Made by a program: the position numbers and the translations under genes
NCBI GenBank assembly: GCA_017408825.1
Contig: JAFQTX010000039.1
Span: 1 to 62,400, forward strand
Reading direction: 5' to 3'
DNA: 62,400 nt
Origin: Alistipes sp.
GTDB lineage: Bacteria > Bacteroidota > Bacteroidia > Bacteroidales > Rikenellaceae
Notes under the pieces: generated by a model
What the model was told of the DNA's origin: nothing
Seen by the model: the letters and a program-made list of their open reading frames with translations, nothing else
Databases searched by the model: none
In this document: positions 1-62,400 of the stretch, piece by piece
Layout: each line of letters begins with the position of its first letter
How positions within the stretch are numbered: position 1 is the stretch's first letter

Positions 1-205
1 TGAATTTTATTTCGAGATTATTTGAGAGCTAATTTCGTGTAAATTTTCATTTGGGGTATGCAGGTAATAGTGGACTATTTCCAATTATCACAAATGAAAA
101 GTTGCCGAAAAGAGCCTCAAAGAAGTCGAAACTATCTTTTGTAGCAACGAACAAACTCTTTCAATAAAATTCAAAACAGCTTCTCATATCCGTTGCGCCG
201 ACCGC
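1..205. other. Left-edge intergenic sequence, no gene seen
   Basis: AT-rich sequence downstream of the first SEL1-repeat gene. All frames entering from the left edge meet stop codons within a few codons, and no tRNA-like or strong hairpin structure was recognised. Confidence 0.6.
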
Positions 206-1564
206 CTACCACGACTCGCCCAAGTCATTTAATCTCAGTTTTGCATCTTCACTCCCCTGTTGAGCCGCCTTGCGATACCACTCTATGGCCTCGTTTAGGT
301 CTTTAGTTACACCTACGCCATTTTCGTAGCAAAGACCTAAGTTGATTTGTGCAGTAGCATTGCCCTGCTCGGCTGATTTACGGTACCACTTTACTGCTTC
401 TACGTAATCCTGAGTTACACCTTGGCCTATGTCGTAGCAAATACCTAAGTTGTTTTGCGCATATGCATCGCCCTGCTCGGCTGATTTACGATACCACTTT
501 ACTGCTTCGGTGTAGTTCTGAGTTACACCTTGGCCTTCATAGTAGCAAATACCTAATAGAGTTTGCGCAGTAACATCGCCCTGCTCGGCTGATTTACGAA
601 ACCATTTTACTGCTTCGTAGTAATCTTTTGTTACACCATAGCCATTATAGTAGCATTTACCTAAGTTGTACTGCGCATCTGCATCGCCCTGCTCGGCTGA
701 TTTACGATACCAACGTACTGCTTCGGTGTAGTTCTGAGTTACACCTACGCCTTTTTCGTAGCAAAAACCTAAGTTGTTTTGCGCATCTGCATTGCCCTGC
801 TCGGCTGATTTACGGTACCACTTTACTGCTTCTACGTAATCCTGAATTACACCTTGGCCATAGTAGTAGCAAAAACCTAAGTTGTTTTGCGCAGTAGTAT
901 TGCCCCGCTCGGCTGATTTACGGTACCACTTTACTGCTTCTACGTAATCCTGAATTACACCTTGGCCATAGAAGTAGCAAAAACCTAAGTTCTTTTGCGC
1001 ATCTGCATTGCCCTGCTCGGCTGATTTACGCCACCAACGTACTGCTTCGGTGTAGTTCTCAGTTATACCCTGGCCTTCATAGTAGCAAGAACCTAAGTTG
1101 TTTTGCGCAGTAGCATTGCCCTGCTCGGCTGATTTACGGTACCATTTTACTGCTTCGGTGTAGTTCTGAGTTACACCTACGCCAGTTTCGTAGCAAAAAC
1201 CTAAGTTGTTTTGCGCATCTGCATTGCCCTGCTCGGCTGATTTACGGTACCAACGTACTGCTTCTACGTCATCCTGAGTTACACCTACGCCATTTTCGTA
1301 GCAAATACCTAAGTTCTTTTGCGCAGTAGCATTGCCCTGCTCGGCTGATTTACGCCACCAACGTACTGCTTCGGTGTAGTTCTGAGTTACACCCTCGCCA
1401 TTATAGTAGCATTTACCTAATAGAGTTTGTGCGTCAGCATCGCCCTGCTCAGCGTTTCTCTTCAATTCATCTACCGTTTGCGCCGACACAACCTGCGGTG
1501 CGAACAATACAACAATAACAACCACAAAGAGTTGCAACAATAGCGGATAAGAACGTCGTTTCAT
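206..1564 (-). CDS. Secreted SEL1-repeat protein (11 repeats)
   Basis: A 452-residue exported protein. Residues 1-29 form a signal peptide ending in SAQ. The rest is eleven 36-residue SEL1-type TPR repeats (consensus around RKSAEQGNADAQNNLG and EAVKWYRKSAEQG) plus a short C-terminal cap ending LNDLGESW. SEL1 repeats form alpha-solenoid scaffolds that bind other proteins; no catalytic domain is present. It is the second gene of a pair: only 48 bp separate it from the larger paralogue at 1613-3403, which has almost the same C-terminal cap, so the two arose by duplication and are probably co-transcribed. The partner and exact role are unknown. It is probably periplasmic, since there is no lipobox. 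Confidence 0.88.
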   Translation of the reverse strand: MKRRSYPLLLQLFVVVIVVLFAPQVVSAQTVDELKRNAEQGDADAQTLLGKCYYNGEGVTQNYTEAVRWWRKSAEQGNATAQKNLGICYENGVGVTQDDVEAVRWYRKSAEQGNADAQNNLGFCYETGVGVTQNYTEAVKWYRKSAEQGNATAQNNLGSCYYEGQGITENYTEAVRWWRKSAEQGNADAQKNLGFCYFYGQGVIQDYVEAVKWYRKSAERGNTTAQNNLGFCYYYGQGVIQDYVEAVKWYRKSAEQGNADAQNNLGFCYEKGVGVTQNYTEAVRWYRKSAEQGDADAQYNLGKCYYNGYGVTKDYYEAVKWFRKSAEQGDVTAQTLLGICYYEGQGVTQNYTEAVKWYRKSAEQGDAYAQNNLGICYDIGQGVTQDYVEAVKWYRKSAEQGNATAQINLGLCYENGVGVTKDLNEAIEWYRKAAQQGSEDAKLRLNDLGESW

Positions 1565-3340
1565 AGCGTTAGTATGTTTTTATGTTTCGTATTTACTCTC
1601 TTACGTAGACCCCTACCACGACTCGCCCAAGTCATTTAATTTTATCTTTGCATTATCTTTTCCCTGTTGAGCCGCCTTGCGATACCACTCTATGGCCTCA
1701 TTGAGGTCTTTAGTTACACCATGTCCATTATAGTAGCACTCTCCCAGGTAGTATTGCGCATCAGCATTGCCCTGCTCGGCTGATTTACGATACCACGTTA
1801 CCGCTTCGGTATAGTTCTGAGTTACACCTTCGCCATTAAAGTAGCAATAGCCCAAATTGCATTGTGCATGAGCATAGCCCTGCTCGGCAGATTTACGATA
1901 CCACTTTGCCGCTTCTACGTAATCCTGAGTTACACCATAGCCATTAAAGTAGCAATAGCCCAAATTATATTGCGCTTGAGCATCGCCCTGCTCGGCTGAT
2001 TTACGGTACCACTCTACCGCTTCTACGTAATCCTGAGTTACACCATGTCCATTGTAGTAGCAAATACCTAAGTTCTTTTGCGCCCAAGCATTACCCTGCT
2101 CGGCTGATTTACGGAACCATCTTACTGCTTCGGTATAGTTCTGAGTTACACCATGTCCATTATAGTAGCAAAAACCTAAGTTCTTTTGCGCAGCAGCATA
2201 GCCCTGCTCGGCAGATTTACGATACCACTTTACCGCTTCAGCATAATCTTGAGCTACACCTTGGCCATTATAGTAGCTATTACCTAAGTTGTACTGCGCA
2301 GCAGCAGTGCCCTGCTCGGCAGATTTACGCCACCACTTTACCGCTTCAGTGAGGTTTTGGGTTACACCTTGGCCTTTTTCGTAGCAACAGCCCAAATTAT
2401 ATTGCGCTTGAGCAGTGCCTTGCTCGGCCGATTTACGATACCACGTTACCGCTTCGGTATAGTTCTGAGTTACACCTTCGCCTTTTTCGTAGCAATAGCC
2501 CAAATTGTATTGCGCCCAAGCATTACCCTGCTCGGCAGATTTGCGCCACCACTTTACTGCTTCGGCATAATCTTGAGCTACACCAACGCCACTATAGTAG
2601 CAGCCACCTAAGTTGTACTGCGCAGCAGCATCGCCCTGCTCTGCTGATTTACGATACCACTTTGCCGCTTCAGCATAATCTTGAGCTACACCAACGCCAC
2701 TATAGTAGCAGCCACCTAAGTTGTACTGTGCCTCAGCATTACCTTGCTCGGCAGATTTACGCCACCACTTTACCGCTTCAGCATAGTCTTGATCTACACC
2801 AACGCCACTATAGTAGCAGAAACCTAAAGCAAATTGTGATAGAGCATTACCCTGCTCGGCAGATTTACGTAACCACTTTACCGCTTCAGCATAATCTTGA
2901 GCTACACCTTCACCACTATAGTAGCAGTTACCTAAAGCAAATTGTGATAGAGCATTGCCCTGCTCGGCAGACTTACGCCACCACTTTACCGCTTCAGTAT
3001 AGCTCTGATTTACACCTTCGCCTTCATAGTAGCAAGCACCTAATGAAGCTTGCGCATCAGTATAACCCTGCTCGGCTGATTTACGCCACCACTTTACCGC
3101 TTCGGCATAATCTTGAGCTACACCTTGGCCATTATGATATATAACACCCATCCAATATTGCGCCTTAGGGTGATTTTGTTTCACAGCCTTGTTCCACCAC
3201 TTTATCGCCTTCTTGTAATCTTGGTCTACGCCATCGCCATCAGCATAGCATCTTCCTAAAAGGTACTGCGCCTCGGCATCACCCTTTTTGGCACTTTTCT
3301 TATAACTATCAATAGGCTGTGCCTGCACAATCTGAGGCAC
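206..3340 (-). repeat. Two arrays of ~108-bp coding tandem repeats
   Basis: The two SEL1 genes consist of 26 near-identical 108-bp units (11 + 15) interrupted only by the gene junction and the second signal-peptide region. The repeated DNA word for AEQG and the following residues recurs once per unit at high identity. Confidence 0.85.
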
Positions 3341-3403
3341 GAACAATACAACAATAGCAACCGCAATAAGTTGCCATAGCATGGAGCGAAGCGTACGTTT
3401 CAT
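1613..3403 (-). CDS. Secreted SEL1-repeat protein (15 repeats)
   Basis: A 596-residue paralogue of the downstream gene. A signal peptide (residues 1-29, ending VQAQ) is followed by fifteen 36-residue SEL1 repeats and the same cap, ending LNDLGESW. The first two repeats are divergent (KKSAKKGD, NKAVKQNHP) and the middle ones are nearly identical, as expected when units are gained or lost by recombination. It leads a two-gene operon with a recognisable Bacteroidota promoter at 3436-3466. It is likely a periplasmic protein-protein interaction scaffold. Its ligand cannot be inferred from neighbours, because the next gene, rpoD, is divergent and unrelated. Confidence 0.88.
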   Translation of the reverse strand: MKRTLRSMLWQLIAVAIVVLFVPQIVQAQPIDSYKKSAKKGDAEAQYLLGRCYADGDGVDQDYKKAIKWWNKAVKQNHPKAQYWMGVIYHNGQGVAQDYAEAVKWWRKSAEQGYTDAQASLGACYYEGEGVNQSYTEAVKWWRKSAEQGNALSQFALGNCYYSGEGVAQDYAEAVKWLRKSAEQGNALSQFALGFCYYSGVGVDQDYAEAVKWWRKSAEQGNAEAQYNLGGCYYSGVGVAQDYAEAAKWYRKSAEQGDAAAQYNLGGCYYSGVGVAQDYAEAVKWWRKSAEQGNAWAQYNLGYCYEKGEGVTQNYTEAVTWYRKSAEQGTAQAQYNLGCCYEKGQGVTQNLTEAVKWWRKSAEQGTAAAQYNLGNSYYNGQGVAQDYAEAVKWYRKSAEQGYAAAQKNLGFCYYNGHGVTQNYTEAVRWFRKSAEQGNAWAQKNLGICYYNGHGVTQDYVEAVEWYRKSAEQGDAQAQYNLGYCYFNGYGVTQDYVEAAKWYRKSAEQGYAHAQCNLGYCYFNGEGVTQNYTEAVTWYRKSAEQGNADAQYYLGECYYNGHGVTKDLNEAIEWYRKAAQQGKDNAKIKLNDLGESW

Positions 3404-3435
3404 AGTGGTAAAATGTGTTATAATGAACTACACTA

Positions 3436-3466
3436 CAAATTTATCAAAAAAAACTCATTAAACCAA
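3436..3466 (-). promoter_or_regulatory. Promoter of the SEL1 gene pair
   Basis: Read on the minus strand, a TTGG -33 element (3463-3466) is followed by 19 bases and then TAAATTTG (3436-3443), matching the Bacteroidota TAnnTTTG -7 consensus. It lies about 33 bp upstream of the larger SEL1 gene. Confidence 0.65.
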
Positions 3467-3612
3467 GAATTTAGGCGATATTATTACACCCTAAAGCTAT
3501 TGGCATAAAACCAACGAACAAAAAATTTTGCACCTTGTGAAACAATTACACACCCACGTGCGTATATGTTGTCGTAATACGTGGAACAAAAGTTGTAAGA
3601 AGATATAAATTT

Positions 3613-4473
3613 ATGCGTCAATTAAAGATTACCAAGTCGATCACCAACCGCGAGAGTGCGTCGTTGGATAAATATCTACAGGAGATCGGCAAGGAGGAAC
3701 TTATCTCCGTAGAGGAGGAGGTAGAACTCGCCCAAAGAATTAAGAAGGGAGACCAGGAGGCTCTCGAGAAGCTCACTAAGGCAAACCTGCGTTTCGTAGT
3801 ATCAGTAGCCAAGCAGTATCAGAACCAAGGACTTAGCCTCCCCGACCTCATCAACGAGGGCAACCTCGGCCTTATCAAGGCCGCAGAGAAGTTTGACGAG
3901 ACACGAGGTTTCAAGTTTATCTCGTATGCCGTATGGTGGATTCGCCAGTCTATTCTCCAGGCGCTCGCCGAGCAGTCACGTATCGTACGTCTGCCACTCA
4001 ACCAGGTAGGCTCACTCAATAAGATTAACAAGGCCTTTGCTCGTTTCGAGCAGGAGCACGAGCGTACCCCTTCGGCCGAGGAGCTCGCCAACGAGCTTGA
4101 GCTACCAAAGGAGAAGGTTACCGACACACTACGTGTTGCAGGCCGTCATATCTCGGTAGATGCGCCATTTGCCGATGGCGAGGATAATTCGCTTTTGGAT
4201 GTGCTTGTAAACACCGACTCTCCAAATGCCGATCGAGGCCTTATCAACGAGTCGTTGGCAACCGAGGTGGAGCGTGCACTCGAGATCCTCACTGAGCGTG
4301 AACGAGACATCATCCGCTACTTCTTCGGCATCGGCTGCTCGGAGATGACCCTCGAGGAGATAGGCGAGAAGTTCGACCTTACGCGCGAGCGTGTACGCCA
4401 GATTAAGGAGAAGGCCATCCGCAAGCTCCGCCAGTCGTCACGCAGCAAGCTACTCAAGTCTTATTTGGGATAG
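3613..4473 (+). CDS. rpoD: Primary RNA polymerase sigma factor (sigma-70 family)
   Basis: A 286-residue protein of the short primary sigma type usual in Bacteroidota, which lacks the long N-terminal 1.1 region. Regions in order: 1.2 ([16 protein letters not shown]), 2.1-2.4 with the -10-binding helix ([16 protein letters not shown]), region 3, and the 4.2 helix-turn-helix ([20 protein letters not shown]) near residues 240-265. It directs core polymerase to TAnnTTTG promoters. It is monocistronic and divergent from the SEL1 operon. Transcription ends at the bidirectional palindrome at 4488-4532. ATG 3613 fits the usual MRQLKI start of the family. Confidence 0.97.
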
Positions 4474-4487
4474 CCAGCAAGGCAACA

Positions 4488-4532
4488 ACACTAAAAGAGA
4501 GCCGAGTTCAGAACTCGGCTCTCTTTTAGTGT
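4488..4532. terminator. Perfect bidirectional terminator shared by rpoD and gadB
   Basis: Two 22-base arms, complementary at every position, flank a single central A at 4510. The arms carry AAAAGAGAG and CTCTCTTTT at the ends, so each strand has a T-run on the 3' side. The gadB stop codon (4526-4528) lies inside the right arm. Confidence 0.9.
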
Positions 4533-5935
4533 GTAAATACCTTGCCCCGCTGTCGCTCCTTATGTTCATAGGCCTCACGGGAGAGCGTCGGATGCTTCAG
4601 CTTGTCGAGCTCCGCAACGGCACTCTCTATATCCTTGAGCAGCATATCTGCCATATCTCGTGACATACCCTGACGCACAACGATGCGCATAACAACCATA
4701 TCGTCGATATCCTTTGGCATAGAGTAGGCCGGCACCATCCAGCCACTCTGCTGTAGCTTATCCTGAAGGTCATACAACGTCCACTTTGCCTTACGCTCAT
4801 ACTCCTTGCTTAGACTCCACACAAACAGCGGATTAACAACCTCATCGGAGTAGTTCTCGAAGCACTCCATCTTGCCGATATGCTCGTGGCAGTAGCGGGC
4901 AATATCCATCGAGTTACGCTGAATATCACGATAACCCTCCCAGCCAAGACGTATAAAGTTGTAGTACTGTCCCAAAATCTGCGCCGCAGGGCGTGAGAAG
5001 TTAAGGCCTACTTGTGTTACCTCAGCACCGAGATAGTTCACCGAGAAGGACATCTCCTCGGGCAGATAGCTGCGATCACGCCATACCACCCATCCGAGGC
5101 CCGGATATACCAAGCCAAACTTATGTCCCGACGTAGATATAGACTTTACCCACTTAAGCCTGAAGTCCCACTTCCACTCAGGGTTCACGAATGGGAGTAT
5201 AAAGCCTCCCGAGGCGGCATCCACATGGATAGGGATGTCGTAGCCCGTCATCTTGTTGTAGGCATCAAGTTCGTGGTCGAGCGTAGCAATATCGTCGTTA
5301 AGACCTGTCCACGTAACACCCGCAATAGGGACAATACATATCGTGTTCTCGTCGCAATGCTTGAGAGCCTCACGTGCCGATAGTGTGCGGTGTTCGTTGG
5401 TTAGTGGCACCTGACGTAGCTCTATCTGCCATAGCTGGCAGAACTTCTCCCATACCACCTGCATACCTGCGCTCATCACCAGATTTGGCTTATCGTAGCT
5501 CTTTCCCTCCTCCATACGGCGCTTTCTCCAGCGTAGCCACGCTGCCACGCCACCAAGCATACAGGCCTCCGAAGAGCCAATACCCACAGCTCCCGTCTTG
5601 GACTCCCCCTCTTCGGGGCTATTCCAGAGATTGGCTATGATGTTGATACAACGGCTTGTGATCACCGCTACACGAGGATACTCCGTCTGGTCGATATAGT
5701 TCATCGCTATTGCCTCGTTCATAAGTCTCGTGGCGTAATCATCCATATATGTTGTCACGAATGTTGCGAGGTTAAGGCGAGGTTGCGTCTGCGCATATGT
5801 CTCATCCTTGACCATGCGATAGGCTATCTCGGGCGTTGTCGAGTGCTCGGGGATTACTGATGTTGGCGCAGGATGTAGCATCTCCTGCGAGCCGTAGACG
5901 GCAGTTGTTGCGTTCGAAATTTTAGTGTTGTTCAT
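4526..5935 (-). CDS. gadB: Glutamate decarboxylase (PLP-dependent)
   Basis: Converts glutamate to GABA and CO2, consuming a cytosolic proton; in gut bacteria this supports acid resistance and GABA output. The 469-residue protein is the usual length for the family. Fold type I PLP motifs are visible: HVDAASGGF, with the cofactor-binding Asp at 239, and STSGHKFG, with the Schiff-base Lys at 272. The N-terminal region (TPEIAYRMVKDE) and the C-terminal tail (GKVFTH) also match GadB. No glutamate/GABA antiporter or glutaminase gene is adjacent, so any partner lies outside the window. The upstream region has an inverted repeat, TGCCAC...GTGGCA (5980-6008), that could be a regulatory site. Confidence 0.96.
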   Translation of the reverse strand: MNNTKISNATTAVYGSQEMLHPAPTSVIPEHSTTPEIAYRMVKDETYAQTQPRLNLATFVTTYMDDYATRLMNEAIAMNYIDQTEYPRVAVITSRCINIIANLWNSPEEGESKTGAVGIGSSEACMLGGVAAWLRWRKRRMEEGKSYDKPNLVMSAGMQVVWEKFCQLWQIELRQVPLTNEHRTLSAREALKHCDENTICIVPIAGVTWTGLNDDIATLDHELDAYNKMTGYDIPIHVDAASGGFILPFVNPEWKWDFRLKWVKSISTSGHKFGLVYPGLGWVVWRDRSYLPEEMSFSVNYLGAEVTQVGLNFSRPAAQILGQYYNFIRLGWEGYRDIQRNSMDIARYCHEHIGKMECFENYSDEVVNPLFVWSLSKEYERKAKWTLYDLQDKLQQSGWMVPAYSMPKDIDDMVVMRIVVRQGMSRDMADMLLKDIESAVAELDKLKHPTLSREAYEHKERQRGKVFTH

Positions 5936-5979
5936 AGCTTAAAGTTTTAAGTGTTTCTCTCGAGCTATGACACATACCG

Positions 5980-6008
5980 TGCCACTCAATATGGGCCATT
6001 AGGTGGCA
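5980..6008. promoter_or_regulatory. Inverted repeat upstream of gadB
   Basis: TGCCAC and GTGGCA are separated by 17 bases, 45 bp upstream of the gadB start. It could be an operator or a leader hairpin. No clear TAnnTTTG promoter for gadB was found here, so the role is open. Confidence 0.35.
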
Positions 6009-6053
6009 TTTCTATATAAAAATCACGTTTTTTCACTTTTTTTTCAAAAATAA

Positions 6054-6084
6054 TTTGTCAGGTCAAAAATTTTGCATATATTTG
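6054..6084 (+). promoter_or_regulatory. Promoter of tRNA-Pro
   Basis: TTTG (6054-6057), 19 bases, then TATATTTG (6077-6084), a full match to the Bacteroidota consensus, 16 bp before the tRNA. Confidence 0.85.
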
Positions 6085-6100
6085 CACCCGCAATTAAGCA

Positions 6101-6178
6101 CGGGATGTAGCGCAGTCCGGTTAGCGCACCTGCTTTGGGAGCAGGGGGTCCCAGGTTCGAATCCTGGTATCCCGACCA
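6101..6178 (+). tRNA. tRNA-Pro (anticodon TGG)
   Basis: Cloverleaf visible: acceptor CGGGATG pairs with TATCCCG; anticodon stem CCTGC/GCAGG encloses loop TTTGGGA with anticodon TGG; T-arm contains GGTTCGAATCC; the CCA end is encoded (6176-6178). Read as UGG it decodes CCN codons. It is followed directly by an intrinsic terminator. Confidence 0.97.
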
Positions 6179-6186
6179 ACAAAGAG

Positions 6187-6222
6187 ATCCTCAATCGTAA
6201 GGTTGAGGATTTTTTATTTTTA
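6187..6222 (+). terminator. Terminator of tRNA-Pro
   Basis: Eight-base stem ATCCTCAA/TTGAGGAT with an 8-base loop, followed by a T-rich run. Confidence 0.88.
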
Positions 6223-6282
6223 GGAGCTTATGGGGGGGTATGGTTCATCCGGGTCAGCCAGAAAACCCGGGCAACTCAATTC

Positions 6283-6421
6283 TTTTAGGACCATTAAGAC
6301 CATTAGGACCATAAGACCATTACGATGTAGGGTATCTACTGTTGTTTCGGCCGCTGGCGCTGTTGGCCGTTGGTGATTTTGCCGCAACCATCTTAATTGT
6401 CTTACGGTCTCATTGTCTTTA
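6283..6421 (-). repeat. Dispersed palindromic intergenic repeat, copy 1 (inverted)
   Basis: Alternating words such as AGGACCATTA and CAACCATCTTAATTGTC at the two ends are complementary, giving a long imperfect palindrome around a central GGGTATC and GGCCG-rich part. Related copies are at 27379-27595, 38501-38634 and 58706-58820; this one is in the opposite orientation. A 6-bp hairpin (CCGGGT/ACCCGG, 6249-6270) lies just to its left. No ORF here is convincing. It occupies most of the 350-bp gap between tRNA-Pro and rny. Confidence 0.6.
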
Positions 6422-6484
6422 AGTCGGCTCAGCCCGAACATTATGTGGAATATTCGGCTTATTAGTCAAAATACTACACTCAGC

Positions 6485-6535
6485 AAAAAATGCCACCAAT
6501 GGGTAGTACTCGGGTGTACGTCCCATTGATGACAT
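6485..6535 (-). terminator. Terminator of rny
   Basis: On the minus strand a 21-base arm beginning AATGTCATCAATGGG pairs with a matching arm around a 6-base loop and runs into six T. A small internal loop separates the GGG/CCC pairs from GTAC/GTAC. Confidence 0.85.
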
Positions 6536-6575
6536 TCTTGTTAGGGCGGCAATCTGCCCTTTATTTCACAAATTA

Positions 6576-8105
6576 TTATTTGGCGTAAGAGACCGAACGA
6601 GTCTCACGAATAACCGTGATCTTAACCTGGCCTGGGTAGGTCATCTCGTCCTGGATCTTCTTAGCGATATCGTGTGATAGTGCCTCCGACTCCTGATCCG
6701 AGAGCTTATCAGCACCCACGATTACACGAAGCTCACGACCCGCCTGAATAGCATAGGTCTTAACAACGCCTGGGTATGATAGTGCGATACCCTCCATCTC
6801 CTTGAGGCGCTTGATATAGGACTCGACAACCTCACGACGAGCACCGGGACGAGCACCCGAGATAGCGTCGCACACCTGAATGATAGGCGCAATTAGCGAT
6901 GTCATCTCTGTCTCATCGTGGTGCGCACCGATAGCATTGCATACGTCGGGCTTCTCCTTATACTTCTCGGCGAGCTTCATACCGATGATTGCGTGTGGTA
7001 GCTCTGGTTCATCATCGGGCACCTTACCGATATCGTGCAACAGACCGGCACGGCGTGCTGCCTTAGGATTTAGGCCAAGCTCAGCAGCCATGATGCCTGC
7101 GAGGTTGGCGGTCTCACGAGCGTGCTGCAAGAGGTTTTGACCATACGACGAGCGATACTTCATCTTACCGATAAGACGTATAAGCTCGGGGTGTAGGCCA
7201 TGAATACCAAGGTCGATGGTTGTTCGCTTACCCACCTCGACGATCTCCTCCTCGATCTGCTTCTTCACCTTAGCCACAACCTCCTCGATACGTGCGGGGT
7301 GGATACGGCCATCGGTTACAAGCTGGTGGAGGGCAAGACGAGCTATCTCTCGACGAACAGGGTCAAATCCCGAGAGGATGATAGCCTCAGGGGTATCATC
7401 GACAATTATCTCGATGCCTGTTGCTGCCTCCAAGGCACGAATGTTACGACCCTCACGGCCGATGATACGTCCCTTAACCTCGTCCGACTCGATGTTGAAC
7501 ACCGTAACAGCATTCTCTATGGCTGTCTCGGTTGCCACTCGCTGGATAGATGCCACAACGATACGTTTAGCCTCCTTTGTAGCCGAGAGCTTAGCCTCCT
7601 CGATGGTCTCTGAGATGTATGCTGCGGCCTCAGCCTTCGCCTCGTTCTTCATATTCTCGATAAGGATATTCTTAGCCTCCTCAGAGCTTAGGCCCGATAT
7701 CTGCTCGAGGCGCACGTTCTGCTCCTTGATCACTGCTGCAAGCTCCTCCTTACGTCCCTCGACGCTCTGCATCTGTGCCTCGAGTTGCTCCTTGCGGCGC
7801 TCATACTCCGATGCCTTCTTGTCGAGCTCACGCTCCTTATGCTGGAGGTTAGCCTCTGTCTGCTTGGCACGCTGCTCGCTCTGCTGGAGTTTCTGGTTAC
7901 GCTCATTCACCTGGCGATCGTGGTCGCTCTTAAGCTGAATGAACTTCTCCTTGGCCTGTAACATCTTCTCTTTCTTTATCATTTCGCCGTCGGCCTCTGC
8001 TTTCGCGACGATAGCCTTAGCGCGTGAGCGTGCTCCGAAGTAGGCAACAACAGCACCTACAACAGCACCCGCCACCACGCCGACGATTATCATTGATGTA
8101 CTCAT
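6576..8105 (-). CDS. rny: Ribonuclease Y
   Basis: Membrane-anchored endoribonuclease that starts mRNA decay. The 509-residue protein shows one N-terminal transmembrane helix (about residues 4-23), a long charged coiled coil to about 190 ([15 protein letters not shown] and similar), a KH RNA-binding domain ([15 protein letters not shown], about 208-222) and an HD domain with the metal-binding LLHDIGK near 350 and the later AHHDE motif. Length and domain order match RNase Y. It is last in the minus-strand series ZapB-like, zapA, 6S RNA, rny, and a clear terminator follows. No good promoter was seen directly upstream, so read-through from the 6S region is possible. Confidence 0.97.
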
Positions 8106-8166
8106 AATTGATAAAATAATGTTAAGTAGTTATATATTAGTAAAATGTTTCACCTAAAAAAATAAA

Positions 8167-8312
8167 AAATCCGCAGAGACTCCTTAACTTGTTTGACGAA
8201 TCCGCAGATAAGTCATAGGTGGGGCTCCGAGGTACGCAACAGTCCACTGGTGGCACTTACGCACCACACCCCGAGGGGTTGAGGCCTTGTTTTGTAACAC
8301 TGCTCGAGAGTT
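8167..8312 (-). ncRNA. ssrS: 6S RNA (ssrS) candidate
   Basis: This lies between zapA and rny, and zapA-ssrS linkage is common. On the minus strand the RNA has a leading CCTC-AACCCCTCGGGGTG segment and a trailing ATCTGCGGAT segment that resemble the two sides of the 6S central bubble (E. coli CCAGTCCCCTGAG and CCTGCGGC). The apical hairpin has GGTGCGTAA pairing with TTGCGTACC through all nine positions, allowing G-U. A promoter is present (8317-8346) and a T-rich run ends the gene (8149-8169). The length, about 145 nt, is shorter than the 184 nt of E. coli. The closing stem is poorly resolved by eye, which is the main doubt. Confidence 0.6.
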
Positions 8313-8316
8313 GTCC

Positions 8317-8346
8317 CAATGTTATATAAATTGTACAGTTCGCAAA
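8317..8346 (-). promoter_or_regulatory. Promoter of the 6S RNA candidate
   Basis: On the minus strand: TTTG (8343-8346), 18 bases, TAACATTG (8317-8324), one mismatch to TAnnTTTG. The expected start is near 8310. Confidence 0.55.
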
Positions 8347-8866
8347 GCTTTTAAGGAATCTATGCGGGATAGATCTCTATTATATATAAAGAACGTTGAT
8401 ACTCTTTTTTTTGAGGGCAAGTACCTGCCCCATTACAGTCAAATATCGAGCCTCGACAATCTTGTGCCAAACATCACTATGCTCTATTATCTCGTAGCAC
8501 AAAAATCGAGCCTAAACATCTCCACCAAAGCACACTAACAACCCTCTTCACACCCGTTGCATTCCACGTCCGTTCCATTCGCCACGTTCTTGGTGCACTC
8601 CACGCCCGCTCTCGCTCTCTCCACGTCCGTTCTCATACACGCTACCTACGCTTTCTCGCATCTCCTCTCCTCTTCTCTCTTTCTCTCCCCTCTCTCACAC
8701 TCACTCTCTTGCCCCTTTTCTCTACTCCTCTCGTTCCCTCTCACACTATCGCCTCTTCTCTCCGTCCCTTTTCTCTATTCCTCTCTGTCCCCTCTCTCTG
8801 TCCCTTCTCTGGGCACCTCTCTGTTTTTTTTTGGGGGGGGGTGCCTCTCTTTAGTTGGCCGGGTGG
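8347..8866. other. Gene-free gap with a polypurine/polypyrimidine tract
   Basis: No credible gene. From about 8575 to 8850 the plus strand is strongly pyrimidine-biased (CTCTCT, CCCCTCTC and CCTCTT words), ending in a nine-T plus nine-G run (8824-8841) flanked by GGCACC/GGTGCC inverted sequence on the minus strand. The ORFs that cross it are low-complexity artefacts. Confidence 0.7.
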
Positions 8867-9157
8867 TTATCGGCGCACGTAGTTGCGTATTAGGGTTTCG
8901 ATGGCGTGTAGCTCCTCGACATCGTCATCGCCGAGGGCTGAGCCGTGTTCTGTTGTAAGTGCCAATATCGAGTAGCGTAGTGCTGCCATTGCGACACGAT
9001 CCTGAATATCGAACTTAGCAATCTTCGAATACTCGGTAATCTTGTCATTGAGTCGCTTTGCAGCCTCACGGTATAGCTCCTCGTTTGCCGCATCAATGGT
9101 CATCGGATATAGACGACCTGCTATCGAGAGGTTTATCTTAATCTTTCCTTCAGCCAT
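8867..9157 (-). CDS. zapA: Cell division protein ZapA
   Basis: A 96-residue FtsZ-ring-associated protein that cross-links FtsZ filaments at midcell. The ZapA core is seen as IKINLSIAGRLYPMTI (beta strands), then YREAAKRLNDKITEY and DRVAMAALRYSILALT (helices), with an acidic C-terminal coiled-coil helix ending IRNYVRR. It begins 6 bp after the stop of a small coiled-coil gene (9164-9469) and is co-transcribed with it from the promoter at 9498-9528. The 6S RNA candidate and rny follow on the same strand. Confidence 0.93.
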   Translation of the reverse strand: MAEGKIKINLSIAGRLYPMTIDAANEELYREAAKRLNDKITEYSKIAKFDIQDRVAMAALRYSILALTTEHGSALGDDDVEELHAIETLIRNYVRR

Positions 9158-9163
9158 TGTGCG

Positions 9164-9469
9164 TTATCGGTTTTCATGTTCGTACTTAACTGCGGCAATG
9201 CACCTATCTACCTCCCGCAATAGGCTATTGACACGTGCTCTTGCTCGCTCCACGTTGCCGTCTGCGCCACCACGCATCACCTCAACAAGTTCAAGGCTCT
9301 TGATGCGTGTATCCTGCTCACGCACCCTCTCCTCCAGACGATGCTTGTCGCCGAGAAGCTTATCACGCTCCTTTGTTAGCGCACGACACTCACGCGATAT
9401 TCGCTCGTGGTCGGCGATGAGTCTTTCGACCTCGCTACGCAATCGGATGATGATATCTTTCTGGGCCAT
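9164..9469 (-). CDS. Small coiled-coil protein upstream of zapA (ZapB-like)
   Basis: A 101-residue soluble protein that is almost entirely charged coiled coil (LRSEVERLIADHERISRECR, then heptads through HRLEERVREQDTRIKSLEL), with a basic helix at the end. No enzyme motif or signal peptide. Its place directly before zapA with a 6-bp gap, and its size, suggest a divisome partner of ZapA comparable to ZapB of other bacteria; similarity to ZapB is by form and context only. The promoter is a clear consensus at 9498-9528. Confidence 0.75.
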   Translation of the reverse strand: MAQKDIIIRLRSEVERLIADHERISRECRALTKERDKLLGDKHRLEERVREQDTRIKSLELVEVMRGGADGNVERARARVNSLLREVDRCIAAVKYEHENR

Positions 9470-9497
9470 ATGACGGCATTAATAAATCTTTACTCCT

Positions 9498-9528
9498 CAA
9501 AGATAGATATTTTTTGATTAATATCAAA
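9498..9528 (-). promoter_or_regulatory. Promoter of the ZapB-like/zapA operon
   Basis: On the minus strand: TTTG (9525-9528), 19 bases, TATCTTTG (9498-9505). Full consensus match. Confidence 0.85.
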
Positions 9529-9552
9529 ATCTTTTTGGCAAAAACTAAATTC

Positions 9553-10845
9553 CTATACTATCTTAGCATATAGGTCGTAATCCTCGCAGTCGGTTATTAC
9601 CACGTTGTAGAAGCGGCCACGATATAGGCGCTTTCCGCAGCTATCAACGATAATCTCCTGATCCACCTCGGGCGAGTCATACTCCGAGCGACCGATGTAG
9701 AAGTCTCCCTCCTTACGGTCGATTATGATGCGCATAGAGCATCCTACACGCTTAGCGTTATTCTCAAGCGAGATGCGCTCCTGCAGACGCATAATGCGAT
9801 CTACACGGTCGTGCTTAACCTCCTCAGGCACATCATCCTTAAGGCGTGTTGCCGAGTATGTTCCCTCCTCCTCAGAGTAGGCAAACACTCCCAGACGGTC
9901 AAACTTCGTAGCCTTTACAAACTCCATAAGCTCCGAGAAGTCCTCCTCGGTTTCGCCAGGATATCCCACAAGAAGCGTTGTGCGAAGGGCAATATCGGGA
10001 ATAGCCGTGCGCAACTTGGCTATGAGTGCCACTGCCTCCGCCTTTGTGTGACGACGCTTCATTGCCGAAAGCTGATTATCCGAGATGTGCTGGAACGGAA
10101 TATCGAGATAGCGGCATATCTTCTTCTCGCGCGCCATAACTTCTATCACCTCCTCGGGGAAGTCCGTAGGATAGGCATAGTGAAGACGTATCCACTCGAG
10201 CTTCTCGATGGCACATAGCCTCTCGAGCAACTCGGCGAGCTTACGCTCACCATAGAGGTCTACGCCATAGTATGTCGTATCCTGTGCTATGACCATAATC
10301 TCACGTACACCCTTGGCCACAAGAGCCTCAGCCTCGGCGATAAGATCCTCCATGGGCACCGAGTGATGACGGCCACGAATCAACGGAATGGCGCAGTAGC
10401 CACACATCCAGTTACACCCCTCTGAGATCTTTAGATAGGCATAGTGCGAAGGTGTCGATATCTCACGCAACGTCTCATTCTCACGGCGATACTTAGCCCC
10501 AAGGCGTTCAACGATGCCCGCCCAGTCGTTCACACCAAAGAAGTCATCCACCTCGGGGAGCTCGGGGCGTAGCTCATCGGCATAACGTTGCGAGAGGCAT
10601 CCTACGACAAAGAGCTCCTCAATCTTGCCTGCCAGTTTTAGCTGTGCGGCACGCAGGATAGTATCTATCGACTCCTGCTTGGCATCGCCAATAAAGCCGC
10701 AGGTGTTGATAACTACCACATCAGCATCCGTGCGGTCGCTATCAAAGAGTATCTGGTAGCCATACTCCGTGAGCTGCGCTGCGAGGTGCTCCGAATCTAC
10801 GGTATTCTTCGAGCATCCGAGCGTAATGATATTTATCTTTTTCAT
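9553..10845 (-). CDS. rimO: Ribosomal protein S12 methylthiotransferase RimO
   Basis: Radical-SAM enzyme that adds a methylthio group to a conserved Asp of ribosomal protein S12. Counting from the ATG at 10845, the UPF0004 cluster cysteines are C11, C49 and C83, and the radical-SAM CNWMCGYC motif gives C144, C148 and C151; a C-terminal TRAM domain follows. The length of 430 residues is normal. An in-frame GTG lies two codons earlier (10851) right after the ftsY stop, but MKKINIITLGCSKN is the family start, so the ATG is preferred. It follows ftsY with virtually no gap and shares its promoter. Confidence 0.96.
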   Translation of the reverse strand: MKKINIITLGCSKNTVDSEHLAAQLTEYGYQILFDSDRTDADVVVINTCGFIGDAKQESIDTILRAAQLKLAGKIEELFVVGCLSQRYADELRPELPEVDDFFGVNDWAGIVERLGAKYRRENETLREISTPSHYAYLKISEGCNWMCGYCAIPLIRGRHHSVPMEDLIAEAEALVAKGVREIMVIAQDTTYYGVDLYGERKLAELLERLCAIEKLEWIRLHYAYPTDFPEEVIEVMAREKKICRYLDIPFQHISDNQLSAMKRRHTKAEAVALIAKLRTAIPDIALRTTLLVGYPGETEEDFSELMEFVKATKFDRLGVFAYSEEEGTYSATRLKDDVPEEVKHDRVDRIMRLQERISLENNAKRVGCSMRIIIDRKEGDFYIGRSEYDSPEVDQEIIVDSCGKRLYRGRFYNVVITDCEDYDLYAKIV

Positions 10846-10851
10846 CGTCAC

Positions 10852-11907
10852 TTACTTTGCATCGCCAAACATAGCACGCACAAACTCTCTGCGTTCGAAC
10901 ATCTTGAGCTGGTCGATACCCTCACCAATGCCGATATAGCGCACAGGGATATTGAACTTATCGCTAATGCCAATCACCACACCACCCTTGGCCGTACCAT
11001 CGAGCTTGGTTATCGTTAGCGATGTCACCTGCGTAGCCTCGGTAAACTGCTTAGCCTGCTCGAAGGCATTCTGACCCGTAGAGCCATCCAGCACGAGCAT
11101 CACCTCGTGTGGAGCGTCGGGGATCACCTTCGACATCACGTTACGAATCTTGGTGAGCTCCTTCATAAGGCCTACCTTGTTGTGCAGACGTCCCGCCGTA
11201 TCGATAAGCACCACATCAGCGCCATTGGCCACTGCTGAGCGCAACGTGTCATAGGCCACCGATGCAGGGTCAGAGCCCATATCCTGGCGCACCATAGTAG
11301 CCCCTGCACGCTCAGCCCACACTGCAAGTTGGTCTATGGCAGCTGCTCGGAAAGTATCGGCTGCACCGATATATACCTTACGACCTGCCTTCGTGAGCTG
11401 CGCAGCGAGCTTACCTATCGTCGTGGTCTTACCTGCGCCGTTCACTCCTACGACCATTAACACATAGGGCATACCCTCCTTCACCTCAATACCGAAATCC
11501 TTTGTCGAGCGGTGCGACTCCTCCATAAGCTGAGCAATCTCGTCACGAAGAATACCCTGCAACTCATCGGCACTCAAGTACTTATCACGTGCCACACGCT
11601 TCTCGATACGCTCGATAATCTTCACCGTGGTATCTACACCCACATCCGAGGTTATAAGCACCTCCTCGAGGTCGTCAAGCACCTCTGCATCGACAGTGGA
11701 GCGGCCCGCTACAGCACGTCGTAGCTTGTTGAAGAAGCCCTCCTTGGTCTTCTCGAGGCCCGCCTCAAGTTCCTTGCGCTCCTCCTCGACCTGCTGAGCC
11801 TCCTCAGCCTCAACACGCTCCTGCTCCTTAGCTATATCTTCGGGTGTAGAGGCAGCACTCTGCTCTGGCTCAACCCTCTTTTTCTTAAACAAATCGAAGA
11901 ATCCCAT
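10852..11907 (-). CDS. ftsY: Signal recognition particle receptor FtsY
   Basis: GTPase that docks SRP-ribosome complexes at the membrane for co-translational insertion. The 351-residue protein has a short acidic N-terminal region rich in Glu (residues 12-50), an N domain (about 55-135) and a G domain with P-loop GVNGAGKT (154-161), DTFRAAA, DTAGRLHNK and TKLDGTAKGG motifs. The start (MGFFDLFKKK) is typical for the family in this phylum. First gene of an ftsY-rimO operon; the promoter at 11931-11962 is a full consensus match and diverges from the YARHG operon promoter only a few bases away. Confidence 0.97.
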   Translation of the reverse strand: MGFFDLFKKKRVEPEQSAASTPEDIAKEQERVEAEEAQQVEEERKELEAGLEKTKEGFFNKLRRAVAGRSTVDAEVLDDLEEVLITSDVGVDTTVKIIERIEKRVARDKYLSADELQGILRDEIAQLMEESHRSTKDFGIEVKEGMPYVLMVVGVNGAGKTTTIGKLAAQLTKAGRKVYIGAADTFRAAAIDQLAVWAERAGATMVRQDMGSDPASVAYDTLRSAVANGADVVLIDTAGRLHNKVGLMKELTKIRNVMSKVIPDAPHEVMLVLDGSTGQNAFEQAKQFTEATQVTSLTITKLDGTAKGGVVIGISDKFNIPVRYIGIGEGIDQLKMFERREFVRAMFGDAK

Positions 11908-11930
11908 AATCCTAAATATTTATTAATCTG

Positions 11931-11962
11931 CAAAGATAGAGTTTTTTTGTTTATAAAACAAA
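11931..11962 (-). promoter_or_regulatory. Promoter of ftsY-rimO
   Basis: On the minus strand: TTTG (11959-11962), 20 bases, TATCTTTG (11931-11938). Confidence 0.85.
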
Positions 11963-11975
11963 TCGAGAGCATCTA

Positions 11976-12007
11976 TTTGCATTTTCCAACAATTACATCT
12001 ATATTTG
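11976..12007 (+). promoter_or_regulatory. Promoter of the YARHG-TIR-M15 operon
   Basis: TTTG (11976-11979), 20 bases, TATATTTG (12000-12007). A full consensus match, with the start expected about 25 bp before ATG 12040. Confidence 0.85.
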
Positions 12008-12039
12008 TGAGTTAAAATTGGTATTAACACATTGCGAAT

Positions 12040-12765
12040 ATGACTAACTCACGACTAATCTTAGGCCTTATGGCTATGCTCTTTATCGCCGTAGCCACCC
12101 CCGTAGAGGCATACACTGCCACTACCAACCGCACCACCGAGACCTCGCAGCGCAACGACAAATTCTACGACGAGGTGACAGGTAGGTGGTACACACGCCA
12201 AGCAAACGACGGACTCTATCCAATTACCCGTGTGCGCAAGCTCACTCACCAAGATCTGCAGTATCTTACCGACTGGGAGTATCGTATCATGCGTAATGAG
12301 ATTTATGCCCGTCACGGCTATATCTTCTCGTCGGCCGACCTTCGTGAGTACTTTGGTCGCCAGTCGTGGTACTACCCCACGACCAAGAACGTGACACTCA
12401 ACTCAATAGAGCAGTACAACGTAAACTTCATAAAGAGGTATGAAGAGGGTGGCACAAGCCAATCATCGTCACAGGATAAGTTCTACGACCCTCAGACAGG
12501 CAGGTGGCACACACGCCAAGCAAACGACGGAGTGTACCCACTCACACGTGTACGTAAACTCACCTACAACGACATTGCCAACTGCTCAAAGAGCCAGCTA
12601 CGCATTATGCGCAACGAGATCTATGCCCGCCACGGCTACATCTTCTCGTCGGCCGACCTTCGTGAGTACTTTGGTCGCCAGTCGTGGTACTACCCCACAA
12701 CTAAGAACGTGACACTCAGCTCAATAGAGCAGTATAACGTGAACTTCATAAAGCAATACGAGTAG
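12040..12765 (+). CDS. Secreted protein with two YARHG domains
   Basis: A 241-residue exported protein. A signal peptide ends near residue 24 (VEAY). Two tandem modules follow, each starting DKFYD...TGRW and containing a YARHG domain: IMRNEIYARHGYIF at about 83-96 and 189-202, then FGRQSWYYPTTKNVTL. YARHG is an extracellular domain of unknown biochemical role found in bacterial surface proteins. The two modules are almost identical at DNA level over about 150 bp, implying recent duplication or conversion. It is the first of three genes; the next gene carries the same domain on a TIR-transmembrane protein, so this one may be its soluble ligand or competitor (inference). Confidence 0.85.
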   Translation: MTNSRLILGLMAMLFIAVATPVEAYTATTNRTTETSQRNDKFYDEVTGRWYTRQANDGLYPITRVRKLTHQDLQYLTDWEYRIMRNEIYARHGYIFSSADLREYFGRQSWYYPTTKNVTLNSIEQYNVNFIKRYEEGGTSQSSSQDKFYDPQTGRWHTRQANDGVYPLTRVRKLTYNDIANCSKSQLRIMRNEIYARHGYIFSSADLREYFGRQSWYYPTTKNVTLSSIEQYNVNFIKQYE

Positions 12766-12797
12766 TCGGCGACAACCATATAAAGAGAGATAATACC

Positions 12798-13637
12798 GTG
12801 CAACAGAGTTCCAAGACACCATACGACGTTTTTATCAGCTACTCACGTGAAGATAGCGAGGAGGTAAGCAAGATATGCGCTGAGCTGGATGCGCTGGGCA
12901 TAAGATATTGGATAGACCGCAATATCAAGGGCTCGGCCAACTTTCTCCACGAGATAACAAAGTATATCTCACAGTGCAAGGTTCTTCTATTTGTCGCATC
13001 CAAAGCCTCGGCTGAATCGCCATGGACACAGAAAGAGGTGCTGTTTGCCATAAATCGCAATAAGAAGATCCTGCCATACCGCATAGGTGACTTCACATTT
13101 GAGTCGGATATGGAGCTCGAGTTTGTATTCTCCAACGTACAGTGGATCGAGGATCGTGATGCCCTAATCAACGACATAATCGCAATATGCGGTTATAACG
13201 ACAACGATGTGGCTATCAACCACACTCAAACAGCGACAAAACACCCAACCACCCCTAAAAGGCGTACGAGCGGTCGTTCCAAGACTATTATCAGCCTCAT
13301 AGTATCTATCCTTCTGCTTGTCTGCGGTGCTGGCTACTTCGTCCAGCAGCACCTTGGCAATAGCTATGAGCAGGAGGAGTACACACCAGCATACAACGAT
13401 GGTAAGTACCCTATAACACGTCAGCGCCGACTCGTTCCCAGCGATATCGAGGGGATGACTACCGACGAGCTGCGCATTATGCGCAACGAGATCTATGCCC
13501 GCCACGGCTATATCTTTGCGGACAAGGCCCTGCATCAATATTTCAGTGCACAGCCTTGGTATCGACCCTCGACAAAGGATGTCAATCTAAACTCTGTCGA
13601 GCAATACAATATTAATTTTATCAAACAGTATGAGTAG
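12798..13637 (+). CDS. TIR-transmembrane-YARHG protein
   Basis: A 279-residue three-part protein: an N-terminal cytosolic TIR domain (residues 7-135; YDVFISYSRED; AESPWTQKEVLFAI, where E80 sits at the position of the catalytic Glu of NAD-cleaving TIRs), a basic linker, one transmembrane helix (about 163-181) and an outward-facing YARHG domain (about 200-279; MRNEIYARHGYIF). With the positive residues before the helix, the TIR domain should be inside and the YARHG domain in the periplasm. The start is GTG 12798, because the TIR fold begins eight residues later and no ATG is available. The last 8 bp overlap the M15 peptidase gene. An envelope-sensing NADase or defence receptor is plausible but unproven. 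Confidence 0.85.
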   Translation: MQQSSKTPYDVFISYSREDSEEVSKICAELDALGIRYWIDRNIKGSANFLHEITKYISQCKVLLFVASKASAESPWTQKEVLFAINRNKKILPYRIGDFTFESDMELEFVFSNVQWIEDRDALINDIIAICGYNDNDVAINHTQTATKHPTTPKRRTSGRSKTIISLIVSILLLVCGAGYFVQQHLGNSYEQEEYTPAYNDGKYPITRQRRLVPSDIEGMTTDELRIMRNEIYARHGYIFADKALHQYFSAQPWYRPSTKDVNLNSVEQYNINFIKQYE

Positions 13638-14535
13638 ACGCACACCATACTATCTCATTTTATTAGTGCTACTTACGGCCTGCGGCATACCCTCGGCACG
13701 CTCAGAGCAGAGCCTACAATTTCATGCCGACTCAATTCCTGCAGGCGCACAACGTCTTATGGAGGCATACCCCGAGCAGGTGATTGGCTACGAGGATAAC
13801 CATATCATCTTTTGGGACTATACACGCTTGATCTACAACGAGGGGAAAAATCGTACTACGGAGCAGATGCATATCGAGCAGGATGTTAAGGACATCTTCT
13901 ACCAAGACTACGACACCACACGCTTTCCGCCCGATTATGGCTACGACCCAGGACGCTATCGCAGCGCTAAGTTTATGGATAAGCTCTACGGCAGTAACCT
14001 CAACGAGGTGCTTATGAACCTCGTGAAGGTGGAGTGGTGTCCTTCGCTGGGTGGCACTCCCGTATACTTCACCAAGGTGGCAGGTGCTGCCGAGGCCCTT
14101 AAGCGTGTATCCGACGAGTTGGAACAACACCCCGAGCTTCGCGAGTGGGTGATTGGTGCACAGACATTCTGTTATCGCAACATCGCACGTATGAAACGCC
14201 GCAGCCCCCATAGCTATGGCATAGCCATAGACCTTGCCGTGCCACGCTCACACTACTGGAGGTCGATGTATCCTTATGCCAACGAATACACAGAGCTTAC
14301 ATATACCAACACCTTTGATATGCGTGTGGTCGAGATATTCGAGAAGCACGGCTTTATATGGGGAGGACGCTGGTATCACTTCGACACCATGCACTTCGAA
14401 TATCGCCCCGAGATGAACCCTCCAAAGAGCGACCTCGAGATAGTTGAGACAGCAAATAAGCCAAGGTGGTATCCATCACCCTGGCTTGTACTCTTCACAA
14501 ATCACTATATGTGGAGTGATGCCTCCTATAAGTAG
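13630..14535 (+). CDS. M15-family D,D-carboxypeptidase-like lipoprotein
   Basis: A 301-residue predicted zinc peptidase of the VanY/M15 type that trims peptidoglycan stem peptides. The signal peptide ends in a lipobox (LLTAC, Cys18), so it is membrane-anchored. The metal site is seen as HSYGIAID (H194, D201) and WYHFDTMHFEYRP (H255), with W and H residues around the site as in M15 enzymes. The long region between the lipobox and the catalytic core is unassigned. It starts inside the end of the TIR gene (ATGAGTAG overlap), so translation is coupled. It converges on the muramidase-like gene with only one base between stop codons. Confidence 0.88.
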   Translation: MSRRTPYYLILLVLLTACGIPSARSEQSLQFHADSIPAGAQRLMEAYPEQVIGYEDNHIIFWDYTRLIYNEGKNRTTEQMHIEQDVKDIFYQDYDTTRFPPDYGYDPGRYRSAKFMDKLYGSNLNEVLMNLVKVEWCPSLGGTPVYFTKVAGAAEALKRVSDELEQHPELREWVIGAQTFCYRNIARMKRRSPHSYGIAIDLAVPRSHYWRSMYPYANEYTELTYTNTFDMRVVEIFEKHGFIWGGRWYHFDTMHFEYRPEMNPPKSDLEIVETANKPRWYPSPWLVLFTNHYMWSDASYK

Positions 14536-14536
14536 C

Positions 14537-15736
14537 CTACTCCTTGTATAGAAGATACTTACGACGTTGCTGTTTGAAGCGCTCCACGTCGTCGGCCCAA
14601 CGGGCCTTAATTTCGTCGGCCGTATGGCCGGCGATTATCATCTCTCGTACATAGCTTACGCCGATTAGCTTCTCGAATACCGATTTGAAGAACTTATCGC
14701 CGAGCTTCAAGTTATTGTAGGCATCTACCAGATACTCGATATTCACGCCCTTGGCCCATATGTCGGCATCCGACACGCCTCGCAGGTCTACACCATAGCA
14801 CACTACACCCTGATGTGGAGGGTTCTTCGAGCCAGCATTTGGCTGTGGCGTAAACTCAAAGTCGTAGCCACGCATATCGGGGTGACCATATATCTCAAAC
14901 GGCGCATCAGTACCTCGTCCCATACTCAACACCGTACCCTCGAATAGGCAGGTTGAGGGGTAAAGATATATGGAGTGTTGCGTGGGCAGGTTTGGCGACG
15001 GAGCTATAGGCAACGTATAGTGTGTCGAGTGATCGTAGTTGCGACATCGGATAACTGTCAATGGCACTTCGGGCACCCAGCCCTCACCTATGGCCATACG
15101 AGCTATTTCGCCCATCGTCAAGCCGTGAACAACGGGGATAGGTATCCATCCCACGCCCGACTTATACTTCATATCGAGCGTCGGGCCATCGACATAGTGA
15201 CCATTAGGATTGGGTCGGTCGAGGACTACAACCTGCTGACCAAAGTCGGCACAAGCCTCCATAATCTGGAGCATAGTAATATAATAGGTATAAAACCTAA
15301 GTCCCACATCCTGCATATCTACGACCAATAGATCGAACGAGCGCATAACCTCGTCCGAGGGTCGCCTCTTTGTGCCAGTATAGAGCGACAAGATGGGTAC
15401 TCCAGTACGCTCATCCACCGAGTTGCGAACCACAACACCCGCCTCAACCGAACCTCGGAAGCCGTGCTCGGGGGCGAAGATCCCCACAAGGTTGATGCCC
15501 TCACGGTGCATCATATCGACGATATGTTCCTGCGTGTCGAACATCGCCGTATGGTTTGCCAACACCGCCACACGCTTACCACGCAATAGCGGCATATAAC
15601 TTGCCGTGTCGGTAGCACCCACAAGCACCTCCTCGCAGCGTTCCACGGCGATAGCCTCACCACTCTTTGCCTCAGCCTTAGAGCCGCAGGCCAGCGTTGT
15701 GGTGAGAAGTGTTAGGATTAGCAATAGTCGTAGCAT
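14537..15736 (-). CDS. namZ: Exo-beta-N-acetylmuramidase NamZ-like lipoprotein (DUF1343)
   Basis: A 399-residue protein of the DUF1343 family, whose characterised members (NamZ) remove terminal N-acetylmuramic acid from muropeptides. Residues 1-17 form a lipoprotein signal (TLAC). Family motifs visible include GKRVAVLANHTA, FAPEHGFRG, LVVDMQDVGLRFYTY, VVLDRPNPNG and GRGTDAPFEIYG. It lies 6 bp after prfB on the same strand and is probably the last gene of the DUF2723-cysS-prfB-namZ series. It ends against the M15 peptidase gene, so two cell-wall enzymes meet tail to tail. Confidence 0.93.
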   Translation of the reverse strand: MLRLLLILTLLTTTLACGSKAEAKSGEAIAVERCEEVLVGATDTASYMPLLRGKRVAVLANHTAMFDTQEHIVDMMHREGINLVGIFAPEHGFRGSVEAGVVVRNSVDERTGVPILSLYTGTKRRPSDEVMRSFDLLVVDMQDVGLRFYTYYITMLQIMEACADFGQQVVVLDRPNPNGHYVDGPTLDMKYKSGVGWIPIPVVHGLTMGEIARMAIGEGWVPEVPLTVIRCRNYDHSTHYTLPIAPSPNLPTQHSIYLYPSTCLFEGTVLSMGRGTDAPFEIYGHPDMRGYDFEFTPQPNAGSKNPPHQGVVCYGVDLRGVSDADIWAKGVNIEYLVDAYNNLKLGDKFFKSVFEKLIGVSYVREMIIAGHTADEIKARWADDVERFKQQRRKYLLYKE

Positions 15737-15742
15737 AACTCT

Positions 15743-16843
15743 CTAATATTGAAGCAAATATTCCTTGATAAATCCGTCGAGATCGCCATCCATCACCGCA
15801 TCGACGTTCGATGTCTGGTAGCCCGTACGATGATCCTTAACGCGACGATCGTCGAATACGTAGCTACGTATCTGCGATCCCCACTCTATACGCTTCTTCG
15901 TAGCCTCGAGCGCCTGCTGTGTAGCCATTCGCTTGTCGAGCTCTCGCTGATAGAGCTTGGAGCGCAGTATGCGCATAGCATTCTCACGGTTCATCAGCTG
16001 CGAGCGTGTCTCCATATTCTCGATAAGAAACTCTACTGGCTCGCCCGTATCTGGGTCTTTGCCGTGGTAGCGCAGACGCACGGCTGTCTCTACCTTATTT
16101 ACGTTCTGGCCACCCGCACCACTCGAGCGGAATGTGTCCCACTCGTAGTCCGCTGGCGAGATATTAATCTCGATGGTATCATCCACGGCAGGTGAGACGA
16201 ATACCGAAGCAAAGGTTGTCTGGCGCTTGTTGTTGGCATTGAATGGCGACAGACGCACCATACGATGCACACCACTCTCGCTGCGCAGATAGCCGTAGGC
16301 ATACTCACCCTCGAACTCCAAGGTGCAGGACTTAACACCCACCTCGTCGCCCGCCTGATACGATGCCACCTTCACGGTGTAGCCGTGTGCCTCGCCCCAG
16401 CGTGTGTACATACGCATAAGCATCTCTGCCCAGTCGAGCGCCTCAGTGCCGCCAGCACCAGCGTTGATATCCATAATCGCACCAAGTCTATCCTCCTTGC
16501 CCGAGAGCATCTGTCGCAACTCCAACTTCTCAACACTCTCCATCGCCGTAGCATATTGCTCCTCGGCCTCAACCTCGCTGAGCACACCCTCGGCCACAAA
16601 GTCGGGAACGAGGTCTAAGTCGGAGACCATACGCTGCGCAGCCTCGAAGTCATCGATCAGGGCCTTTATGTCGGCCACCTTTTTAAGTTGCTTACGGGCC
16701 TCGTCGGGATTATCCCAAAATGAGGGCTCCTCGGTGCGCTCCTGCTCGTTTTGGAGGTCTATGCGGCGCTGCTCGACGTCGATAGATGTCGAGAGTTTAG
16801 CAACACGAGCTTTAAGATCGTTTATCTGTTCTGTTGATACCAT
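15743..16843 (-). CDS. prfB: Peptide chain release factor 2
   Basis: Recognises UGA and UAA and triggers peptide release. The 366-residue protein has the GGQ catalytic motif (SSGAGGQNVNK) and the RF2-type SPF anticodon tripeptide (RLSPFNANN). The N-terminal helix region reads through in a single frame from the ATG at 16843 (MVSTEQINDLKAR), so the autoregulatory +1 frameshift found in many prfB genes is absent. An upstream in-frame TTG (16846) is less likely. A small perfect hairpin (GTGTCG/CGACAC, 16873-16888) and two copies of a dispersed hairpin repeat lie between cysS and this gene. Confidence 0.97.
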   Translation of the reverse strand: MVSTEQINDLKARVAKLSTSIDVEQRRIDLQNEQERTEEPSFWDNPDEARKQLKKVADIKALIDDFEAAQRMVSDLDLVPDFVAEGVLSEVEAEEQYATAMESVEKLELRQMLSGKEDRLGAIMDINAGAGGTEALDWAEMLMRMYTRWGEAHGYTVKVASYQAGDEVGVKSCTLEFEGEYAYGYLRSESGVHRMVRLSPFNANNKRQTTFASVFVSPAVDDTIEINISPADYEWDTFRSSGAGGQNVNKVETAVRLRYHGKDPDTGEPVEFLIENMETRSQLMNRENAMRILRSKLYQRELDKRMATQQALEATKKRIEWGSQIRSYVFDDRRVKDHRTGYQTSNVDAVMDGDLDGFIKEYLLQY

Positions 16844-16919
16844 CAAAAGTTGTTGTAATGTTTATGGCGGTGGTGTCGCACACGACACATATCACATAAA
16901 TTTGTTGTTATAAGGGTAC

Positions 16920-17018
16920 GATTAAGAGTCTGGGCTGGATGGGACATACTTGGCGTATTTCCCATTCAGCACAGCGGTTGAGAGGTCGAAGATGCCCCTT
17001 ATCACGACAAAGAACCAA
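16920..17018. repeat. Dispersed hairpin element, copy 1
   Basis: Core GGATGGGACATAC pairs with GTATTTCCCATTC around TTGGC (16935-16969), with outer pairs GCTG/CAGC. Flanked by direct repeats GATTAAGAG and GTTGAGAGG and a trailing GATGCCCCTTATCAC word. It is the more divergent partner of the tandem pair after cysS. Confidence 0.8.
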
Positions 17019-17045
17019 TTTGTTGTTAGAAGGGCGGCATATTTG

Positions 17046-17142
17046 GCCTCGATTAAGAGTCTGGGCTGGATGGGACATACTTGAGGTATTTCCCATTCAG
17101 CACAGCGATTGAGAGGTCGAAGATGCCCCCTTATCACAACAA
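17046..17142. repeat. Dispersed hairpin element, copy 2 (directly after cysS stop)
   Basis: Same core as copy 1, with loop TTGAG, outer stem GCTG/CAGC, flanking GATTAAGAG and GATTGAGAGG. Its end abuts the cysS stop codon (17144-17146). The spacing to copy 1 is about 118 bp. Confidence 0.8.
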
Positions 17143-17143
17143 A

Positions 17144-18613
17144 TTACTCGATTTCCCAGTCAAACCCATCCTTACGATCCTTAACTCGGATGCCTATTGC
17201 GGTGAGGTTATCACGAATCTTGTCTGAGGTGGCCCAATCCTTGGCTGCCTTAGCCTCAAGGCGCATATTGAGCAACATATCAACAAGTGGCGATACCATA
17301 TCCTTACCACCAGCCTCAGCAGCCTTCTCGTTGCGCAGGCCGAGGATATCGAATACATAGCGGTTTACGGTAGTCTTCAATGTCTCAAGGTCTTCTGCCG
17401 AGAGTGTCTGCTGACCCTCTGCCGCCTGATTGATGATACGTACCCAGTCGAAGAGTGCCGAGATAACCATTGGCGAGTTAATATCGTCGGCCATAGCCTC
17501 ACGACAGCGACGCTCAAGGTCTGCCACATCTACTGATGAGCTGCTCTGAGGCTTAATCTTTGCGAGGGTCTCCACAGCCTTCATCATACGGTCGAGGCCC
17601 TTCTCTGCCGCCTGCAATGCCTCGTTCGAGAAGTCGAGCGTAGAGCGATAGTGTGCCTGGAGCACGAAGAAGCGGATGGTCATTGGCGAGTAAGCCTGCT
17701 CGAGCATAGGGTGTGAGCCTGTGAAGAGCTGCTCGAGGGTGATGAAGTTACCCAACGACTTACCCATCTTCTGGCCATTGATAGTGATCATATTGTTGTG
17801 CACCCAGTAGCGTGCCGAGTCCTTGCCGAGAGCCGCCGTAGACTGCGCAATCTCGCACTCGTGGTGAGGGAACATAAGGTCCATACCACCACCGTGGATA
17901 TCGAACTGCTCGCCGAGATACTTTGTGCTCATCGCCGAGCACTCCATATGCCAACCAGGGAAACCATCGCTCCAGGGCGAGGGCCAGCGCATAATATGCT
18001 CGGGAGAGGCCTTCTTCCACAGTGCAAAGTCGAACGAGTGGTGCTTATCCGACTGGCCATCGAGCTCACGGGTGTTGGTCACAATGTCGTCGAGGTTACG
18101 ACCCGACAGACGACCATAGTGGTAGTCACGATTATACCTCTCTACATCGAAATATATCGAGCCATTAGACTCATAGGCATAGCCTGCATCGAGGATACGC
18201 TTAACCATCTCAATCTGCTCGATGATATGTCCCGAGGCGTGTGGCTCGATCGATGGCGACTTCACGCCAAGCTCACGCATAGCATCGTGGTAGCGCTCAG
18301 TGTAGTAATGAGCAATCTCCATAGGCTCGAGCTGCTCGAGGCGTGCCTTCTTAGCAATCTTATCCTCACCCTCGTCGGCATCCTGCTCGAGGTGGCCTAC
18401 GTCAGTGATATTACGCACATAACGCACCTTATAGCCAAGCGACTGGAGGTAGCGGAACAAGAGGTCGAAGGTCACAGCAGGGCGTGCGTGGCCAAGGTGT
18501 GGATCGCCATATACGGTAGGACCACATACGTACATACCCACATGCTCAGGGTTGATAGGCTCGAACGTCTCCTTACGACGTGTGAGCGTGTTGTACAATA
18601 CAATTTTCTCCAT
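17144..18613 (-). CDS. cysS: Cysteinyl-tRNA synthetase
   Basis: Class I aminoacyl-tRNA synthetase that charges tRNA-Cys. The 489-residue length is normal. Zinc ligand C30 is in [13 protein letters not shown], which also holds the HIGH motif as HLGH (39-42). The second zinc-site segment is HHECEIAQ, and the KMSKS loop appears as [11 protein letters not shown]. The start codon is 21 bp after the DUF2723 gene. Two dispersed hairpin elements follow the stop codon before prfB. Confidence 0.97.
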
Positions 18614-18634
18614 TGTTATATCTTTTTTTATGTT

Positions 18635-21600
18635 TTATCTCTGACTGGCAATCTCGCTTATAACATCACGAAGCTCCGCACGATCGAGGAACTGGTTCAT
18701 CACATCGACATACTCGGCATCAACATATCCACTATCCGACACACGGCCCACAGGGATTGTCTGGTAGATGTCGATGATGTTGCTGATGTGTGGCTCCATA
18801 ACCTTCAAGTATGCGTCGTTCACGTTGCCTGGTGTTAGGCGGTTTACGAAGGCTATATAGCGACTTACGAGCTTATCGAACGAGAGAGGATTCTCCGTAA
18901 GAGGGCGCTTAGCATCGGGGTTAGCCACCCAGTCGAAGCTACCCGAATAGTGGTGCGACGTGCCCACCACCTCGATGATGTCGAGCATCGCATTAAAGAG
19001 CTCCGAGCTAAGTGTTGGCGATAGTGCACGCTGCGAGTCATACTGCAAGTAGTAGCTCACCCACTCACCACGATTGGCGATATACTTGGCAGCAAGCACA
19101 TCACCCTTGTGGAGCACCGCTTCGGCCATCTCGAAGGCCTTGTCGCTATCGGCGAGCAGCTGATCCGACTCCGTGGTAGACTTACCCTGCTTGCGTAGTG
19201 TAGACTGCAACGCCTCGGCCATATCGCTAAGCTCGTAGAAGTATGTAAATTCATCCTCACCACGCTCCACCTCGGCTGACATACCAGCACTCTCTGCCAT
19301 CATAGCATTTGCCTCTTCGAGAGCCACGATAGCATTGTCGAGATAGTGCAGGCCGGCAGCGTAGTAGCCACGCACGTACGAGAGTATGGCGCTATGTGAG
19401 TAGCCCACACGCTCGGGAGGGAGCACCTCAAGGCCACGGTCGAGAAGTGCCAGAGCCTTGGCCACATCCTCATCGCTGTCACGACGCAGGAGGGCTGATG
19501 CCAGACGTGCAAAGTTCTCACGGATGCGTGATGCTGAGAGGTTATAACGCACGAAGTAATCGACATAGACATCCTCGTCAGCGAGGTTGCCATAGCGCAG
19601 AGGCCTATGCAACTCATCGGTGCTATCGCCACTATATAGGCCGTATATGTCGTCCACATTTAGGCTACCAGCCTCAGAGCCACGAATATATGGCGTCTTT
19701 ATAGGCACAAACAGATAGCCATAGCCATTGAAACGTGCATAATCGACAATACCGTAGTCCTTGAGCATCGATGCCTGAGTAAAGGCCAGCGGACGCTTCC
19801 AGTCGAAGTTGGCGATGAGGTCGAGCATCATTAGGTGATCACGTGTAAGCACACTCTTGTCGATCTTAACCTCGACACGCTCCACTGCCAAATCACGCTC
19901 ACTATCGTCGATAATCTTAGCCTCTACAGCGGCATCAACATCGACGGGGATGTAGTAGCTATCTGCCTCGAGAATATAATCCGAGACCTTACCATCGACA
20001 TGGCTCGAAATCTTAGGGTTGAGTTTACCCACCCAGCTATAACCCTCTGGGAGTGCTACACCCTCGGCCAAGATACGAGAATCGGTGCCGTTGGTAGCAA
20101 GATACATAGGCTTCTCCGAGACGAAGAGCTCCATCACCTCCTTGAGGTTGAGTGATCCGGCCATCTGGCGGTTAGCAGCCCAGTATCGAGCCATAGTATC
20201 GTGGTCGGCAACAAACTTATCGTTGGACATAATACCCTCCAAGACATTGAACGAGAGCGTATACTGCAATACCGCCTCATACTCCTCAGGGGTTGGATCA
20301 TCATTGACTCGTGCGGCAATCTCCTCGACAATGGGTTCGAGCTTAGTTACAGTATCCTCGGCCTGAATCATCGTGTCGTAGATATTGTAGAACGTACCCT
20401 CGATGCTCGCCAGACGATTCTCAATGTTGTAGTAACGCACGGTGTAGATCTCCATATTCTCGATGCGGCGCTTTTCACGACGCATATCACGCATCTCGGG
20501 AGTGTCGAGCACATCGGCGAGCTGTGCTAAAACAACCCAGTCGTTCACAAAGCTATACTTCGTCGCTGGAATTGAGAATGGCACACCCTCAGCATCGTTT
20601 GCTGCGAGCTTCATCTCATCGACATACCACTCGCCACCCAAGTACGACGAGTTCATAATACGCACATCCTTACGCACACCCTCGACCTCCTGGCAATACC
20701 ACACAGGGAATGTGTCGTTATCGCCAAAGTTAATCAGGATTGAGTTCTCGGGCACGCTATTTAGATAGTTCCAGCCGATGTCACGTGCGAAGTAACGCTT
20801 CGAGCGGTCGTGATCGTCCCAGTTCTCCGAGGCGAGCACCGCAGGCACGCTTGCACCAAAGAGCACGGCGAGGAGTGCCACAGTGGTCACAGCACGTGGC
20901 GACGTAAGCTTCATACGCTCGGCAATATCGAGGAAGATGTCGCCCACGGCGAGCACTCCGAGGCCAATCCATATAGAGAAGGCGTAGAAGGCACCTGCAT
21001 AGACATAGTCACGCTCACGTGGCTCGTCGGGCGAAGTGTTGAAGTATACCACAAGGGCGATACCCATCATCACAAAGAGTAGCAACACCACAAAGAAGTT
21101 GCGCCAGTCACGGTTGAGCTGATAGATAAGACCCATAAGGCCGAGCAGCAGTGGCAGGAAGAAGTAGGTGTTACGCGCAGGGTTATTACGCATATCGCTT
21201 GGCAGGTTATCCTGCGTGCCGCAGAATATCGAGTCGATAAAGTCGATGCCCGAGAGCCAGCCACCGTGTAGATATAGGCCATTCTCATCCTTGGTCATCT
21301 GCTCATCATCCTGACGACCTGCGAAGTTCCACATAAAGTATCTCCAGAACATATCGCCCATCTGGTAGCCCACAAAGTAGCGAATATCCTCCCACCTCGA
21401 TGGCTCGTACCACTCACCCACCTCGTCGCTCGAGCGCCTAACCATAGGGTGACGATCCCTGAGCTCTACCCAGCCATTCTCGTAGGAACTCTTACGTGAG
21501 AAGTTCCACATGCGAGGGAATAGACGCATAGCCTCCGAGGGGTATTTATAACCCTCGAATATCTCACGCGCCTCGTACTGCTGGGTCTCGGGATTATACC

Positions 21601-22756
21601 ACATAACATCCGATGCGTCGTACTCGCCAGGGACAAACTGGTTTTCGCTCTCAAGGTCGGGGTTTATGGCCACAGGATCGAGCGGCTGTGCCGAGTAATA
21701 GGGGCCACGAAGGAGTGGTCGCTGGCCATACTGATCACGATTAAGCAGGCTGAGCAGCGTATGAGGATTCCACGGATTATTCGAGTTCATCGGCGGGTTA
21801 GCGTTGGCACGTATGATCACCATAGCATACGACGAGAAGCCTATGAGAATCACCGTCACGCAGAGCACCACAGCATTGGCAACACGCATCGAGCGGCGAT
21901 GCGTAAACATAATGAGGAGGCCCAAAAGCACAAACACTGCTACCACAAATATAGCCATACCCACATTTACAGGCAGACCAAGAGTATTCACCGCAAAGGT
22001 ATCTACCGCAGCACCGAGAGCCACAGTATATGGGATGATAATGCCGTTTATGGCGCCGAGGATAAGCATCGACACCACCAGCGCAAGCACAATCTTGAGG
22101 AAGTAGTCCATCGCCGAGCGCATCTGATACTTGCGGAAGAAGTATATCATCACCAGCGCAGGTATTGTCAGCAGGTTGAGGATGTGCACACCTATCGACA
22201 GACCCATTAGGTAGGCGATGAGTATTATCCAGCGCATCGACGTAGGGCTATCGGCACTCTCCTCCCAGCGCAACATAAGCCATACGACAAGGGCCGTGAA
22301 CATCGACGACAGGGCATATACCTCGCCCTCTACTGCCGAGAACCAGAAGGTGTCGGTGTAGGCATAGGCCAGAGCACCAATAGCACCCGCTCCGAGCACC
22401 AAGATCATACGACTGCGACTCATCTGCTCACCCTCACGACTCATTATTCGGCGTGCAAGATGTGTGATGGTCCAGAAGAGGAAGAGGATGCAGAAACCAC
22501 TTGCCAGGGCATTTAGGCCGTTGATCATCATCGGCACATACTCTGGCGAAGGTGCGAGCAGCGATGCAAGACGTGCCAGCATCATGAAGAGTGGTGCTCC
22601 AGGGGGATGACCCACCTCGAGCTTGTACGATGTTGCAATAAACTCACTACAATCCCAAAGGCTTGCCGTGGGCTCGATAGTGAGTATGTACGAGAGTGTT
22701 GCGATGGCAAACACCATCCACCCCACGTAGTTATCCCAGCGCTTAAATGTATTCAT
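18635..22756 (-). CDS. DUF2723 multi-spanning membrane protein (mannosyltransferase-like)
   Basis: A 1,373-residue protein. Residues 1 to about 330 contain many hydrophobic helices with the family motifs LTIEPTASLWDCSEFI and EVGHPPGAPLF, typical of the DUF2723 group distantly related to protein O-mannosyltransferases. A second helix cluster lies around 530-660 and is followed by a large extracytoplasmic region with helical TPR-like segments near the C-terminus. A lipid-linked sugar donor and a glycosylation role are inferred from the family only. It is the first gene of a minus-strand series with cysS and has a full consensus promoter at 22796-22826. It is one of the largest proteins in the window. 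Confidence 0.88.
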   Translation of the reverse strand: MNTFKRWDNYVGWMVFAIATLSYILTIEPTASLWDCSEFIATSYKLEVGHPPGAPLFMMLARLASLLAPSPEYVPMMINGLNALASGFCILFLFWTITHLARRIMSREGEQMSRSRMILVLGAGAIGALAYAYTDTFWFSAVEGEVYALSSMFTALVVWLMLRWEESADSPTSMRWIILIAYLMGLSIGVHILNLLTIPALVMIYFFRKYQMRSAMDYFLKIVLALVVSMLILGAINGIIIPYTVALGAAVDTFAVNTLGLPVNVGMAIFVVAVFVLLGLLIMFTHRRSMRVANAVVLCVTVILIGFSSYAMVIIRANANPPMNSNNPWNPHTLLSLLNRDQYGQRPLLRGPYYSAQPLDPVAINPDLESENQFVPGEYDASDVMWYNPETQQYEAREIFEGYKYPSEAMRLFPRMWNFSRKSSYENGWVELRDRHPMVRRSSDEVGEWYEPSRWEDIRYFVGYQMGDMFWRYFMWNFAGRQDDEQMTKDENGLYLHGGWLSGIDFIDSIFCGTQDNLPSDMRNNPARNTYFFLPLLLGLMGLIYQLNRDWRNFFVVLLLFVMMGIALVVYFNTSPDEPRERDYVYAGAFYAFSIWIGLGVLAVGDIFLDIAERMKLTSPRAVTTVALLAVLFGASVPAVLASENWDDHDRSKRYFARDIGWNYLNSVPENSILINFGDNDTFPVWYCQEVEGVRKDVRIMNSSYLGGEWYVDEMKLAANDAEGVPFSIPATKYSFVNDWVVLAQLADVLDTPEMRDMRREKRRIENMEIYTVRYYNIENRLASIEGTFYNIYDTMIQAEDTVTKLEPIVEEIAARVNDDPTPEEYEAVLQYTLSFNVLEGIMSNDKFVADHDTMARYWAANRQMAGSLNLKEVMELFVSEKPMYLATNGTDSRILAEGVALPEGYSWVGKLNPKISSHVDGKVSDYILEADSYYIPVDVDAAVEAKIIDDSERDLAVERVEVKIDKSVLTRDHLMMLDLIANFDWKRPLAFTQASMLKDYGIVDYARFNGYGYLFVPIKTPYIRGSEAGSLNVDDIYGLYSGDSTDELHRPLRYGNLADEDVYVDYFVRYNLSASRIRENFARLASALLRRDSDEDVAKALALLDRGLEVLPPERVGYSHSAILSYVRGYYAAGLHYLDNAIVALEEANAMMAESAGMSAEVERGEDEFTYFYELSDMAEALQSTLRKQGKSTTESDQLLADSDKAFEMAEAVLHKGDVLAAKYIANRGEWVSYYLQYDSQRALSPTLSSELFNAMLDIIEVVGTSHHYSGSFDWVANPDAKRPLTENPLSFDKLVSRYIAFVNRLTPGNVNDAYLKVMEPHISNIIDIYQTIPVGRVSDSGYVDAEYVDVMNQFLDRAELRDVISEIASQR

Positions 22757-22795
22757 ATTCGATTATTAATTTCGTCGTTTATGGTTTTTAACCTG

Positions 22796-22826
22796 CAAAT
22801 ATACAATATTTGCCCGAGATTACAAA
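22796..22826 (-). promoter_or_regulatory. Promoter of DUF2723-cysS series
   Basis: On the minus strand: TTTG (22823-22826), 19 bases, TATATTTG (22796-22803). Confidence 0.85.
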
Positions 22827-23078
22827 CTATTAGTTGGGGATTTTATTGTACTACGGGCAAACTATCGGCTAAATAGCCCGCTTCAACCACCTAACGATGG
22901 CAGAGACATAAGCATCAGAAGAGCACTTTTCAGCCCATCACCACCAACCTCAAAACAGTAGCTGTTTAGTCTATTTTTCAACTATTTCACTAATTTAAGT
23001 TATTAGAAAACTCAAAAACCATTTTTACTTATTTAGCATACATAAATTACTGATTATGCTATTTTTTCACAAAATTGG
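22827..23078. other. AT-rich intergenic sequence, no gene seen
   Basis: Between the divergent DUF2723 and fimbrillin-like promoters. It holds one stem CGGGC...GCCCG with inner CTAT/ATAG (about 22858-22885) of unknown role; otherwise featureless AT-rich DNA. Confidence 0.5.
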
Positions 23079-23109
23079 TTTGTATTTGAACAAAATTTGC
23101 GTATATTTG
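23079..23109 (+). promoter_or_regulatory. Promoter of the fimbrillin-like/beta-helix gene
   Basis: TTTG (23079-23082), 19 bases, TATATTTG (23102-23109), a full match. It implies a leader of about 250 nt before ATG 23365. Confidence 0.85.
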
Positions 23110-23269
23110 CTACTATGAAAGCAGAGAGTAGCGTAGCTACGATTTAGAGTTGTAACACACGATTGCACAGCAAAAGAGATTTTAATGCAGCCGCAACGAG
23201 GGTAACAATCTCTATATCTGGCTATTGCGCTCATATTCCCACCCACTTATATAGATAATACTATCCCTC

Positions 23270-23307
23270 AACCCCGATTGCTATCAGGGTTGGCATTGCT
23301 ATTTTTT
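23270..23307 (+). promoter_or_regulatory. Leader hairpin followed by a T-run
   Basis: AACCCCGAT pairs with ATCAGGGTT around TGCT with one mismatch (23270-23291), followed ten bases later by six T. It lies between the promoter and the coding start, so it could be an attenuator or the 3' end of a short leader RNA. Confidence 0.45.
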
Positions 23308-23364
23308 ATGCTAAACTAAAACAACACAAATAACAAACCAATTTTTAACTCATTTAACATTTTT

Positions 23365-26300
23365 ATGAAAGCAAGATTTTTAGCATTGTTGGCATTGGTA
23401 CTCGGCGTGGTATCGTGCCAGACAGAGCCTGAGGGTCTCAACGTGAATGTTGGCGAGGTAGATGCCATCATCAACGTTACTATTCCCGAGGCTGAGACCC
23501 GTGCTGCTGGCTCAAACAGCGCAGCGGGAGCATTTGCAAATGGTGTGCTCGGCACTGAGAGCGACAACACCACTATGCGTTACATCCTTCAGGTCTACTA
23601 CAACGGCGTAGCATCGCAGGAGCGTAAGGTGGCTTACAGCGACGGCAAGAGCGTAGCTTTTGAGGTACGCCTTGTTCCCGAGCGTAACTACAAATTTGTA
23701 GTTTGGGCCGACGTGGTTACAGATGGTGAGAACGACACCGACAACCACTACGACACCTCTAACCTTGAGAACATCACCCTTCTTGGCGAGTGGAACGCTA
23801 TGGACGAGAGCCGTGACGCATTTACTGCTACCGAGCTTATCGAGAACTACAGCGGCGCAAGCAATATCAACATCACGTTGAGGCGTCCTTTCGCTAAGTT
23901 GCGTGTCGTAACTACCGACATCAATAACCTTACTAACCTCGGCATCGTGCCTACAACTGCTACTGTAGAGTACACTACTACTCACCGTGTAGCGTTCAAC
24001 GCATTTGAGGGTAAAGCTGCTGATGCTTCAGAGTCTAAGACACACTCTTACACCATCAACCCATACTCTAACGAGACTAACACTGGTGCTGAGTACACAC
24101 TCTTCACCGACTACTTCTTCGCTGAGAACGATGTTGTTAAGTTCAACTTCAACGTTTATGAGGATGAGGCTAAGACTAAGCTTATCAAGGAGAACAACTT
24201 CGTTACCGACATCAACGTAAAGCGTAACCACCTAACAACTATCAAGGGTAACATTCTTACCGACGGCAAGGGCTTCGACGTAAGCATTGAGGATGGTTTC
24301 GAGAATGGTGGTGGCACAAATCCTGACTATGAGTACGCTACTATCACATCAGCAGTTGAGCTTTTGCGTGCTATCGGCACAAGCGGCAACTATATCGTTA
24401 TGAACGACATTAGGGTTACCGAGGCCGATGTTTTGGTGGCTTCGACACTCGCTGCAACACGCTCTACTACTACCACTACAACTATCAACCTCAACGGCTT
24501 CACCATTACCATTGCAAACGACTCAAACGAGCCTTTGGTAACTCTCGACGAGGGCGAGAAGGTAGTATTCGCTGGTGACGGTGCTATCGAGAAGGATCCT
24601 AATACTAACGGTGACTTTATTGATAACAGCAACGATAACACAGAGGTAGTATTTGCTGGTGCAGATTACGACGAGGAGGTATTTACCGAGAATGTCACCG
24701 ACTACGCTAACGACTTTATCAATGCATTTAACACCGAGACTGGTTACACTTTGCTAGCCGACATCATTGTAAAGCAGTCATTGACACTTCCCGAGGGCAA
24801 GAGCTTCGAGCTTGATCTCAATGGCAAGACTTTATCGGCCATCAATAGCATTAGCGACAAGAACAACGATGGCCAATTAACATCTGCTGATAACGTAGTA
24901 TTCATCGACGTTCGTGGCAACCTGACTGTGAAGAATGGTACTATGACACTCAAGCATACAGGCGACAACTATGGCTGGAATGCTTGCACCGAGCTCTTCT
25001 ATGTAGGTTTCAACGGCACATTGAACCTCAATGGTGTTCATGCCGAGAACTTGGGTGGCTCGGATATGGCTTACGTTGTCGATATGGTTAATGCTACAAA
25101 CATCACCGTAAATGTCGCAAATTCAACATTGAAGTCTACTTATATTCCATTCCGAGTATTCAACAATGGTAGCGGCATGAATAACGTAACTATCAATAAC
25201 TCTACTCTCGAGGGCGTAAGCCGTGCATTCTGGGTACATATCTACTCAAATGCTGATAATGGTGGCAAGGGTGTTAAGAGCTCAACGCTGAACCTCGACA
25301 TCTTCGGCAATGGCAATACATTCATCGCAAGCAACCCTAACCGCATCATCGAGTTCGGTTACACCGATGAAATCAACTTCAACGCAGAGGGCGAGCAGAT
25401 TGTTTACAGCGCTGCACGTCTTAAGAGCATCGCTAACTACGCAAATAGCGGCTACTCGTTCAAGGGCGAAACTATCAAGCTTGCTGCCGACATCGACCTT
25501 AACAACGAGAATTGGACAGCTATCGGCACTCCAGAGGCTAACTTCTGCGGTACTTTTGACGGCTGCGACTACACTATTAAGAACCTCAAAATCCTTGTTA
25601 CAGAGGGTAAGGAGGATAAGGCATATCTCGGTTTGTTCGGCTATGCTAAGGATGCTACCATCAAGAATGTAGTATTCGAGAATGTAGATATCAATGTTGC
25701 TTGCTTGGATATCGACCACAGCCAGGGCCACATCGGCGCTGTTGCTGGCTCGTTGGAGGGCACTTCTACCATCGAGAACGTGACTGTTAAGGGTGATGTT
25801 AAGGTAGAGGCTACGTTCGACGCAAATGGTGCAAGCCGTGTAGCTGTTGTTGCTGGTGGTAACTCTTACGGCAATGTGACTATGAAGAGTGTTCACGTTG
25901 TGGCTAACGAGGGTAGCTATCTTAAGGCTAACAACAACGTAGGTGCTCTTGCTGGTCAGCTTCAGGGCAAGTCTGTATTCGAGAACTGTAGCTCAAACAT
26001 CGATGTTACTGGTAAGAAGTTCTTTGCAGGTGGTATCATTGGCCTTGCTGCAGGCGACCAGACATTTACTAATTGCCACACTACTGGCGACATAACAATC
26101 ACTCAGGGTCGCGAGGGTAGAGCTCACGATCACTTCCGCGTAGGTGGTATTGCTGGTGGTTGGGCTGACAACGTTAAGACTCCATTGGTAATTACCAACT
26201 GCTCATACACTGGTAAGGTATCAGGCAAGGACTTTAACGGCAATGAGGCTAATCCTCTCGACTATGCAGGTTATGTAGGTCGTGGTTATACTCTTGCCAG

Positions 26301-27303
26301 CGCTGGCACAACCGTGAATATCGACGGTACTCTCTACGTTCAGAAGTACGATGGCGCAGACAATGCAGGTGTTTATGATGTTACTGACGCTGAGGGTAAC
26401 GTTGTAGTTAGCACTTTCGCTGAGCTTGAGGCAGCAGCTAAGGCTGGTGGCAACATTGCTCTTGGCGCTGATATCGAGTTCACAAAGAATATCGCTGTTA
26501 CCAATGCAAACTTTACACTTAACGGCAAGGGTCACAAAATCACTCAGGCTGAGTCATTCAACAACCCAATTGCCCTTATCGACATCACATATGGCAAGAT
26601 TGGTCTTAAGAATGTTAAGTTCGATGGTATCAAGACTGGTGCTGTTCTTCGCACCGTTTACGCCGAGCTAAAGGCAGACAACGTAACTGTTGAGAACTGC
26701 GAGCACACTGTTGATCAGGGTCTAATCCGTCTACTTGGCAGCAGTGAGATTACAAACTCAACGTTCAAGAACAACATTTGTAAGATGTTGATTTCGTACA
26801 ACTACGATGATAGCAAGCCAGAATTCACACTACTTCTCGAGAACAACGTGATTGAGAATAACACTTGTAGCCAGGTTGGCGTTGTATACTACGCAGGTGG
26901 TGGTGGTGCAACTATCAAGAACAATAAGTTCATCGGCAACACTACTAACATTACAACCAATGGTGCTACATTGTATATGGGCTTCACTGAGAATAATGTT
27001 ATCACAGGTAACCTTTTCCAAAATAATAAGCTCACTACTACCAGCACTGCTAAGCGTGTAGGTGGTGCTCTCCACATTGGTTACCAGTGTGAGTTGACAG
27101 GCAACGCCTTTATCGGCAACACCGTATCTGCACCAGTTTCAAAGGGCAACGATGTATGCGCAAGCGTTTACTACACCGATATCGATCTATCGGGCAACTA
27201 CTGGGGTGGTGGTGCTCCTGTTGAGAACGACGACTACTTCGTTGAGTATACTAACTACAAGGTAATTGTTAATGACTACCTCACTGAGAATCCTATTAAG
27301 TAA
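23365..27303 (+). CDS. Large surface lipoprotein: fimbrillin-like N-terminus plus beta-helix repeats
   Basis: A 1,312-residue lipoprotein. The lipobox ends at Cys18 (LGVVSC). Residues about 30-320 resemble the DUF6562/fimbrillin-like family, with an ETRAAG motif near residue 48 like the Arg site in fimbrillin precursors. From about 330 the sequence is rich in N, T, G and short hydrophobic strands (ATIKNVVFENVDI, GLFGYAKDATIKN), typical of right-handed beta-helix and GLUG-like repeats, continuing to the C-terminus. No catalytic motif was recognised, so an adhesin or matrix protein is likely. The first ~20 residues are nearly identical to those of the gene at 61453. It has its own promoter, a long leader and a strong terminator (27329-27358). 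Confidence 0.85.
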   Translation: MKARFLALLALVLGVVSCQTEPEGLNVNVGEVDAIINVTIPEAETRAAGSNSAAGAFANGVLGTESDNTTMRYILQVYYNGVASQERKVAYSDGKSVAFEVRLVPERNYKFVVWADVVTDGENDTDNHYDTSNLENITLLGEWNAMDESRDAFTATELIENYSGASNINITLRRPFAKLRVVTTDINNLTNLGIVPTTATVEYTTTHRVAFNAFEGKAADASESKTHSYTINPYSNETNTGAEYTLFTDYFFAENDVVKFNFNVYEDEAKTKLIKENNFVTDINVKRNHLTTIKGNILTDGKGFDVSIEDGFENGGGTNPDYEYATITSAVELLRAIGTSGNYIVMNDIRVTEADVLVASTLAATRSTTTTTTINLNGFTITIANDSNEPLVTLDEGEKVVFAGDGAIEKDPNTNGDFIDNSNDNTEVVFAGADYDEEVFTENVTDYANDFINAFNTETGYTLLADIIVKQSLTLPEGKSFELDLNGKTLSAINSISDKNNDGQLTSADNVVFIDVRGNLTVKNGTMTLKHTGDNYGWNACTELFYVGFNGTLNLNGVHAENLGGSDMAYVVDMVNATNITVNVANSTLKSTYIPFRVFNNGSGMNNVTINNSTLEGVSRAFWVHIYSNADNGGKGVKSSTLNLDIFGNGNTFIASNPNRIIEFGYTDEINFNAEGEQIVYSAARLKSIANYANSGYSFKGETIKLAADIDLNNENWTAIGTPEANFCGTFDGCDYTIKNLKILVTEGKEDKAYLGLFGYAKDATIKNVVFENVDINVACLDIDHSQGHIGAVAGSLEGTSTIENVTVKGDVKVEATFDANGASRVAVVAGGNSYGNVTMKSVHVVANEGSYLKANNNVGALAGQLQGKSVFENCSSNIDVTGKKFFAGGIIGLAAGDQTFTNCHTTGDITITQGREGRAHDHFRVGGIAGGWADNVKTPLVITNCSYTGKVSGKDFNGNEANPLDYAGYVGRGYTLASAGTTVNIDGTLYVQKYDGADNAGVYDVTDAEGNVVVSTFAELEAAAKAGGNIALGADIEFTKNIAVTNANFTLNGKGHKITQAESFNNPIALIDITYGKIGLKNVKFDGIKTGAVLRTVYAELKADNVTVENCEHTVDQGLIRLLGSSEITNSTFKNNICKMLISYNYDDSKPEFTLLLENNVIENNTCSQVGVVYYAGGGGATIKNNKFIGNTTNITTNGATLYMGFTENNVITGNLFQNNKLTTTSTAKRVGGALHIGYQCELTGNAFIGNTVSAPVSKGNDVCASVYYTDIDLSGNYWGGGAPVENDDYFVEYTNYKVIVNDYLTENPIK

Positions 27304-27328
27304 GCGATTTGAAGGTGATAAATCTATT

Positions 27329-27358
27329 GCGCTCGGCTTCGGCCGGGCGCATTTTTTA
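27329..27358 (+). terminator. Terminator of the large surface lipoprotein gene
   Basis: Nine-base stem GCGCTCGGC/GCCGGGCGC with a TTCG tetraloop, then ATTTTTTATT. Confidence 0.93.
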
Positions 27359-27378
27359 TTGCTGACAATAAGAAAAAT

Positions 27379-27595
27379 TTAAGACCATTGAGACAATAGG
27401 ACAATTAAGATGGTTGCGGCCGAGACACTAACGGCTGCTACCCAACGGCCGAGAGCACCCAACGGCCGAGAGCACCCAACGGCCGAGACTACGGCGATAC
27501 CCGACCTCGTAATGGTCCTAATGGTCCTCATAGTCCTAATGGTCCTAAAAAAATAAGGACCATTGAGACAATAAGACAATTAAGATGGTTGCAGC
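27379..27595 (+). repeat. Dispersed palindromic intergenic repeat, copy 2
   Basis: Left end AAGACCATTGAGACAATAGG, right end made of CCTAATGGTCCTAATGG words, central GATACCCGACCTCG, so the two ends are complementary. The middle holds three 17-bp direct repeats of ACCCAACGGCCGAGAGC (27440-27489). The left-hand motif is repeated after the palindrome (27560-27595). Confidence 0.65.
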
Positions 27596-27610
27596 CAACT
27601 ACCCCCTTTA

Positions 27611-27686
27611 GCAAGCGTTCAGCTTGCGAGCTACCCTTCTACTACCCTTTAGCACCGCAGGTGCGAGCTACCCTTCTACCACCCTC
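27611..27686. repeat. Two hairpin modules downstream of queG
   Basis: GCAAGC/GCTTGC (27611-27627) and GCACC/GGTGC (27652-27664) are each followed by the same word GAGCTACCCTTCTAC. The stems differ in sequence but keep pairing, while the flanking word is conserved. They lie just 3' of queG on its strand. Confidence 0.6.
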
Positions 27687-27715
27687 AAACACCACCTCGG
27701 CAGTAAAAGCCAAAC

Positions 27716-28621
27716 TCACTGCTCGGCATTGCGGCGGAGACGGTCGAGGCCCGCACGGGTCATTGGAGTATCACCAGCAATAGCCCGAAACTCCTCGTCG
27801 GTCATCGACGCAAGGCGCTCAGCGACAAACTCTTCCGCAGCGACAATAGGATCAAACTTAGGATTGGAATGTAGGGGTGCGTGGAGGTTAAACGGACACA
27901 CTTTTTGGCAAGCATCGCAGCCAAATATCCAGCCGTCGAGCGGCACAGCATCGCCACCCTCACGCTCAATAGTGCGACACGAGATACAGCGGCGTGTGTC
28001 GATGGTACGATCCTCACGAATAGCCCCATTAGGGCAGGCATCGACACAGGCGTGGCAGCTACCACACCCCATACCAACAAGAGGCGTATCGTACTCATCT
28101 ACAACATCGTCGATTATGAGCTCGCCGAGGTGCAGCATAGAGCCATACTTCGGATTTACAAGTAGCGAGTTACGGCCAATCCACCCCAAACCAGCACGGC
28201 GGGCATATGACTTCTCGGACAGAGGTGCCGAGTCGGTAAAGGCACGATAGCGTAACTGCGGGGCAAACACCTTAAGACGCTGTGCAACTTCGGCCAACAT
28301 CTCCTTAATAGTGAGGTGGTAATCTCGATTGAGGGCATAGGCAGCGATCTTGGTCGAAGAGCCCGACAAATCGCTCTTGGCATAGGGCGATAGGTACGAA
28401 ACAGCACAAATTATCACGCTCCGTGAGCCATCGACAAGAAGCCCCGCATCGAAGCGTTTTTCGATGTTTCGTTCGAGATAGTGAAGGGTCGAAGCATTAC
28501 CCCCTAACAGCCACTCCTTAAAGCGGTTACGCTCCTCATTCAGAGGCTCGGCACGTACCACCCCCACAAGGTCAAAACCAACCTCGTGAGCGACGTTTAT
28601 GATAACATTTCGACCAATCAT
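27716..28621 (-). CDS. queG: Epoxyqueuosine reductase
   Basis: Cobalamin-dependent iron-sulfur enzyme that carries out the last step of queuosine synthesis in tRNA. The 301-residue protein starts at MIGRNVIINVAHEVGFDLVG. The C-terminal half holds ferredoxin-type motifs CGSCHACVDACPNGAI, CISC and CDACQKVCPFN for two 4Fe-4S clusters; an Asp-containing catalytic region lies before them. A longer reading frame extends upstream to 28678, but the TAATTTTG promoter element (28639-28646) lies inside that extension, so ATG 28621 is chosen. It diverges from the acyl-CoA ligase gene. Its B12 need fits the nearby B12 uptake operon, though they are not co-transcribed. Confidence 0.95.
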   Translation of the reverse strand: MIGRNVIINVAHEVGFDLVGVVRAEPLNEERNRFKEWLLGGNASTLHYLERNIEKRFDAGLLVDGSRSVIICAVSYLSPYAKSDLSGSSTKIAAYALNRDYHLTIKEMLAEVAQRLKVFAPQLRYRAFTDSAPLSEKSYARRAGLGWIGRNSLLVNPKYGSMLHLGELIIDDVVDEYDTPLVGMGCGSCHACVDACPNGAIREDRTIDTRRCISCRTIEREGGDAVPLDGWIFGCDACQKVCPFNLHAPLHSNPKFDPIVAAEEFVAERLASMTDEEFRAIAGDTPMTRAGLDRLRRNAEQ

Positions 28622-28638
28622 TGAAAAATATTTTGTGG

Positions 28639-28646
28639 CAAAATTA
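28639..28646 (-). promoter_or_regulatory. -7 element of the queG promoter
   Basis: TAATTTTG on the minus strand matches TAnnTTTG. No clear -33 TTTG was seen. It sits 18 bp before ATG 28621 and decides the start choice. Confidence 0.6.
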
Positions 28647-28715
28647 ACAAATTTTAATAAATTATTGGTAACTTGCACCCGATTTTTGTATCACCAACTC
28701 AAAAAGCAGACAATT

Positions 28716-30365
28716 ATGACGTTTAATACACTCTATGAGATTGTGAAGCATAGTGTCGAGAAGTTCTCAAAACGCATAGCTTTCTCAATGATTGGTGGCG
28801 AGGACGTGACATACGAAGAGGTGGGTGAGCGCATCGAAAAGGTGCAGGAGATGCTCCTCGATGCTGGCGTAGGCGCTGGCGACAAGGTGGCAATCCTGAG
28901 TAGTAGTATGCCTAACTGGGGCGTGTCGTACTTTGCGGTGACAACTGCAGGTATGATCGCCGTACCCATTCTTCCCGACTTCACAGGTGAGGAGCTCGAC
29001 CTAATCATCGAACACTCCGAAGCCAAAGCCATTCTTGTATCCGACAAACTCTACACCAAGCTCTCGAAACCCACGGTCGAAAAGATGAACATCGTTATCC
29101 GTACCAAGGGTCTTAACATCATCTCGCAGCAGGTCGAGGAGCGTGCCGAGAAGCGTACACCACAGCCCGACGACATTGCGGTGATCATCTACACCTCGGG
29201 AACAACATCGAAGCCTAAGGGTGTGATGCTCACACACTACAACATCGCTGCGCAGACAACCATCGTGTCGCCGCTGTTCGACTACAACGAGAATGACGTG
29301 CTACTATCGATCCTACCCCTGGCACACACCTACGAGTGTACGCTGGGTATGATCTACCCCTTTGCACGTGGCGCACACATCCACTATCTCGACCGACCAC
29401 CTACCGCCTCGGCACTTATGCCGGCGCTGGCCAAGGTGCGTCCTACGGTGATTGCCTCGGTACCACTGATTATGGAGAAGATATACCGTGGCAAGGTGCT
29501 ACCCACATTCGAAAAGCGTGCCATCACACGCAAACTCTACAGCTGGCGATGGTCGCAGAAGCTACTACACAAGTTGGCAGGCAAGCAGCTTAAGAAGCTC
29601 TTTGGCGGACGTATGCGTCTATTCGCAATCGGAGGTGCTAAGTTCGACTCGGCAGCCGAGCAGTTCCTCCTCGATGCAGGATTTCCATATGGCATAGGCT
29701 ATGGCCTCACCGAGACTGCACCGCTCATAGCTGGTGCCGTAGGTAAGATGGTGCGCATAGGCTCGACAGGTCCATCGCTCCCCGATGTGAAGATACGTCT
29801 CGACGATATAAATCCCGAGACTGGTCAGGGCGAGATTGTGGTATTGACACCCTGTTGTATGCGTGGCTACTACAAGAACGAGGAGGCTACAAAGTCAGTA
29901 TTCACCGATGATGGCTGGTTCCGCACGGGCGACCTGGGAGCTATCACCGACGACGGCTGGATCTATATCAAGGGACGCCTTAAGAATATGATCGTTGGCC
30001 CTTCGGGCGAGAATATCTACCCAGAGGATATTGAGGAGGTGCTCAACTCCAACCGCTTTGTAGCCGAATCGGTAGTCACGGAGGAGGATGGCAAACTCAT
30101 AGCCTTGGTATACTTCGACACCACGGCACTCGAGGAGGCCTACGACGAGTTTAAGCACAAGATGGCCGTAAGCAAGGAGCAGCTGGGCCTTAAGATGGAG
30201 GAGATCAAGCGTGAGGTGATGGAGTATGTGAACTCGAAGGTAAACCGCTTCTCGAAGATATCTAAGGTGGTGGACAACGAGGGTGAGTTTGAGAAGACTC
30301 CAACGAAGAAGATCCGCCGCTTTGTCTACGACCGTAGCAAGAAACCTACTGAGGATCAGAAGTAA
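28716..30365 (+). CDS. Long-chain fatty acid-CoA ligase (AMP-binding)
   Basis: A 549-residue ANL-superfamily enzyme that activates fatty acids to acyl-AMP and then acyl-CoA. Visible motifs: P-loop YTSGTTSKPKGVMLTH (A3), GYGLTETAP (A5), WFRTGDLG (A7), and KGRLKNMIVGPSGENIYPEDIE (A8 region), followed by a C-terminal Lys in TPTKKIRRF. The true start is ATG 28716 (MTFNTLYEIV); 39 codons of open frame before it overlap the queG promoter and start. It is monocistronic and divergent from queG. The exact chain length cannot be read from sequence. Confidence 0.93.
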   Translation: MTFNTLYEIVKHSVEKFSKRIAFSMIGGEDVTYEEVGERIEKVQEMLLDAGVGAGDKVAILSSSMPNWGVSYFAVTTAGMIAVPILPDFTGEELDLIIEHSEAKAILVSDKLYTKLSKPTVEKMNIVIRTKGLNIISQQVEERAEKRTPQPDDIAVIIYTSGTTSKPKGVMLTHYNIAAQTTIVSPLFDYNENDVLLSILPLAHTYECTLGMIYPFARGAHIHYLDRPPTASALMPALAKVRPTVIASVPLIMEKIYRGKVLPTFEKRAITRKLYSWRWSQKLLHKLAGKQLKKLFGGRMRLFAIGGAKFDSAAEQFLLDAGFPYGIGYGLTETAPLIAGAVGKMVRIGSTGPSLPDVKIRLDDINPETGQGEIVVLTPCCMRGYYKNEEATKSVFTDDGWFRTGDLGAITDDGWIYIKGRLKNMIVGPSGENIYPEDIEEVLNSNRFVAESVVTEEDGKLIALVYFDTTALEEAYDEFKHKMAVSKEQLGLKMEEIKREVMEYVNSKVNRFSKISKVVDNEGEFEKTPTKKIRRFVYDRSKKPTEDQK

Positions 30366-30439
30366 TCCACGACACTCTCTTATATATAAGGTATCAAAAA
30401 AAATATGCGACTTGCACATCAAGTTGCATATTTTTTTCT

Positions 30440-30447
30440 TATATTTG
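30440..30447 (+). promoter_or_regulatory. -7 element of the B12 operon promoter
   Basis: TATATTTG just upstream of the riboswitch; no well-spaced TTTG was found upstream. Confidence 0.6.
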
Positions 30448-30452
30448 CACCA

Positions 30453-30630
30453 GCATTGGTTCTCATGGTGCTGCAAGCGCCACAAGAGATTAAAAGGGAA
30501 TCGGGTGAAAATCCCGAACAGTTCCCGCTGCTGTAATTCTCAAATGAGTCTGCGACATCATTTAGCCACTGGTCGACACCGGCTGGGAAGGCTTCGCAGA
30601 AAGGAGATAAGTCAGAAGACCTGCCAAAGC
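30453..30630 (+). promoter_or_regulatory. Cobalamin riboswitch
   Basis: Contains the family signatures: GGGAA...GGTGAAAATCCC with GAACAGTTCCCGCTGCTGTAA, then GCCACTGG, GGGAAGGC, and the B12 box GATAAGTCAGAAGACCTGCC (30605-30624). It is read on the plus strand and lies before four surface B12-capture genes, so high cobalamin should switch them off. Confidence 0.95.
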
Positions 30631-30736
30631 GAGTATAACGAGATTGTGCCTGCGGCGAATGGGCTGGTCTAACGACTTGATTTTTTCAGGTAATGACATT
30701 TTAGGTTCCGCACTTTCGGAGTATAAGTTTAGCACC

Positions 30737-30784
30737 ATGGCTAAATTAGCTCTCAGAGCCACAGTCACATTATCGTTATGTTAA
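30737..30784 (+). CDS. Possible 15-codon leader ORF
   Basis: ATG at 30737 through TAA at 30782-30784 encodes MAKLALRATVTLSLC, between the riboswitch and the first operon gene. It may be chance; no ribosome site is obvious and the peptide resembles nothing known to me. A GCTCT/AGAGC inverted repeat lies within it. Confidence 0.2.
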   Translation: MAKLALRATVTLSLC

Positions 30785-30818
30785 AGTTTACGGAGAATGA
30801 CCTTTTAACAAAACGATT

Positions 30819-32036
30819 ATGAGAAAGTTTATGTACTTGGCTCTAAGCGTAGTAGCTATGCTTATGAGCGTCACAGGTTGCTCTTACGATGATGGAGCCG
30901 TCTGGGACAAGATGGGTGAGTTGGAGAGCGAGATTGACCAAAATCGAGAAGACATCGAGACACTCTCTGCCTTGATGGATGCACTCAGCGGAGGCAAGGT
31001 AATCATCTCGACCGAGACTACCGATGAGGGTGTGATACTCACGTTCAGCGATGGCTCGAAGGTAACCATTCGCAATGGTGCTGATGGTAAGGATGGTGAG
31101 AATGGTAAAGATGGTGAGAATGGCACTGATGGCAAAGATGGCGCTGATGGCGACTCGTTGTTTGAGTCGGTAGAGGAGACCGACACCGAGGTAATCATCA
31201 CGCTCACAGATGGTCGAGTAATACGCCTACCAAAGGCTGGCAGCGAGGGAGGTAACGAGAATGAGGGCGAGACCTACACCCTTCGCACACTATCGTTCGA
31301 AGATATAGATGCCAAGTTTGCAGGCTATACGCTCTATGGCGGTGCTGAGATTAACACCTGGAGCGACCTCATAGACGACGTGCAGTATGGTGGCTCATTG
31401 ACTTATACCGACTTTGGGGAGGATGTATACTATTGGTACGATGAGGGTAACACCGAGCTATACCACTCATTTACAACGCCTTACTGGGGCGGTGGCCACG
31501 TAGTATCGAACTATGTTATCGAGGACTACGCCACACTTCCTGAGGGACACAATGGCTGGTATGAGCTACAGATGGCTAACCCGATAGGTGGTCACAATAG
31601 CTCAGCAAACTTTGCAGTACACAACGGCTATAGCGACTTTTTCAACTCGCAGATTTACGACAGCTCGTTGCAGACTCTCGAGTTTGCCGATGGCGTGGAG
31701 CGTATAATTGACCATATGTACGTTACAAACACCTGCTATGTGCTTAACTCGCTAACTGTTGGCGATGGTTTCAATAGCCCAGCAAGCGAAACGACCTACA
31801 TTAAGATTGTAGCATATGGCTACAATGCTAATGATGAGGAAACTGGCTCGGTAGAGTTTGCGCTATGCGAGAATGGCGTGCTGGTAACAGAGTGGACAAA
31901 GTGGGATCTATCGTCACTGGGCAAGGTAGTTAAGATTGCCTTTAACTTCTCGGCCTCTGAGGATCAGATCGGAAGCTATGGTATGAACTGCCCTGCATAT
32001 TTTAGCTACGATGATGTAGCGGTGCGCTGGGAATAG
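30819..32036 (+). CDS. Surface lipoprotein, DUF4465-type C-terminus (BtuH-like candidate)
   Basis: A 405-residue lipoprotein with lipobox Cys21 (SVTGC). Residues 30-60 are a short coiled coil, 60-86 a beta segment, and 87-113 nine Gly-X-Y triplets (GADGKDGENGKDG...), the DUF4988-like stalk often seen on Bacteroidales surface proteins. Residues about 150-405 form a beta-sandwich-like domain resembling DUF4465. As first gene behind a cobalamin riboswitch and upstream of BtuG and BtuB, it probably binds B12 or a B12 precursor at the cell surface. The BtuH family of B12-binding lipoproteins is the nearest described role; this match is by context and domain type. Confidence 0.75.
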   Translation: MRKFMYLALSVVAMLMSVTGCSYDDGAVWDKMGELESEIDQNREDIETLSALMDALSGGKVIISTETTDEGVILTFSDGSKVTIRNGADGKDGENGKDGENGTDGKDGADGDSLFESVEETDTEVIITLTDGRVIRLPKAGSEGGNENEGETYTLRTLSFEDIDAKFAGYTLYGGAEINTWSDLIDDVQYGGSLTYTDFGEDVYYWYDEGNTELYHSFTTPYWGGGHVVSNYVIEDYATLPEGHNGWYELQMANPIGGHNSSANFAVHNGYSDFFNSQIYDSSLQTLEFADGVERIIDHMYVTNTCYVLNSLTVGDGFNSPASETTYIKIVAYGYNANDEETGSVEFALCENGVLVTEWTKWDLSSLGKVVKIAFNFSASEDQIGSYGMNCPAYFSYDDVAVRWE

Positions 32037-32073
32037 CGATATTAGGAGGCGACAAAGCCTCAAACACAGATAT

Positions 32074-33780
32074 ATGAAACTATTTAGATTTTTTTTGTTT
32101 TTAAGTGTGGTGATGGTCATTGCCTCGTCGTGTAACCGCGACGAGGTGATAACCACCCAGCCCCTCCCTGAGATTATACTCGAGGGCGATGGCGTATATA
32201 GCGTAATGGTGGGCGAGGAGATTCGCCTTGCTCCTGAGTATCGTAATGCCGAGGGTGCAACATTTGAGTGGCGCATCGACAACGAGGTTGTCTGCACTGA
32301 GCGTGCCTACGTATTCCAAGCCACAGAGGCTGGCGAGGTCTACGTAAGCATTAGCGTAACAACCGACTCTGGAAGTGATACAGAGGAGCTACGCATCGAC
32401 GTTGGCGAGGCAGAGACCCCCGCCATAGATATCGCCATGGAGGATATCGTCGTAGCGATAGGTTATAAGCAGACAATTATGGCCACTTTGCGTAAGACTG
32501 AGAATGAGTGCAAGGTGACGTGGAGCGTAAACGATGAGGAGGTAGCCAAAGATGTTACCAGCTATGAGTTTGAGGCTAAGGAGGTGGGAACATACCACAT
32601 CGTGGCTAAGGCGTCAAACCTACACGGCGAGGCAGAGGATAGTGTGACAATCACTGTGGTAACGGCCGAGGATCTAAACCTCGTCTACGAGTTTGATACC
32701 AAGGAGTATCACACCACCGAGGGTCGCACGCTACTTATCCGTCCCTCACAACTAAGTAAGAGCGAAGGAGTTACCTTTGTCTGGACATTGAATGGAGAGA
32801 GCAACGACGCAGAGTGGAACATGTCCCACTTTGTGTTTAGCTCTGAGGAGGTAGGCACACACACCCTTGAGGTGAAGGCCACAACACATATAAATGCAGC
32901 GATAGAGGTTTGCCACTCCTTTACTATCGAGGTTATCGAGAGTGGCAAATACCGTCGTGAGCGCACTGCAACATCAACAAGCCTCTTTAGCGAGGTTTTG
33001 GAGTATATGCCCGCACCCGGTCAGTTTATCGGCGACCTCAAAACAGGAGGCTTTACGGGCGAGGAGCTTACGGCAGAGGATGCTGCCAATTATGCCGAAC
33101 AGCGTCTACGCCAGAATAACTGGGTGTCGCTCGGGGCTTTCGGCGGCTATATCGTCGTAGCGTTCGACCATAGTGTTGAGAATATCTCGGGAGCAGACCT
33201 TGCCATTACGGGCAACTCGTTTGATGGCTCATCGGAGCCTGGCGTTGTCTGGGTCATGCAGGATGAGAATGGCAACGGTGAGGCCGATGACACGTGGTAT
33301 GAGCTTGCAGGCTCGGAGACAGGCAAAGGAACAACTATTCAGGAGTATGAGGTTACGTACTACCGCCCAACATCTAATGGTATGCCCGTAGGCTGGACAG
33401 ATAATAAGGGTGGCAGTGGCACTATTGACTACCTCGCGTCGTTCCACAACCAGCCATCGTACTACCCTACGTGGATCACCGCAGAGAGCTACACCCTACG
33501 AGGCACACGTCTTGAGGCACGCAACTACGACCGTTCGGGCAACGGCTCTATGTGGGTACAGCCCGCCTACGATTGGGGATATGCCGACAATACCTCGGAG
33601 CGTGACTGCGCAGATGCCGTAAACAGCCTTGATATTGATAACGCCATAGACATCCTTGGTAGGCCTACCAAGTTGGAGTATATCGACTTTGTGAAGGTTC
33701 AGTCGGCCGTACAGTCTAAGAGTGGCTGGATAGGAGAGCTTTCGACCGAGGTGTGCAACATTGCAGAGATAGCACAATAA
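32074..33780 (+). CDS. PKD-like surface lipoprotein of the B12 operon
   Basis: A 568-residue lipoprotein with lipobox Cys20 (IASSC). Three successive beta-sandwich modules (about 25-110, 115-200, 205-300) have PKD-like endings such as GEVYVSISVTTDSGS, GTYHIVAKASN and GTHTLEVKATT. The C-terminal ~260 residues form a separate domain with GYIVVAFDHSVENISG, WVMQDENGNGEADDTWYELAG (a calcium-loop-like DxNxNG-xxDD segment) and a long aromatic-rich stretch. No enzyme signature. It sits 37 bp after the DUF4465 gene and 10 bp before btuG, so it is part of the B12 uptake set. It may present or bind corrinoids; the function is unproven. Confidence 0.8.
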   Translation: MKLFRFFLFLSVVMVIASSCNRDEVITTQPLPEIILEGDGVYSVMVGEEIRLAPEYRNAEGATFEWRIDNEVVCTERAYVFQATEAGEVYVSISVTTDSGSDTEELRIDVGEAETPAIDIAMEDIVVAIGYKQTIMATLRKTENECKVTWSVNDEEVAKDVTSYEFEAKEVGTYHIVAKASNLHGEAEDSVTITVVTAEDLNLVYEFDTKEYHTTEGRTLLIRPSQLSKSEGVTFVWTLNGESNDAEWNMSHFVFSSEEVGTHTLEVKATTHINAAIEVCHSFTIEVIESGKYRRERTATSTSLFSEVLEYMPAPGQFIGDLKTGGFTGEELTAEDAANYAEQRLRQNNWVSLGAFGGYIVVAFDHSVENISGADLAITGNSFDGSSEPGVVWVMQDENGNGEADDTWYELAGSETGKGTTIQEYEVTYYRPTSNGMPVGWTDNKGGSGTIDYLASFHNQPSYYPTWITAESYTLRGTRLEARNYDRSGNGSMWVQPAYDWGYADNTSERDCADAVNSLDIDNAIDILGRPTKLEYIDFVKVQSAVQSKSGWIGELSTEVCNIAEIAQ

Positions 33781-33790
33781 CACTACGTAT

Positions 33791-34846
33791 ATGAGGTGGT
33801 TAATGCTTATATTATCGCTACTTGCCGTTAGTTGTATGGAGTGGGACTACGCCCTTGAGGAGGAGTTCGACATTGAGACCTCGGGACGTGGGCTCTTCAT
33901 CTGCAACGAGGGTAACTTCCAATATGGCAATGCCACACTTTCGTACTATAACCCCGAGACTCGCACGATCGAAAACGAGGTCTTCTATCGTGCTAATGCT
34001 ATGAAACTCGGCGACGTGGCGCAGTCGATGACCACGTACAACAATCGTGGCTGGGTGGTTGTCAATAACTCGCACGTGATCTTCTCGATAGACCTCGATA
34101 GCTTCCGTGAGGTGGGACGCATCACGGGGTTCACCTCGCCACGCTACATACACTTTGTATCTGACACAAAGGCCTATGTGACGCAGATATGGGATAACCG
34201 CATAGCCATCATCAACCCCAAGCGTTATGAGATTACAGGCTATATAGAGATCCCCAATATGACTATGGAGCAGGGCTCCACGGAGCAGATGGTGCAACTT
34301 GGCGACTACCTTTACGTAAACTGCTGGTCGTACCAAAATCGAATACTCAAAATAGAGACCACAACCGACACGATTGTCGCCGAACTGGAGGTAGGCATAC
34401 AGCCCACATCACTTGCGTTAGACCGCAATGGCAAACTATGGACCGTAACAGATGGTGGTTTCGACGGCTCGCCCTATGGCTACGAAGCACCATCGCTCTA
34501 CCGCATAGACCCCGAGACAATGACCATCGAGCGCAAGTTTGAGTTTAAGCGTGGCGATGCCCCCAGCGAGATACAGATAAACGGAGCGAAGGATACGATA
34601 TATTGGATTAACGACGACATCTGGGCGATGAGCGTAGAGGCCGACAAAGTCCCTGTGCGCCCATTCCTCGACTCTCGTGGCACGATATACTACGGCCTTA
34701 CGGTAGACCCTACCAATGGCGATGTATATATCGCCGATGCCATAGACTACTCACAGCAGGGCAAGATTTACCGCTACACATCTGATGCACAGCTCATTGA
34801 TGAGTTTTACGTAGGCATAATACCTGGAGCCTTCTGCTGGAAATAG
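33791..34846 (+). CDS. btuG: Surface B12-binding beta-propeller lipoprotein BtuG
   Basis: A 351-residue lipoprotein (lipobox LLAVSC, Cys16) with a YncE/DUF5074-type propeller: repeated blades such as GLFICNEGNFQYGNATLSYY, GWVVVNNSHVIFSIDLDS, YVTQIWDNRIAIINP and DVYIADAIDYSQQGKIYRY. BtuG proteins of Bacteroides bind cobalamin very tightly outside the cell and sit as a lid on the BtuB transporter. Here the gene directly precedes btuB with a 10-bp gap and lies under a cobalamin riboswitch, which supports the assignment. Confidence 0.92.
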   Translation: MRWLMLILSLLAVSCMEWDYALEEEFDIETSGRGLFICNEGNFQYGNATLSYYNPETRTIENEVFYRANAMKLGDVAQSMTTYNNRGWVVVNNSHVIFSIDLDSFREVGRITGFTSPRYIHFVSDTKAYVTQIWDNRIAIINPKRYEITGYIEIPNMTMEQGSTEQMVQLGDYLYVNCWSYQNRILKIETTTDTIVAELEVGIQPTSLALDRNGKLWTVTDGGFDGSPYGYEAPSLYRIDPETMTIERKFEFKRGDAPSEIQINGAKDTIYWINDDIWAMSVEADKVPVRPFLDSRGTIYYGLTVDPTNGDVYIADAIDYSQQGKIYRYTSDAQLIDEFYVGIIPGAFCWK

Positions 34847-34856
34847 ACCAAGGACG

Positions 34857-36887
34857 ATGAAGAGATGCTGCACCATACTGCTACTTATGCTCTGTGTCAC
34901 GCTAACAGCGGTGGCACAGGAGCGTCATTTCGACATCGACGCAGTATCTATCGTGGGTAAGCGTACCATTAAAGATATCGGCGTGCAGCAGACACGCATA
35001 GACTCCACACAGCTACGTGAGAGCATCTCGCTATCTATGGCCGATGTGCTGACCTTCAACAGCTCTATATTTGTCAAGAGCTATGGTCGTGCCACGCTCT
35101 CGACAGTAGCCTTCCGAGGCACATCACCATCGCATACGCAGGTGATATGGAACGGTATGAAGCTATCCAACCCCATGCTCGGCATGACCGACTTCTCGAC
35201 CATCCCGTCATACTTCATCGACGACGCCTCGCTGCTGCATGGCACCTCGTCGGTAAACGAGACGGGTGGCGGTTTGGGTGGTGCTGTGAAGCTCTCCACG
35301 ACACCTGCTAACACACAAGGTTTCAAGCTACAATATATTCAGGGTATAGGCTCGTTCCGCTCCTTTGATGAGTATCTACGCCTGGCGTGGGGTAACGACC
35401 ATTGGCAGACATCTACACGCCTAAGTCTGGCTACCTCGCCCAACGACTTTAAGTACGTAAATCGTGATAAGAAGCTCAATATCTACGATGATGAGATGAA
35501 CATCATCGACCAATATTACCCTACCGAGCGTAACCGCAGTGGCGCATATCGTGACCTGCATATACTTCAGGAGGCCTACTACAATACGGGGCGTGGTGAT
35601 AGGTTTGGCCTTAGCGCATGGTATATAAACTCCAATCGTGAGCTTCCGATACTCACTACCGACTACTCCGAGGATACTAAGTTCGACAACCGACAGCGTG
35701 AGCAGACATTTCGTGGCATCCTCACGTGGGATCACCACCGCACATCGTGGCGTGTAGGTGCGAGTGGCGGATATGTGCATACCACCCTTAAGTACGACTA
35801 CCTGCGTGACCCTGGCAATGGCACGATGACACCCATGACACGCTCACGCTCACGTGTAAACACCCTCTACGCACGTGCCGAGGGCGAATACTACATAGGC
35901 AGCAAGTGGCTCTTTACGGCAAACCTCGCCGCACACCAACACTTTGTCGAGAGCCGAGATAAGAATATCATCCTGCAGCAGGGCGACAAGGCTATTGTGG
36001 GCTACAATCAGGCACGTGTGGAGCTCTCTGGCTCGGTGTCGGCAAAGTGGCGCCCCAACGATAGGCTCGGAGTATCGGTGGTGCTGCGTGAGGAGATGTT
36101 TGGCGATAGGTTTGCACCCATCATCCCTGCACTCTTTGTAGACTATGTGGCATCACGACGTGGTAATGTCATTGTCAAGGCCTCCGCATCACGCAACCAC
36201 CGCGTCCCATCGCTCAACGACCTATACTTTCTGCCTGGTGGCAACCCAGAGCTACGCAACGAGAGTGGCTGGTCGTACGACGCAGGTGCAGAGTTTACCA
36301 TAGGCAAGGAGGGCCTCTATCGCCTCCATGGCTCGGTGTCGTGGTTCGACTCCTATATCCACGATTGGATTATGTGGCTGCCTACGACTAAGGGTTTCTT
36401 CTCGCCTCGTAATGTGAAGGATGTACACGCCTATGGTGTGGAGCTTAAGGCAAGCGGATATGTGACATTAGGTCGTGGCTGGCGAGTAGATGCTGATGCT
36501 AACTACTCGTGGACACCCTCTATCAACTGCGGCGAGAAGCTCTCGGAGGCCGACCGCTCGGTAGGCCGCCAGCTCCCCTACGTACCACTGCATACCGCCA
36601 CTATCAATGGCCGCCTCTCGTGGCGGGGCTGGGCCTTTAACTATAAGTGGTGCTACTACTCGGAGCGCTATACGATGTCATCTAACGACTTCACGCTTAC
36701 GGGCAAGCTCCCTGAGTATTTTATGTCGAATATATCGCTTGAAAAGGCCCTCGCGTTCTCTTGGGCCGACCTTACCATTAAGGGGAGTATCAACAATCTC
36801 TTCGACGAGGAGTATATGTCAGTGCTCTCCCGCCCTATGCCCGGCATCAACTTCCAGCTCTTAGTAAGCATCACCCCAAAGTGGTAG
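34857..36887 (+). CDS. btuB: TonB-dependent vitamin B12 receptor BtuB
   Basis: A 676-residue outer-membrane receptor. Signal peptide 1-21 (TAVAQ), TonB-box-like segment DAVSIVGKR, plug domain (about 35-155; STVAFRGTSPSHTQVIWNGM) and a 22-strand-type barrel ending in the aromatic VSITPKW. It imports cobalamin using TonB energy. Partner of the BtuG lid encoded immediately upstream; last clear member of the riboswitch operon. It lacks the long N-terminal CarboxypepD_reg extension of SusC-type receptors, as expected for BtuB. Confidence 0.94.
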   Translation: MKRCCTILLLMLCVTLTAVAQERHFDIDAVSIVGKRTIKDIGVQQTRIDSTQLRESISLSMADVLTFNSSIFVKSYGRATLSTVAFRGTSPSHTQVIWNGMKLSNPMLGMTDFSTIPSYFIDDASLLHGTSSVNETGGGLGGAVKLSTTPANTQGFKLQYIQGIGSFRSFDEYLRLAWGNDHWQTSTRLSLATSPNDFKYVNRDKKLNIYDDEMNIIDQYYPTERNRSGAYRDLHILQEAYYNTGRGDRFGLSAWYINSNRELPILTTDYSEDTKFDNRQREQTFRGILTWDHHRTSWRVGASGGYVHTTLKYDYLRDPGNGTMTPMTRSRSRVNTLYARAEGEYYIGSKWLFTANLAAHQHFVESRDKNIILQQGDKAIVGYNQARVELSGSVSAKWRPNDRLGVSVVLREEMFGDRFAPIIPALFVDYVASRRGNVIVKASASRNHRVPSLNDLYFLPGGNPELRNESGWSYDAGAEFTIGKEGLYRLHGSVSWFDSYIHDWIMWLPTTKGFFSPRNVKDVHAYGVELKASGYVTLGRGWRVDADANYSWTPSINCGEKLSEADRSVGRQLPYVPLHTATINGRLSWRGWAFNYKWCYYSERYTMSSNDFTLTGKLPEYFMSNISLEKALAFSWADLTIKGSINNLFDEEYMSVLSRPMPGINFQLLVSITPKW

Positions 36888-36943
36888 AGAGTAGCTACCG
36901 AGCACAAGGAGCACTCTCAAAAGGAGAATATTTTGTTGAAATA

Positions 36944-36974
36944 TTGCTTTTATTGCATAAGTTTCCTATCTTTA
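36944..36974 (+). promoter_or_regulatory. Likely promoter of the 37041 gene
   Basis: TTGC (36944-36947), 19 bases, TATCTTTA (36967-36974), one mismatch each to the consensus. Confidence 0.5.
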
Positions 36975-37040
36975 CTTTCTAAATTGCCCAACCACCAAAC
37001 GGTAAGCAATTCGACAGGGAGCATAATACAAGACAGGACT

Positions 37041-38315
37041 ATGAGACGATTACTATTTGTTTTAGTTGCGCTGTGTCTAAGCCTGAGCACAACAGAGCTA
37101 TCGGCACAGAAGGCACTCAGCCAAAGCATCACCGAGATAGCTACACTGGTGGAGTATGGACCTCGAAAGGGCGTTTTGAATGGCCACGAGTGGATAGACT
37201 TAGGACTACCTTCGGGAACACGATGGGCTACGTGCAACGTAGACGCCTCGGCAACACATCTCCCAGGCAGGCTGTATTCGTGGGGAGAAACCATCGTAAA
37301 ATCATCATACACAGAGAGTAACACCCCAAATTATGGTCGAGATATTGCCGATTTCTCGGGCGACAAAGCCTATGACGTAGCTACAGCAAAGTGGGGCAAG
37401 GGGTGGCGTATGCCCACCAAGGTGGAGTTCGACGAACTTGTGTACTACTGCTACTGGCGCTATGTACAGCGTGAGGGGCGCTGGGGCGCAGAGTTCACAA
37501 GCAGCGTAAACGGCAACTCCATATTCCTCCCTACTACGGGCTATAAGGATGGCACGAAGCACTACGAGGCGAGCGGCTGCGGCTCATACTGGACCTCGAC
37601 ACCATGGCAAAGCGCAGAATATAAGAGTGGTGCTCATGAGTACCACTTCGGAGGGGCATTAGGCGAGGCGGGTATCTCGGAGCGCTACTACGGCTACGCC
37701 ATACGTCCCGTAACCGACTATGATGTAGATACTAATGTCATTCCCGTGTCTGGTGAGATAAACGGCCACCCATGGGTAGACCTCGGACTGCCCTCGGGCA
37801 CAAAGTGGGCAACACAAAATCTTGGTGCCAACGCCGTAGATCAGGATGGTGAGCACTATGCCTGGGGCGAGGTATACCCCTACGCCGATAAACACTCGAC
37901 GAAGAACGATATGTACGACAAGGAGTCGGGCGATATTGCTGGCGATGCACACTATGACGTGGCACGCGCACTATGGGGAGGCACGTGGCGACTACCTACC
38001 GAGGAGGAGTTCAACGAGCTTATCACCAACTGCACGTTCGAGTGGACAAGCATCGGCCGTCGCTACGGTGTCAAGATAACAAGCAGGACAAATGGCAACT
38101 ACATCTTCCTGCCCGCATCGGGCGTCCACGAAAGCCGCTATGCCGAGTCGATCTACCCCACCGCCCTAAACGAGACGGCCTGCTACTGGAGCTCGACCCC
38201 CGCACGTAGCAACTACCACCATAAAGCGTATGGCATCAAACTCAACAAGACGATGATCATCGTGCTATCGCACACACGCTTCTACGGATATAGCATACGT
38301 CCGGTGTCCGATTAA
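37041..38315 (+). CDS. Secreted protein with two Fibrobacter-major-paralogue-like domains
   Basis: A 424-residue exported protein; signal peptide MRRLLFVLVALCLSLSTTEL to about residue 22. Two homologous ~190-residue domains each begin NGHEWIDLGLPSGTRWAT or NGHPWVDLGLPSGTKWAT, contain YSWGE/YAWGE and WRMPT/WRLPT motifs, and end YGYAIRPV or YGYSIRPV. This matches the Fib_succ_major type found in many secreted Bacteroidota proteins; its function is unknown. An upstream in-frame ATG (36933) would place hydrophilic residues before the signal peptide and overlaps the promoter, so 37041 is used. It follows btuB by 150 bp with its own promoter, so B12 control is doubtful. Confidence 0.82.
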   Translation: MRRLLFVLVALCLSLSTTELSAQKALSQSITEIATLVEYGPRKGVLNGHEWIDLGLPSGTRWATCNVDASATHLPGRLYSWGETIVKSSYTESNTPNYGRDIADFSGDKAYDVATAKWGKGWRMPTKVEFDELVYYCYWRYVQREGRWGAEFTSSVNGNSIFLPTTGYKDGTKHYEASGCGSYWTSTPWQSAEYKSGAHEYHFGGALGEAGISERYYGYAIRPVTDYDVDTNVIPVSGEINGHPWVDLGLPSGTKWATQNLGANAVDQDGEHYAWGEVYPYADKHSTKNDMYDKESGDIAGDAHYDVARALWGGTWRLPTEEEFNELITNCTFEWTSIGRRYGVKITSRTNGNYIFLPASGVHESRYAESIYPTALNETACYWSSTPARSNYHHKAYGIKLNKTMIIVLSHTRFYGYSIRPVSD

Positions 38316-38500
38316 TGATTGCCCCGCAGATGACAGCCGTGACCACGGCCACAAAGAGACAAACGGCAAAGGAGTTGCAGTCAAAACAGGGGGTAATATA
38401 CCCCGTGGGTGAGAGGGCTACTTCTTACCATAGGGGTGCTGAGCGTAACACACAGCAAAAAGCCCGACAATTCTTTATTACTGTACGATAAAAGAGGGTA

Positions 38501-38634
38501 AGACAATAAGAGAGTAAGAGACATAAGAGGGCTGCGGACAACGCTGATACCCGACCTCGCAATGGTCCTAATTGTCCTTATGTCTTAATGGTCCTAATGG
38601 TCCTATTATCCTAATGGTCTTAATATAAAAAACT
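38501..38634 (+). repeat. Dispersed palindromic intergenic repeat, copy 3
   Basis: Left part AGACAATAAGAGAGTAAGAG, central GCTGATACCCGACCTCG, right part of repeated AATGGTCCTAAT words. It lies 64 bp left of a dispersed hairpin element. The rest of the 38316-38700 gap shows no gene; it includes a CAGGGGGTAATATACCCC hairpin near 38390. Confidence 0.65.
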
Positions 38635-38689
38635 GACGATGGGTAAGTGCGAGGGTGCGTTTGATGTCAGAAGGGGTTAGGCTTGGCCT

Positions 38690-38776
38690 CGACATGAAAT
38701 TAGCCCGGATGGGACATACTTGACGTATTTCCCATTCGGGCTAATGATTGAGAGGTCGAGAATGACCCCTTATCAC
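38690..38776. repeat. Dispersed hairpin element, copy 3 (directly after guaA stop)
   Basis: Invariant core GGATGGGACATAC/GTATTTCCCATTC with loop TTGAC; the outer stem here is ATTAGCCC/GGGCTAAT, fully paired but different from the other copies. It is followed by GATTGAGAGGTCG and CCCCTTATCAC, ending 10 bp from the guaA stop. Confidence 0.82.
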
Positions 38777-38785
38777 ATCAAACGA

Positions 38786-40315
38786 TTATTCCCACTCGAT
38801 CGTGGCCGGTGGCTTAGAAGATATATCGTAGACGACGCGATTGACGCCACGCACCTTATTGATAATCTCGTTCGAGAGGCGTGCGAGGATCTCGTAAGGG
38901 ATATGTACCCAATCGGCAGTCATGCCATCGGTAGACTGCACGGCACGCAGTGCCACGCAACGCTCGTAGGTACGCTCATCGCCCATAACGCCGACACTCT
39001 GCACAGGGAGGAGGATAGCACCTGCCTGCCAAATCTTATCGTACCAGCCCGTCTCACGAAGGATGTCGAGGTATATCTTATCTACATTTTGAAGTATCTC
39101 AACCTTCTCACGAGTGATGTCGCCGAGGATGCGGATAGCGAGGCCTGGGCCTGGGAATGGGTGACGGCCGATAAGATGCTCTGGCATACCCATAGAGCGG
39201 CCTACACGACGTACCTCATCCTTAAACAGCAGGCGCAAAGGCTCAACAACCTTAAGGCCCATCTTCTCAGGGAGACCACCCACGTTGTGGTGCGACTTGA
39301 TGACTACGGCGGTGCCGTTCACCTGTGCCGACTCAACAACATCGGGATAGATAGTACCCTGGCCGAGCCACTTAACACCCTCGAGCTTCTTAGCCTCCTG
39401 CTCGAAGACCTCCACAAAGTCACGACCGATAATCTTACGCTTGGTCTCAGGGTCTGATACGCCCGCAAGGTCGCCGAGGAACTTATCGGAAGCATCTACG
39501 CCCTTAACATTAAGACCCATACCACGATATGACTCGATAACCTCGTCGAACTCGTTCTTGCGCAATAGGCCTGAGTCTACAAAGATGCAGTATAGGCGCT
39601 CGCCAATGGCCTTATGTAGCAACATAGCAGCGACAGATGAGTCTACACCACCCGACAGGCCGAGCACCACCTTATCCTCGCCAAGCTGCTCACGAAGCTG
39701 TGCTACGGTACTCTCCACAAAGCTCTCAGGAGTCCAGCTGCCTGCACAACCACAGATTCCCATAACGAAGTTACGAAGCATCTCGAAGCCCTGCTCCGAG
39801 TGGTACACCTCAGGGTGGAACTGAATACCCCATGTCTGCTCATTAGCAATGCGATAGGCTGCTACGGCAACATCCTCCGTTGAAGCAACAATAGAGTAGC
39901 CATCAGGGATTGTTGTGATGGTGTCGCCATGCGACATCCACACCTGAGACTCTGCGTTAAGACCCTGCATGAGTGGGTCGGCAGCATCTACCACACGCAT
40001 CTTGGCACGTCCATACTCTCGGCTTGGCGATGCCTCAACCTTACCACCAAAGAAGTGGGCGAGGTACTGCGCACCATAGCATACGCCGAGTAGTGGGAGC
40101 TTACCCTTGATAGCGTCGAGATCGAAGCGTGGGGCGAACTCATCACGCACCGAGCGAGGTGAGCCTGAAAGGATTACGCCACGCACCGACTCATCCAACG
40201 CCGGAGGGTTGTTGAATGGGTGAATCTCACAATATACCTGCATCTCACGAATGCGTCGTGCGATGAGCTGCGTATACTGCGAGCCGAAGTCGATGATTAA
40301 TATCTTCTCTGTCAT
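38786..40315 (-). CDS. guaA: GMP synthase (glutamine-hydrolysing)
   Basis: Converts XMP, ATP and glutamine to GMP, the last step of guanylate synthesis. The 509-residue protein has an N-terminal class I amidotransferase domain with nucleophile C79 (GVCYGAQYL) and His-Glu in FHPEVYHSE, an ATP-pyrophosphatase P-loop (LSGGVDSS), and the C-terminal dimerisation domain ending [11 protein letters not shown]. It lies 142 bp downstream of guaB on the same strand, giving a two-gene guanine nucleotide block. A dispersed hairpin element follows its stop. Confidence 0.98.
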
Positions 40316-40457
40316 ATAGTCTTTGTTGTTTCTCTTATTTTTGTGGGTCTCTTCGAGTCTCTATGGGTTAATATGATCATCGTACCCATCGTAACTCACC
40401 AAACCGCTTATGCAGATGCCAAAGCATCCTTACTTATTAATCACGAAAGCATTCTTA

Positions 40458-41933
40458 CTATTCACCACGAGAATAGTTAGGAGTCTCGCTCGTAATAGTA
40501 ATATCGTGTGGATGGTTCTCCGTAACGCCACTCGACGTGATGCGGATAAAACGAGCCTTCTGCAGGGTCTCGATATCCTTAGCACCGCAGTAGCCCATAC
40601 CTGCACGAATACCCCCTACAAGCTGATATACTGTCTCAGCGAGCTTACCCTTGAAAGGCACACGACCCACGATACCCTCTGGCACGAGCTTCATGATATT
40701 GCCCTCAGAGCCCTTCTGGAAGTAGCGGTCTGCAGAGCCAGCCTTCATAGCGTCGATAGAGCCCATACCACGATAAGCCTTGAACTTACGGCCGTTGTAG
40801 ATGATGGTCTCGCCGGGTGACTCCTCAGTGCCTGCAAACATTGAGCCTACCATCACGCAGTTACCACCTGCTGCCAACGCCTTAACGATATCGCCTGAGT
40901 AGCGCAAGCCACCGTCGGCAATGATAGGCACACCAGCCTTCTTAGCCTCTGTCGAAGCGTCATATATTGCTGAGAGCTGTGGCACGCCAACACCGGCGAT
41001 GATACGTGTGGTGCATATAGAGCCTGGGCCGATACCCACCTTGATGCCATCAGCGCCATTCTCGATGAGGTACTTAGCAGCCTCGGCAGTAGCGATGTTA
41101 CCTACAACAACATCGAGGTGAGGATATGCCTCCTTGATCTGACGCAAGAGACCCACAACACCCTTGGTGTGGCCGTGTGCCGAGTCGAGGACTACGGCAT
41201 CTACCTCCTCGGCAACGAGTGCTGCGACACGCTCCATAGCATCGGGTGTGATGCCGATACCTGCGGCTACACGCAGACGACCCTTCGAGTCCTTACACGC
41301 ATTAGGGTTATCCTTAAGTTTTGTGATGTCACGATAGGTGATAAGGCCTACGAGCTTGCCGTTGTCATTAACCACGGGGAGCTTCTCGATCTTGTTTGCG
41401 AGCAACACCTCGGCAGCCGACTTAAGGTCGGTCTCGTGCGTTGTCACAATATTCTCCTTGGTCATCACCTCGTCGATAAGACGGTTCATATCACTCTGGA
41501 AGCGGAGGTCACGGTTTGTGACAATACCGATGAGCATACCCTCGTTATCAACTACGGGGATGCCACCTATCTTGTTCTCCTGCATCAGGGCCAGAGCATC
41601 ACCCACTGTGTTATCCTTGCGGATTGTCACAGGGTCGTAGATCATACCGCTCTCGGCACGCTTCACACGGCGCACGTGTGCAGCCTGCGCAGCGATAGAC
41701 ATATTTTTGTGGATTACGCCGATACCACCCTCACGTGCCAATGCTATGGCTAACGTTGCCTCGGTCACGGTATCCATTGCCGCAGAGACGATTGGGATGT
41801 TGAGCTGAATGTTGCGAGAGAAGCGACCTACGGTCGATACCTCGCGAGGCAATACCTCGGAATAGGCAGGCACGAGCAACACATCATCAAATGTGAGACC
41901 TGTTGTCAGTACCCTTTCATCGATAAAAGACAT
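40458..41933 (-). CDS. guaB: IMP dehydrogenase
   Basis: Oxidises IMP to XMP with NAD, the committed step to GMP. The 491-residue protein has the (beta/alpha)8 barrel, two CBS domains inserted at about 95-205 (GGIPVVDNEGMLIGIVTNRD, KLPVVNDNGKLVGLITYRD), and the catalytic loop GIGPGSICTTRIIAGVGVPQ with the nucleophilic Cys. The C-terminal GTEESPGE and YRGMGSIDAM motifs are also present. The promoter element TAATTTTG lies at 41965-41972. Confidence 0.98.
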   Translation of the reverse strand: MSFIDERVLTTGLTFDDVLLVPAYSEVLPREVSTVGRFSRNIQLNIPIVSAAMDTVTEATLAIALAREGGIGVIHKNMSIAAQAAHVRRVKRAESGMIYDPVTIRKDNTVGDALALMQENKIGGIPVVDNEGMLIGIVTNRDLRFQSDMNRLIDEVMTKENIVTTHETDLKSAAEVLLANKIEKLPVVNDNGKLVGLITYRDITKLKDNPNACKDSKGRLRVAAGIGITPDAMERVAALVAEEVDAVVLDSAHGHTKGVVGLLRQIKEAYPHLDVVVGNIATAEAAKYLIENGADGIKVGIGPGSICTTRIIAGVGVPQLSAIYDASTEAKKAGVPIIADGGLRYSGDIVKALAAGGNCVMVGSMFAGTEESPGETIIYNGRKFKAYRGMGSIDAMKAGSADRYFQKGSEGNIMKLVPEGIVGRVPFKGKLAETVYQLVGGIRAGMGYCGAKDIETLQKARFIRITSSGVTENHPHDITITSETPNYSRGE

Positions 41934-41964
41934 AGCAATCAGGTTTATAATTTTATGTTGCGCA

Positions 41965-41972
41965 CAAAATTA
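41965..41972 (-). promoter_or_regulatory. -7 element of the guaB promoter
   Basis: TAATTTTG on the minus strand with TTG 20 bases upstream, about 30 bp before ATG 41933. Confidence 0.65.
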
Positions 41973-42086
41973 CAAAAAATAATCTGAAAGTGCAATACGC
42001 ACCGCTATTTTTTCACAAAACAGAATAGATTGCCTTGAGCATTTTAGCGAGGTGTAAGCCTCAGAGATTAATTACGTGGCAGAAAT

Positions 42087-42737
42087 TTATTCGATATACT
42101 CCAACAGCTCGGTGATATTATCAACGATAAGCTCGGCCCCTGATGCCTCAAGCTCGGCACGTGTGGCATTACCATAGCTCACACCTACGGCCCCCACTTC
42201 GGCATTATGTGCCATTGCAATATCTACGGGCATATCACCCACTACAAGGGCCTCTGAGGGCTTAAAGCCGAGCTCTCGGAGGGTCATAAGCACAGGCTCG
42301 GGATCGGGCTTATGACGAGTAACACTATCCGAGCCGAGGATATATGAGAAGTGTTCGGCAATACCCATCCTACGCATAAAGAGTAGCAGCGATGGCGAGC
42401 TACGTGACGAGGCTATGCTCAGCACAATATCACGCTCACGTAGTCTCTCGAGTGTCCATCGTACGCCATCAAAGAGTTGGGGTATGCACTCCTCGATACT
42501 TTGGTAGAATATGTCACGATAGTGTTTCACGCACTCTGTGGCCTCCACATCGCTCATCGCAGGATACATCTTTAGGAAGCTGTCGAGGAGCGTGAGACCG
42601 ATTGTCGAGGCGCACGTCGTCTCATCACGCAACTCGAGGCCACGCTCACGCATTGTACGTTGCAGTGTCATTATGATATTTTGGCGGGTATCGCCCAACG
42701 TACCATCAAAGTCAAATATTATGAGTTTCGGTTTCAC
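42087..42737 (-). CDS. HAD-superfamily phosphatase (phosphoglycolate phosphatase-like)
   Basis: A 216-residue cytosolic HAD hydrolase: motif I IFDFDGTLGDT with the nucleophilic Asp, motif II SIASS, motif III Lys in RHKPDPEP, motif IV GDMPVDIAMA. A helical cap lies between motifs I and II, as in Gph/PGP proteins. Substrate unknown. There is no ATG in front of motif I; GTG 42737 (VKPKLIIFDFDG) is the best start, because a TTG further up (42752) overlaps the TATCTTTG promoter element at 42742-42749. The transcript would then have almost no leader. The promoter element lies in the first unit of an 87-bp tandem repeat. Confidence 0.88.
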   Translation of the reverse strand: MKPKLIIFDFDGTLGDTRQNIIMTLQRTMRERGLELRDETTCASTIGLTLLDSFLKMYPAMSDVEATECVKHYRDIFYQSIEECIPQLFDGVRWTLERLRERDIVLSIASSRSSPSLLLFMRRMGIAEHFSYILGSDSVTRHKPDPEPVLMTLRELGFKPSEALVVGDMPVDIAMAHNAEVGAVGVSYGNATRAELEASGAELIVDNITELLEYIE

Positions 42738-42741
42738 AACA

Positions 42742-43002
42742 CAAAGATACAAAAAAGTTATGACCTATCATCACGCGAGGCCTACTTTGATGTAGAAGGG
42801 TGTTGTAATAAGAGCGTCATTATGACGCCAAAGATACGAAAAAGTTATTACCTATCATCACGTGAGGCCTATTTTGGTGTAAAAGGGTGTTGTTGTAGAA
42901 GCGTCATTATGACGCCAAAGATACGAAAAAGTTATGACCTATCATCACGTGAGACCTACTTTGGTGTAAAAGGGTGTTGTAATAAGAGCGTCATTGTAAC
43001 GC
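42742..43002. repeat. Three tandem copies of an 87-bp repeat
   Basis: Units 42742-42828, 42829-42915 and 42916-43002, each starting CAAAGATAC and containing GTTATGACCTATCATCACG and a GCGTCATTATGACGC palindrome (degenerate in the third). The unit length is a multiple of three, so an open frame of 29-residue repeats spans the plus strand, but it shows no other sign of coding. Each unit carries TATCTTTG on the minus strand, the -7 element of the HAD gene. Nothing else was seen between the HAD gene and 43119. Confidence 0.85.
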
Positions 43003-43118
43003 CAAAAATGAAAAAAATATGGCTGACCGAAACAACAGCCAGCCATTATTAATATGAAGGGTGAGGATTTCACCACCTCGGCATAACGAGAAAATTCGCC
43101 TTCTTAGACGTTCTTAAC

Positions 43119-44711
43119 TTAGTAGATTAGCTCAAAGTCATCCACAAGCATAAGACTCTGCGTCGAACCCGTAAAGTAGTCACCAAAGCGTGAGCCTGTA
43201 CATATGATGATCATATGCGTAGGCACCTCACTGGTCGTACGGTAGTCCAAAGGCAGGGTAAACTCAATCCAGCCATCGGTAGACTCCGTGAAGATCATCT
43301 CGCCAACGCCGATCACGTTCTTGCCCTCCTTATTAAAATATGTGCTCTCATCCTTGGTGTTTACCACCACAGGGCAGTCGGCGCTACCGCCATACTCCTC
43401 AGCAGTCCAATTACCCACGGCGATCATAATCTGACCCTCGTCGTTATCGCCCTTCGTAAGGTTAGGACGTGCCGAAGGTACTCTGCCCAGCTCGTCAATA
43501 ACGCCGCAGTTATACTTAACCCAGCCGTGAAGAGCTACGGGGCGTGCCGACGTAGGACGGCCGAAATTAACCAAGCCATCGAGACCCACAAGGCCACCAA
43601 ACTCACCAAGGAAGATGTTACCTGCGGCAAACTTACCGATACCCATCAGCGCCGCCTTCTTTGACTGTAGCGAGGCAGCATACTTACCCTCGCTGCCTGG
43701 ACGAATATCCTCGGTAGGCTCAGTAAGCGTTGTGCTCGCCATAGCTGCACCATCGTTACCCGAGCCCCAGAATGGCGTGTCGATATATGGGCATACTACG
43801 TTATTTACCGTAGACCACTCCTCGAAGCCTGCATTTGGGAGCGCAAATATATCCTCAGTAGTTACCTTAACCACCTCCGTGAAGCTGTCGCCTGAGTAGG
43901 CCACAACCTCATACTCTGTCAAGGTGTCAAGGTTGCCAACACAAGCCGAGAAGCTACCGCCATTTACCTCGATGTCGTTTACTGCGAGCCACTCCTCGTC
44001 GCCAGCCTTGCGATACTTGAAGCCGAGGTCGGCGCCGCTACGGCCCTCAGCATAGAGCCATATGCGCTTAGCCCAAGCATCCACACCCTTAAACTCTACT
44101 TCTACGTCGGTAGGGATAACCTGGAGTGTCCACATCTCCTCGATGTCGTGATACGCCACCTCAATCTGACGCATAGAGCCATCGCTGAAGTCGTTAAGCT
44201 CAGAGAGTGCCAATGAGTAGGTTGTAATATCCTTTGGGCCGAGCTTCAACGAGGTGACACTAACACTCTTCATATCGTGATCCATAGGCACAAGGGCTGT
44301 AGCCACATGGTGCTCTACATCAATCTTCGACTCACCAATCTGACCCTCAACCGTGAAGTAACGCTCTATGCTCTGCTCGGCCGAGATTTTCCACTCGTAG
44401 GTCTGATACTTTGTTAGCTCAACATAGAGCGGTACGCGCAGATCGAACGTTGCGGGGAAGGTCACCGACGATGTAGCACCCTCGGTAGTAGTTATTGAGG
44501 TGATATTCACATTGCGAATATCTGTCGTCTCCTCAAGCTCGAGCGTCACACTCTTATTCACAGCGTCAATCTGAGGTGCCGACTTAAGACCATCAGCCTC
44601 CAGAGTTAGGATATCGAGCTTAATGATAGGATATGGCACATCATTATTGATACATCCTGAGGCAAAAGCGACAAGAGCGCCCAAAACAAATGTCTTAAAT
44701 ATCTTTGTCAT
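43119..44711 (-). CDS. PCMD-domain surface lipoprotein
   Basis: A 530-residue lipoprotein (lipobox ASGC, Cys20). The N-terminal half contains two beta-rich segments, and the C-terminal ~250 residues, from LPNAGFEEWS to MLVDDFELIY, form the PCMD (putative carbohydrate metabolism) jelly-roll-like domain: FWGSGNDGAAMAS, AASLQSKKAALMGIGKFAAG, NFGRP, GDYFTGSTQSLMLVDD. The same domain ends the protein at 46416-48494, with which it shares many motifs. Last gene of the seven-gene surface operon. The name implies carbohydrate binding, but no activity is established. Confidence 0.85.
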   Translation of the reverse strand: MTKIFKTFVLGALVAFASGCINNDVPYPIIKLDILTLEADGLKSAPQIDAVNKSVTLELEETTDIRNVNITSITTTEGATSSVTFPATFDLRVPLYVELTKYQTYEWKISAEQSIERYFTVEGQIGESKIDVEHHVATALVPMDHDMKSVSVTSLKLGPKDITTYSLALSELNDFSDGSMRQIEVAYHDIEEMWTLQVIPTDVEVEFKGVDAWAKRIWLYAEGRSGADLGFKYRKAGDEEWLAVNDIEVNGGSFSACVGNLDTLTEYEVVAYSGDSFTEVVKVTTEDIFALPNAGFEEWSTVNNVVCPYIDTPFWGSGNDGAAMASTTLTEPTEDIRPGSEGKYAASLQSKKAALMGIGKFAAGNIFLGEFGGLVGLDGLVNFGRPTSARPVALHGWVKYNCGVIDELGRVPSARPNLTKGDNDEGQIMIAVGNWTAEEYGGSADCPVVVNTKDESTYFNKEGKNVIGVGEMIFTESTDGWIEFTLPLDYRTTSEVPTHMIIICTGSRFGDYFTGSTQSLMLVDDFELIY

Positions 44712-44717
44712 AGCTCT

Positions 44718-45539
44718 TTACTTCTTATTGTTCCACAAATGCGCCACCAGACCTATCTGAATGTCGGCAATGTTAAGCTTAAACTTAAGTCCCGAGCGAT
44801 CACGGCGGCCAGTCTCAACACCCGACATATCGAACTGGCGGATATTGTTATAGTATAGGCCACCCACACCCACCGTCACGGTCAAACATACCTGAGGGAA
44901 TACATAGACTCCCATGCCTGGGTTGAAGTTGAGTCGTGCGGCAAAGTTACGGCTATCGCTACGGCTAAGGTCATCACCCGAGCCACTCCACATAGTCGAT
45001 GTGCCGCTCTTCACCATCAGTTCGGTCTCCATAATCACACCCACGATACCACGACGGTCCAAGCCGATATAGTTGCGGTGGAACAACGACCACATAAAGC
45101 TCTCGTTGCGTAGTCCGAGGTTTGACAGACCTATATTCTCCATATCGGCAATTAGGCCGAGGTTGAGGTCAATATTACCCACCTCGCCCGAGATATTCTC
45201 GTAACCGAAGCGTAGACCCACAGCCATATTATCACGGTATGAGTAGGCGAAGAATGGCTTTACGGTGGTGCTACGCAGACCCATATTGATATTATCAAGG
45301 AGCAACATCAAATCCGAGTCCTGCGAGTTAAGGCTGCCATACGAAGCTGTAAGGCCGAGCATCACCTCACCCTTATACACAAACTTATTCTGGTCGATAT
45401 TTCGGTTGATACGCTGGCGCATAGGCAGAAACCTTGTCTTCTGCTCGCCCTTATCTGCCGAAATCGCCGTAGGCTCTGCTGCGCTAACTACCGATAGCGA
45501 CAACGCAGCAGCAACAATCATTAGTATAAATCTTCTCAT
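44718..45539 (-). CDS. Outer-membrane beta-barrel protein (second of two)
   Basis: A 273-residue exported protein starting MRRFILMIVAAALSLSVVSA (signal peptide to about 21). The mature part has alternating amphipathic strands (MLGLTASYGSL, MAVGLRFGYENI, GMGVYVFPQVCLTVTVGVGG) and ends in LVAHLWNNKK, typical of a small 8-10-strand barrel. ATG 45539 is chosen over an earlier in-frame start at 45575, which overlaps the upstream gene and would bury the signal peptide. Paralogue of the neighbouring barrel protein (45553-46359), with similar strand order (AYSYRDNMAVGLRFGY versus AYAPWKNMAVGVRFGY). Substrate or partner unknown; it may anchor the lipoproteins of the operon. Confidence 0.82.
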   Translation of the reverse strand: MRRFILMIVAAALSLSVVSAAEPTAISADKGEQKTRFLPMRQRINRNIDQNKFVYKGEVMLGLTASYGSLNSQDSDLMLLLDNINMGLRSTTVKPFFAYSYRDNMAVGLRFGYENISGEVGNIDLNLGLIADMENIGLSNLGLRNESFMWSLFHRNYIGLDRRGIVGVIMETELMVKSGTSTMWSGSGDDLSRSDSRNFAARLNFNPGMGVYVFPQVCLTVTVGVGGLYYNNIRQFDMSGVETGRRDRSGLKFKLNIADIQIGLVAHLWNNKK

Positions 45540-45552
45540 AGTGCTGCGCAGT

Positions 45553-46359
45553 TTATAGGTAGAACGACATACCAAAGCCTACCGAGAGTAGGTTTAGCTT
45601 AAAGTTAGTATCGAGCGATGTGGTCTTACCCTCGTTGATCTGGTTCTTGATCTGACTCACACGGTCGAAGCCCACGCCAAAGACACCGATAGAGAGCTCC
45701 ACTGCGGCATTGTTCGTGACAAAGGCCACGATACCTGGCTGGATGGCTACCTGCGCACCAAACTGCTTGGAGTAGGTACCACGATAGTCCTGCATACCAT
45801 CAATCTCTTGCGTTGCGGCAACAACCTTACTCTGTCCGCCCGAGAGGTTTAGCTGCACCTCGGCAAAGAAGGCAAAGCGGTTGCTATGGCCCAGTGGAAT
45901 ATAGGGACGCCAGAAGAGCGAGCCTGTGTAGGTGTGCTTAATCTGGTGAAACATATCCACATTGATATCAACGTCCGAGATTGATAGCGAGGCATTGTCC
46001 AAGGCCAGAAGCGAGCGGCCATAGCCAAATCTCACACCCACGGCCATATTCTTCCATGGGGCATATGCGACCATCGGGCTTACCGTCACGGTGTAGCCCT
46101 CAGAGTCGATATCGTTGATGAGCGTGAAGGTATAGTTAGAGTTACGGTGTGCCGAGTAGGCCGCCGAGCCTCCAAATATCCACTGACCCTTAGGCACAAA
46201 GACATCCTTGGAGAAGAATCCTCGCTGCTTACGAGCCTCGTTGGGGGTGAGCACTACACTCCGTGTCGAGTCTACGCTCTGTGGGGTTGAGTCTGCCTGC
46301 TGCGCCGACACACCGAGTGATGTGGCGAGCAACAAGAGAGCTAAATAAAATTTCTTCAT
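45553..46359 (-). CDS. Outer-membrane beta-barrel protein (first of two)
   Basis: A 268-residue barrel protein with signal peptide MKKFYLALLLLATSLGVSAQ. Strand-like repeats include WIFGGSAAYSAHRNSNYTF, MAVGVRFGYGRSLL and AAVELSIGVFGVGFDR, ending LLSVGFGMSFYL with the C-terminal aromatic that BAM substrates carry. It starts at ATG 46359; the frame extends 12 codons upstream without sense as a signal peptide. Followed by its paralogue after 13 bp, indicating co-translation and perhaps a hetero-oligomer. Confidence 0.83.
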   Translation of the reverse strand: MKKFYLALLLLATSLGVSAQQADSTPQSVDSTRSVVLTPNEARKQRGFFSKDVFVPKGQWIFGGSAAYSAHRNSNYTFTLINDIDSEGYTVTVSPMVAYAPWKNMAVGVRFGYGRSLLALDNASLSISDVDINVDMFHQIKHTYTGSLFWRPYIPLGHSNRFAFFAEVQLNLSGGQSKVVAATQEIDGMQDYRGTYSKQFGAQVAIQPGIVAFVTNNAAVELSIGVFGVGFDRVSQIKNQINEGKTTSLDTNFKLNLLSVGFGMSFYL

Positions 46360-46415
46360 CGAAAAAGGTGTTGGAGTAGCGGCAACAACAGCCACCGCTA
46401 CCCCACTAACAGTTA

Positions 46416-48494
46416 CTAATAGTTAAATACGATGTCATCGACATACATCCACGAGTCGGTAGAGCCTGTGAAGTAGTCACCGAAGCCTGAAGGAGTGAAC
46501 GACACAACGAGCTTCTTAGGCTTAACACTCTTCATATCCTCTCGATATGTGATGTCGATAGTGTACTCTGCCCACTCTGTTGCAGACTCACGCTTCTCGA
46601 TATAGCCATAGCCGATAACACCCTCCATTGTTGCAAGGTCGGCCATAGAGAAGAATGTCGAAGTATCGGCTGTGTTCACAGCATAAGGGGTATCCCAATT
46701 GGTGATAATCACCATGATAGTAGCCTTATCTGTACCAGTAGCCTCAGAGGGTGTACCAGTAGCCTCAGAGGGTGTACCAGCACCCTCATTGATAGTTCCC
46801 TCGTTGTGCTTCATCCAGAATGATAGGCTCTTAGGCTTAGCCGTAAACTTGAAGTCTCGACCGAAATTAACAGTACCGTTAAGACCGCTCATCGAGAATG
46901 TACCAACGAAGAGGTTACCAGCAGCAAACTTACCAATACCCATTACCGATGCCTTCTGCGACTTGAGGTATGCCGAATACTGACCTGTAGAGCCTGGGCG
47001 AACATCTGTCGATGACTTAGTAAGTGTTGCACCAGCCATTGCTGCGCCATCGTTACCTGTAAGCCAGAATGGTGAAGTGCCCTCAGCATATGGATATACA
47101 ACACCACCCGATGATGTAAACCATGACTCAAGGTCACCGTTAGGAATCTGAGCGCCGGCAGCTGTCTGGTGAGTAAGAGGCTTACCAGCATCTACGCTAT
47201 CTACGACGAGCTTGTAGGTATAGTTCTTCTCGGCAGCGAAGTCAGCACCTGTAGCAGTATAGATACCATCAGCACCTGCCGTTGCAGCTATCTCGGTCCA
47301 TGTAGCACCATCTACAGAGTAAGCAATCTTAACTGAAGAGGCTGCGCTGTTAAGCACTGTAGCCTTGAACGTAACGTTACCAAACCATAGATCGTAGTCC
47401 GATGTAGTGAGTGGCATAACACCCTGAACGAGGTAGTTTACATCCTTAGTGAGCTTACCGCCATCAATATCCTCGATGTGGAAGGTAAGAGCCTGAGCGC
47501 CACCGGTAACCTGCGCAAAGAATGAGTCGGTGATGATCACCTTATAAGTAAGGTCATCTGTCTTCTCTACGGTAATGCCCGCAGGAGCACTATTAAGAAG
47601 GTCGTACTCCGTACCCGACACATTGAGTGTCATTGTTGAGATTGCTGCCAACGAAGCTACGTTGTAGGTACGTGAAGCAGTTGTCGAGAGCTGATCCTCA
47701 CCTATATCAAAGCCGTCGCCAATGAGTGTTGGGTCTGGCGAGAAGATGATAACATCGTCGTACTCCTCCATCGTCTCATCAACAGTAGCCTCGAACACAA
47801 GGTTACCCGGAGCATCTTTCGAGTACTTCAGCGTAATGGTGTAGCGAGCTGCCGACTTAATATTCTCGATAAGGCCCTCCTTAACGATATCACCCTCAAC
47901 GGGGTGAGTACCCTCAAAGTGCCAATATAGTGAGGTCTGACCCTCTGGCATTATGACATAACCATCCTTAGACTCCTCATAGGTGAGCGAGAGAACGTCG
48001 CCTGAGGCGATTGCCTCCTTGTCGTAAGACTCGGCGATAGCAACTGTTGTAAAGTAACCCTCCGAGAGCTTCTCAGCCACCGTTGCATCGTACTTAACAG
48101 CAACGATAGTCGATTGCAGCTTACAGTCTACGGTTACGGCAGCCACCTCCGATGGTTTAACCTCGAACTCTGACTCGCCATAGTAGTACTTCTCATCGAA
48201 CGATACGGCACGCTTCTGGCCCACCTGAACCTTAGCCACATAGTTACCTGCAAGCAACGCAAGGTAGTCCGGAACATCGTTTACCGAGTCGTAGCGGCGG
48301 ATGAGGGATTGCTCCTCGCCATCAACCTTGTAGATCTTGATGACCACGCTGTCGTCAGCCGTAACGTCCGACTGCGCAGCGAGAGCAAAACGCATTGCGC
48401 CTTCACCCTGTGCCATCTCAACACTTGAGTCTATATCCTTTGAGCAGGCAGCCACAACGAGCGCCAAGCTCATGAATGCTAATATCTTTTTCAT
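46416..48494 (-). CDS. DUF4493/PCMD surface lipoprotein
   Basis: A 692-residue lipoprotein starting MKKILAFMSLALVVAAC (Cys17; an ATG three codons earlier is possible). Residues about 30-260 resemble DUF4493 (IYKVDGEEQSLIRRYDSV, YYYGESEFEVKPSEVAAV), followed by Ig-like beta segments and a C-terminal PCMD domain (GTSPFWLTGNDGAAMAGATL, GIGKFAAGNLFVG, GDYFTGSTDSWMYVDD). A 21-bp direct repeat (46732-46773) encodes a duplicated SEATGTP heptad. Same architecture at the C-terminus as the 43119-44711 protein. Central member of the surface operon. Confidence 0.85.
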   Translation of the reverse strand: MKKILAFMSLALVVAACSKDIDSSVEMAQGEGAMRFALAAQSDVTADDSVVIKIYKVDGEEQSLIRRYDSVNDVPDYLALLAGNYVAKVQVGQKRAVSFDEKYYYGESEFEVKPSEVAAVTVDCKLQSTIVAVKYDATVAEKLSEGYFTTVAIAESYDKEAIASGDVLSLTYEESKDGYVIMPEGQTSLYWHFEGTHPVEGDIVKEGLIENIKSAARYTITLKYSKDAPGNLVFEATVDETMEEYDDVIIFSPDPTLIGDGFDIGEDQLSTTASRTYNVASLAAISTMTLNVSGTEYDLLNSAPAGITVEKTDDLTYKVIITDSFFAQVTGGAQALTFHIEDIDGGKLTKDVNYLVQGVMPLTTSDYDLWFGNVTFKATVLNSAASSVKIAYSVDGATWTEIAATAGADGIYTATGADFAAEKNYTYKLVVDSVDAGKPLTHQTAAGAQIPNGDLESWFTSSGGVVYPYAEGTSPFWLTGNDGAAMAGATLTKSSTDVRPGSTGQYSAYLKSQKASVMGIGKFAAGNLFVGTFSMSGLNGTVNFGRDFKFTAKPKSLSFWMKHNEGTINEGAGTPSEATGTPSEATGTDKATIMVIITNWDTPYAVNTADTSTFFSMADLATMEGVIGYGYIEKRESATEWAEYTIDITYREDMKSVKPKKLVVSFTPSGFGDYFTGSTDSWMYVDDIVFNY
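46732..46773. repeat. Two 21-bp in-frame direct repeats
   Basis: Units 46732-46752 and 46753-46773 are identical (GTACCAGTAGCCTCAGAGGG and one more base); they duplicate seven residues in a loop of the PCMD domain. Confidence 0.85.
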
Positions 48495-48524
48495 AACATG
48501 CATAATCTTTGGGGTTTAGATATG

Positions 48525-50171
48525 CTACTCAAAGCGCATCATTACGGTCTTTGAAGTTGTATTACCCTCGGCATCAGTAACTGACATCTCGAAGTTATGC
48601 TCACCAGCACCGAGCATGTTAAGCACACCGAGGAAGTTAGTGATACTTAGGTCAAGCTCTGACTTACCTGCTACCTCATCGCCTACAGGGAAGCCGAGGT
48701 TCTTCAACGACTCAAAGAACTGAGTATCGTTCACAAGGCTAAACTCGCCAGCAAGGCCTACGCCAGCAAGTTCCTCAGGAGTAAGCGTAGCAGAGATAAT
48801 CTTAACCTTGAAGTCGGCGATGGTAAGAGGTGCTGTAACCTTAAGATCACATGTCATGCCAGCAACATAAGTCTGCTGCTTGTCGATGTCGTAGCCTACC
48901 CATACAATGCGTGGAGCAACGTTCTGACCATACTTAACTGTGAGTGTTGCAGTAGCATAAGCACCATTTACGTCGGTTGCGGTAATCTCATATGAGTGAG
49001 TACCCTCGTACGACTTGAGCAGCTCAGCCTGCGATCCGAACTTTAGACGTGTAGTGGTTGCATCCTTTGCATCTGTTGGGTAGCCCATCATCTTAAGGAT
49101 GGTGTTCGATGCAGTAGCAGCACACAAGTCCTCCTCCAAAGCCATAATCTCTGAGTACGCAGTGGTAAAGTCGGCATTGTCTGACGACACCTTTACTACC
49201 AACGACTTGATAGCAGCCTTAGCCGTGATGTCGAGGTTGATGCTTGAGGTGAAGTTACCCTCTGCGTCGAACATATCGTCAGTAAGCTCAAAAGGCTGTG
49301 CAAGGTCGTGACCCTCCCAAACGATTACAGGAGCATCGGTATCATCTGGAATAACCTCCTCCATAAGTGATGCCGAGGTATCAAATGTTACCTCCTCGTC
49401 ATATGTCCATGTATCACAAACAATACCAATTGTTGCAGTACCATCGGCAGCGTGCTGAACAACGACATTAATCTTACGCCACTGAGCAGCCTTAACACCC
49501 TTGATCTCATTGGTCATAATAATATCCTTAGTCTCGCCCTTATAGCGGCAGTTGAACGTAAGCTTAAGGGTATTCTCGGCTGCCACTGGAGCGAAGTAAC
49601 CGGCACGTGTCTCGGTGAAAGCATACTCCAAGCTGCTCTCAGATAGCTCAACACTCATCTTAGTATAGTCGCCATCGAGCTGATCGGCAAGATCTACAGA
49701 GTAGGCCACAGTAACCTTGATGTTAGCGAGCTTACATACAAGGTCCTTAACCTCGGTTGTCTGCTTGCGAGTTACGATAACCTCCTTCTCGCCAGCATAA
49801 ACAGGAGACTCCCATGCAGCACCCTCCATCTTTGCCGACGACATTGCAATGGTGTAAACACCACCCTCCAAAGCGATAGGCTCCTGTGGACGCTCACCAT
49901 ACTTGAACGAAGCCACCTCGTCGCCTGCCTTGTTGGTGATTACCACGTCAAAAGTGTTGATATCAACACCCTCAGCACGTGTTGATGCTGGTGACGAGAT
50001 ATTCTCGGTATCCTCCAAGATAGAGGCCTCCATACCACCTACGAGTAGGTAGCCAACGTTATCCTTTACTGAATCGCTTGGGTCGATGTAGTCCACCCTA
50101 TCCTTGTTACATGCTCCAAGAGCCAGGAGTGCGGTGAGGGCTACGCCCATCATTTTTACTACTGATTTCAT
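48525..50171 (-). CDS. DUF4493 surface lipoprotein
   Basis: A 548-residue lipoprotein, lipobox ALGAC (Cys21). An N-terminal STRAEG motif near residue 65 resembles the Arg site of fimbrillin precursors. The DUF4493 domain spans about 40-270 (YLLVGGMEASI, YGERPQEPIALEGGVYTIAM, VTVAYSVDLADQLDGDYTKM), followed by two beta-rich repeats, each ending in GTHSYEITATDVNGAYATAT- or GEHNFEMSVTDAEGNTTSK-type strands. No catalytic residues were recognised. Thirty base pairs separate it from the next operon gene. Probably displayed on the cell surface with its DUF4493 neighbours. Confidence 0.82.
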   Translation of the reverse strand: MKSVVKMMGVALTALLALGACNKDRVDYIDPSDSVKDNVGYLLVGGMEASILEDTENISSPASTRAEGVDINTFDVVITNKAGDEVASFKYGERPQEPIALEGGVYTIAMSSAKMEGAAWESPVYAGEKEVIVTRKQTTEVKDLVCKLANIKVTVAYSVDLADQLDGDYTKMSVELSESSLEYAFTETRAGYFAPVAAENTLKLTFNCRYKGETKDIIMTNEIKGVKAAQWRKINVVVQHAADGTATIGIVCDTWTYDEEVTFDTSASLMEEVIPDDTDAPVIVWEGHDLAQPFELTDDMFDAEGNFTSSINLDITAKAAIKSLVVKVSSDNADFTTAYSEIMALEEDLCAATASNTILKMMGYPTDAKDATTTRLKFGSQAELLKSYEGTHSYEITATDVNGAYATATLTVKYGQNVAPRIVWVGYDIDKQQTYVAGMTCDLKVTAPLTIADFKVKIISATLTPEELAGVGLAGEFSLVNDTQFFESLKNLGFPVGDEVAGKSELDLSITNFLGVLNMLGAGEHNFEMSVTDAEGNTTSKTVMMRFE

Positions 50172-50187
50172 ATCTTTGATCTCCTAT

Positions 50188-50958
50188 TTATTTTGCGTTA
50201 TCGTTAAGCTCCTGCTCAATATCGATCGACTCCACAAGAGTCTCGTTAAGCGTGATTGTAAGCTGTGCGCTACCGGCATTCTCCACGTCGAGCTTCACGG
50301 TGTAGAGAGTCTGAGCCTTAGCCTCACTATTCTTGTACTCAGGGAGTGTAACTGTAGTACCCTCGGCACCCGACTGATTAGGCTGCTTTACAGCAGTTCC
50401 AGACACAGTGAACGACTCTGGAGCGATAAACAGAGGCTCGGTCTGCTCAGTCACGTCAAACTCGTTACCTGCAGCCGTTGTGAGCTTAAGAGTGTGACCA
50501 CCCTCAAAGTACATCTTGAAATTATCGGTTACCTCGACCTTAACCAAGGCGTTAGCGATGGTTGCAGTAACCTCAACCTCAGTGTTCTTGCGAGGCTCAA
50601 CCGCAAACTCTGCGCTACCAGCGAATGTAGCCTTGTCGTAGCCCTCCTCGGCAATATCACCTGCGCTTACAGTAGCCGTAAATGTGCCGTTGTGTAGATA
50701 GTTGTCGCCCGAGTTGAACTCTGCAATGGTTGCATAGCTGGCAGTGTAGGTATGATCTACACCATCGATCTTAAGCGAGAAATCCTCAGCTGCTGGGGTT
50801 GTGCAGCTAACATTGGCACGTGTATCATCAACCACTGTGGTTGTCACACAGCTGATAGATACCTGTCCTTCACCCTTCTCATCACCCTTCGCTGACTCCT
50901 TCGAGCAAGCCGAAAGTGCCAACGCAAAGAGCGAAGCGATTGTAAAAAACTTTCTCAT
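50188..50958 (-). CDS. Small DUF4493-like lipoprotein
   Basis: A 256-residue lipoprotein (lipobox ALSAC, Cys18) with an acidic linker rich in Gly and Glu and a single DUF4493-like beta domain (HTYTASYATIAEFNSGDNYL, EFAVEPRKNTEVEVTATIAN). It is about half the size of its operon neighbours and lacks their C-terminal extension. Similar to the N-terminal domain of the 48525-50171 protein. Function unknown; position in the operon implies a structural or assembly role at the surface. Confidence 0.8.
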   Translation of the reverse strand: MRKFFTIASLFALALSACSKESAKGDEKGEGQVSISCVTTTVVDDTRANVSCTTPAAEDFSLKIDGVDHTYTASYATIAEFNSGDNYLHNGTFTATVSAGDIAEEGYDKATFAGSAEFAVEPRKNTEVEVTATIANALVKVEVTDNFKMYFEGGHTLKLTTAAGNEFDVTEQTEPLFIAPESFTVSGTAVKQPNQSGAEGTTVTLPEYKNSEAKAQTLYTVKLDVENAGSAQLTITLNETLVESIDIEQELNDNAK

Positions 50959-50994
50959 AAGTTGTTGATTTAAGTTAATTTATATTTATACTCT

Positions 50995-52806
50995 CTATTT
51001 TGCAATCTGTACCTTGATGTTGTCAACATAGACATTCACCTCGGCATTACCGATTCCATCCACAATCTTTATTGTTGGATAGAAACATATTCTCGACTGA
51101 CTTGTAGCCTCAAACTCAGCGCTATATGTAGGGAAACTCTGTCCAAAGGCATTATCGCCCACGCTATTCTGCAAAAACTGCGTTAGATGTGTCACACCAT
51201 AGTCTGCAAGTGTTGTACTATACTCTGAGTTAATACCTGTTTTTCCGGTTGGAATACCATCGATAGGATTGTTCTGATTAGTGTGCGTTGCCACACATAT
51301 AGCAGACTCTGTAATCTCCAACGAGCTATCTGTGTGATTATAGAGTGCCGCATCAAACTGCATCTGCAACCTCACACTCTTACCTGGCTTAAGTCCTCGT
51401 GTGGCGCTACCGAGTGGCGGAGTATCCATACGGCCATGGTGCGATGAGGCAAATGTCAAAAGGATCTTCACACACTGGGCACGTGAATTGAGTCGCATGG
51501 CTCCTGGCTTAAGCCAATAGCGCGCAGCATTCCAACCATTTGTTGGCATAGCTCCATCAAGTAATTGACCTGGCTGCTCACGCTCGGAAGATGAGTAGCT
51601 ATTATTGCCATAGCTCTCGCTCTCGCTTGCAGCATTGAAGTCCTCATAAAGAAGATATGGAATATCTACAGGGGCGATATCGTTCTCGTAATAGGCCCTA
51701 AGAGTCCCCAAATTCACACTATTCTCAACAACAGCATTTTCCGTATCAAATACTACTCGCCAATTACTGTTGTTGTATGGAGTAACATCAAAATCGCCCT
51801 CATAGGCAAACGTATAGCGATTCTCGGCGTTACGATTGAACGTACCCATATTAGTACCATTGCTATCGTATAGCGTAAAGAAGTTGAAATCCTCGCCAAG
51901 GTAGTTATCACCCACAGAGAAGTTAAAAGCTGTGTACTTAGCAAATGGAGGCATAGCCATTCGGATAGGTGTAACGTGACCGCTACGCATATCACGATCT
52001 ATTGGATAGGTAGCAACCTCCGAGCGCTGCTTACCACCTCGAATCGTATAGCTCACATCACCCGTAACCTGACCAGGTAGCACAAACACCCAAATATCAT
52101 CACCTACGTTGAAACCCTCGCTACTTGATACAGTGACAACGTTTGAGGTATTTTTGTAGATCGGAGATTCACTGGGGTCGCTAACATCTATCACCATATC
52201 GCCCACAACAGCCGTAGGGAACGTAATCTCCAGAGAGTAGATCTTGTTATCGAAGTTCGACGCCTTCTCAGGCACAACAATCTTCAATGCGTGCATCTTG
52301 TGGCGCATAATTGTGTTAAGCGTCACCGCAGACTCTGCATTCAGCGCACCCTCAACAACAGGCTCGGCAAGCATCACATCATAACGACCATCATACTCGC
52401 CATTCTGCGTTGCAGGGATGGTATATGTTGCCAACGTGCCATTCGTAGATGTAGGCATAGGATACGAGAGCATATAGGTATACTCGCCATCGGCCATCTG
52501 CGCAATGTTTGATGAGAAGAAGGCCTTATCGTAGCTCTGCGAGTAGTAGCGTAGCGTAAACTGCGCACGTTCTAAGGTGTACTCACCCTCAGAGTTCTTT
52601 GCCCATACGGCCAACTTATCGCCTGGAGTCCAACGTGTGGTCTTGCCATCGGGATCAATTGACGTACGTGTAGCATCTGCTGAGAGTTCAAATCCGACCT
52701 CCACAAGTTCGGGTTCAGGGTTGATAACCTCGTTGTGTACAGTGTCGCAAGCTACGGCCAACAACACAACCCCTACCACTGAGGCTATCTTTGTAAACAT
52801 CTTCAT
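50995..52806 (-). CDS. Fimbrillin-like lipoprotein heading the surface operon
   Basis: A 603-residue lipoprotein starting MKMFTKIASVVGVVLLAVAC (Cys20). The ADATRTSID motif, then TRWTPGDKLAVWAKNSEGEY and the following ~280 residues are typical of the fimbrillin/Mfa-like superfamily. The C-terminal ~250 residues (VDIPYLLYEDFNAASESES...VNVYVDNIKVQIAK) form a separate jelly-roll-like domain similar in style to PCMD. First gene of the operon; promoter element at 52833-52840 with a perfect palindrome beside it. A TTG two codons upstream (52812) is an unlikely start. Confidence 0.82.
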   Translation of the reverse strand: MKMFTKIASVVGVVLLAVACDTVHNEVINPEPELVEVGFELSADATRTSIDPDGKTTRWTPGDKLAVWAKNSEGEYTLERAQFTLRYYSQSYDKAFFSSNIAQMADGEYTYMLSYPMPTSTNGTLATYTIPATQNGEYDGRYDVMLAEPVVEGALNAESAVTLNTIMRHKMHALKIVVPEKASNFDNKIYSLEITFPTAVVGDMVIDVSDPSESPIYKNTSNVVTVSSSEGFNVGDDIWVFVLPGQVTGDVSYTIRGGKQRSEVATYPIDRDMRSGHVTPIRMAMPPFAKYTAFNFSVGDNYLGEDFNFFTLYDSNGTNMGTFNRNAENRYTFAYEGDFDVTPYNNSNWRVVFDTENAVVENSVNLGTLRAYYENDIAPVDIPYLLYEDFNAASESESYGNNSYSSSEREQPGQLLDGAMPTNGWNAARYWLKPGAMRLNSRAQCVKILLTFASSHHGRMDTPPLGSATRGLKPGKSVRLQMQFDAALYNHTDSSLEITESAICVATHTNQNNPIDGIPTGKTGINSEYSTTLADYGVTHLTQFLQNSVGDNAFGQSFPTYSAEFEATSQSRICFYPTIKIVDGIGNAEVNVYVDNIKVQIAK

Positions 52807-52832
52807 AGACAACTTAATATAAAATTTGCGTG

Positions 52833-52864
52833 CAAATATACGACAAAGTTTCTCTCGAGAGAAA
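52833..52864 (-). promoter_or_regulatory. Promoter and palindrome of the surface operon
   Basis: On the minus strand TATATTTG (52833-52840) is the -7 element. A 16-bp perfect palindrome TTTCTCTCGAGAGAAA (52849-52864) covers the -33 position, where TTTC replaces TTTG at a 20-base spacing. It may be an operator that competes with the polymerase. Confidence 0.6.
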
Positions 52865-52893
52865 TAAAATCAACGAACTGCTCTATTTATAAC

Positions 52894-52931
52894 ACAAAAA
52901 AGCGGTTGCTCGGCACGTAGACCAAGCAACC
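52894..52931 (-). terminator. Intrinsic terminator upstream of the surface operon
   Basis: On the minus strand GGTTGCT (52925-52931) pairs with AGCAACC (52904-52910), followed by GC and a six-T run (52896-52901). The nearest upstream gene on that strand, MazG-like, ends about 257 bp away, so it closes a long 3' UTR or a separate small RNA in 52932-53187. That stretch has no credible gene. Confidence 0.7.
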
Positions 52932-53187
52932 ACACTCTTTGATTAATACTTTATGCTGTCGCCACCCAATATTCAGCATATGCTCACTATCTCGGCGCTC
53001 CACACATAGCCCTGAATTAGGCTACACACTGCATTGTCTCACAGACTATTGTAGCTCAAACGTATTGATGCCGTGCTGTGACACTTCTACGGTTCACTGC
53101 ACGAAAATCTCTACACGACACACGAGCACACTGCACGACTAACACAGCGGCCAGCACCCTCAAAAATTAGCCTCTATTCCAAGTACT

Positions 53188-53601
53188 CTATTTCTGCTTT
53201 TTCGCCTCTATGACAGAGTCAATATATGCCTTGATCTTAGGTGCTGGATCCTCCCACGTATCGGGCTTGATGACCTTGCCATCCTTAGGGTTGTAGTGTG
53301 GCTTGCCATCGGGCCATAGCTTCGCCATATTTGCCTGCTGGACAATCTCGAATAGTTCATCTGCCTCAAGACCCATCTCCACCATCGTACCGAGCGCAAA
53401 GTACATAAGGTCGATCATAGCATCCGCCTGCTCGTAGATGTTGTCAGCAATGAGGAACTCTGCCACCTCCTCATTCATCCACTTGGCACGTGACAGCGCA
53501 CGCTTCTTATCAATCATCTTAGGCTCTGCAGCCACTGGATGTCCAAACTTGTCGTGAAATTCACGAACGTCGTTCCACTCTTTCTTCATATTTTTCTGCA
53601 T
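53188..53601 (-). CDS. MazG-like nucleotide pyrophosphohydrolase
   Basis: A 137-residue all-alpha protein of the MazG/phosphoribosyl-ATP-pyrophosphohydrolase type. Metal-binding acidic residues are seen in MNEEVAEFLIADNIYEQADAMIDLMYF (ExxE...D spacing). It likely hydrolyses a nucleoside triphosphate to a monophosphate and pyrophosphate, for house-cleaning of altered nucleotides; the substrate is not evident. Starts at ATG 53601 or 53589 (MKKEW); promoter element TAATTTTG at 53620-53627, divergent from engB. Confidence 0.82.
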   Translation of the reverse strand: MQKNMKKEWNDVREFHDKFGHPVAAEPKMIDKKRALSRAKWMNEEVAEFLIADNIYEQADAMIDLMYFALGTMVEMGLEADELFEIVQQANMAKLWPDGKPHYNPKDGKVIKPDTWEDPAPKIKAYIDSVIEAKKQK

Positions 53602-53619
53602 TACGATTATTCAATGCTA

Positions 53620-53656
53620 CAAAATTAGCGTTTTTTTTCTTTTTTGATTAACTTTG
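53620..53656. promoter_or_regulatory. Divergent -7 elements for MazG-like and engB
   Basis: TAATTTTG on the minus strand (53620-53627) and TAACTTTG on the plus strand (53649-53656) face away from each other. Neither has a well-placed TTTG -33 element. Confidence 0.55.
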
Positions 53657-53680
53657 CCCTAAATTAATAACCATCACAAA

Positions 53681-54280
53681 ATGGCTATAACAGTAAAAGC
53701 AAAGTTTAAGTGCAGTTCGGAGCGCATATCGCAAGTGCCTAAGGATGAGCTTAAGGATATCGCCTTCATTGGCCGTAGTAATGTGGGTAAGTCGTCGCTT
53801 GTAAATATGCTCACTGGCATCAAGGGTCTGGCCAAAGTGTCGGGAACACCGGGTAAGACTCGTCTTATCAACCACTTCTTAATAAACAATAGCTGGTATC
53901 TCGTAGACCTGCCAGGTTATGGCTATGCTCGTGTATCGAAGTCCACACGTGGCGAGTTCTCGAAGCTTATCACCGACTATGTGCTTAAGTGCGAGAAGCT
54001 ACACTTTCTGTTCGTGCTTGTGGATTCGAGGCTTGAGCCCCAGCGCATAGACCTCAGCTTTATCGAGCTGCTGGGCCAAAATGGAGTACCCTTTGGCATC
54101 ATCTTCACTAAGGCCGACAAGCTATCACAGGCACAACTCAACCGCAATATAAAGACTTATAAACAAACACTTTCCGAGCAGTGGGAGGAGCTCCCCCCGA
54201 TGTTTATCTCGTCGAGCGAAAAGTTCACTGGCCGTGAGGAAATTCTCACGTTCATCGACTCGCTCTTGACAAATTATTGA
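53681..54280 (+). CDS. engB: Ribosome biogenesis GTPase EngB (YsxC/YihA)
   Basis: A 199-residue TrmE-Era-type GTPase required for assembly of the large ribosomal subunit. G1 GRSNVGKSS, switch II DLPGYGYA, G4 FTKADK and G5 SSSEKF are all present in the right order. The length is normal. Monocistronic, with prs following 85 bp later behind its own promoter. Confidence 0.96.
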   Translation: MAITVKAKFKCSSERISQVPKDELKDIAFIGRSNVGKSSLVNMLTGIKGLAKVSGTPGKTRLINHFLINNSWYLVDLPGYGYARVSKSTRGEFSKLITDYVLKCEKLHFLFVLVDSRLEPQRIDLSFIELLGQNGVPFGIIFTKADKLSQAQLNRNIKTYKQTLSEQWEELPPMFISSSEKFTGREEILTFIDSLLTNY

Positions 54281-54299
54281 TAAATTAAGTGCTAAAAAG

Positions 54300-54330
54300 T
54301 TGCTTATTCAGCTTATTTGCTATACTTTTG
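54300..54330 (+). promoter_or_regulatory. Promoter of prs
   Basis: TTGC (54300-54303), 19 bases, TACTTTTG (54323-54330). Confidence 0.75.
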
Positions 54331-54365
54331 TGTAAACTTAACAAACCAACCTTAGTTTAAATATT

Positions 54366-55307
54366 ATGGCGATCCACAAAATTAAGTTCTTCGCAGGTCG
54401 AGGCTCACGCTACCTCGCCGAGAAGATTGCTGCCGAGTATGGTATTCCACTCGGAGACTCGGACGTTCTGCAGTTTAGCGACGGCGAGTTCCAGCCTTGC
54501 TTCCACGAGTCTATTCGTGGTTGTACAGTCTTTATCATCCAGTCTACATTCCCACCCTCGGACAATCTGATGGAGCTTCTCATGATGGCCGACGCTGCAC
54601 GTCGTGCTTCAGCTCATCAGGTTATTGCCGTTATCCCCTACTTCGGCTGGGCACGTCAGGATCGTAAGGATCGTCCACGTGTGCCAATCACCGCACGTCT
54701 TGTAGCCAATATGCTTATCGCAGCAGGTGTTCAGCGCGTGATGACCATGGACCTCCACGCCGACCAGATCCAGGGCTTCTTCGACCTTCCTATGGATGCG
54801 CTCTACGCTTCAGGTATCTTCGTACCTTACATCCAGAAGCTCAACATCCCTGATCTCTCTATCGCCTCTCCAGATATGGGCGGTGCTAAGCGTGCTTCAT
54901 CCTATGCTAAGCACTTCCAGGCACCTATCATCATCTCGCACAAGGAGCGTGCTAAGGCTAACGTCGTTGGCTCGATGACCGCTATCGGTGAGGTTGAGGG
55001 CCGCAACGTGATTATCGTTGATGATATGATCGACACCGCAGGCACTATCTGCATGGCTGCTAACATGCTTATGGATCGTGGTGCTAAGAGTGTGCGTGCT
55101 GCCGTTACCCACCCCGTTCTTTCGGGCAAGGCCTACGACCGTATCAACGAGAGCGCCATCCAGGAGGTTATCACCACCGATACCATTCCTTTGAAGGAGG
55201 GCGAGGATCTGCATAAGTTCACCGTTCTTAGCGTTGCGCCTATCTTTGCCGACGTTATCGAGCGAGTACACAACTACAAATCAATCTCGTCGATCTTCTA
55301 CCGCTAA
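54366..55307 (+). CDS. prs: Ribose-phosphate pyrophosphokinase
   Basis: Makes PRPP from ribose 5-phosphate and ATP for nucleotide, His and Trp synthesis. The 313-residue protein shows the flexible-loop region (YFGWARQDRKDRPRVPITAR), the catalytic DLHADQIQGFFD motif and the PRPP loop VIIVDDMIDTAGTI. The length matches class I enzymes. Monocistronic with a strong terminator. Confidence 0.97.
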   Translation: MAIHKIKFFAGRGSRYLAEKIAAEYGIPLGDSDVLQFSDGEFQPCFHESIRGCTVFIIQSTFPPSDNLMELLMMADAARRASAHQVIAVIPYFGWARQDRKDRPRVPITARLVANMLIAAGVQRVMTMDLHADQIQGFFDLPMDALYASGIFVPYIQKLNIPDLSIASPDMGGAKRASSYAKHFQAPIIISHKERAKANVVGSMTAIGEVEGRNVIIVDDMIDTAGTICMAANMLMDRGAKSVRAAVTHPVLSGKAYDRINESAIQEVITTDTIPLKEGEDLHKFTVLSVAPIFADVIERVHNYKSISSIFYR

Positions 55308-55332
55308 TCGCTCAATATTGGATATACACCTT

Positions 55333-55365
55333 ATCCCACGTCCTCTACGACGTGGGATTTTTTTT
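55333..55365 (+). terminator. Terminator of prs
   Basis: ATCCCACGTC/GACGTGGGAT stem with a CTCTAC loop followed by eight T. Confidence 0.93.
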
Positions 55366-55472
55366 GCATCACTTTCAACGCACAAAGCAAAGATAATACT
55401 CCTAAGTGCTAACGTCTAACAGGCCTCGTTATACCCATATAAATAATTATTATGCCGAATTTTGGGCGAAAA

Positions 55473-55504
55473 TTTGGTTGCTTACCATCAAGTGTTTATC
55501 TTTG
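55473..55504 (+). promoter_or_regulatory. Promoter of the FKBP gene
   Basis: TTTG (55473-55476), 20 bases, TATCTTTG (55497-55504). Confidence 0.8.
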
Positions 55505-55546
55505 CACACGCTAAAAATGAATTATTAATTAAAAAACTATAAACTT

Positions 55547-56095
55547 ATGAAGGTAGAGAAGAGTAAGATGGTGAGTGTGGACTACACTCTCACTGTAGAT
55601 GGTCAGATTGCAGATAAGTCACAGCCAGGTCAGCCATTGCAGTTTATCTGCGGCACAGGTATGCTACTCCCTAAGTTTGAAGAGGCTATCATGGGTCGTG
55701 AGGCTGGCGAGAGCGTTAAGTTCACCCTTGAGGCTAAGGATGGCTACGGTGAGATTATCCCTGAGGCTATCGTTGAGCTTCCTAAGACAGTATTTATGAT
55801 GGATGGCAAGATCGCCGAGGAGATCTTGTTCGAGGGTAGCCAGATCCCTATGGCTACTGCCGATGGCCAGCATATGATGGGCCTCGTTAAGGAGGTTAAG
55901 GAGGAGACCGTAATGATGGATTTCAACCACCCTATGGCAGGCAAGACCCTTAACTTCGAGGTAACCGTTGTTGAGGTACGTGACGTGACTCCTGAGGACC
56001 TCGCATCACAGGGCGGCTGCGGCTGCGGTGAGTGCGGTGGCGGTTGCGGTGACCACGAGTGTGGCGACAGCTGCGACTGCGGTGGTTGCCACTAA
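55547..56095 (+). CDS. SlyD-like FKBP peptidyl-prolyl isomerase with Cys-rich tail
   Basis: A 182-residue cytosolic prolyl isomerase/chaperone. FKBP core with an inserted flap domain: VSVDYTLTVDGQIADKS, GMLLPKFEEAIMGREAGE, FNHPMAGKTLNFEVTVVEVR. The last ~27 residues are Gly-rich, with eight Cys and two His (CGCGECGGGCGDHEC), a metal-binding tail like that of SlyD, where it helps nickel handling. Monocistronic with its own promoter and bidirectional terminator. Confidence 0.9.
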   Translation: MKVEKSKMVSVDYTLTVDGQIADKSQPGQPLQFICGTGMLLPKFEEAIMGREAGESVKFTLEAKDGYGEIIPEAIVELPKTVFMMDGKIAEEILFEGSQIPMATADGQHMMGLVKEVKEETVMMDFNHPMAGKTLNFEVTVVEVRDVTPEDLASQGGCGCGECGGGCGDHECGDSCDCGGCH

Positions 56096-56118
56096 TAGAC
56101 AGGGCAACCTATAAAAAC

Positions 56119-56150
56119 AAAAGAGATGGTCCGCAAGGCCATCTCTTTTT
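56119..56150. terminator. Bidirectional terminator between FKBP and pfkB-like genes
   Basis: AAAAGAGATGG/CCATCTCTTTT stem; T-runs on both strands (seven T on plus; TTTTGTTTTT on minus). Confidence 0.85.
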
Positions 56151-56171
56151 TTCGTAATCTTGTGCGACAAC

Positions 56172-57176
56172 CTAAAACAAATACTGCTCAGTGCGTACCT
56201 GATCGGCCAACCTGATAATCTCATCCCACGCCTCCTCGCTGAGCGTAGTGCCCACAACCTCGATAACCTTGCCTGCGGCGATAGCACCTAACGTGCCACA
56301 CTGACGTAGGCTGAGGCCCTCGGTGAGACCCGCCATAAAGCCTGCGGCGTAGAAGTCTCCAGCACCCGTAGTATCTACACGCTTGGCAGCAGCCATAATG
56401 CCCACGTGGACAACCTCACCGCCACGCTTAATAAGCGCCCCACGCATACCAATCTTCACCACGGCCAACTCGCACATAGAGCTAATCTGCTGCAAGGCAT
56501 TCACAGGCTCAGCCTCGCCCGTGAAGGCACGTGCCTCATCCTCGTTGGCAAAGAGGATATCGACATAGCGCTCAACAATATCACGCAGGAACTCACGATT
56601 CTCCTCCACGACATTGAACGACGCAAGGTCGATAGCTACCTTTAGGCCGTGCTCCTTAGCACGCTCAATAGTTGTGCGTATAAGGTCGTGATCCTGAACC
56701 AGGTAACCCTCGATATATAGGTAGTCGTAGCCGTCGAACACAGCACCGTCGATCTCCTGAGCCTGAAGATCAGCAGCAGCGCCGAGGTGGGTAACGAACG
56801 TGCGCTCGCCATCGGGCGACACAAGAGCCACGCACTTACCCGACTTATGCTCCGAGTGCAGAATGTAGGGTGCTACACCAATATTACGTAGCGCCTGAAC
56901 ATAGAACTCACCAGTGCCATCCTCACCCACCTTGCCGATAAAGCCCACGGAGGTGCCAAGACGCGCCATAGCACGAATAGTATTACCCGCCGAGCCACCC
57001 AACGATAGCGAATAGGGGCAACCAGCAACTGACTTAGAAATTGCCGTCTGGAACTGACTATCTACAAGGCTCATAGAGCCCTTAGCAAGTTGATACTCCG
57101 AAAGAACTGTGTCGTTCGGAAGGTTTACAAGCATATCGGTAAGCGCATTACCGATGCCAATAACACTACTTTTCAT
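56172..57176 (-). CDS. PfkB-family sugar/nucleoside kinase (adenosine kinase-like)
   Basis: A 334-residue ribokinase-fold kinase. The substrate side has GSAGNTIRAMARLG, and the anion hole and catalytic base are in DTTGAGDFYAAGFMAG. Closest in style to bacterial adenosine/sugar kinases; exact substrate unresolved. ATG 57176 is preferred over an in-frame GTG one codon up. The start overlaps the stop of the purine permease gene by 11 bp, so the two are translationally coupled, and a nucleoside substrate such as adenosine or inosine fits this context. Confidence 0.86.
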   Translation of the reverse strand: MKSSVIGIGNALTDMLVNLPNDTVLSEYQLAKGSMSLVDSQFQTAISKSVAGCPYSLSLGGSAGNTIRAMARLGTSVGFIGKVGEDGTGEFYVQALRNIGVAPYILHSEHKSGKCVALVSPDGERTFVTHLGAAADLQAQEIDGAVFDGYDYLYIEGYLVQDHDLIRTTIERAKEHGLKVAIDLASFNVVEENREFLRDIVERYVDILFANEDEARAFTGEAEPVNALQQISSMCELAVVKIGMRGALIKRGGEVVHVGIMAAAKRVDTTGAGDFYAAGFMAGLTEGLSLRQCGTLGAIAAGKVIEVVGTTLSEEAWDEIIRLADQVRTEQYLF

Positions 57177-58584
57177 CACTCTTAACTACTATTATCTCAC
57201 CCTCAAACGATGACTGCAACTGTTGCTCCGACACAACCTCCACCTTAGCCTCCTCCGCAATCACAGCAGCCGTCTCGGGGGCCTTGTCCGGCACAACAAT
57301 GAATATATACTTTAATATAAAGAGTATGGCAAGGGCATACATCGTGAATGTAAGCTTCTTAAACTTGCCACAGCACATATTGAGCAACACATAGCATATG
57401 ATGCCCATCAATATACCATCCGAGATAGAGTACGACAGCGGCATAAGGATGATGCACACAAAGGCTGGTATCGACTCTGTGTAGTCGCTAAAGTCGATGT
57501 TACGTATAGGCTCAAGCATCAGCAGACCCACGATGATAAGCACCGGAGCAGTAGCTGCCGAGGGTATCGACAGGAAGAGTGGCGAGAAGAAGAGCGTGAC
57601 GGCAAAGCAACAGCCCACCGTGAAGGCCGTAAGACCAGTACGACCACCCTGCGCCACACCCGCAGCACTCTCAACATATGTCGTAGTTGTCGATGTGCCA
57701 AGAATAGCACCTGCCGTTGTAGCAATAGCATCCGACATAAACGCCTGATTAAGACGTGTAATCTTACCATCCTTGTTCACCATGCCAGCACGCTGACATA
57801 CGCCAATAAGCGTACCTACGGTGTCGAACATATCGATAAATAGGAAGGTGAAGACCACCACGAGCATATCGAGCGTGAAGATATTCTCCCACTGGAACTT
57901 ACAGAATATAGGTTCGATAGAGGATGGCGATGACACCACACCCTGGAACTCAGTAATGCCCATAGGGATACCTATTGCCGTGGTGATAAGCACGCCAAAG
58001 AGCATTGCGCCACGCACCTTCTTAACATAGAGAAAGCCCGTGATGAGCAGGCCTATGATACCTAACTGCGCAGGGCCCTCAGTGACATTACCAAGGGTGA
58101 CGAGCGTAGCATCGTTCGCAACAATAATCTCAGCGTGCTGAAGGCCTATAAAGGCGATAAAGAGACCTATACCTGCGCCTATGGCGTATCGTAGGTTTAT
58201 GGGTATGCAGTTTACAATGGCCTCACGCACATTGGTTACTGTCAGCAGAATAAATAGTAGGCCCTCGAGAAATACGGCCGTCAGGGCAAACGACCAATGG
58301 TATCCCATACCAAGACATACGGTGTAGACAAAGAAGGCGTTGAGTCCCATGCCTGGGGCGAGGCCAAATGGGAGCTTACCACAGAATGCCATCATCATAC
58401 AGCCGACGATGCCGGCAAGCGCTGTCGAGGTGAACACCGCCCCAACAGGCATATCTAACTTACTGAATATATCGGGATTTACAGCTAAGATATAGGACAT
58501 CGTGAGGAAGGTTGTTATACCTGCCAAGATCTCCGTACGTACGTTATGTTTCTCGGCGTCAAATCCAAAAAGTTTGTTGAGCAT
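57166..58584 (-). CDS. NCS2-type purine permease (AzgA-like)
   Basis: A 472-residue integral membrane protein with about 12-14 hydrophobic segments that imports purine bases by proton symport. Family motifs: GMGLNAFFVYTVCLGMGYHW, ATTAGAILGTSTTTTYVESA, GGRTGLTAFTVG. This matches the AzgA/adenine-guanine-hypoxanthine subgroup rather than uracil carriers. A hydrophilic C-terminal tail of ~50 residues is present. Full consensus promoter; followed by a coupled PfkB-type kinase, giving a purine salvage pair. Confidence 0.94.
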   Translation of the reverse strand: MLNKLFGFDAEKHNVRTEILAGITTFLTMSYILAVNPDIFSKLDMPVGAVFTSTALAGIVGCMMMAFCGKLPFGLAPGMGLNAFFVYTVCLGMGYHWSFALTAVFLEGLLFILLTVTNVREAIVNCIPINLRYAIGAGIGLFIAFIGLQHAEIIVANDATLVTLGNVTEGPAQLGIIGLLITGFLYVKKVRGAMLFGVLITTAIGIPMGITEFQGVVSSPSSIEPIFCKFQWENIFTLDMLVVVFTFLFIDMFDTVGTLIGVCQRAGMVNKDGKITRLNQAFMSDAIATTAGAILGTSTTTTYVESAAGVAQGGRTGLTAFTVGCCFAVTLFFSPLFLSIPSAATAPVLIIVGLLMLEPIRNIDFSDYTESIPAFVCIILMPLSYSISDGILMGIICYVLLNMCCGKFKKLTFTMYALAILFILKYIFIVVPDKAPETAAVIAEEAKVEVVSEQQLQSSFEGEIIVVKSDEK

Positions 58585-58632
58585 ACATATTGGGTTTAGT
58601 ATGTGTTGTTAGTTAGTTTGTGATAAAGCGAG

Positions 58633-58664
58633 CAAATGTACACAAAATTTTTGATAATATCAAA
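58633..58664 (-). promoter_or_regulatory. Promoter of the permease-kinase operon
   Basis: On the minus strand: TTTG (58661-58664), 20 bases, TACATTTG (58633-58640). Confidence 0.8.
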
Positions 58665-58705
58665 TCGGCGGCAGGGAGTAGATAGGGATATTATGAAGCA
58701 CAGAT

Positions 58706-58820
58706 TGATTAAGACCATTAGGACAATAAGGACCTTTAGGACAATTAAGATGGCTACGAACAACGCACGATACCCGACCTCGTAATGATCCTAATTGTCT
58801 TAATGGTCCTAAAGGTCCTA
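58706..58820 (+). repeat. Dispersed palindromic intergenic repeat, copy 4
   Basis: Left TAAGACCATTAGGACAATAA, central GATACCCGACCTCG, right GATCCTAATTGTCTTAATGG. The arms are complementary. No gene was seen in the surrounding 58665-59117 region. Confidence 0.68.
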
Positions 58821-58823
58821 AAC

Positions 58824-58875
58824 TGGGGATACTGGGGATACTGGGGATACTGGGGATGCTGGGGATGCTGGGGAA
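58824..58875. repeat. 9-bp tandem repeat (TGGGGATAC) about six times
   Basis: Three perfect TGGGGATAC units, two TGGGGATGC and a degenerate sixth. Followed at 58895-58925 by complementary CCCCA words, so the region can also fold back. Confidence 0.85.
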
Positions 58876-58979
58876 TTTAAGGTTAATAATCCCCAAAATA
58901 CCCATAATCCCCATAATCCCCATCTTCCCTGAACCCACTCCAGACCCAATTTTTGATTAGAAGGTCGTAGATGTGGTCT

Positions 58980-59066
58980 CGATTAAGAGATTGCCCCGGA
59001 TGGGACATACTTGGCGTATTTCCCATTCGGGGCAATGATTGAGAGGTCGCAGATGCGGCCTTATGG
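58980..59066. repeat. Dispersed hairpin element, copy 4 (downstream of pckA)
   Basis: Invariant core GGATGGGACATAC/GTATTTCCCATTC with loop TTGGC and an outer stem TTGCCCC/GGGGCAA distinct from other copies. Flanks are GATTAAGAG and GATTGAGAGGTCG. Confidence 0.82.
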
Positions 59067-59207
59067 TCGAAAATTAGATTTTTGAGTAGAAGGTCGTAGA
59101 TGTGGTGCATCGCAAAAGAAGAGGCCTCGGGATAGTACTTTAGCGTACAGCCCGAGGCCTCTTACTTATTGGGATGTGCCGCAGATGCGGCCTTATAATC
59201 GAAAATT
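59047..59207. repeat. Direct repeat including the pckA stop region
   Basis: CGCAGATGCGGCCTTATGG with GTCGAAAATTA (59047-59075) recurs as CGCAGATGCGGCCTTATAA with TCGAAAATTA (about 59177-59207), and the second copy runs into the pckA stop codon. A segmental duplication of the gene's 3' end is the simplest reading. Confidence 0.65.
59118..59163 (-). terminator. Terminator of pckA
   Basis: On the minus strand AAGAGGCCTCGGG pairs with CCCGAGGCCTCTT around an inner GTAC/GTAC stem, followed by CTTTTG. It starts about 43 bp after the stop. Confidence 0.82.
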
Positions 59208-60810
59208 ACAACTGTGGACCAGCTGCTACAAGAGCCTTACCCTCCTCGTTAGTAGTGAACTTAGCGAAGTTCTTAACGAAGCGACCTGCGAGGTCCTCAG
59301 CCTTAGTGTTCCACTCAGCAGCATCTGCATAGGTGTCACGTGGGTCGAGGATAGCTGGATCTACACCTGGGAGTGCAGTAGGCACCTTGAAATCGAAGAT
59401 AGGAATCTGCTTAGTCTCAGCCTTGTCGATCGAGCCATCGAGGATAGCGTCGATGATACCACGTGTATCCTTGATAGAGATACGCTTACCAGTACCGTTC
59501 CAACCTGTGTTCACGAGGTAAGCGGTAGCGCCTGATGCCTGCATACGCTTAACGAGCTCCTCACCATACTTTGTTGGGTGGAGTGAGAGGAATGCAGCGC
59601 CGAAGCAAGCTGAGAATGTAGGTGTAGGCTCGGTGATACCACGCTCAGTACCTGCGAGCTTAGCAGTAAAGCCTGAGAGGAAGTAGTACTTAGTCTGCTC
59701 AGGAGTAAGGATAGATACTGGAGGCAACACACCAAAAGCATCAGCAGAGAGGAAGATAACCTTCTTAGCTGCTGGAGCCTTAGATACAGGCTTCACGATG
59801 TTGTTGATGTGGTTGATAGGATAAGATACACGGGTATTCTCGGTTACTGACTTATCCGAGAAGTCGATCTTACCATTCTCATCTACAGTTACGTTCTCGA
59901 GCAGAGCGTCACGACGGATTGCGTTCCAGATATCTGGCTCGTTCTCCTTCGAGAGGTTGATAACCTTAGCATAGCAGCCGCCCTCGAAGTTGAATACGCC
60001 GTCGTCGTCCCAGCCGTGCTCATCGTCACCGATAAGCTGGCGCTTAGGATCTGTCGAGAGGGTTGTCTTACCAGTACCTGAAAGACCGAAGAAGATAGCT
60101 GTCTCGCCCTTCTCGTTTGTATTTGCTGAGCAGTGCATTGAGGCGATACCCTTGAGTGGAAGGAGGTAGTTCATATATGAGAACATACCCTTCTTCATCT
60201 CACCACCATACCAAGTGTTGATGATCACCTGCATCTTCTCAGTGAGGTTGAATACTACAGCGGTCTCAGAGTTAAGGCCGAGCTCCTTGTAGTTCTCCAC
60301 CTTAGCCTTTGAGGCGTTGAGCACTACGAAGTCTGGCTCGCCATAGTTTGCAAGCTCCTCCTCAGTAGGACGGATAAACATATTCTTTACGAAGTGAGCC
60401 TGCCAAGCTACCTCCATGATGAAACGAATCTTGAGGCGAGTATTCTCGTTAGCGCCGCAGAAAGTATCCATCACGTAGAGCTTCTTTGATGAGAGCTCCT
60501 TCGAAGCAAGAGCCTTAAGCTCGTTCCAAGTCTGCTGAGTTACAGGCTTGTTGTCGTTCTTATACTCGTCCGAGGTCCACCAGATAGTATCCTTGGTGGT
60601 CTCGTCCATCACGAAAAACTTATCCTTAGGTGAACGGCCAGTGTAGACACCAGTCATTACGTTTACAGCGCCCATTTCGGTGAGCACGCCCTTGTCGTAG
60701 CCAGTAAGGCCCTCCTTTGTCTCCTCCTCGAAGAGAGTCTCATATGAGGGGTTGTACAACACCTCTTTCACGTCGGTAATACCGTACTTTGATAGATCAA
60801 TTGTTGCCAT
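59206..60810 (-). CDS. pckA: Phosphoenolpyruvate carboxykinase (ATP)
   Basis: Interconverts oxaloacetate and PEP; in Bacteroidota it mainly fixes CO2 on the route to succinate and also serves gluconeogenesis. The 534-residue protein starts [11 protein letters not shown] (ATG 60810); the frame continues 22 codons upstream into the leader. The kinase P-loop [16 protein letters not shown], the PEPCK-specific GDDEHGWDD and FEGGCYAK motifs and the RVSYPINHI segment are all present. Promoter element TAACTTTG at 60946-60953 implies a leader of about 130 nt. Terminator hairpin at 59118-59163. Confidence 0.97.
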
Positions 60811-60891
60811 AGTTTTACTTTGTTTAATATTTATTAATACATCTTTCGTTGTTACACGTCTCAACTTTTGCTCCAATCTAACGCCACCTTA

Positions 60892-60908
60892 TCACTTTTA
60901 GTGTGATG
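60892..60908. promoter_or_regulatory. ATCAC-N7-GTGAT palindrome in the pckA leader
   Basis: A similar TCAC-N6-GTGA site lies at 61235-61248 near the next promoter. It could be a regulator site or a leader hairpin. Confidence 0.35.
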
Positions 60909-60945
60909 AGAGTCTCGATAGCGCCCAAATCGAACAAAATCGTGG

Positions 60946-60953
60946 CAAAGTTA
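60946..60953 (-). promoter_or_regulatory. -7 element of the pckA promoter
   Basis: TAACTTTG on the minus strand, with TTTC 19 bases upstream. Confidence 0.65.
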
Positions 60954-60959
60954 TAAAAT

Positions 60960-61260
60960 TATTTTTGACTGTGAAAGTTTTAACAGAAAATTTTTAATTT
61001 TTTTTATTAATACCAATTTTATCGTACATCTACGGGTTGATGTCGGGGGTGATTAGATTGGAAATATAGCACATTTAATGATCTATTTATCCACAATGCA
61101 GAGGATGAATTTGGGATAAGTTAAGTCGATATACCACCCATACAAAAATATCCATAAAAAGTCGCAATAATAAGATTTGCGAGTTTGGCACGATTTATAC
61201 TGTTAGTAGAAAGTATTAAAAAAGTCGAAAAAAATCACACTAAAGTGAACAACGAAACAT
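60960..61260. other. AT-rich divergent region, no gene seen
   Basis: Between the pckA and 61453 promoters. No ORF of interest; the only notable item is the TCAC-N6-GTGA palindrome at 61235-61248 next to the -33 position of the following promoter. Confidence 0.5.
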
Positions 61261-61269
61261 ATTTTTTCC

Positions 61270-61277
61270 TATATTTG
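61270..61277 (+). promoter_or_regulatory. -7 element of the 61453 gene promoter
   Basis: TATATTTG; no TTTG at the usual distance upstream, which suggests activator dependence. It implies a leader of about 170 nt. Confidence 0.6.
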
Positions 61278-61346
61278 TCATGCGTAATAACAGATATATT
61301 GAGAACACAAACAAGCTAATAAAGAGCATTTTACAAGCGTAACTCC

Positions 61347-61380
61347 CTGAGGGGGGGGGCAGTTAGCCCCCTCCCCTCAG
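61347..61380 (+). promoter_or_regulatory. G-rich leader hairpin with a nine-G run
   Basis: CTGAGGGGGGGGGC pairs with GCCCCCTCCCCTCAG around AGTTA, a stem of about 13 bp in the leader of the fimbrillin-like gene. No T-run follows, so it is not a standard terminator. Confidence 0.65.
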
Positions 61381-61452
61381 ATTTCGCTGAGAACAATATA
61401 AACACATTACATAACTACATTTTAACTATTTTTTTACTAACATTTTTTAACA

Positions 61453-62400
61453 ATGAAGGCAAGATTTTTTGCTTTGGCTGCATTGGTACTCGGTATGGTA
61501 TCATGTCAGCAGGATGTCGATACCATCGCCCCTGTTGGTGGTGAGGTAGACTTCCAGATCTCTGTCGCTGCTCCTGAGCTTGCTGGTACTCGTGCTGGTG
61601 AGAACGGCGAGGCAGACACACAGAAGGCTATGGATAGCGCATTTGGTGCTATCGACTATTTGCAGGGCGCTGCAACTGGCGACTACCGCCAGGATTGGGG
61701 CGACGTGGACCTTCGTTATACCCTTGAGGTGTACGACGTGGCAGACAACTATGCTGGTGCTGTTCCTGTTAAGGACCGTCAGGTGATTATCAAGGACTCG
61801 TATGAGCCTGTTGTGTTCGACCTCCGTTTGGTGCCTAATCGTGACTACCACTTCGTAGTTTTCGCCGACTTCGTTGCTCAGGATGAGTACAAGAAGGATG
61901 CTACTGCTCAGCTTAGCGTTGCTGGTATCCGTCACGAGATTGGTAAGACTTTGGCTGACATCACCGTGTTCAACGAGGCTATCAACGATGAGGTAGCGGA
62001 CTCTTACTTCGCTACTAAGGACATCAAGGTGACAAACTCTGCTGCACAGGACATCGTGTTGAAGCGTCCTTATGGTAAGGTGCGTGTTATCGCTACTGAC
62101 CTTGCTGAGCTTAACCTCAACGTACACCCATTCACTGTTGAGATGGAGTACGAGGCTGCTAACCGTAACAAGTTCAACGCTGTAACTGGCGAGCTTAACG
62201 AGGGTACTTACGCTGTTAAGGCTTTCAAGAGCGGTTATGTTGCTAAGGTTCGTGACAATATGGGTAGCCACTACTACAACGTAGGTTACGATGCTGAGAC
62301 TGCTCCTGCTGTAAACGGCACTGTACGTCACACTCACATGACTCTCTTCACCGACTACATCCTCGCATTGCCTGAGGGTCAGACTCCTATCCACTTCACA
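61453..62400 (+). CDS. Fimbrillin-like (DUF6562-type) lipoprotein, 3' end cut by the window
   Basis: An open frame of 316 codons runs from ATG 61453 to the window edge. It starts MKARFFALAALVLGMVSC (lipobox Cys18), almost the same as the start of the 23365-27303 protein, followed by an AGTRAG motif near residue 45 and the same pattern of segments (VVFDLRLVPNRDYHFVVFAD, IVLKRPYGKVRVIATDL, HMTLFTDYILA). These match the DUF6562/fimbrillin-like N-terminal domain of the paralogue, so it is a surface lipoprotein, perhaps also with a C-terminal extension beyond the window. Codon use and Ala/Val/Asp-rich composition look like a highly expressed gene. Confidence 0.85.
   Translation, partial: MKARFFALAALVLGMVSCQQDVDTIAPVGGEVDFQISVAAPELAGTRAGENGEADTQKAMDSAFGAIDYLQGAATGDYRQDWGDVDLRYTLEVYDVADNYAGAVPVKDRQVIIKDSYEPVVFDLRLVPNRDYHFVVFADFVAQDEYKKDATAQLSVAGIRHEIGKTLADITVFNEAINDEVADSYFATKDIKVTNSAAQDIVLKRPYGKVRVIATDLAELNLNVHPFTVEMEYEAANRNKFNAVTGELNEGTYAVKAFKSGYVAKVRDNMGSHYYNVGYDAETAPAVNGTVRHTHMTLFTDYILALPEGQTPIHFT

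Follow-up and report, generated by a model that had tools for sequence, protein, structure and literature searches.

The DNA analysed here, called the window throughout, is a stretch of 62,400 nucleotides from the genome of a gut bacterium, Alistipes sp. It carries a three-gene operon that encodes, in order, a protein with two YARHG domains (P0001), a protein in which a TIR domain is joined through a transmembrane span to a YARHG domain (P0002), and an M15 metallopeptidase (P0003). The features of the locus and its flanks are as follows.

10852..11907, minus strand: ftsY, flanking gene (TIGR00064, 342.8 bits against a cut-off of 260.7)
11976..12007, plus strand: predicted Bacteroidota-type promoter, an exact match to TTTG-N20-TATATTTG, with the first ATG 32 nt away
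12040..14535, plus strand: the three-gene operon
12040..12765, plus strand: P0001, 241 aa, predicted to be secreted (periplasmic), two YARHG stretches (PF13308, E 6.7e-48)
12223..12447, plus strand: YARHG domain 1 of P0001 (PF13308, 83.7 bits)
12532..12762, plus strand: YARHG domain 2 of P0001 (PF13308, 86.4 bits)
12798..13637, plus strand: P0002, 279 aa, GTG start, single-span TIR-TM-YARHG protein
12828..13151, plus strand: predicted cytosolic TIR_2 domain of P0002 with W76xxxE80 (PF13676, 79.2 bits; alignment to AbTIR 8g83)
13284..13346, plus strand: predicted transmembrane helix of P0002, residues 163-183, N-in/C-out (hydropathy and flanking charges)
13416..13634, plus strand: predicted outer YARHG domain of P0002 (PF13308, 85 bits)
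13630..14535, plus strand: P0003, 301 aa, lipoprotein-like M15 metallopeptidase (PF13539, E 1.9e-21)
14537..15736, minus strand: exo-beta-N-acetylmuramidase NamZ, flanking gene (PF07075, E 9.2e-73; PF20732, E 2.5e-33)

The original prediction had placed three coupled genes behind one consensus promoter. The genes and an exact Bacteroidota-type site are there; the sigma-70 consensus did not hold up, as the best site upstream of the operon reaches 9 of 12 and the region contains 5 sites against 4.8 in shuffled sequence, which is the level of chance. For this reason the Bacteroidota pattern was used instead; in the form TTTG-N18-22-TAnnTTTG it occurs at 8 sites across the window, where 0.63 would be expected, and none of the eight lies within the operon. 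Recent acquisition of the operon was rejected on its GC content (0.47-0.52), which is close to that of neighbouring genes. The wider neighbourhood comprises ftsY, namZ, prfB and cysS. The namZ gene is convergent with the operon, and we count this neighbour in favour of a wall-surveillance reading of the locus.

An exported protein with two YARHG domains had been proposed for the first gene, and P0001 agrees with this: it matches PF13308 at 161 bits (gathering threshold 27), and its N-terminus, judged by eye, resembles a signal peptide. Its two domains share a 153-nt core that is 92% identical (repeat family D1). The architecture proposed for the middle gene, a TIR domain with a glutamate at position 80, one transmembrane helix and an outer YARHG domain, was likewise recovered, the helix and the outer position of YARHG as predictions. 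Residues 11-118 of P0002 match TIR_2 with E 9.1e-22 (78.3 bits, cut-off 28), the Pfam TIR family (PF01582) is matched at 38 bits against a gathering threshold of 21.3, and residues 207-279 match YARHG with E 2.5e-23 (82.2 bits, gathering threshold 27). The 15 residues before the helix include six K/R and no D/E, and the 15 after it no K/R and three D/E, a charge bias that predicts a TIR domain inside the cell and a YARHG domain outside. The segment W76TQKE80 aligns with WTNYE of AbTIR, so that the WxxxE motif is present. According to the available portions of PMC11374754, changes at S140, R151, D167, W204 and E208 inhibit AbTIR; the 8g83 alignment equates these with S14, K25, D40, W76 and E80 of P0002, four of the five being kept and one changed from R to K, in a mapping that leaves AbTIR V193, R215 and Y238 outside it. 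From its residues, the P0002 TIR domain is probably NAD-consuming.

The start of P0003 overlaps the stop of P0002 by 8 nt (ATGAGTAG). As had been predicted, the third gene encodes a lipoprotein-like peptidase: a lipobox-like LTAC is recognisable by eye, and the match to Peptidase_M15_4 (PF13539) reaches 76.8 bits against a gathering threshold of 25. H194, D201, D252 and H255 show no variation across the 18 aligned rows, and fit the H-x6-D and D-x2-H arrangements that we take to mark M15 peptidases. Comparison with the L-alanyl-D-glutamate peptidase 2vo9 gave a single weak match (E 0.068). P0003 probably acts on peptidoglycan.

YARHG domains are present in 10 of 268 genomes of the family, all 10 within the genus, and the P0003-type M15 subfamily is found in 7 of 180 genus genomes, every one of which is among those 10 (Fisher p 1.1e-10, kinship ignored). 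A search of genome contigs with a three-row alignment, A1, found 299 YARHG loci, of which 80 were kept for comparison. The M15 subfamily occurs in 17 of these 80, and in 15 of the 17 its gene immediately follows the YARHG gene on the same strand. At 10 of the 15 junctions the genes share the 8-nt ATG overlap seen in the window (the junction of L083 being counted from an internal ATG). YARHG-M15 pairs also occur in other Bacteroidota, an alphaproteobacterium and a Desulfobacterales MAG, and this MAG supplied the one YARHG-YARHG-M15 fusion that was found (L078). The cytosolic parts of the M15-coupled YARHG proteins are diverse: a Ser/Thr kinase (L091, L093), GYF_2 (L083), a zinc ribbon (L066) or, by motif only, zinc-ribbon-like CxxC pairs (L070, L071). 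Such recognised or motif-level modules account for 6 of the 15 loci; the YARHG proteins of the remaining 9 look secreted, are multi-span or are of unclear type. Co-occurrence in 7 of 7 genomes, adjacency in 15 of 80 loci, the fusion, and the coupling of M15 to YARHG proteins with other insides together link receptor and peptidase. The reverse dependence is looser. In a phylum sample that includes the window's own genome, the M15 subfamily is present in 12 of 247 genomes, and YARHG lies near it, within the 1.5 kb inspected (less sequence in two loci), in just 3 of these 12 (own included), so that the peptidase does not need YARHG.

The TIR domain does not share this conservation. Among six genomes with a YARHG-M15 operon in the slot it occupies here, TIR is present in only two, and TIR as the defining part of the operon is not supported. 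The conserved unit is YARHG plus the P0003-type M15 subfamily, not TIR. A TIR gene that directly overlaps M15 was found in the window only, where the junction is the same as in versions without TIR; in G017 a zinc-ribbon gene lies between the two. The genome search that the original prediction had called for yielded TIR-TM-YARHG proteins in three genomes, all Alistipes: that of the window, with its ftsY and namZ flanks, and the MAGs G017 and G047. The latter two are the 2 of 80 kept loci in which a profile built up from the TIR domain of P0002 found TIR and YARHG in one open reading frame. In G047 the gene sits elsewhere, near topoisomerase-type genes, in a genome that lacks this M15 subfamily. 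The reading frame is open and the YARHG core kept in all three proteins, and the TIR glutamate is invariant in 3 of 3; in G017 a Y replaces the W of WxxxE.

Searches beyond these genomes added no further example. All 10 YARHG genomes of the family were checked for a TIR domain in the same frame (G045 by eye and by match range), and P0002 alone as query of genome contigs gave no match. With A1, no second genome with one match across both domains appeared in 393 order genomes (own included), among the matches listed, or in 247 phylum genomes (own included, and possibly overlapping the order set). There was no both-domain match in 348 genomes of the phylum of a Clostridium, in 145 genomes of the phylum of Haloferula, or in 8 chosen genomes, one of which carries TIR and YARHG genes 14 kb apart; inspection by eye of these five sets found no contig with TIR and YARHG near each other. 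Both-domain relatives numbered none in 72,556 plasmid records and none in 50,697 phage records, and none was confirmed among 67 pattern stretches in viral contigs.

A single origin of the three TIR-TM-YARHG proteins is rejected on the tree of their TIR parts, where one clade is worse by 136 lnL units (p-AU 1.7e-36), and is not rejected on the YARHG tree, which is weak and holds little signal (p-AU 0.142). Since the three TIR domains do not form one clade, the joining of TIR to YARHG probably happened more than once, with the order TIR, span, YARHG recurring. In a TIR set gathered by similarity to P0002 and with A1, 20 of 46 proteins, these three included, have an N-terminal TIR domain, one span and a tail, and some of the tails are FGE-sulfatase, Lcl_C or Lipocalin_4. 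Lcl_C-like parts occur both with TIR and with YARHG within the genus, which indicates that domain exchange is frequent. Gene conversion among YARHG copies was rejected as a route of this exchange: identity at synonymous codons was 0.57 within genomes against 0.51 between them, counted as identical synonymous codons over a 16-codon core in 13 within-genome and 140 between-genome pairs, with a motif filter that left out the first YARHG copy of P0001.

We propose that the operon is an envelope surveillance cassette, in which a YARHG sensor and a dedicated M15 peptidase are combined with an exchangeable cytosolic output, here a TIR domain; in our judgement this reading has about an even chance of being correct. 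The M15 lipoprotein would trim wall peptides in the periplasm, and the soluble and membrane-tethered YARHG domains would bind either the wall itself or a ligand derived from it. If that ligand changed, whether through wall damage, an antibiotic, a competitor or a phage lysin, single-span P0002 molecules would be drawn together; in the cytosol their TIR domains could then pair, with cleavage of NAD+ or production of a cADPR-type signal as the result. Ligand, direction of signalling, NAD chemistry and physiological outcome are what we infer for the cassette; the target of its surveillance is probably peptidoglycan. The earlier idea that the YARHG part senses the envelope and triggers the TIR domain is partly supported, by the predicted membrane-receptor layout and the link to a wall-type peptidase; the soluble protein may, as had been suggested, serve as partner or decoy, and a part in phage defence is possible.

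The last point bears on an anti-phage alternative, that of abortive infection, in which a membrane-tethered defence TIR would sense envelope damage caused by phage lysin or entry and deplete NAD+. Patchy occurrence and repeated joining of TIR to YARHG are expected of conflict-driven genes, and P0002 matches three PADLOC models used without cut-offs, PDC-S66 (E 5.8e-11), SAVED-TIR and ThsB, as well as Pfam ThsB_TIR (PF08937), though at 22.5 bits against a gathering threshold of 21.2 this match is marginal and TIR_2 scores far higher. These matches therefore indicate a TIR domain rather than Thoeris. The NCBIfam models Retron_TIR (38.4 bits, cut-off 600) and Thoeris type III ThcB4 (33.1 bits, cut-off 220) speak against this alternative, as do the absence of a ThsA-like effector among the neighbours P0001, P0003, ftsY and namZ, flanks made up of ftsY, namZ, prfB and cysS, the empty plasmid and phage searches, and partners that resemble wall biology; we consider it unlikely.

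Two further explanations were considered. Clustering through YARHG might bring TIR domains into contact with each other and so recruit a further cytosolic protein, much as animal receptor complexes do, with no enzymatic step. The single-span layout, common in the gathered TIR set, suits such a role, and complex formation is the commonest TIR role in the available part of a survey (PMC7075850); retention of W76xxxE80 and further NADase residues, and a glutamate invariant in all three proteins, make the explanation improbable. Alternatively, YARHG might be a mere wall anchor and the TIR fusions domain-shuffling noise, with little or no selected sensing. Occurrence in only three genomes, three TIR origins, a slot in which TIR is not conserved and frequent domain exchange in the genus would all fit. 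That all three frames are open with catalytic glutamate and YARHG core kept, that the same domain order arose more than once, and that the window's TIR gene has the M15 junction of its non-TIR counterparts argue against it, and we regard this explanation as very unlikely.

More tentatively than the surveillance reading of the operon itself, we suggest that YARHG-M15 is possibly a widespread wall-sensing cassette with a plug-in output (zinc ribbon, GYF_2, Ser/Thr kinase or, in Alistipes and repeatedly, TIR), and that P0002 would be a bacterial peptidoglycan receptor of Toll-like layout in which wall fragments made or edited by the peptidase of its own operon trigger TIR NAD chemistry. If so, a bacterial TIR domain would be wired to an outer wall sensor and not to a cytosolic phage sensor, the varied signalling modules behind one outer domain would be accounted for, and bacteria would offer a parallel in layout to animal innate-immune sensing of wall fragments. 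The orphan YARHG domain would also gain a testable partner, the M15 peptidase, and a class of ligand. The YARHG-M15 link alone makes the question of the YARHG ligand, posed in 2012, directly testable.

Several known systems share parts of this design. In PASTA-domain Ser/Thr kinases of the PknB/PrkC type, an outer domain senses wall material and the cytosolic part is an enzyme; the nearest analogue found is the kinase-YARHG protein beside M15 in L091 and L093, whereas the window operon has neither PASTA nor kinase, with TIR in their place. Thoeris ThsB and other defence TIRs, as far as the accessible text of PMC11312562 describes them, have the TIR family and WxxxE in common with P0002, which differs in spanning the membrane, in its outer domain, in lacking ThsA and in scoring far under the equivalog cut-offs. 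Toll-like and IL-1 receptors likewise combine a single span, an outer recognition domain and a cytosolic TIR (PMC7075850, in part); in P0002 the TIR is N-terminal and the outer domain is YARHG, not LRR or Ig, so that the analogy is one of layout only. Closer to hand, Bacteroidales TIR-TM-FGE-sulfatase, -Lcl_C and -lipocalin proteins have the N-terminal TIR, span and outer tail of P0002, and on the tree some of these proteins group closest to the TIR parts; their outer domains are different. Two papers treat the YARHG domain itself. Their available main text (PMC3355149, PMC3848476) contains no occurrence of TIR and names no ligand; YARHG is hypothesised in the one to be a ligand sensor, possibly binding peptidoglycan, and in the other to bind a moiety close to peptidoglycan, and the peptidases tied to it in the seen part of PMC3355149 are caspase-like, M48 and S8. 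The zinc ribbon-TM-YARHG and Ser/Thr kinase-TM-YARHG receptors described there by Coggill and Bateman in 2012 have, like P0002, a cytosolic signalling module, one span and an outer YARHG domain; P0002 departs from them in its TIR output and in its coupling to an M15 peptidase.

The original prediction had placed a secreted double-YARHG protein, a TIR-transmembrane-YARHG protein and an M15 peptidase in one operon, and both the gene coordinates and Pfam matches above the curated cut-offs bear this out. The window is one entire contig of a 1.89 Mb genome that is 83% complete, and in it three plus-strand genes are flanked by ftsY and namZ, each on the minus strand:

12040-12765, plus strand: P0001, two YARHG domains
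12798-13637, plus strand: P0002, TIR_2 and YARHG
13630-14535, plus strand: P0003, Peptidase_M15_4

The second and third genes share 8 nt, and the promoter claimed for the first gene follows the Bacteroidota pattern, 32 nt ahead of P0001. The glutamate assigned to the TIR catalytic position was confirmed by alignment, as E80 lies within WTQKE and aligns with WTNYE of the reference structure AbTIR; most bacterial TIR NADases are described in PMC11374754 as dependent on a WxxxE-type motif. Prediction also supports one helix and an outer YARHG domain: the single hydrophobic segment of P0002 spans residues 163-183, and because six K/R residues lie ahead of it and three D/E residues behind, the TIR domain should be cytosolic and YARHG periplasmic. 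The YARHG cores of P0001 (window 12283-12435 and 12601-12753) are 92% identical in DNA, which suggests a recent tandem duplication, and no YARHG domain beyond the operon's three was detected in the whole genome. TIR_2 has two additional matches there (G000:C26:21217-21555 and G000:C40:110200-110517, G000 being the window's genome), one in a protein with an Lcl_C-like end, judged by eye, and one in a 906-codon frame.

What is conserved is the pairing of YARHG with M15. YARHG is present in 10 of 268 family genomes, every one in the window's genus, and the P0003 subfamily in 7 of 180 genus genomes, all seven among those ten (Fisher's exact p = 1.1e-10, uncorrected for relatedness, from counts that ignore shared ancestry in a set with many incomplete genomes). 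A search for the operon in relatives found it beside ftsY in six of the seven M15 genomes, five of which also adjoin namZ. In the seventh, G113, M15 lies directly downstream of a PEGA-YARHG protein, its frame open from an ATG just past the YARHG stop. That locus (L056:5164-7989) encodes a secreted PEGA-Lcl_C-like-YARHG protein, then the peptidase; Lcl_C-like domains occur with YARHG here and also with TIR. The named operon-bearing relatives are Alistipes MAGs from the guts of yak, cattle and water buffalo. The upstream YARHG gene takes several forms:

Upstream YARHG genes, by genome
Secreted double YARHG: G000, G118, G120
Single YARHG, lipoprotein-like: G022
Zinc-ribbon-like TM double YARHG: G017, G120, G051
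TIR-TM-YARHG: G000, G017

A scan reaching beyond the genus yielded 299 YARHG loci, and among the best 80, whose ranking by similarity to the window's protein means that proportions are no estimate for YARHG genes overall, the M15 subfamily occurs in 17 and follows immediately, in the same orientation, in 15 (5 Alistipes, 8 other Bacteroidota, 1 alphaproteobacterium and 1 Desulfobacterales MAG). In 10 of these 15, as in the window, the junction is identical: the M15 ATG overlaps the final Glu codon and the stop codon of the YARHG gene. In the Desulfobacterales locus the peptidase itself bears two YARHG domains. The link is looser from M15 to YARHG: the subfamily is found in 12 of 247 phylum-sample genomes, with YARHG in the examined flanks of 3 of the 12, the window's own genome counted. 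A YARHG domain (36.6% identity) is also encoded in MT838141.1 (2917-3162, minus strand), an unannotated 5.6 kb phage record of human faecal origin.

What lies behind YARHG varies among the M15-coupled proteins, and the TIR of the window adds another module to those seen in this inner position. Pfam recognises Ser/Thr kinases at two loci, GYF_2 at a third and a zinc ribbon at L066; in L070 and L071 the evidence is at motif level only, in the form of zinc-ribbon-like CxxC pairs. A recognised or motif-level module is thus present at 6 of the 15 loci, the other nine YARHG proteins seeming secreted, multi-span or unclear.

M15-coupled loci with distinctive architecture
L091:4876-7048 and L093:4915-7045 (Bacteroidales and Flavobacteriales MAGs): Ser/Thr kinase-TM-YARHG, M15 peptidase directly after
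L083:4717-7063: GYF_2-TM-YARHG protein, then M15 peptidase
L078:5191-8203 (Desulfobacterales): triple-YARHG protein with NlpC/P60-like start (by eye), 8-nt overlap with a YARHG-YARHG-M15 fusion

Of the arguments that P0002 is a signal transmitter rather than just an anchored enzyme, this exchange of modules is the strongest.

The TIR-peptidase tie is weaker, since a genome search with comparison of neighbours found TIR-TM-YARHG in three genomes only, all of the genus: G000 and G017 have M15, G017 with a zinc-ribbon gene between the TIR gene and the peptidase, and G047 lacks the P0003 subfamily and carries its gene at another genomic site. A tree built from the 48 collected TIR domains places the three apart: the window's with three TIR proteins of the genus whose tails are Lcl_C-like (100/99; tail scores under the Pfam cut-off in the two that were scanned), the G047 domain among TIR-TM-FGE-sulfatase proteins (99/97), and the G017 domain within a group of 11 rows (99/91). 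A single clade of the three was rejected, being 136 log-likelihood units worse (p-AU 1.7e-36). The YARHG tree is weak. It joins the window's domain to the others of its locus and to the G118 and G022 domains (90/84, not starred), and it is compatible with one TIR-YARHG clade (p 0.142). The likeliest course of events is that TM-YARHG acquired different TIR domains on separate occasions, or that its TIR was replaced repeatedly. TIR plus one span plus a tail is a common layout, found in 20 of 46 proteins gathered by similarity to P0002 and the TIR-TM-YARHG alignment A1, some clipped at locus ends; ten were scanned, and their tails include FGE-sulfatase and Lcl_C-like domains, the latter mostly scoring under the cut-off, and a single Lipocalin_4. 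The loci L147, L033, L164, L020 and L022 supply examples of such TIR-TM-X proteins, their tails being of FGE-sulfatase, lipocalin-like or Lcl_C-like type.

Patchy presence and repeated TIR capture are also the pattern of defence genes, and P0002 might serve plainly in phage defence, a reading that we consider unlikely but not negligible. Hits to PADLOC TIR models reach E 5.8e-11 and Pfam ThsB_TIR scores marginally above its cut-off (22.5 vs 21.2), but NCBIfam defence equivalogs fall far under theirs, the operon's neighbours include no ThsA-like gene, and its flanks are housekeeping genes. Searches of phage, viral and plasmid collections likewise returned no copy spanning both TIR and YARHG.

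Our evidence for a signalling receptor comprises the anatomy, the predicted topology, the YARHG-peptidase linkage and the varied outputs behind YARHG. YARHG would read wall material, an idea put forward in PMC3355149 and, in less specific form, in PMC3848476. The M15 lipoprotein would make, edit or remove its ligand, which P0001 would buffer or present. In five of the six genomes with the operon beside ftsY, NamZ is encoded convergently next to it, which fits wall recycling; with prfB and cysS conserved there as well, it may be no more than synteny. TIR enzymes work as close pairs, and clustering would switch on the TIR domain, which could then deplete NAD or produce a nucleotide signal. In AbTIR, the ligand is placed near the dimer interface (PMC11374754).
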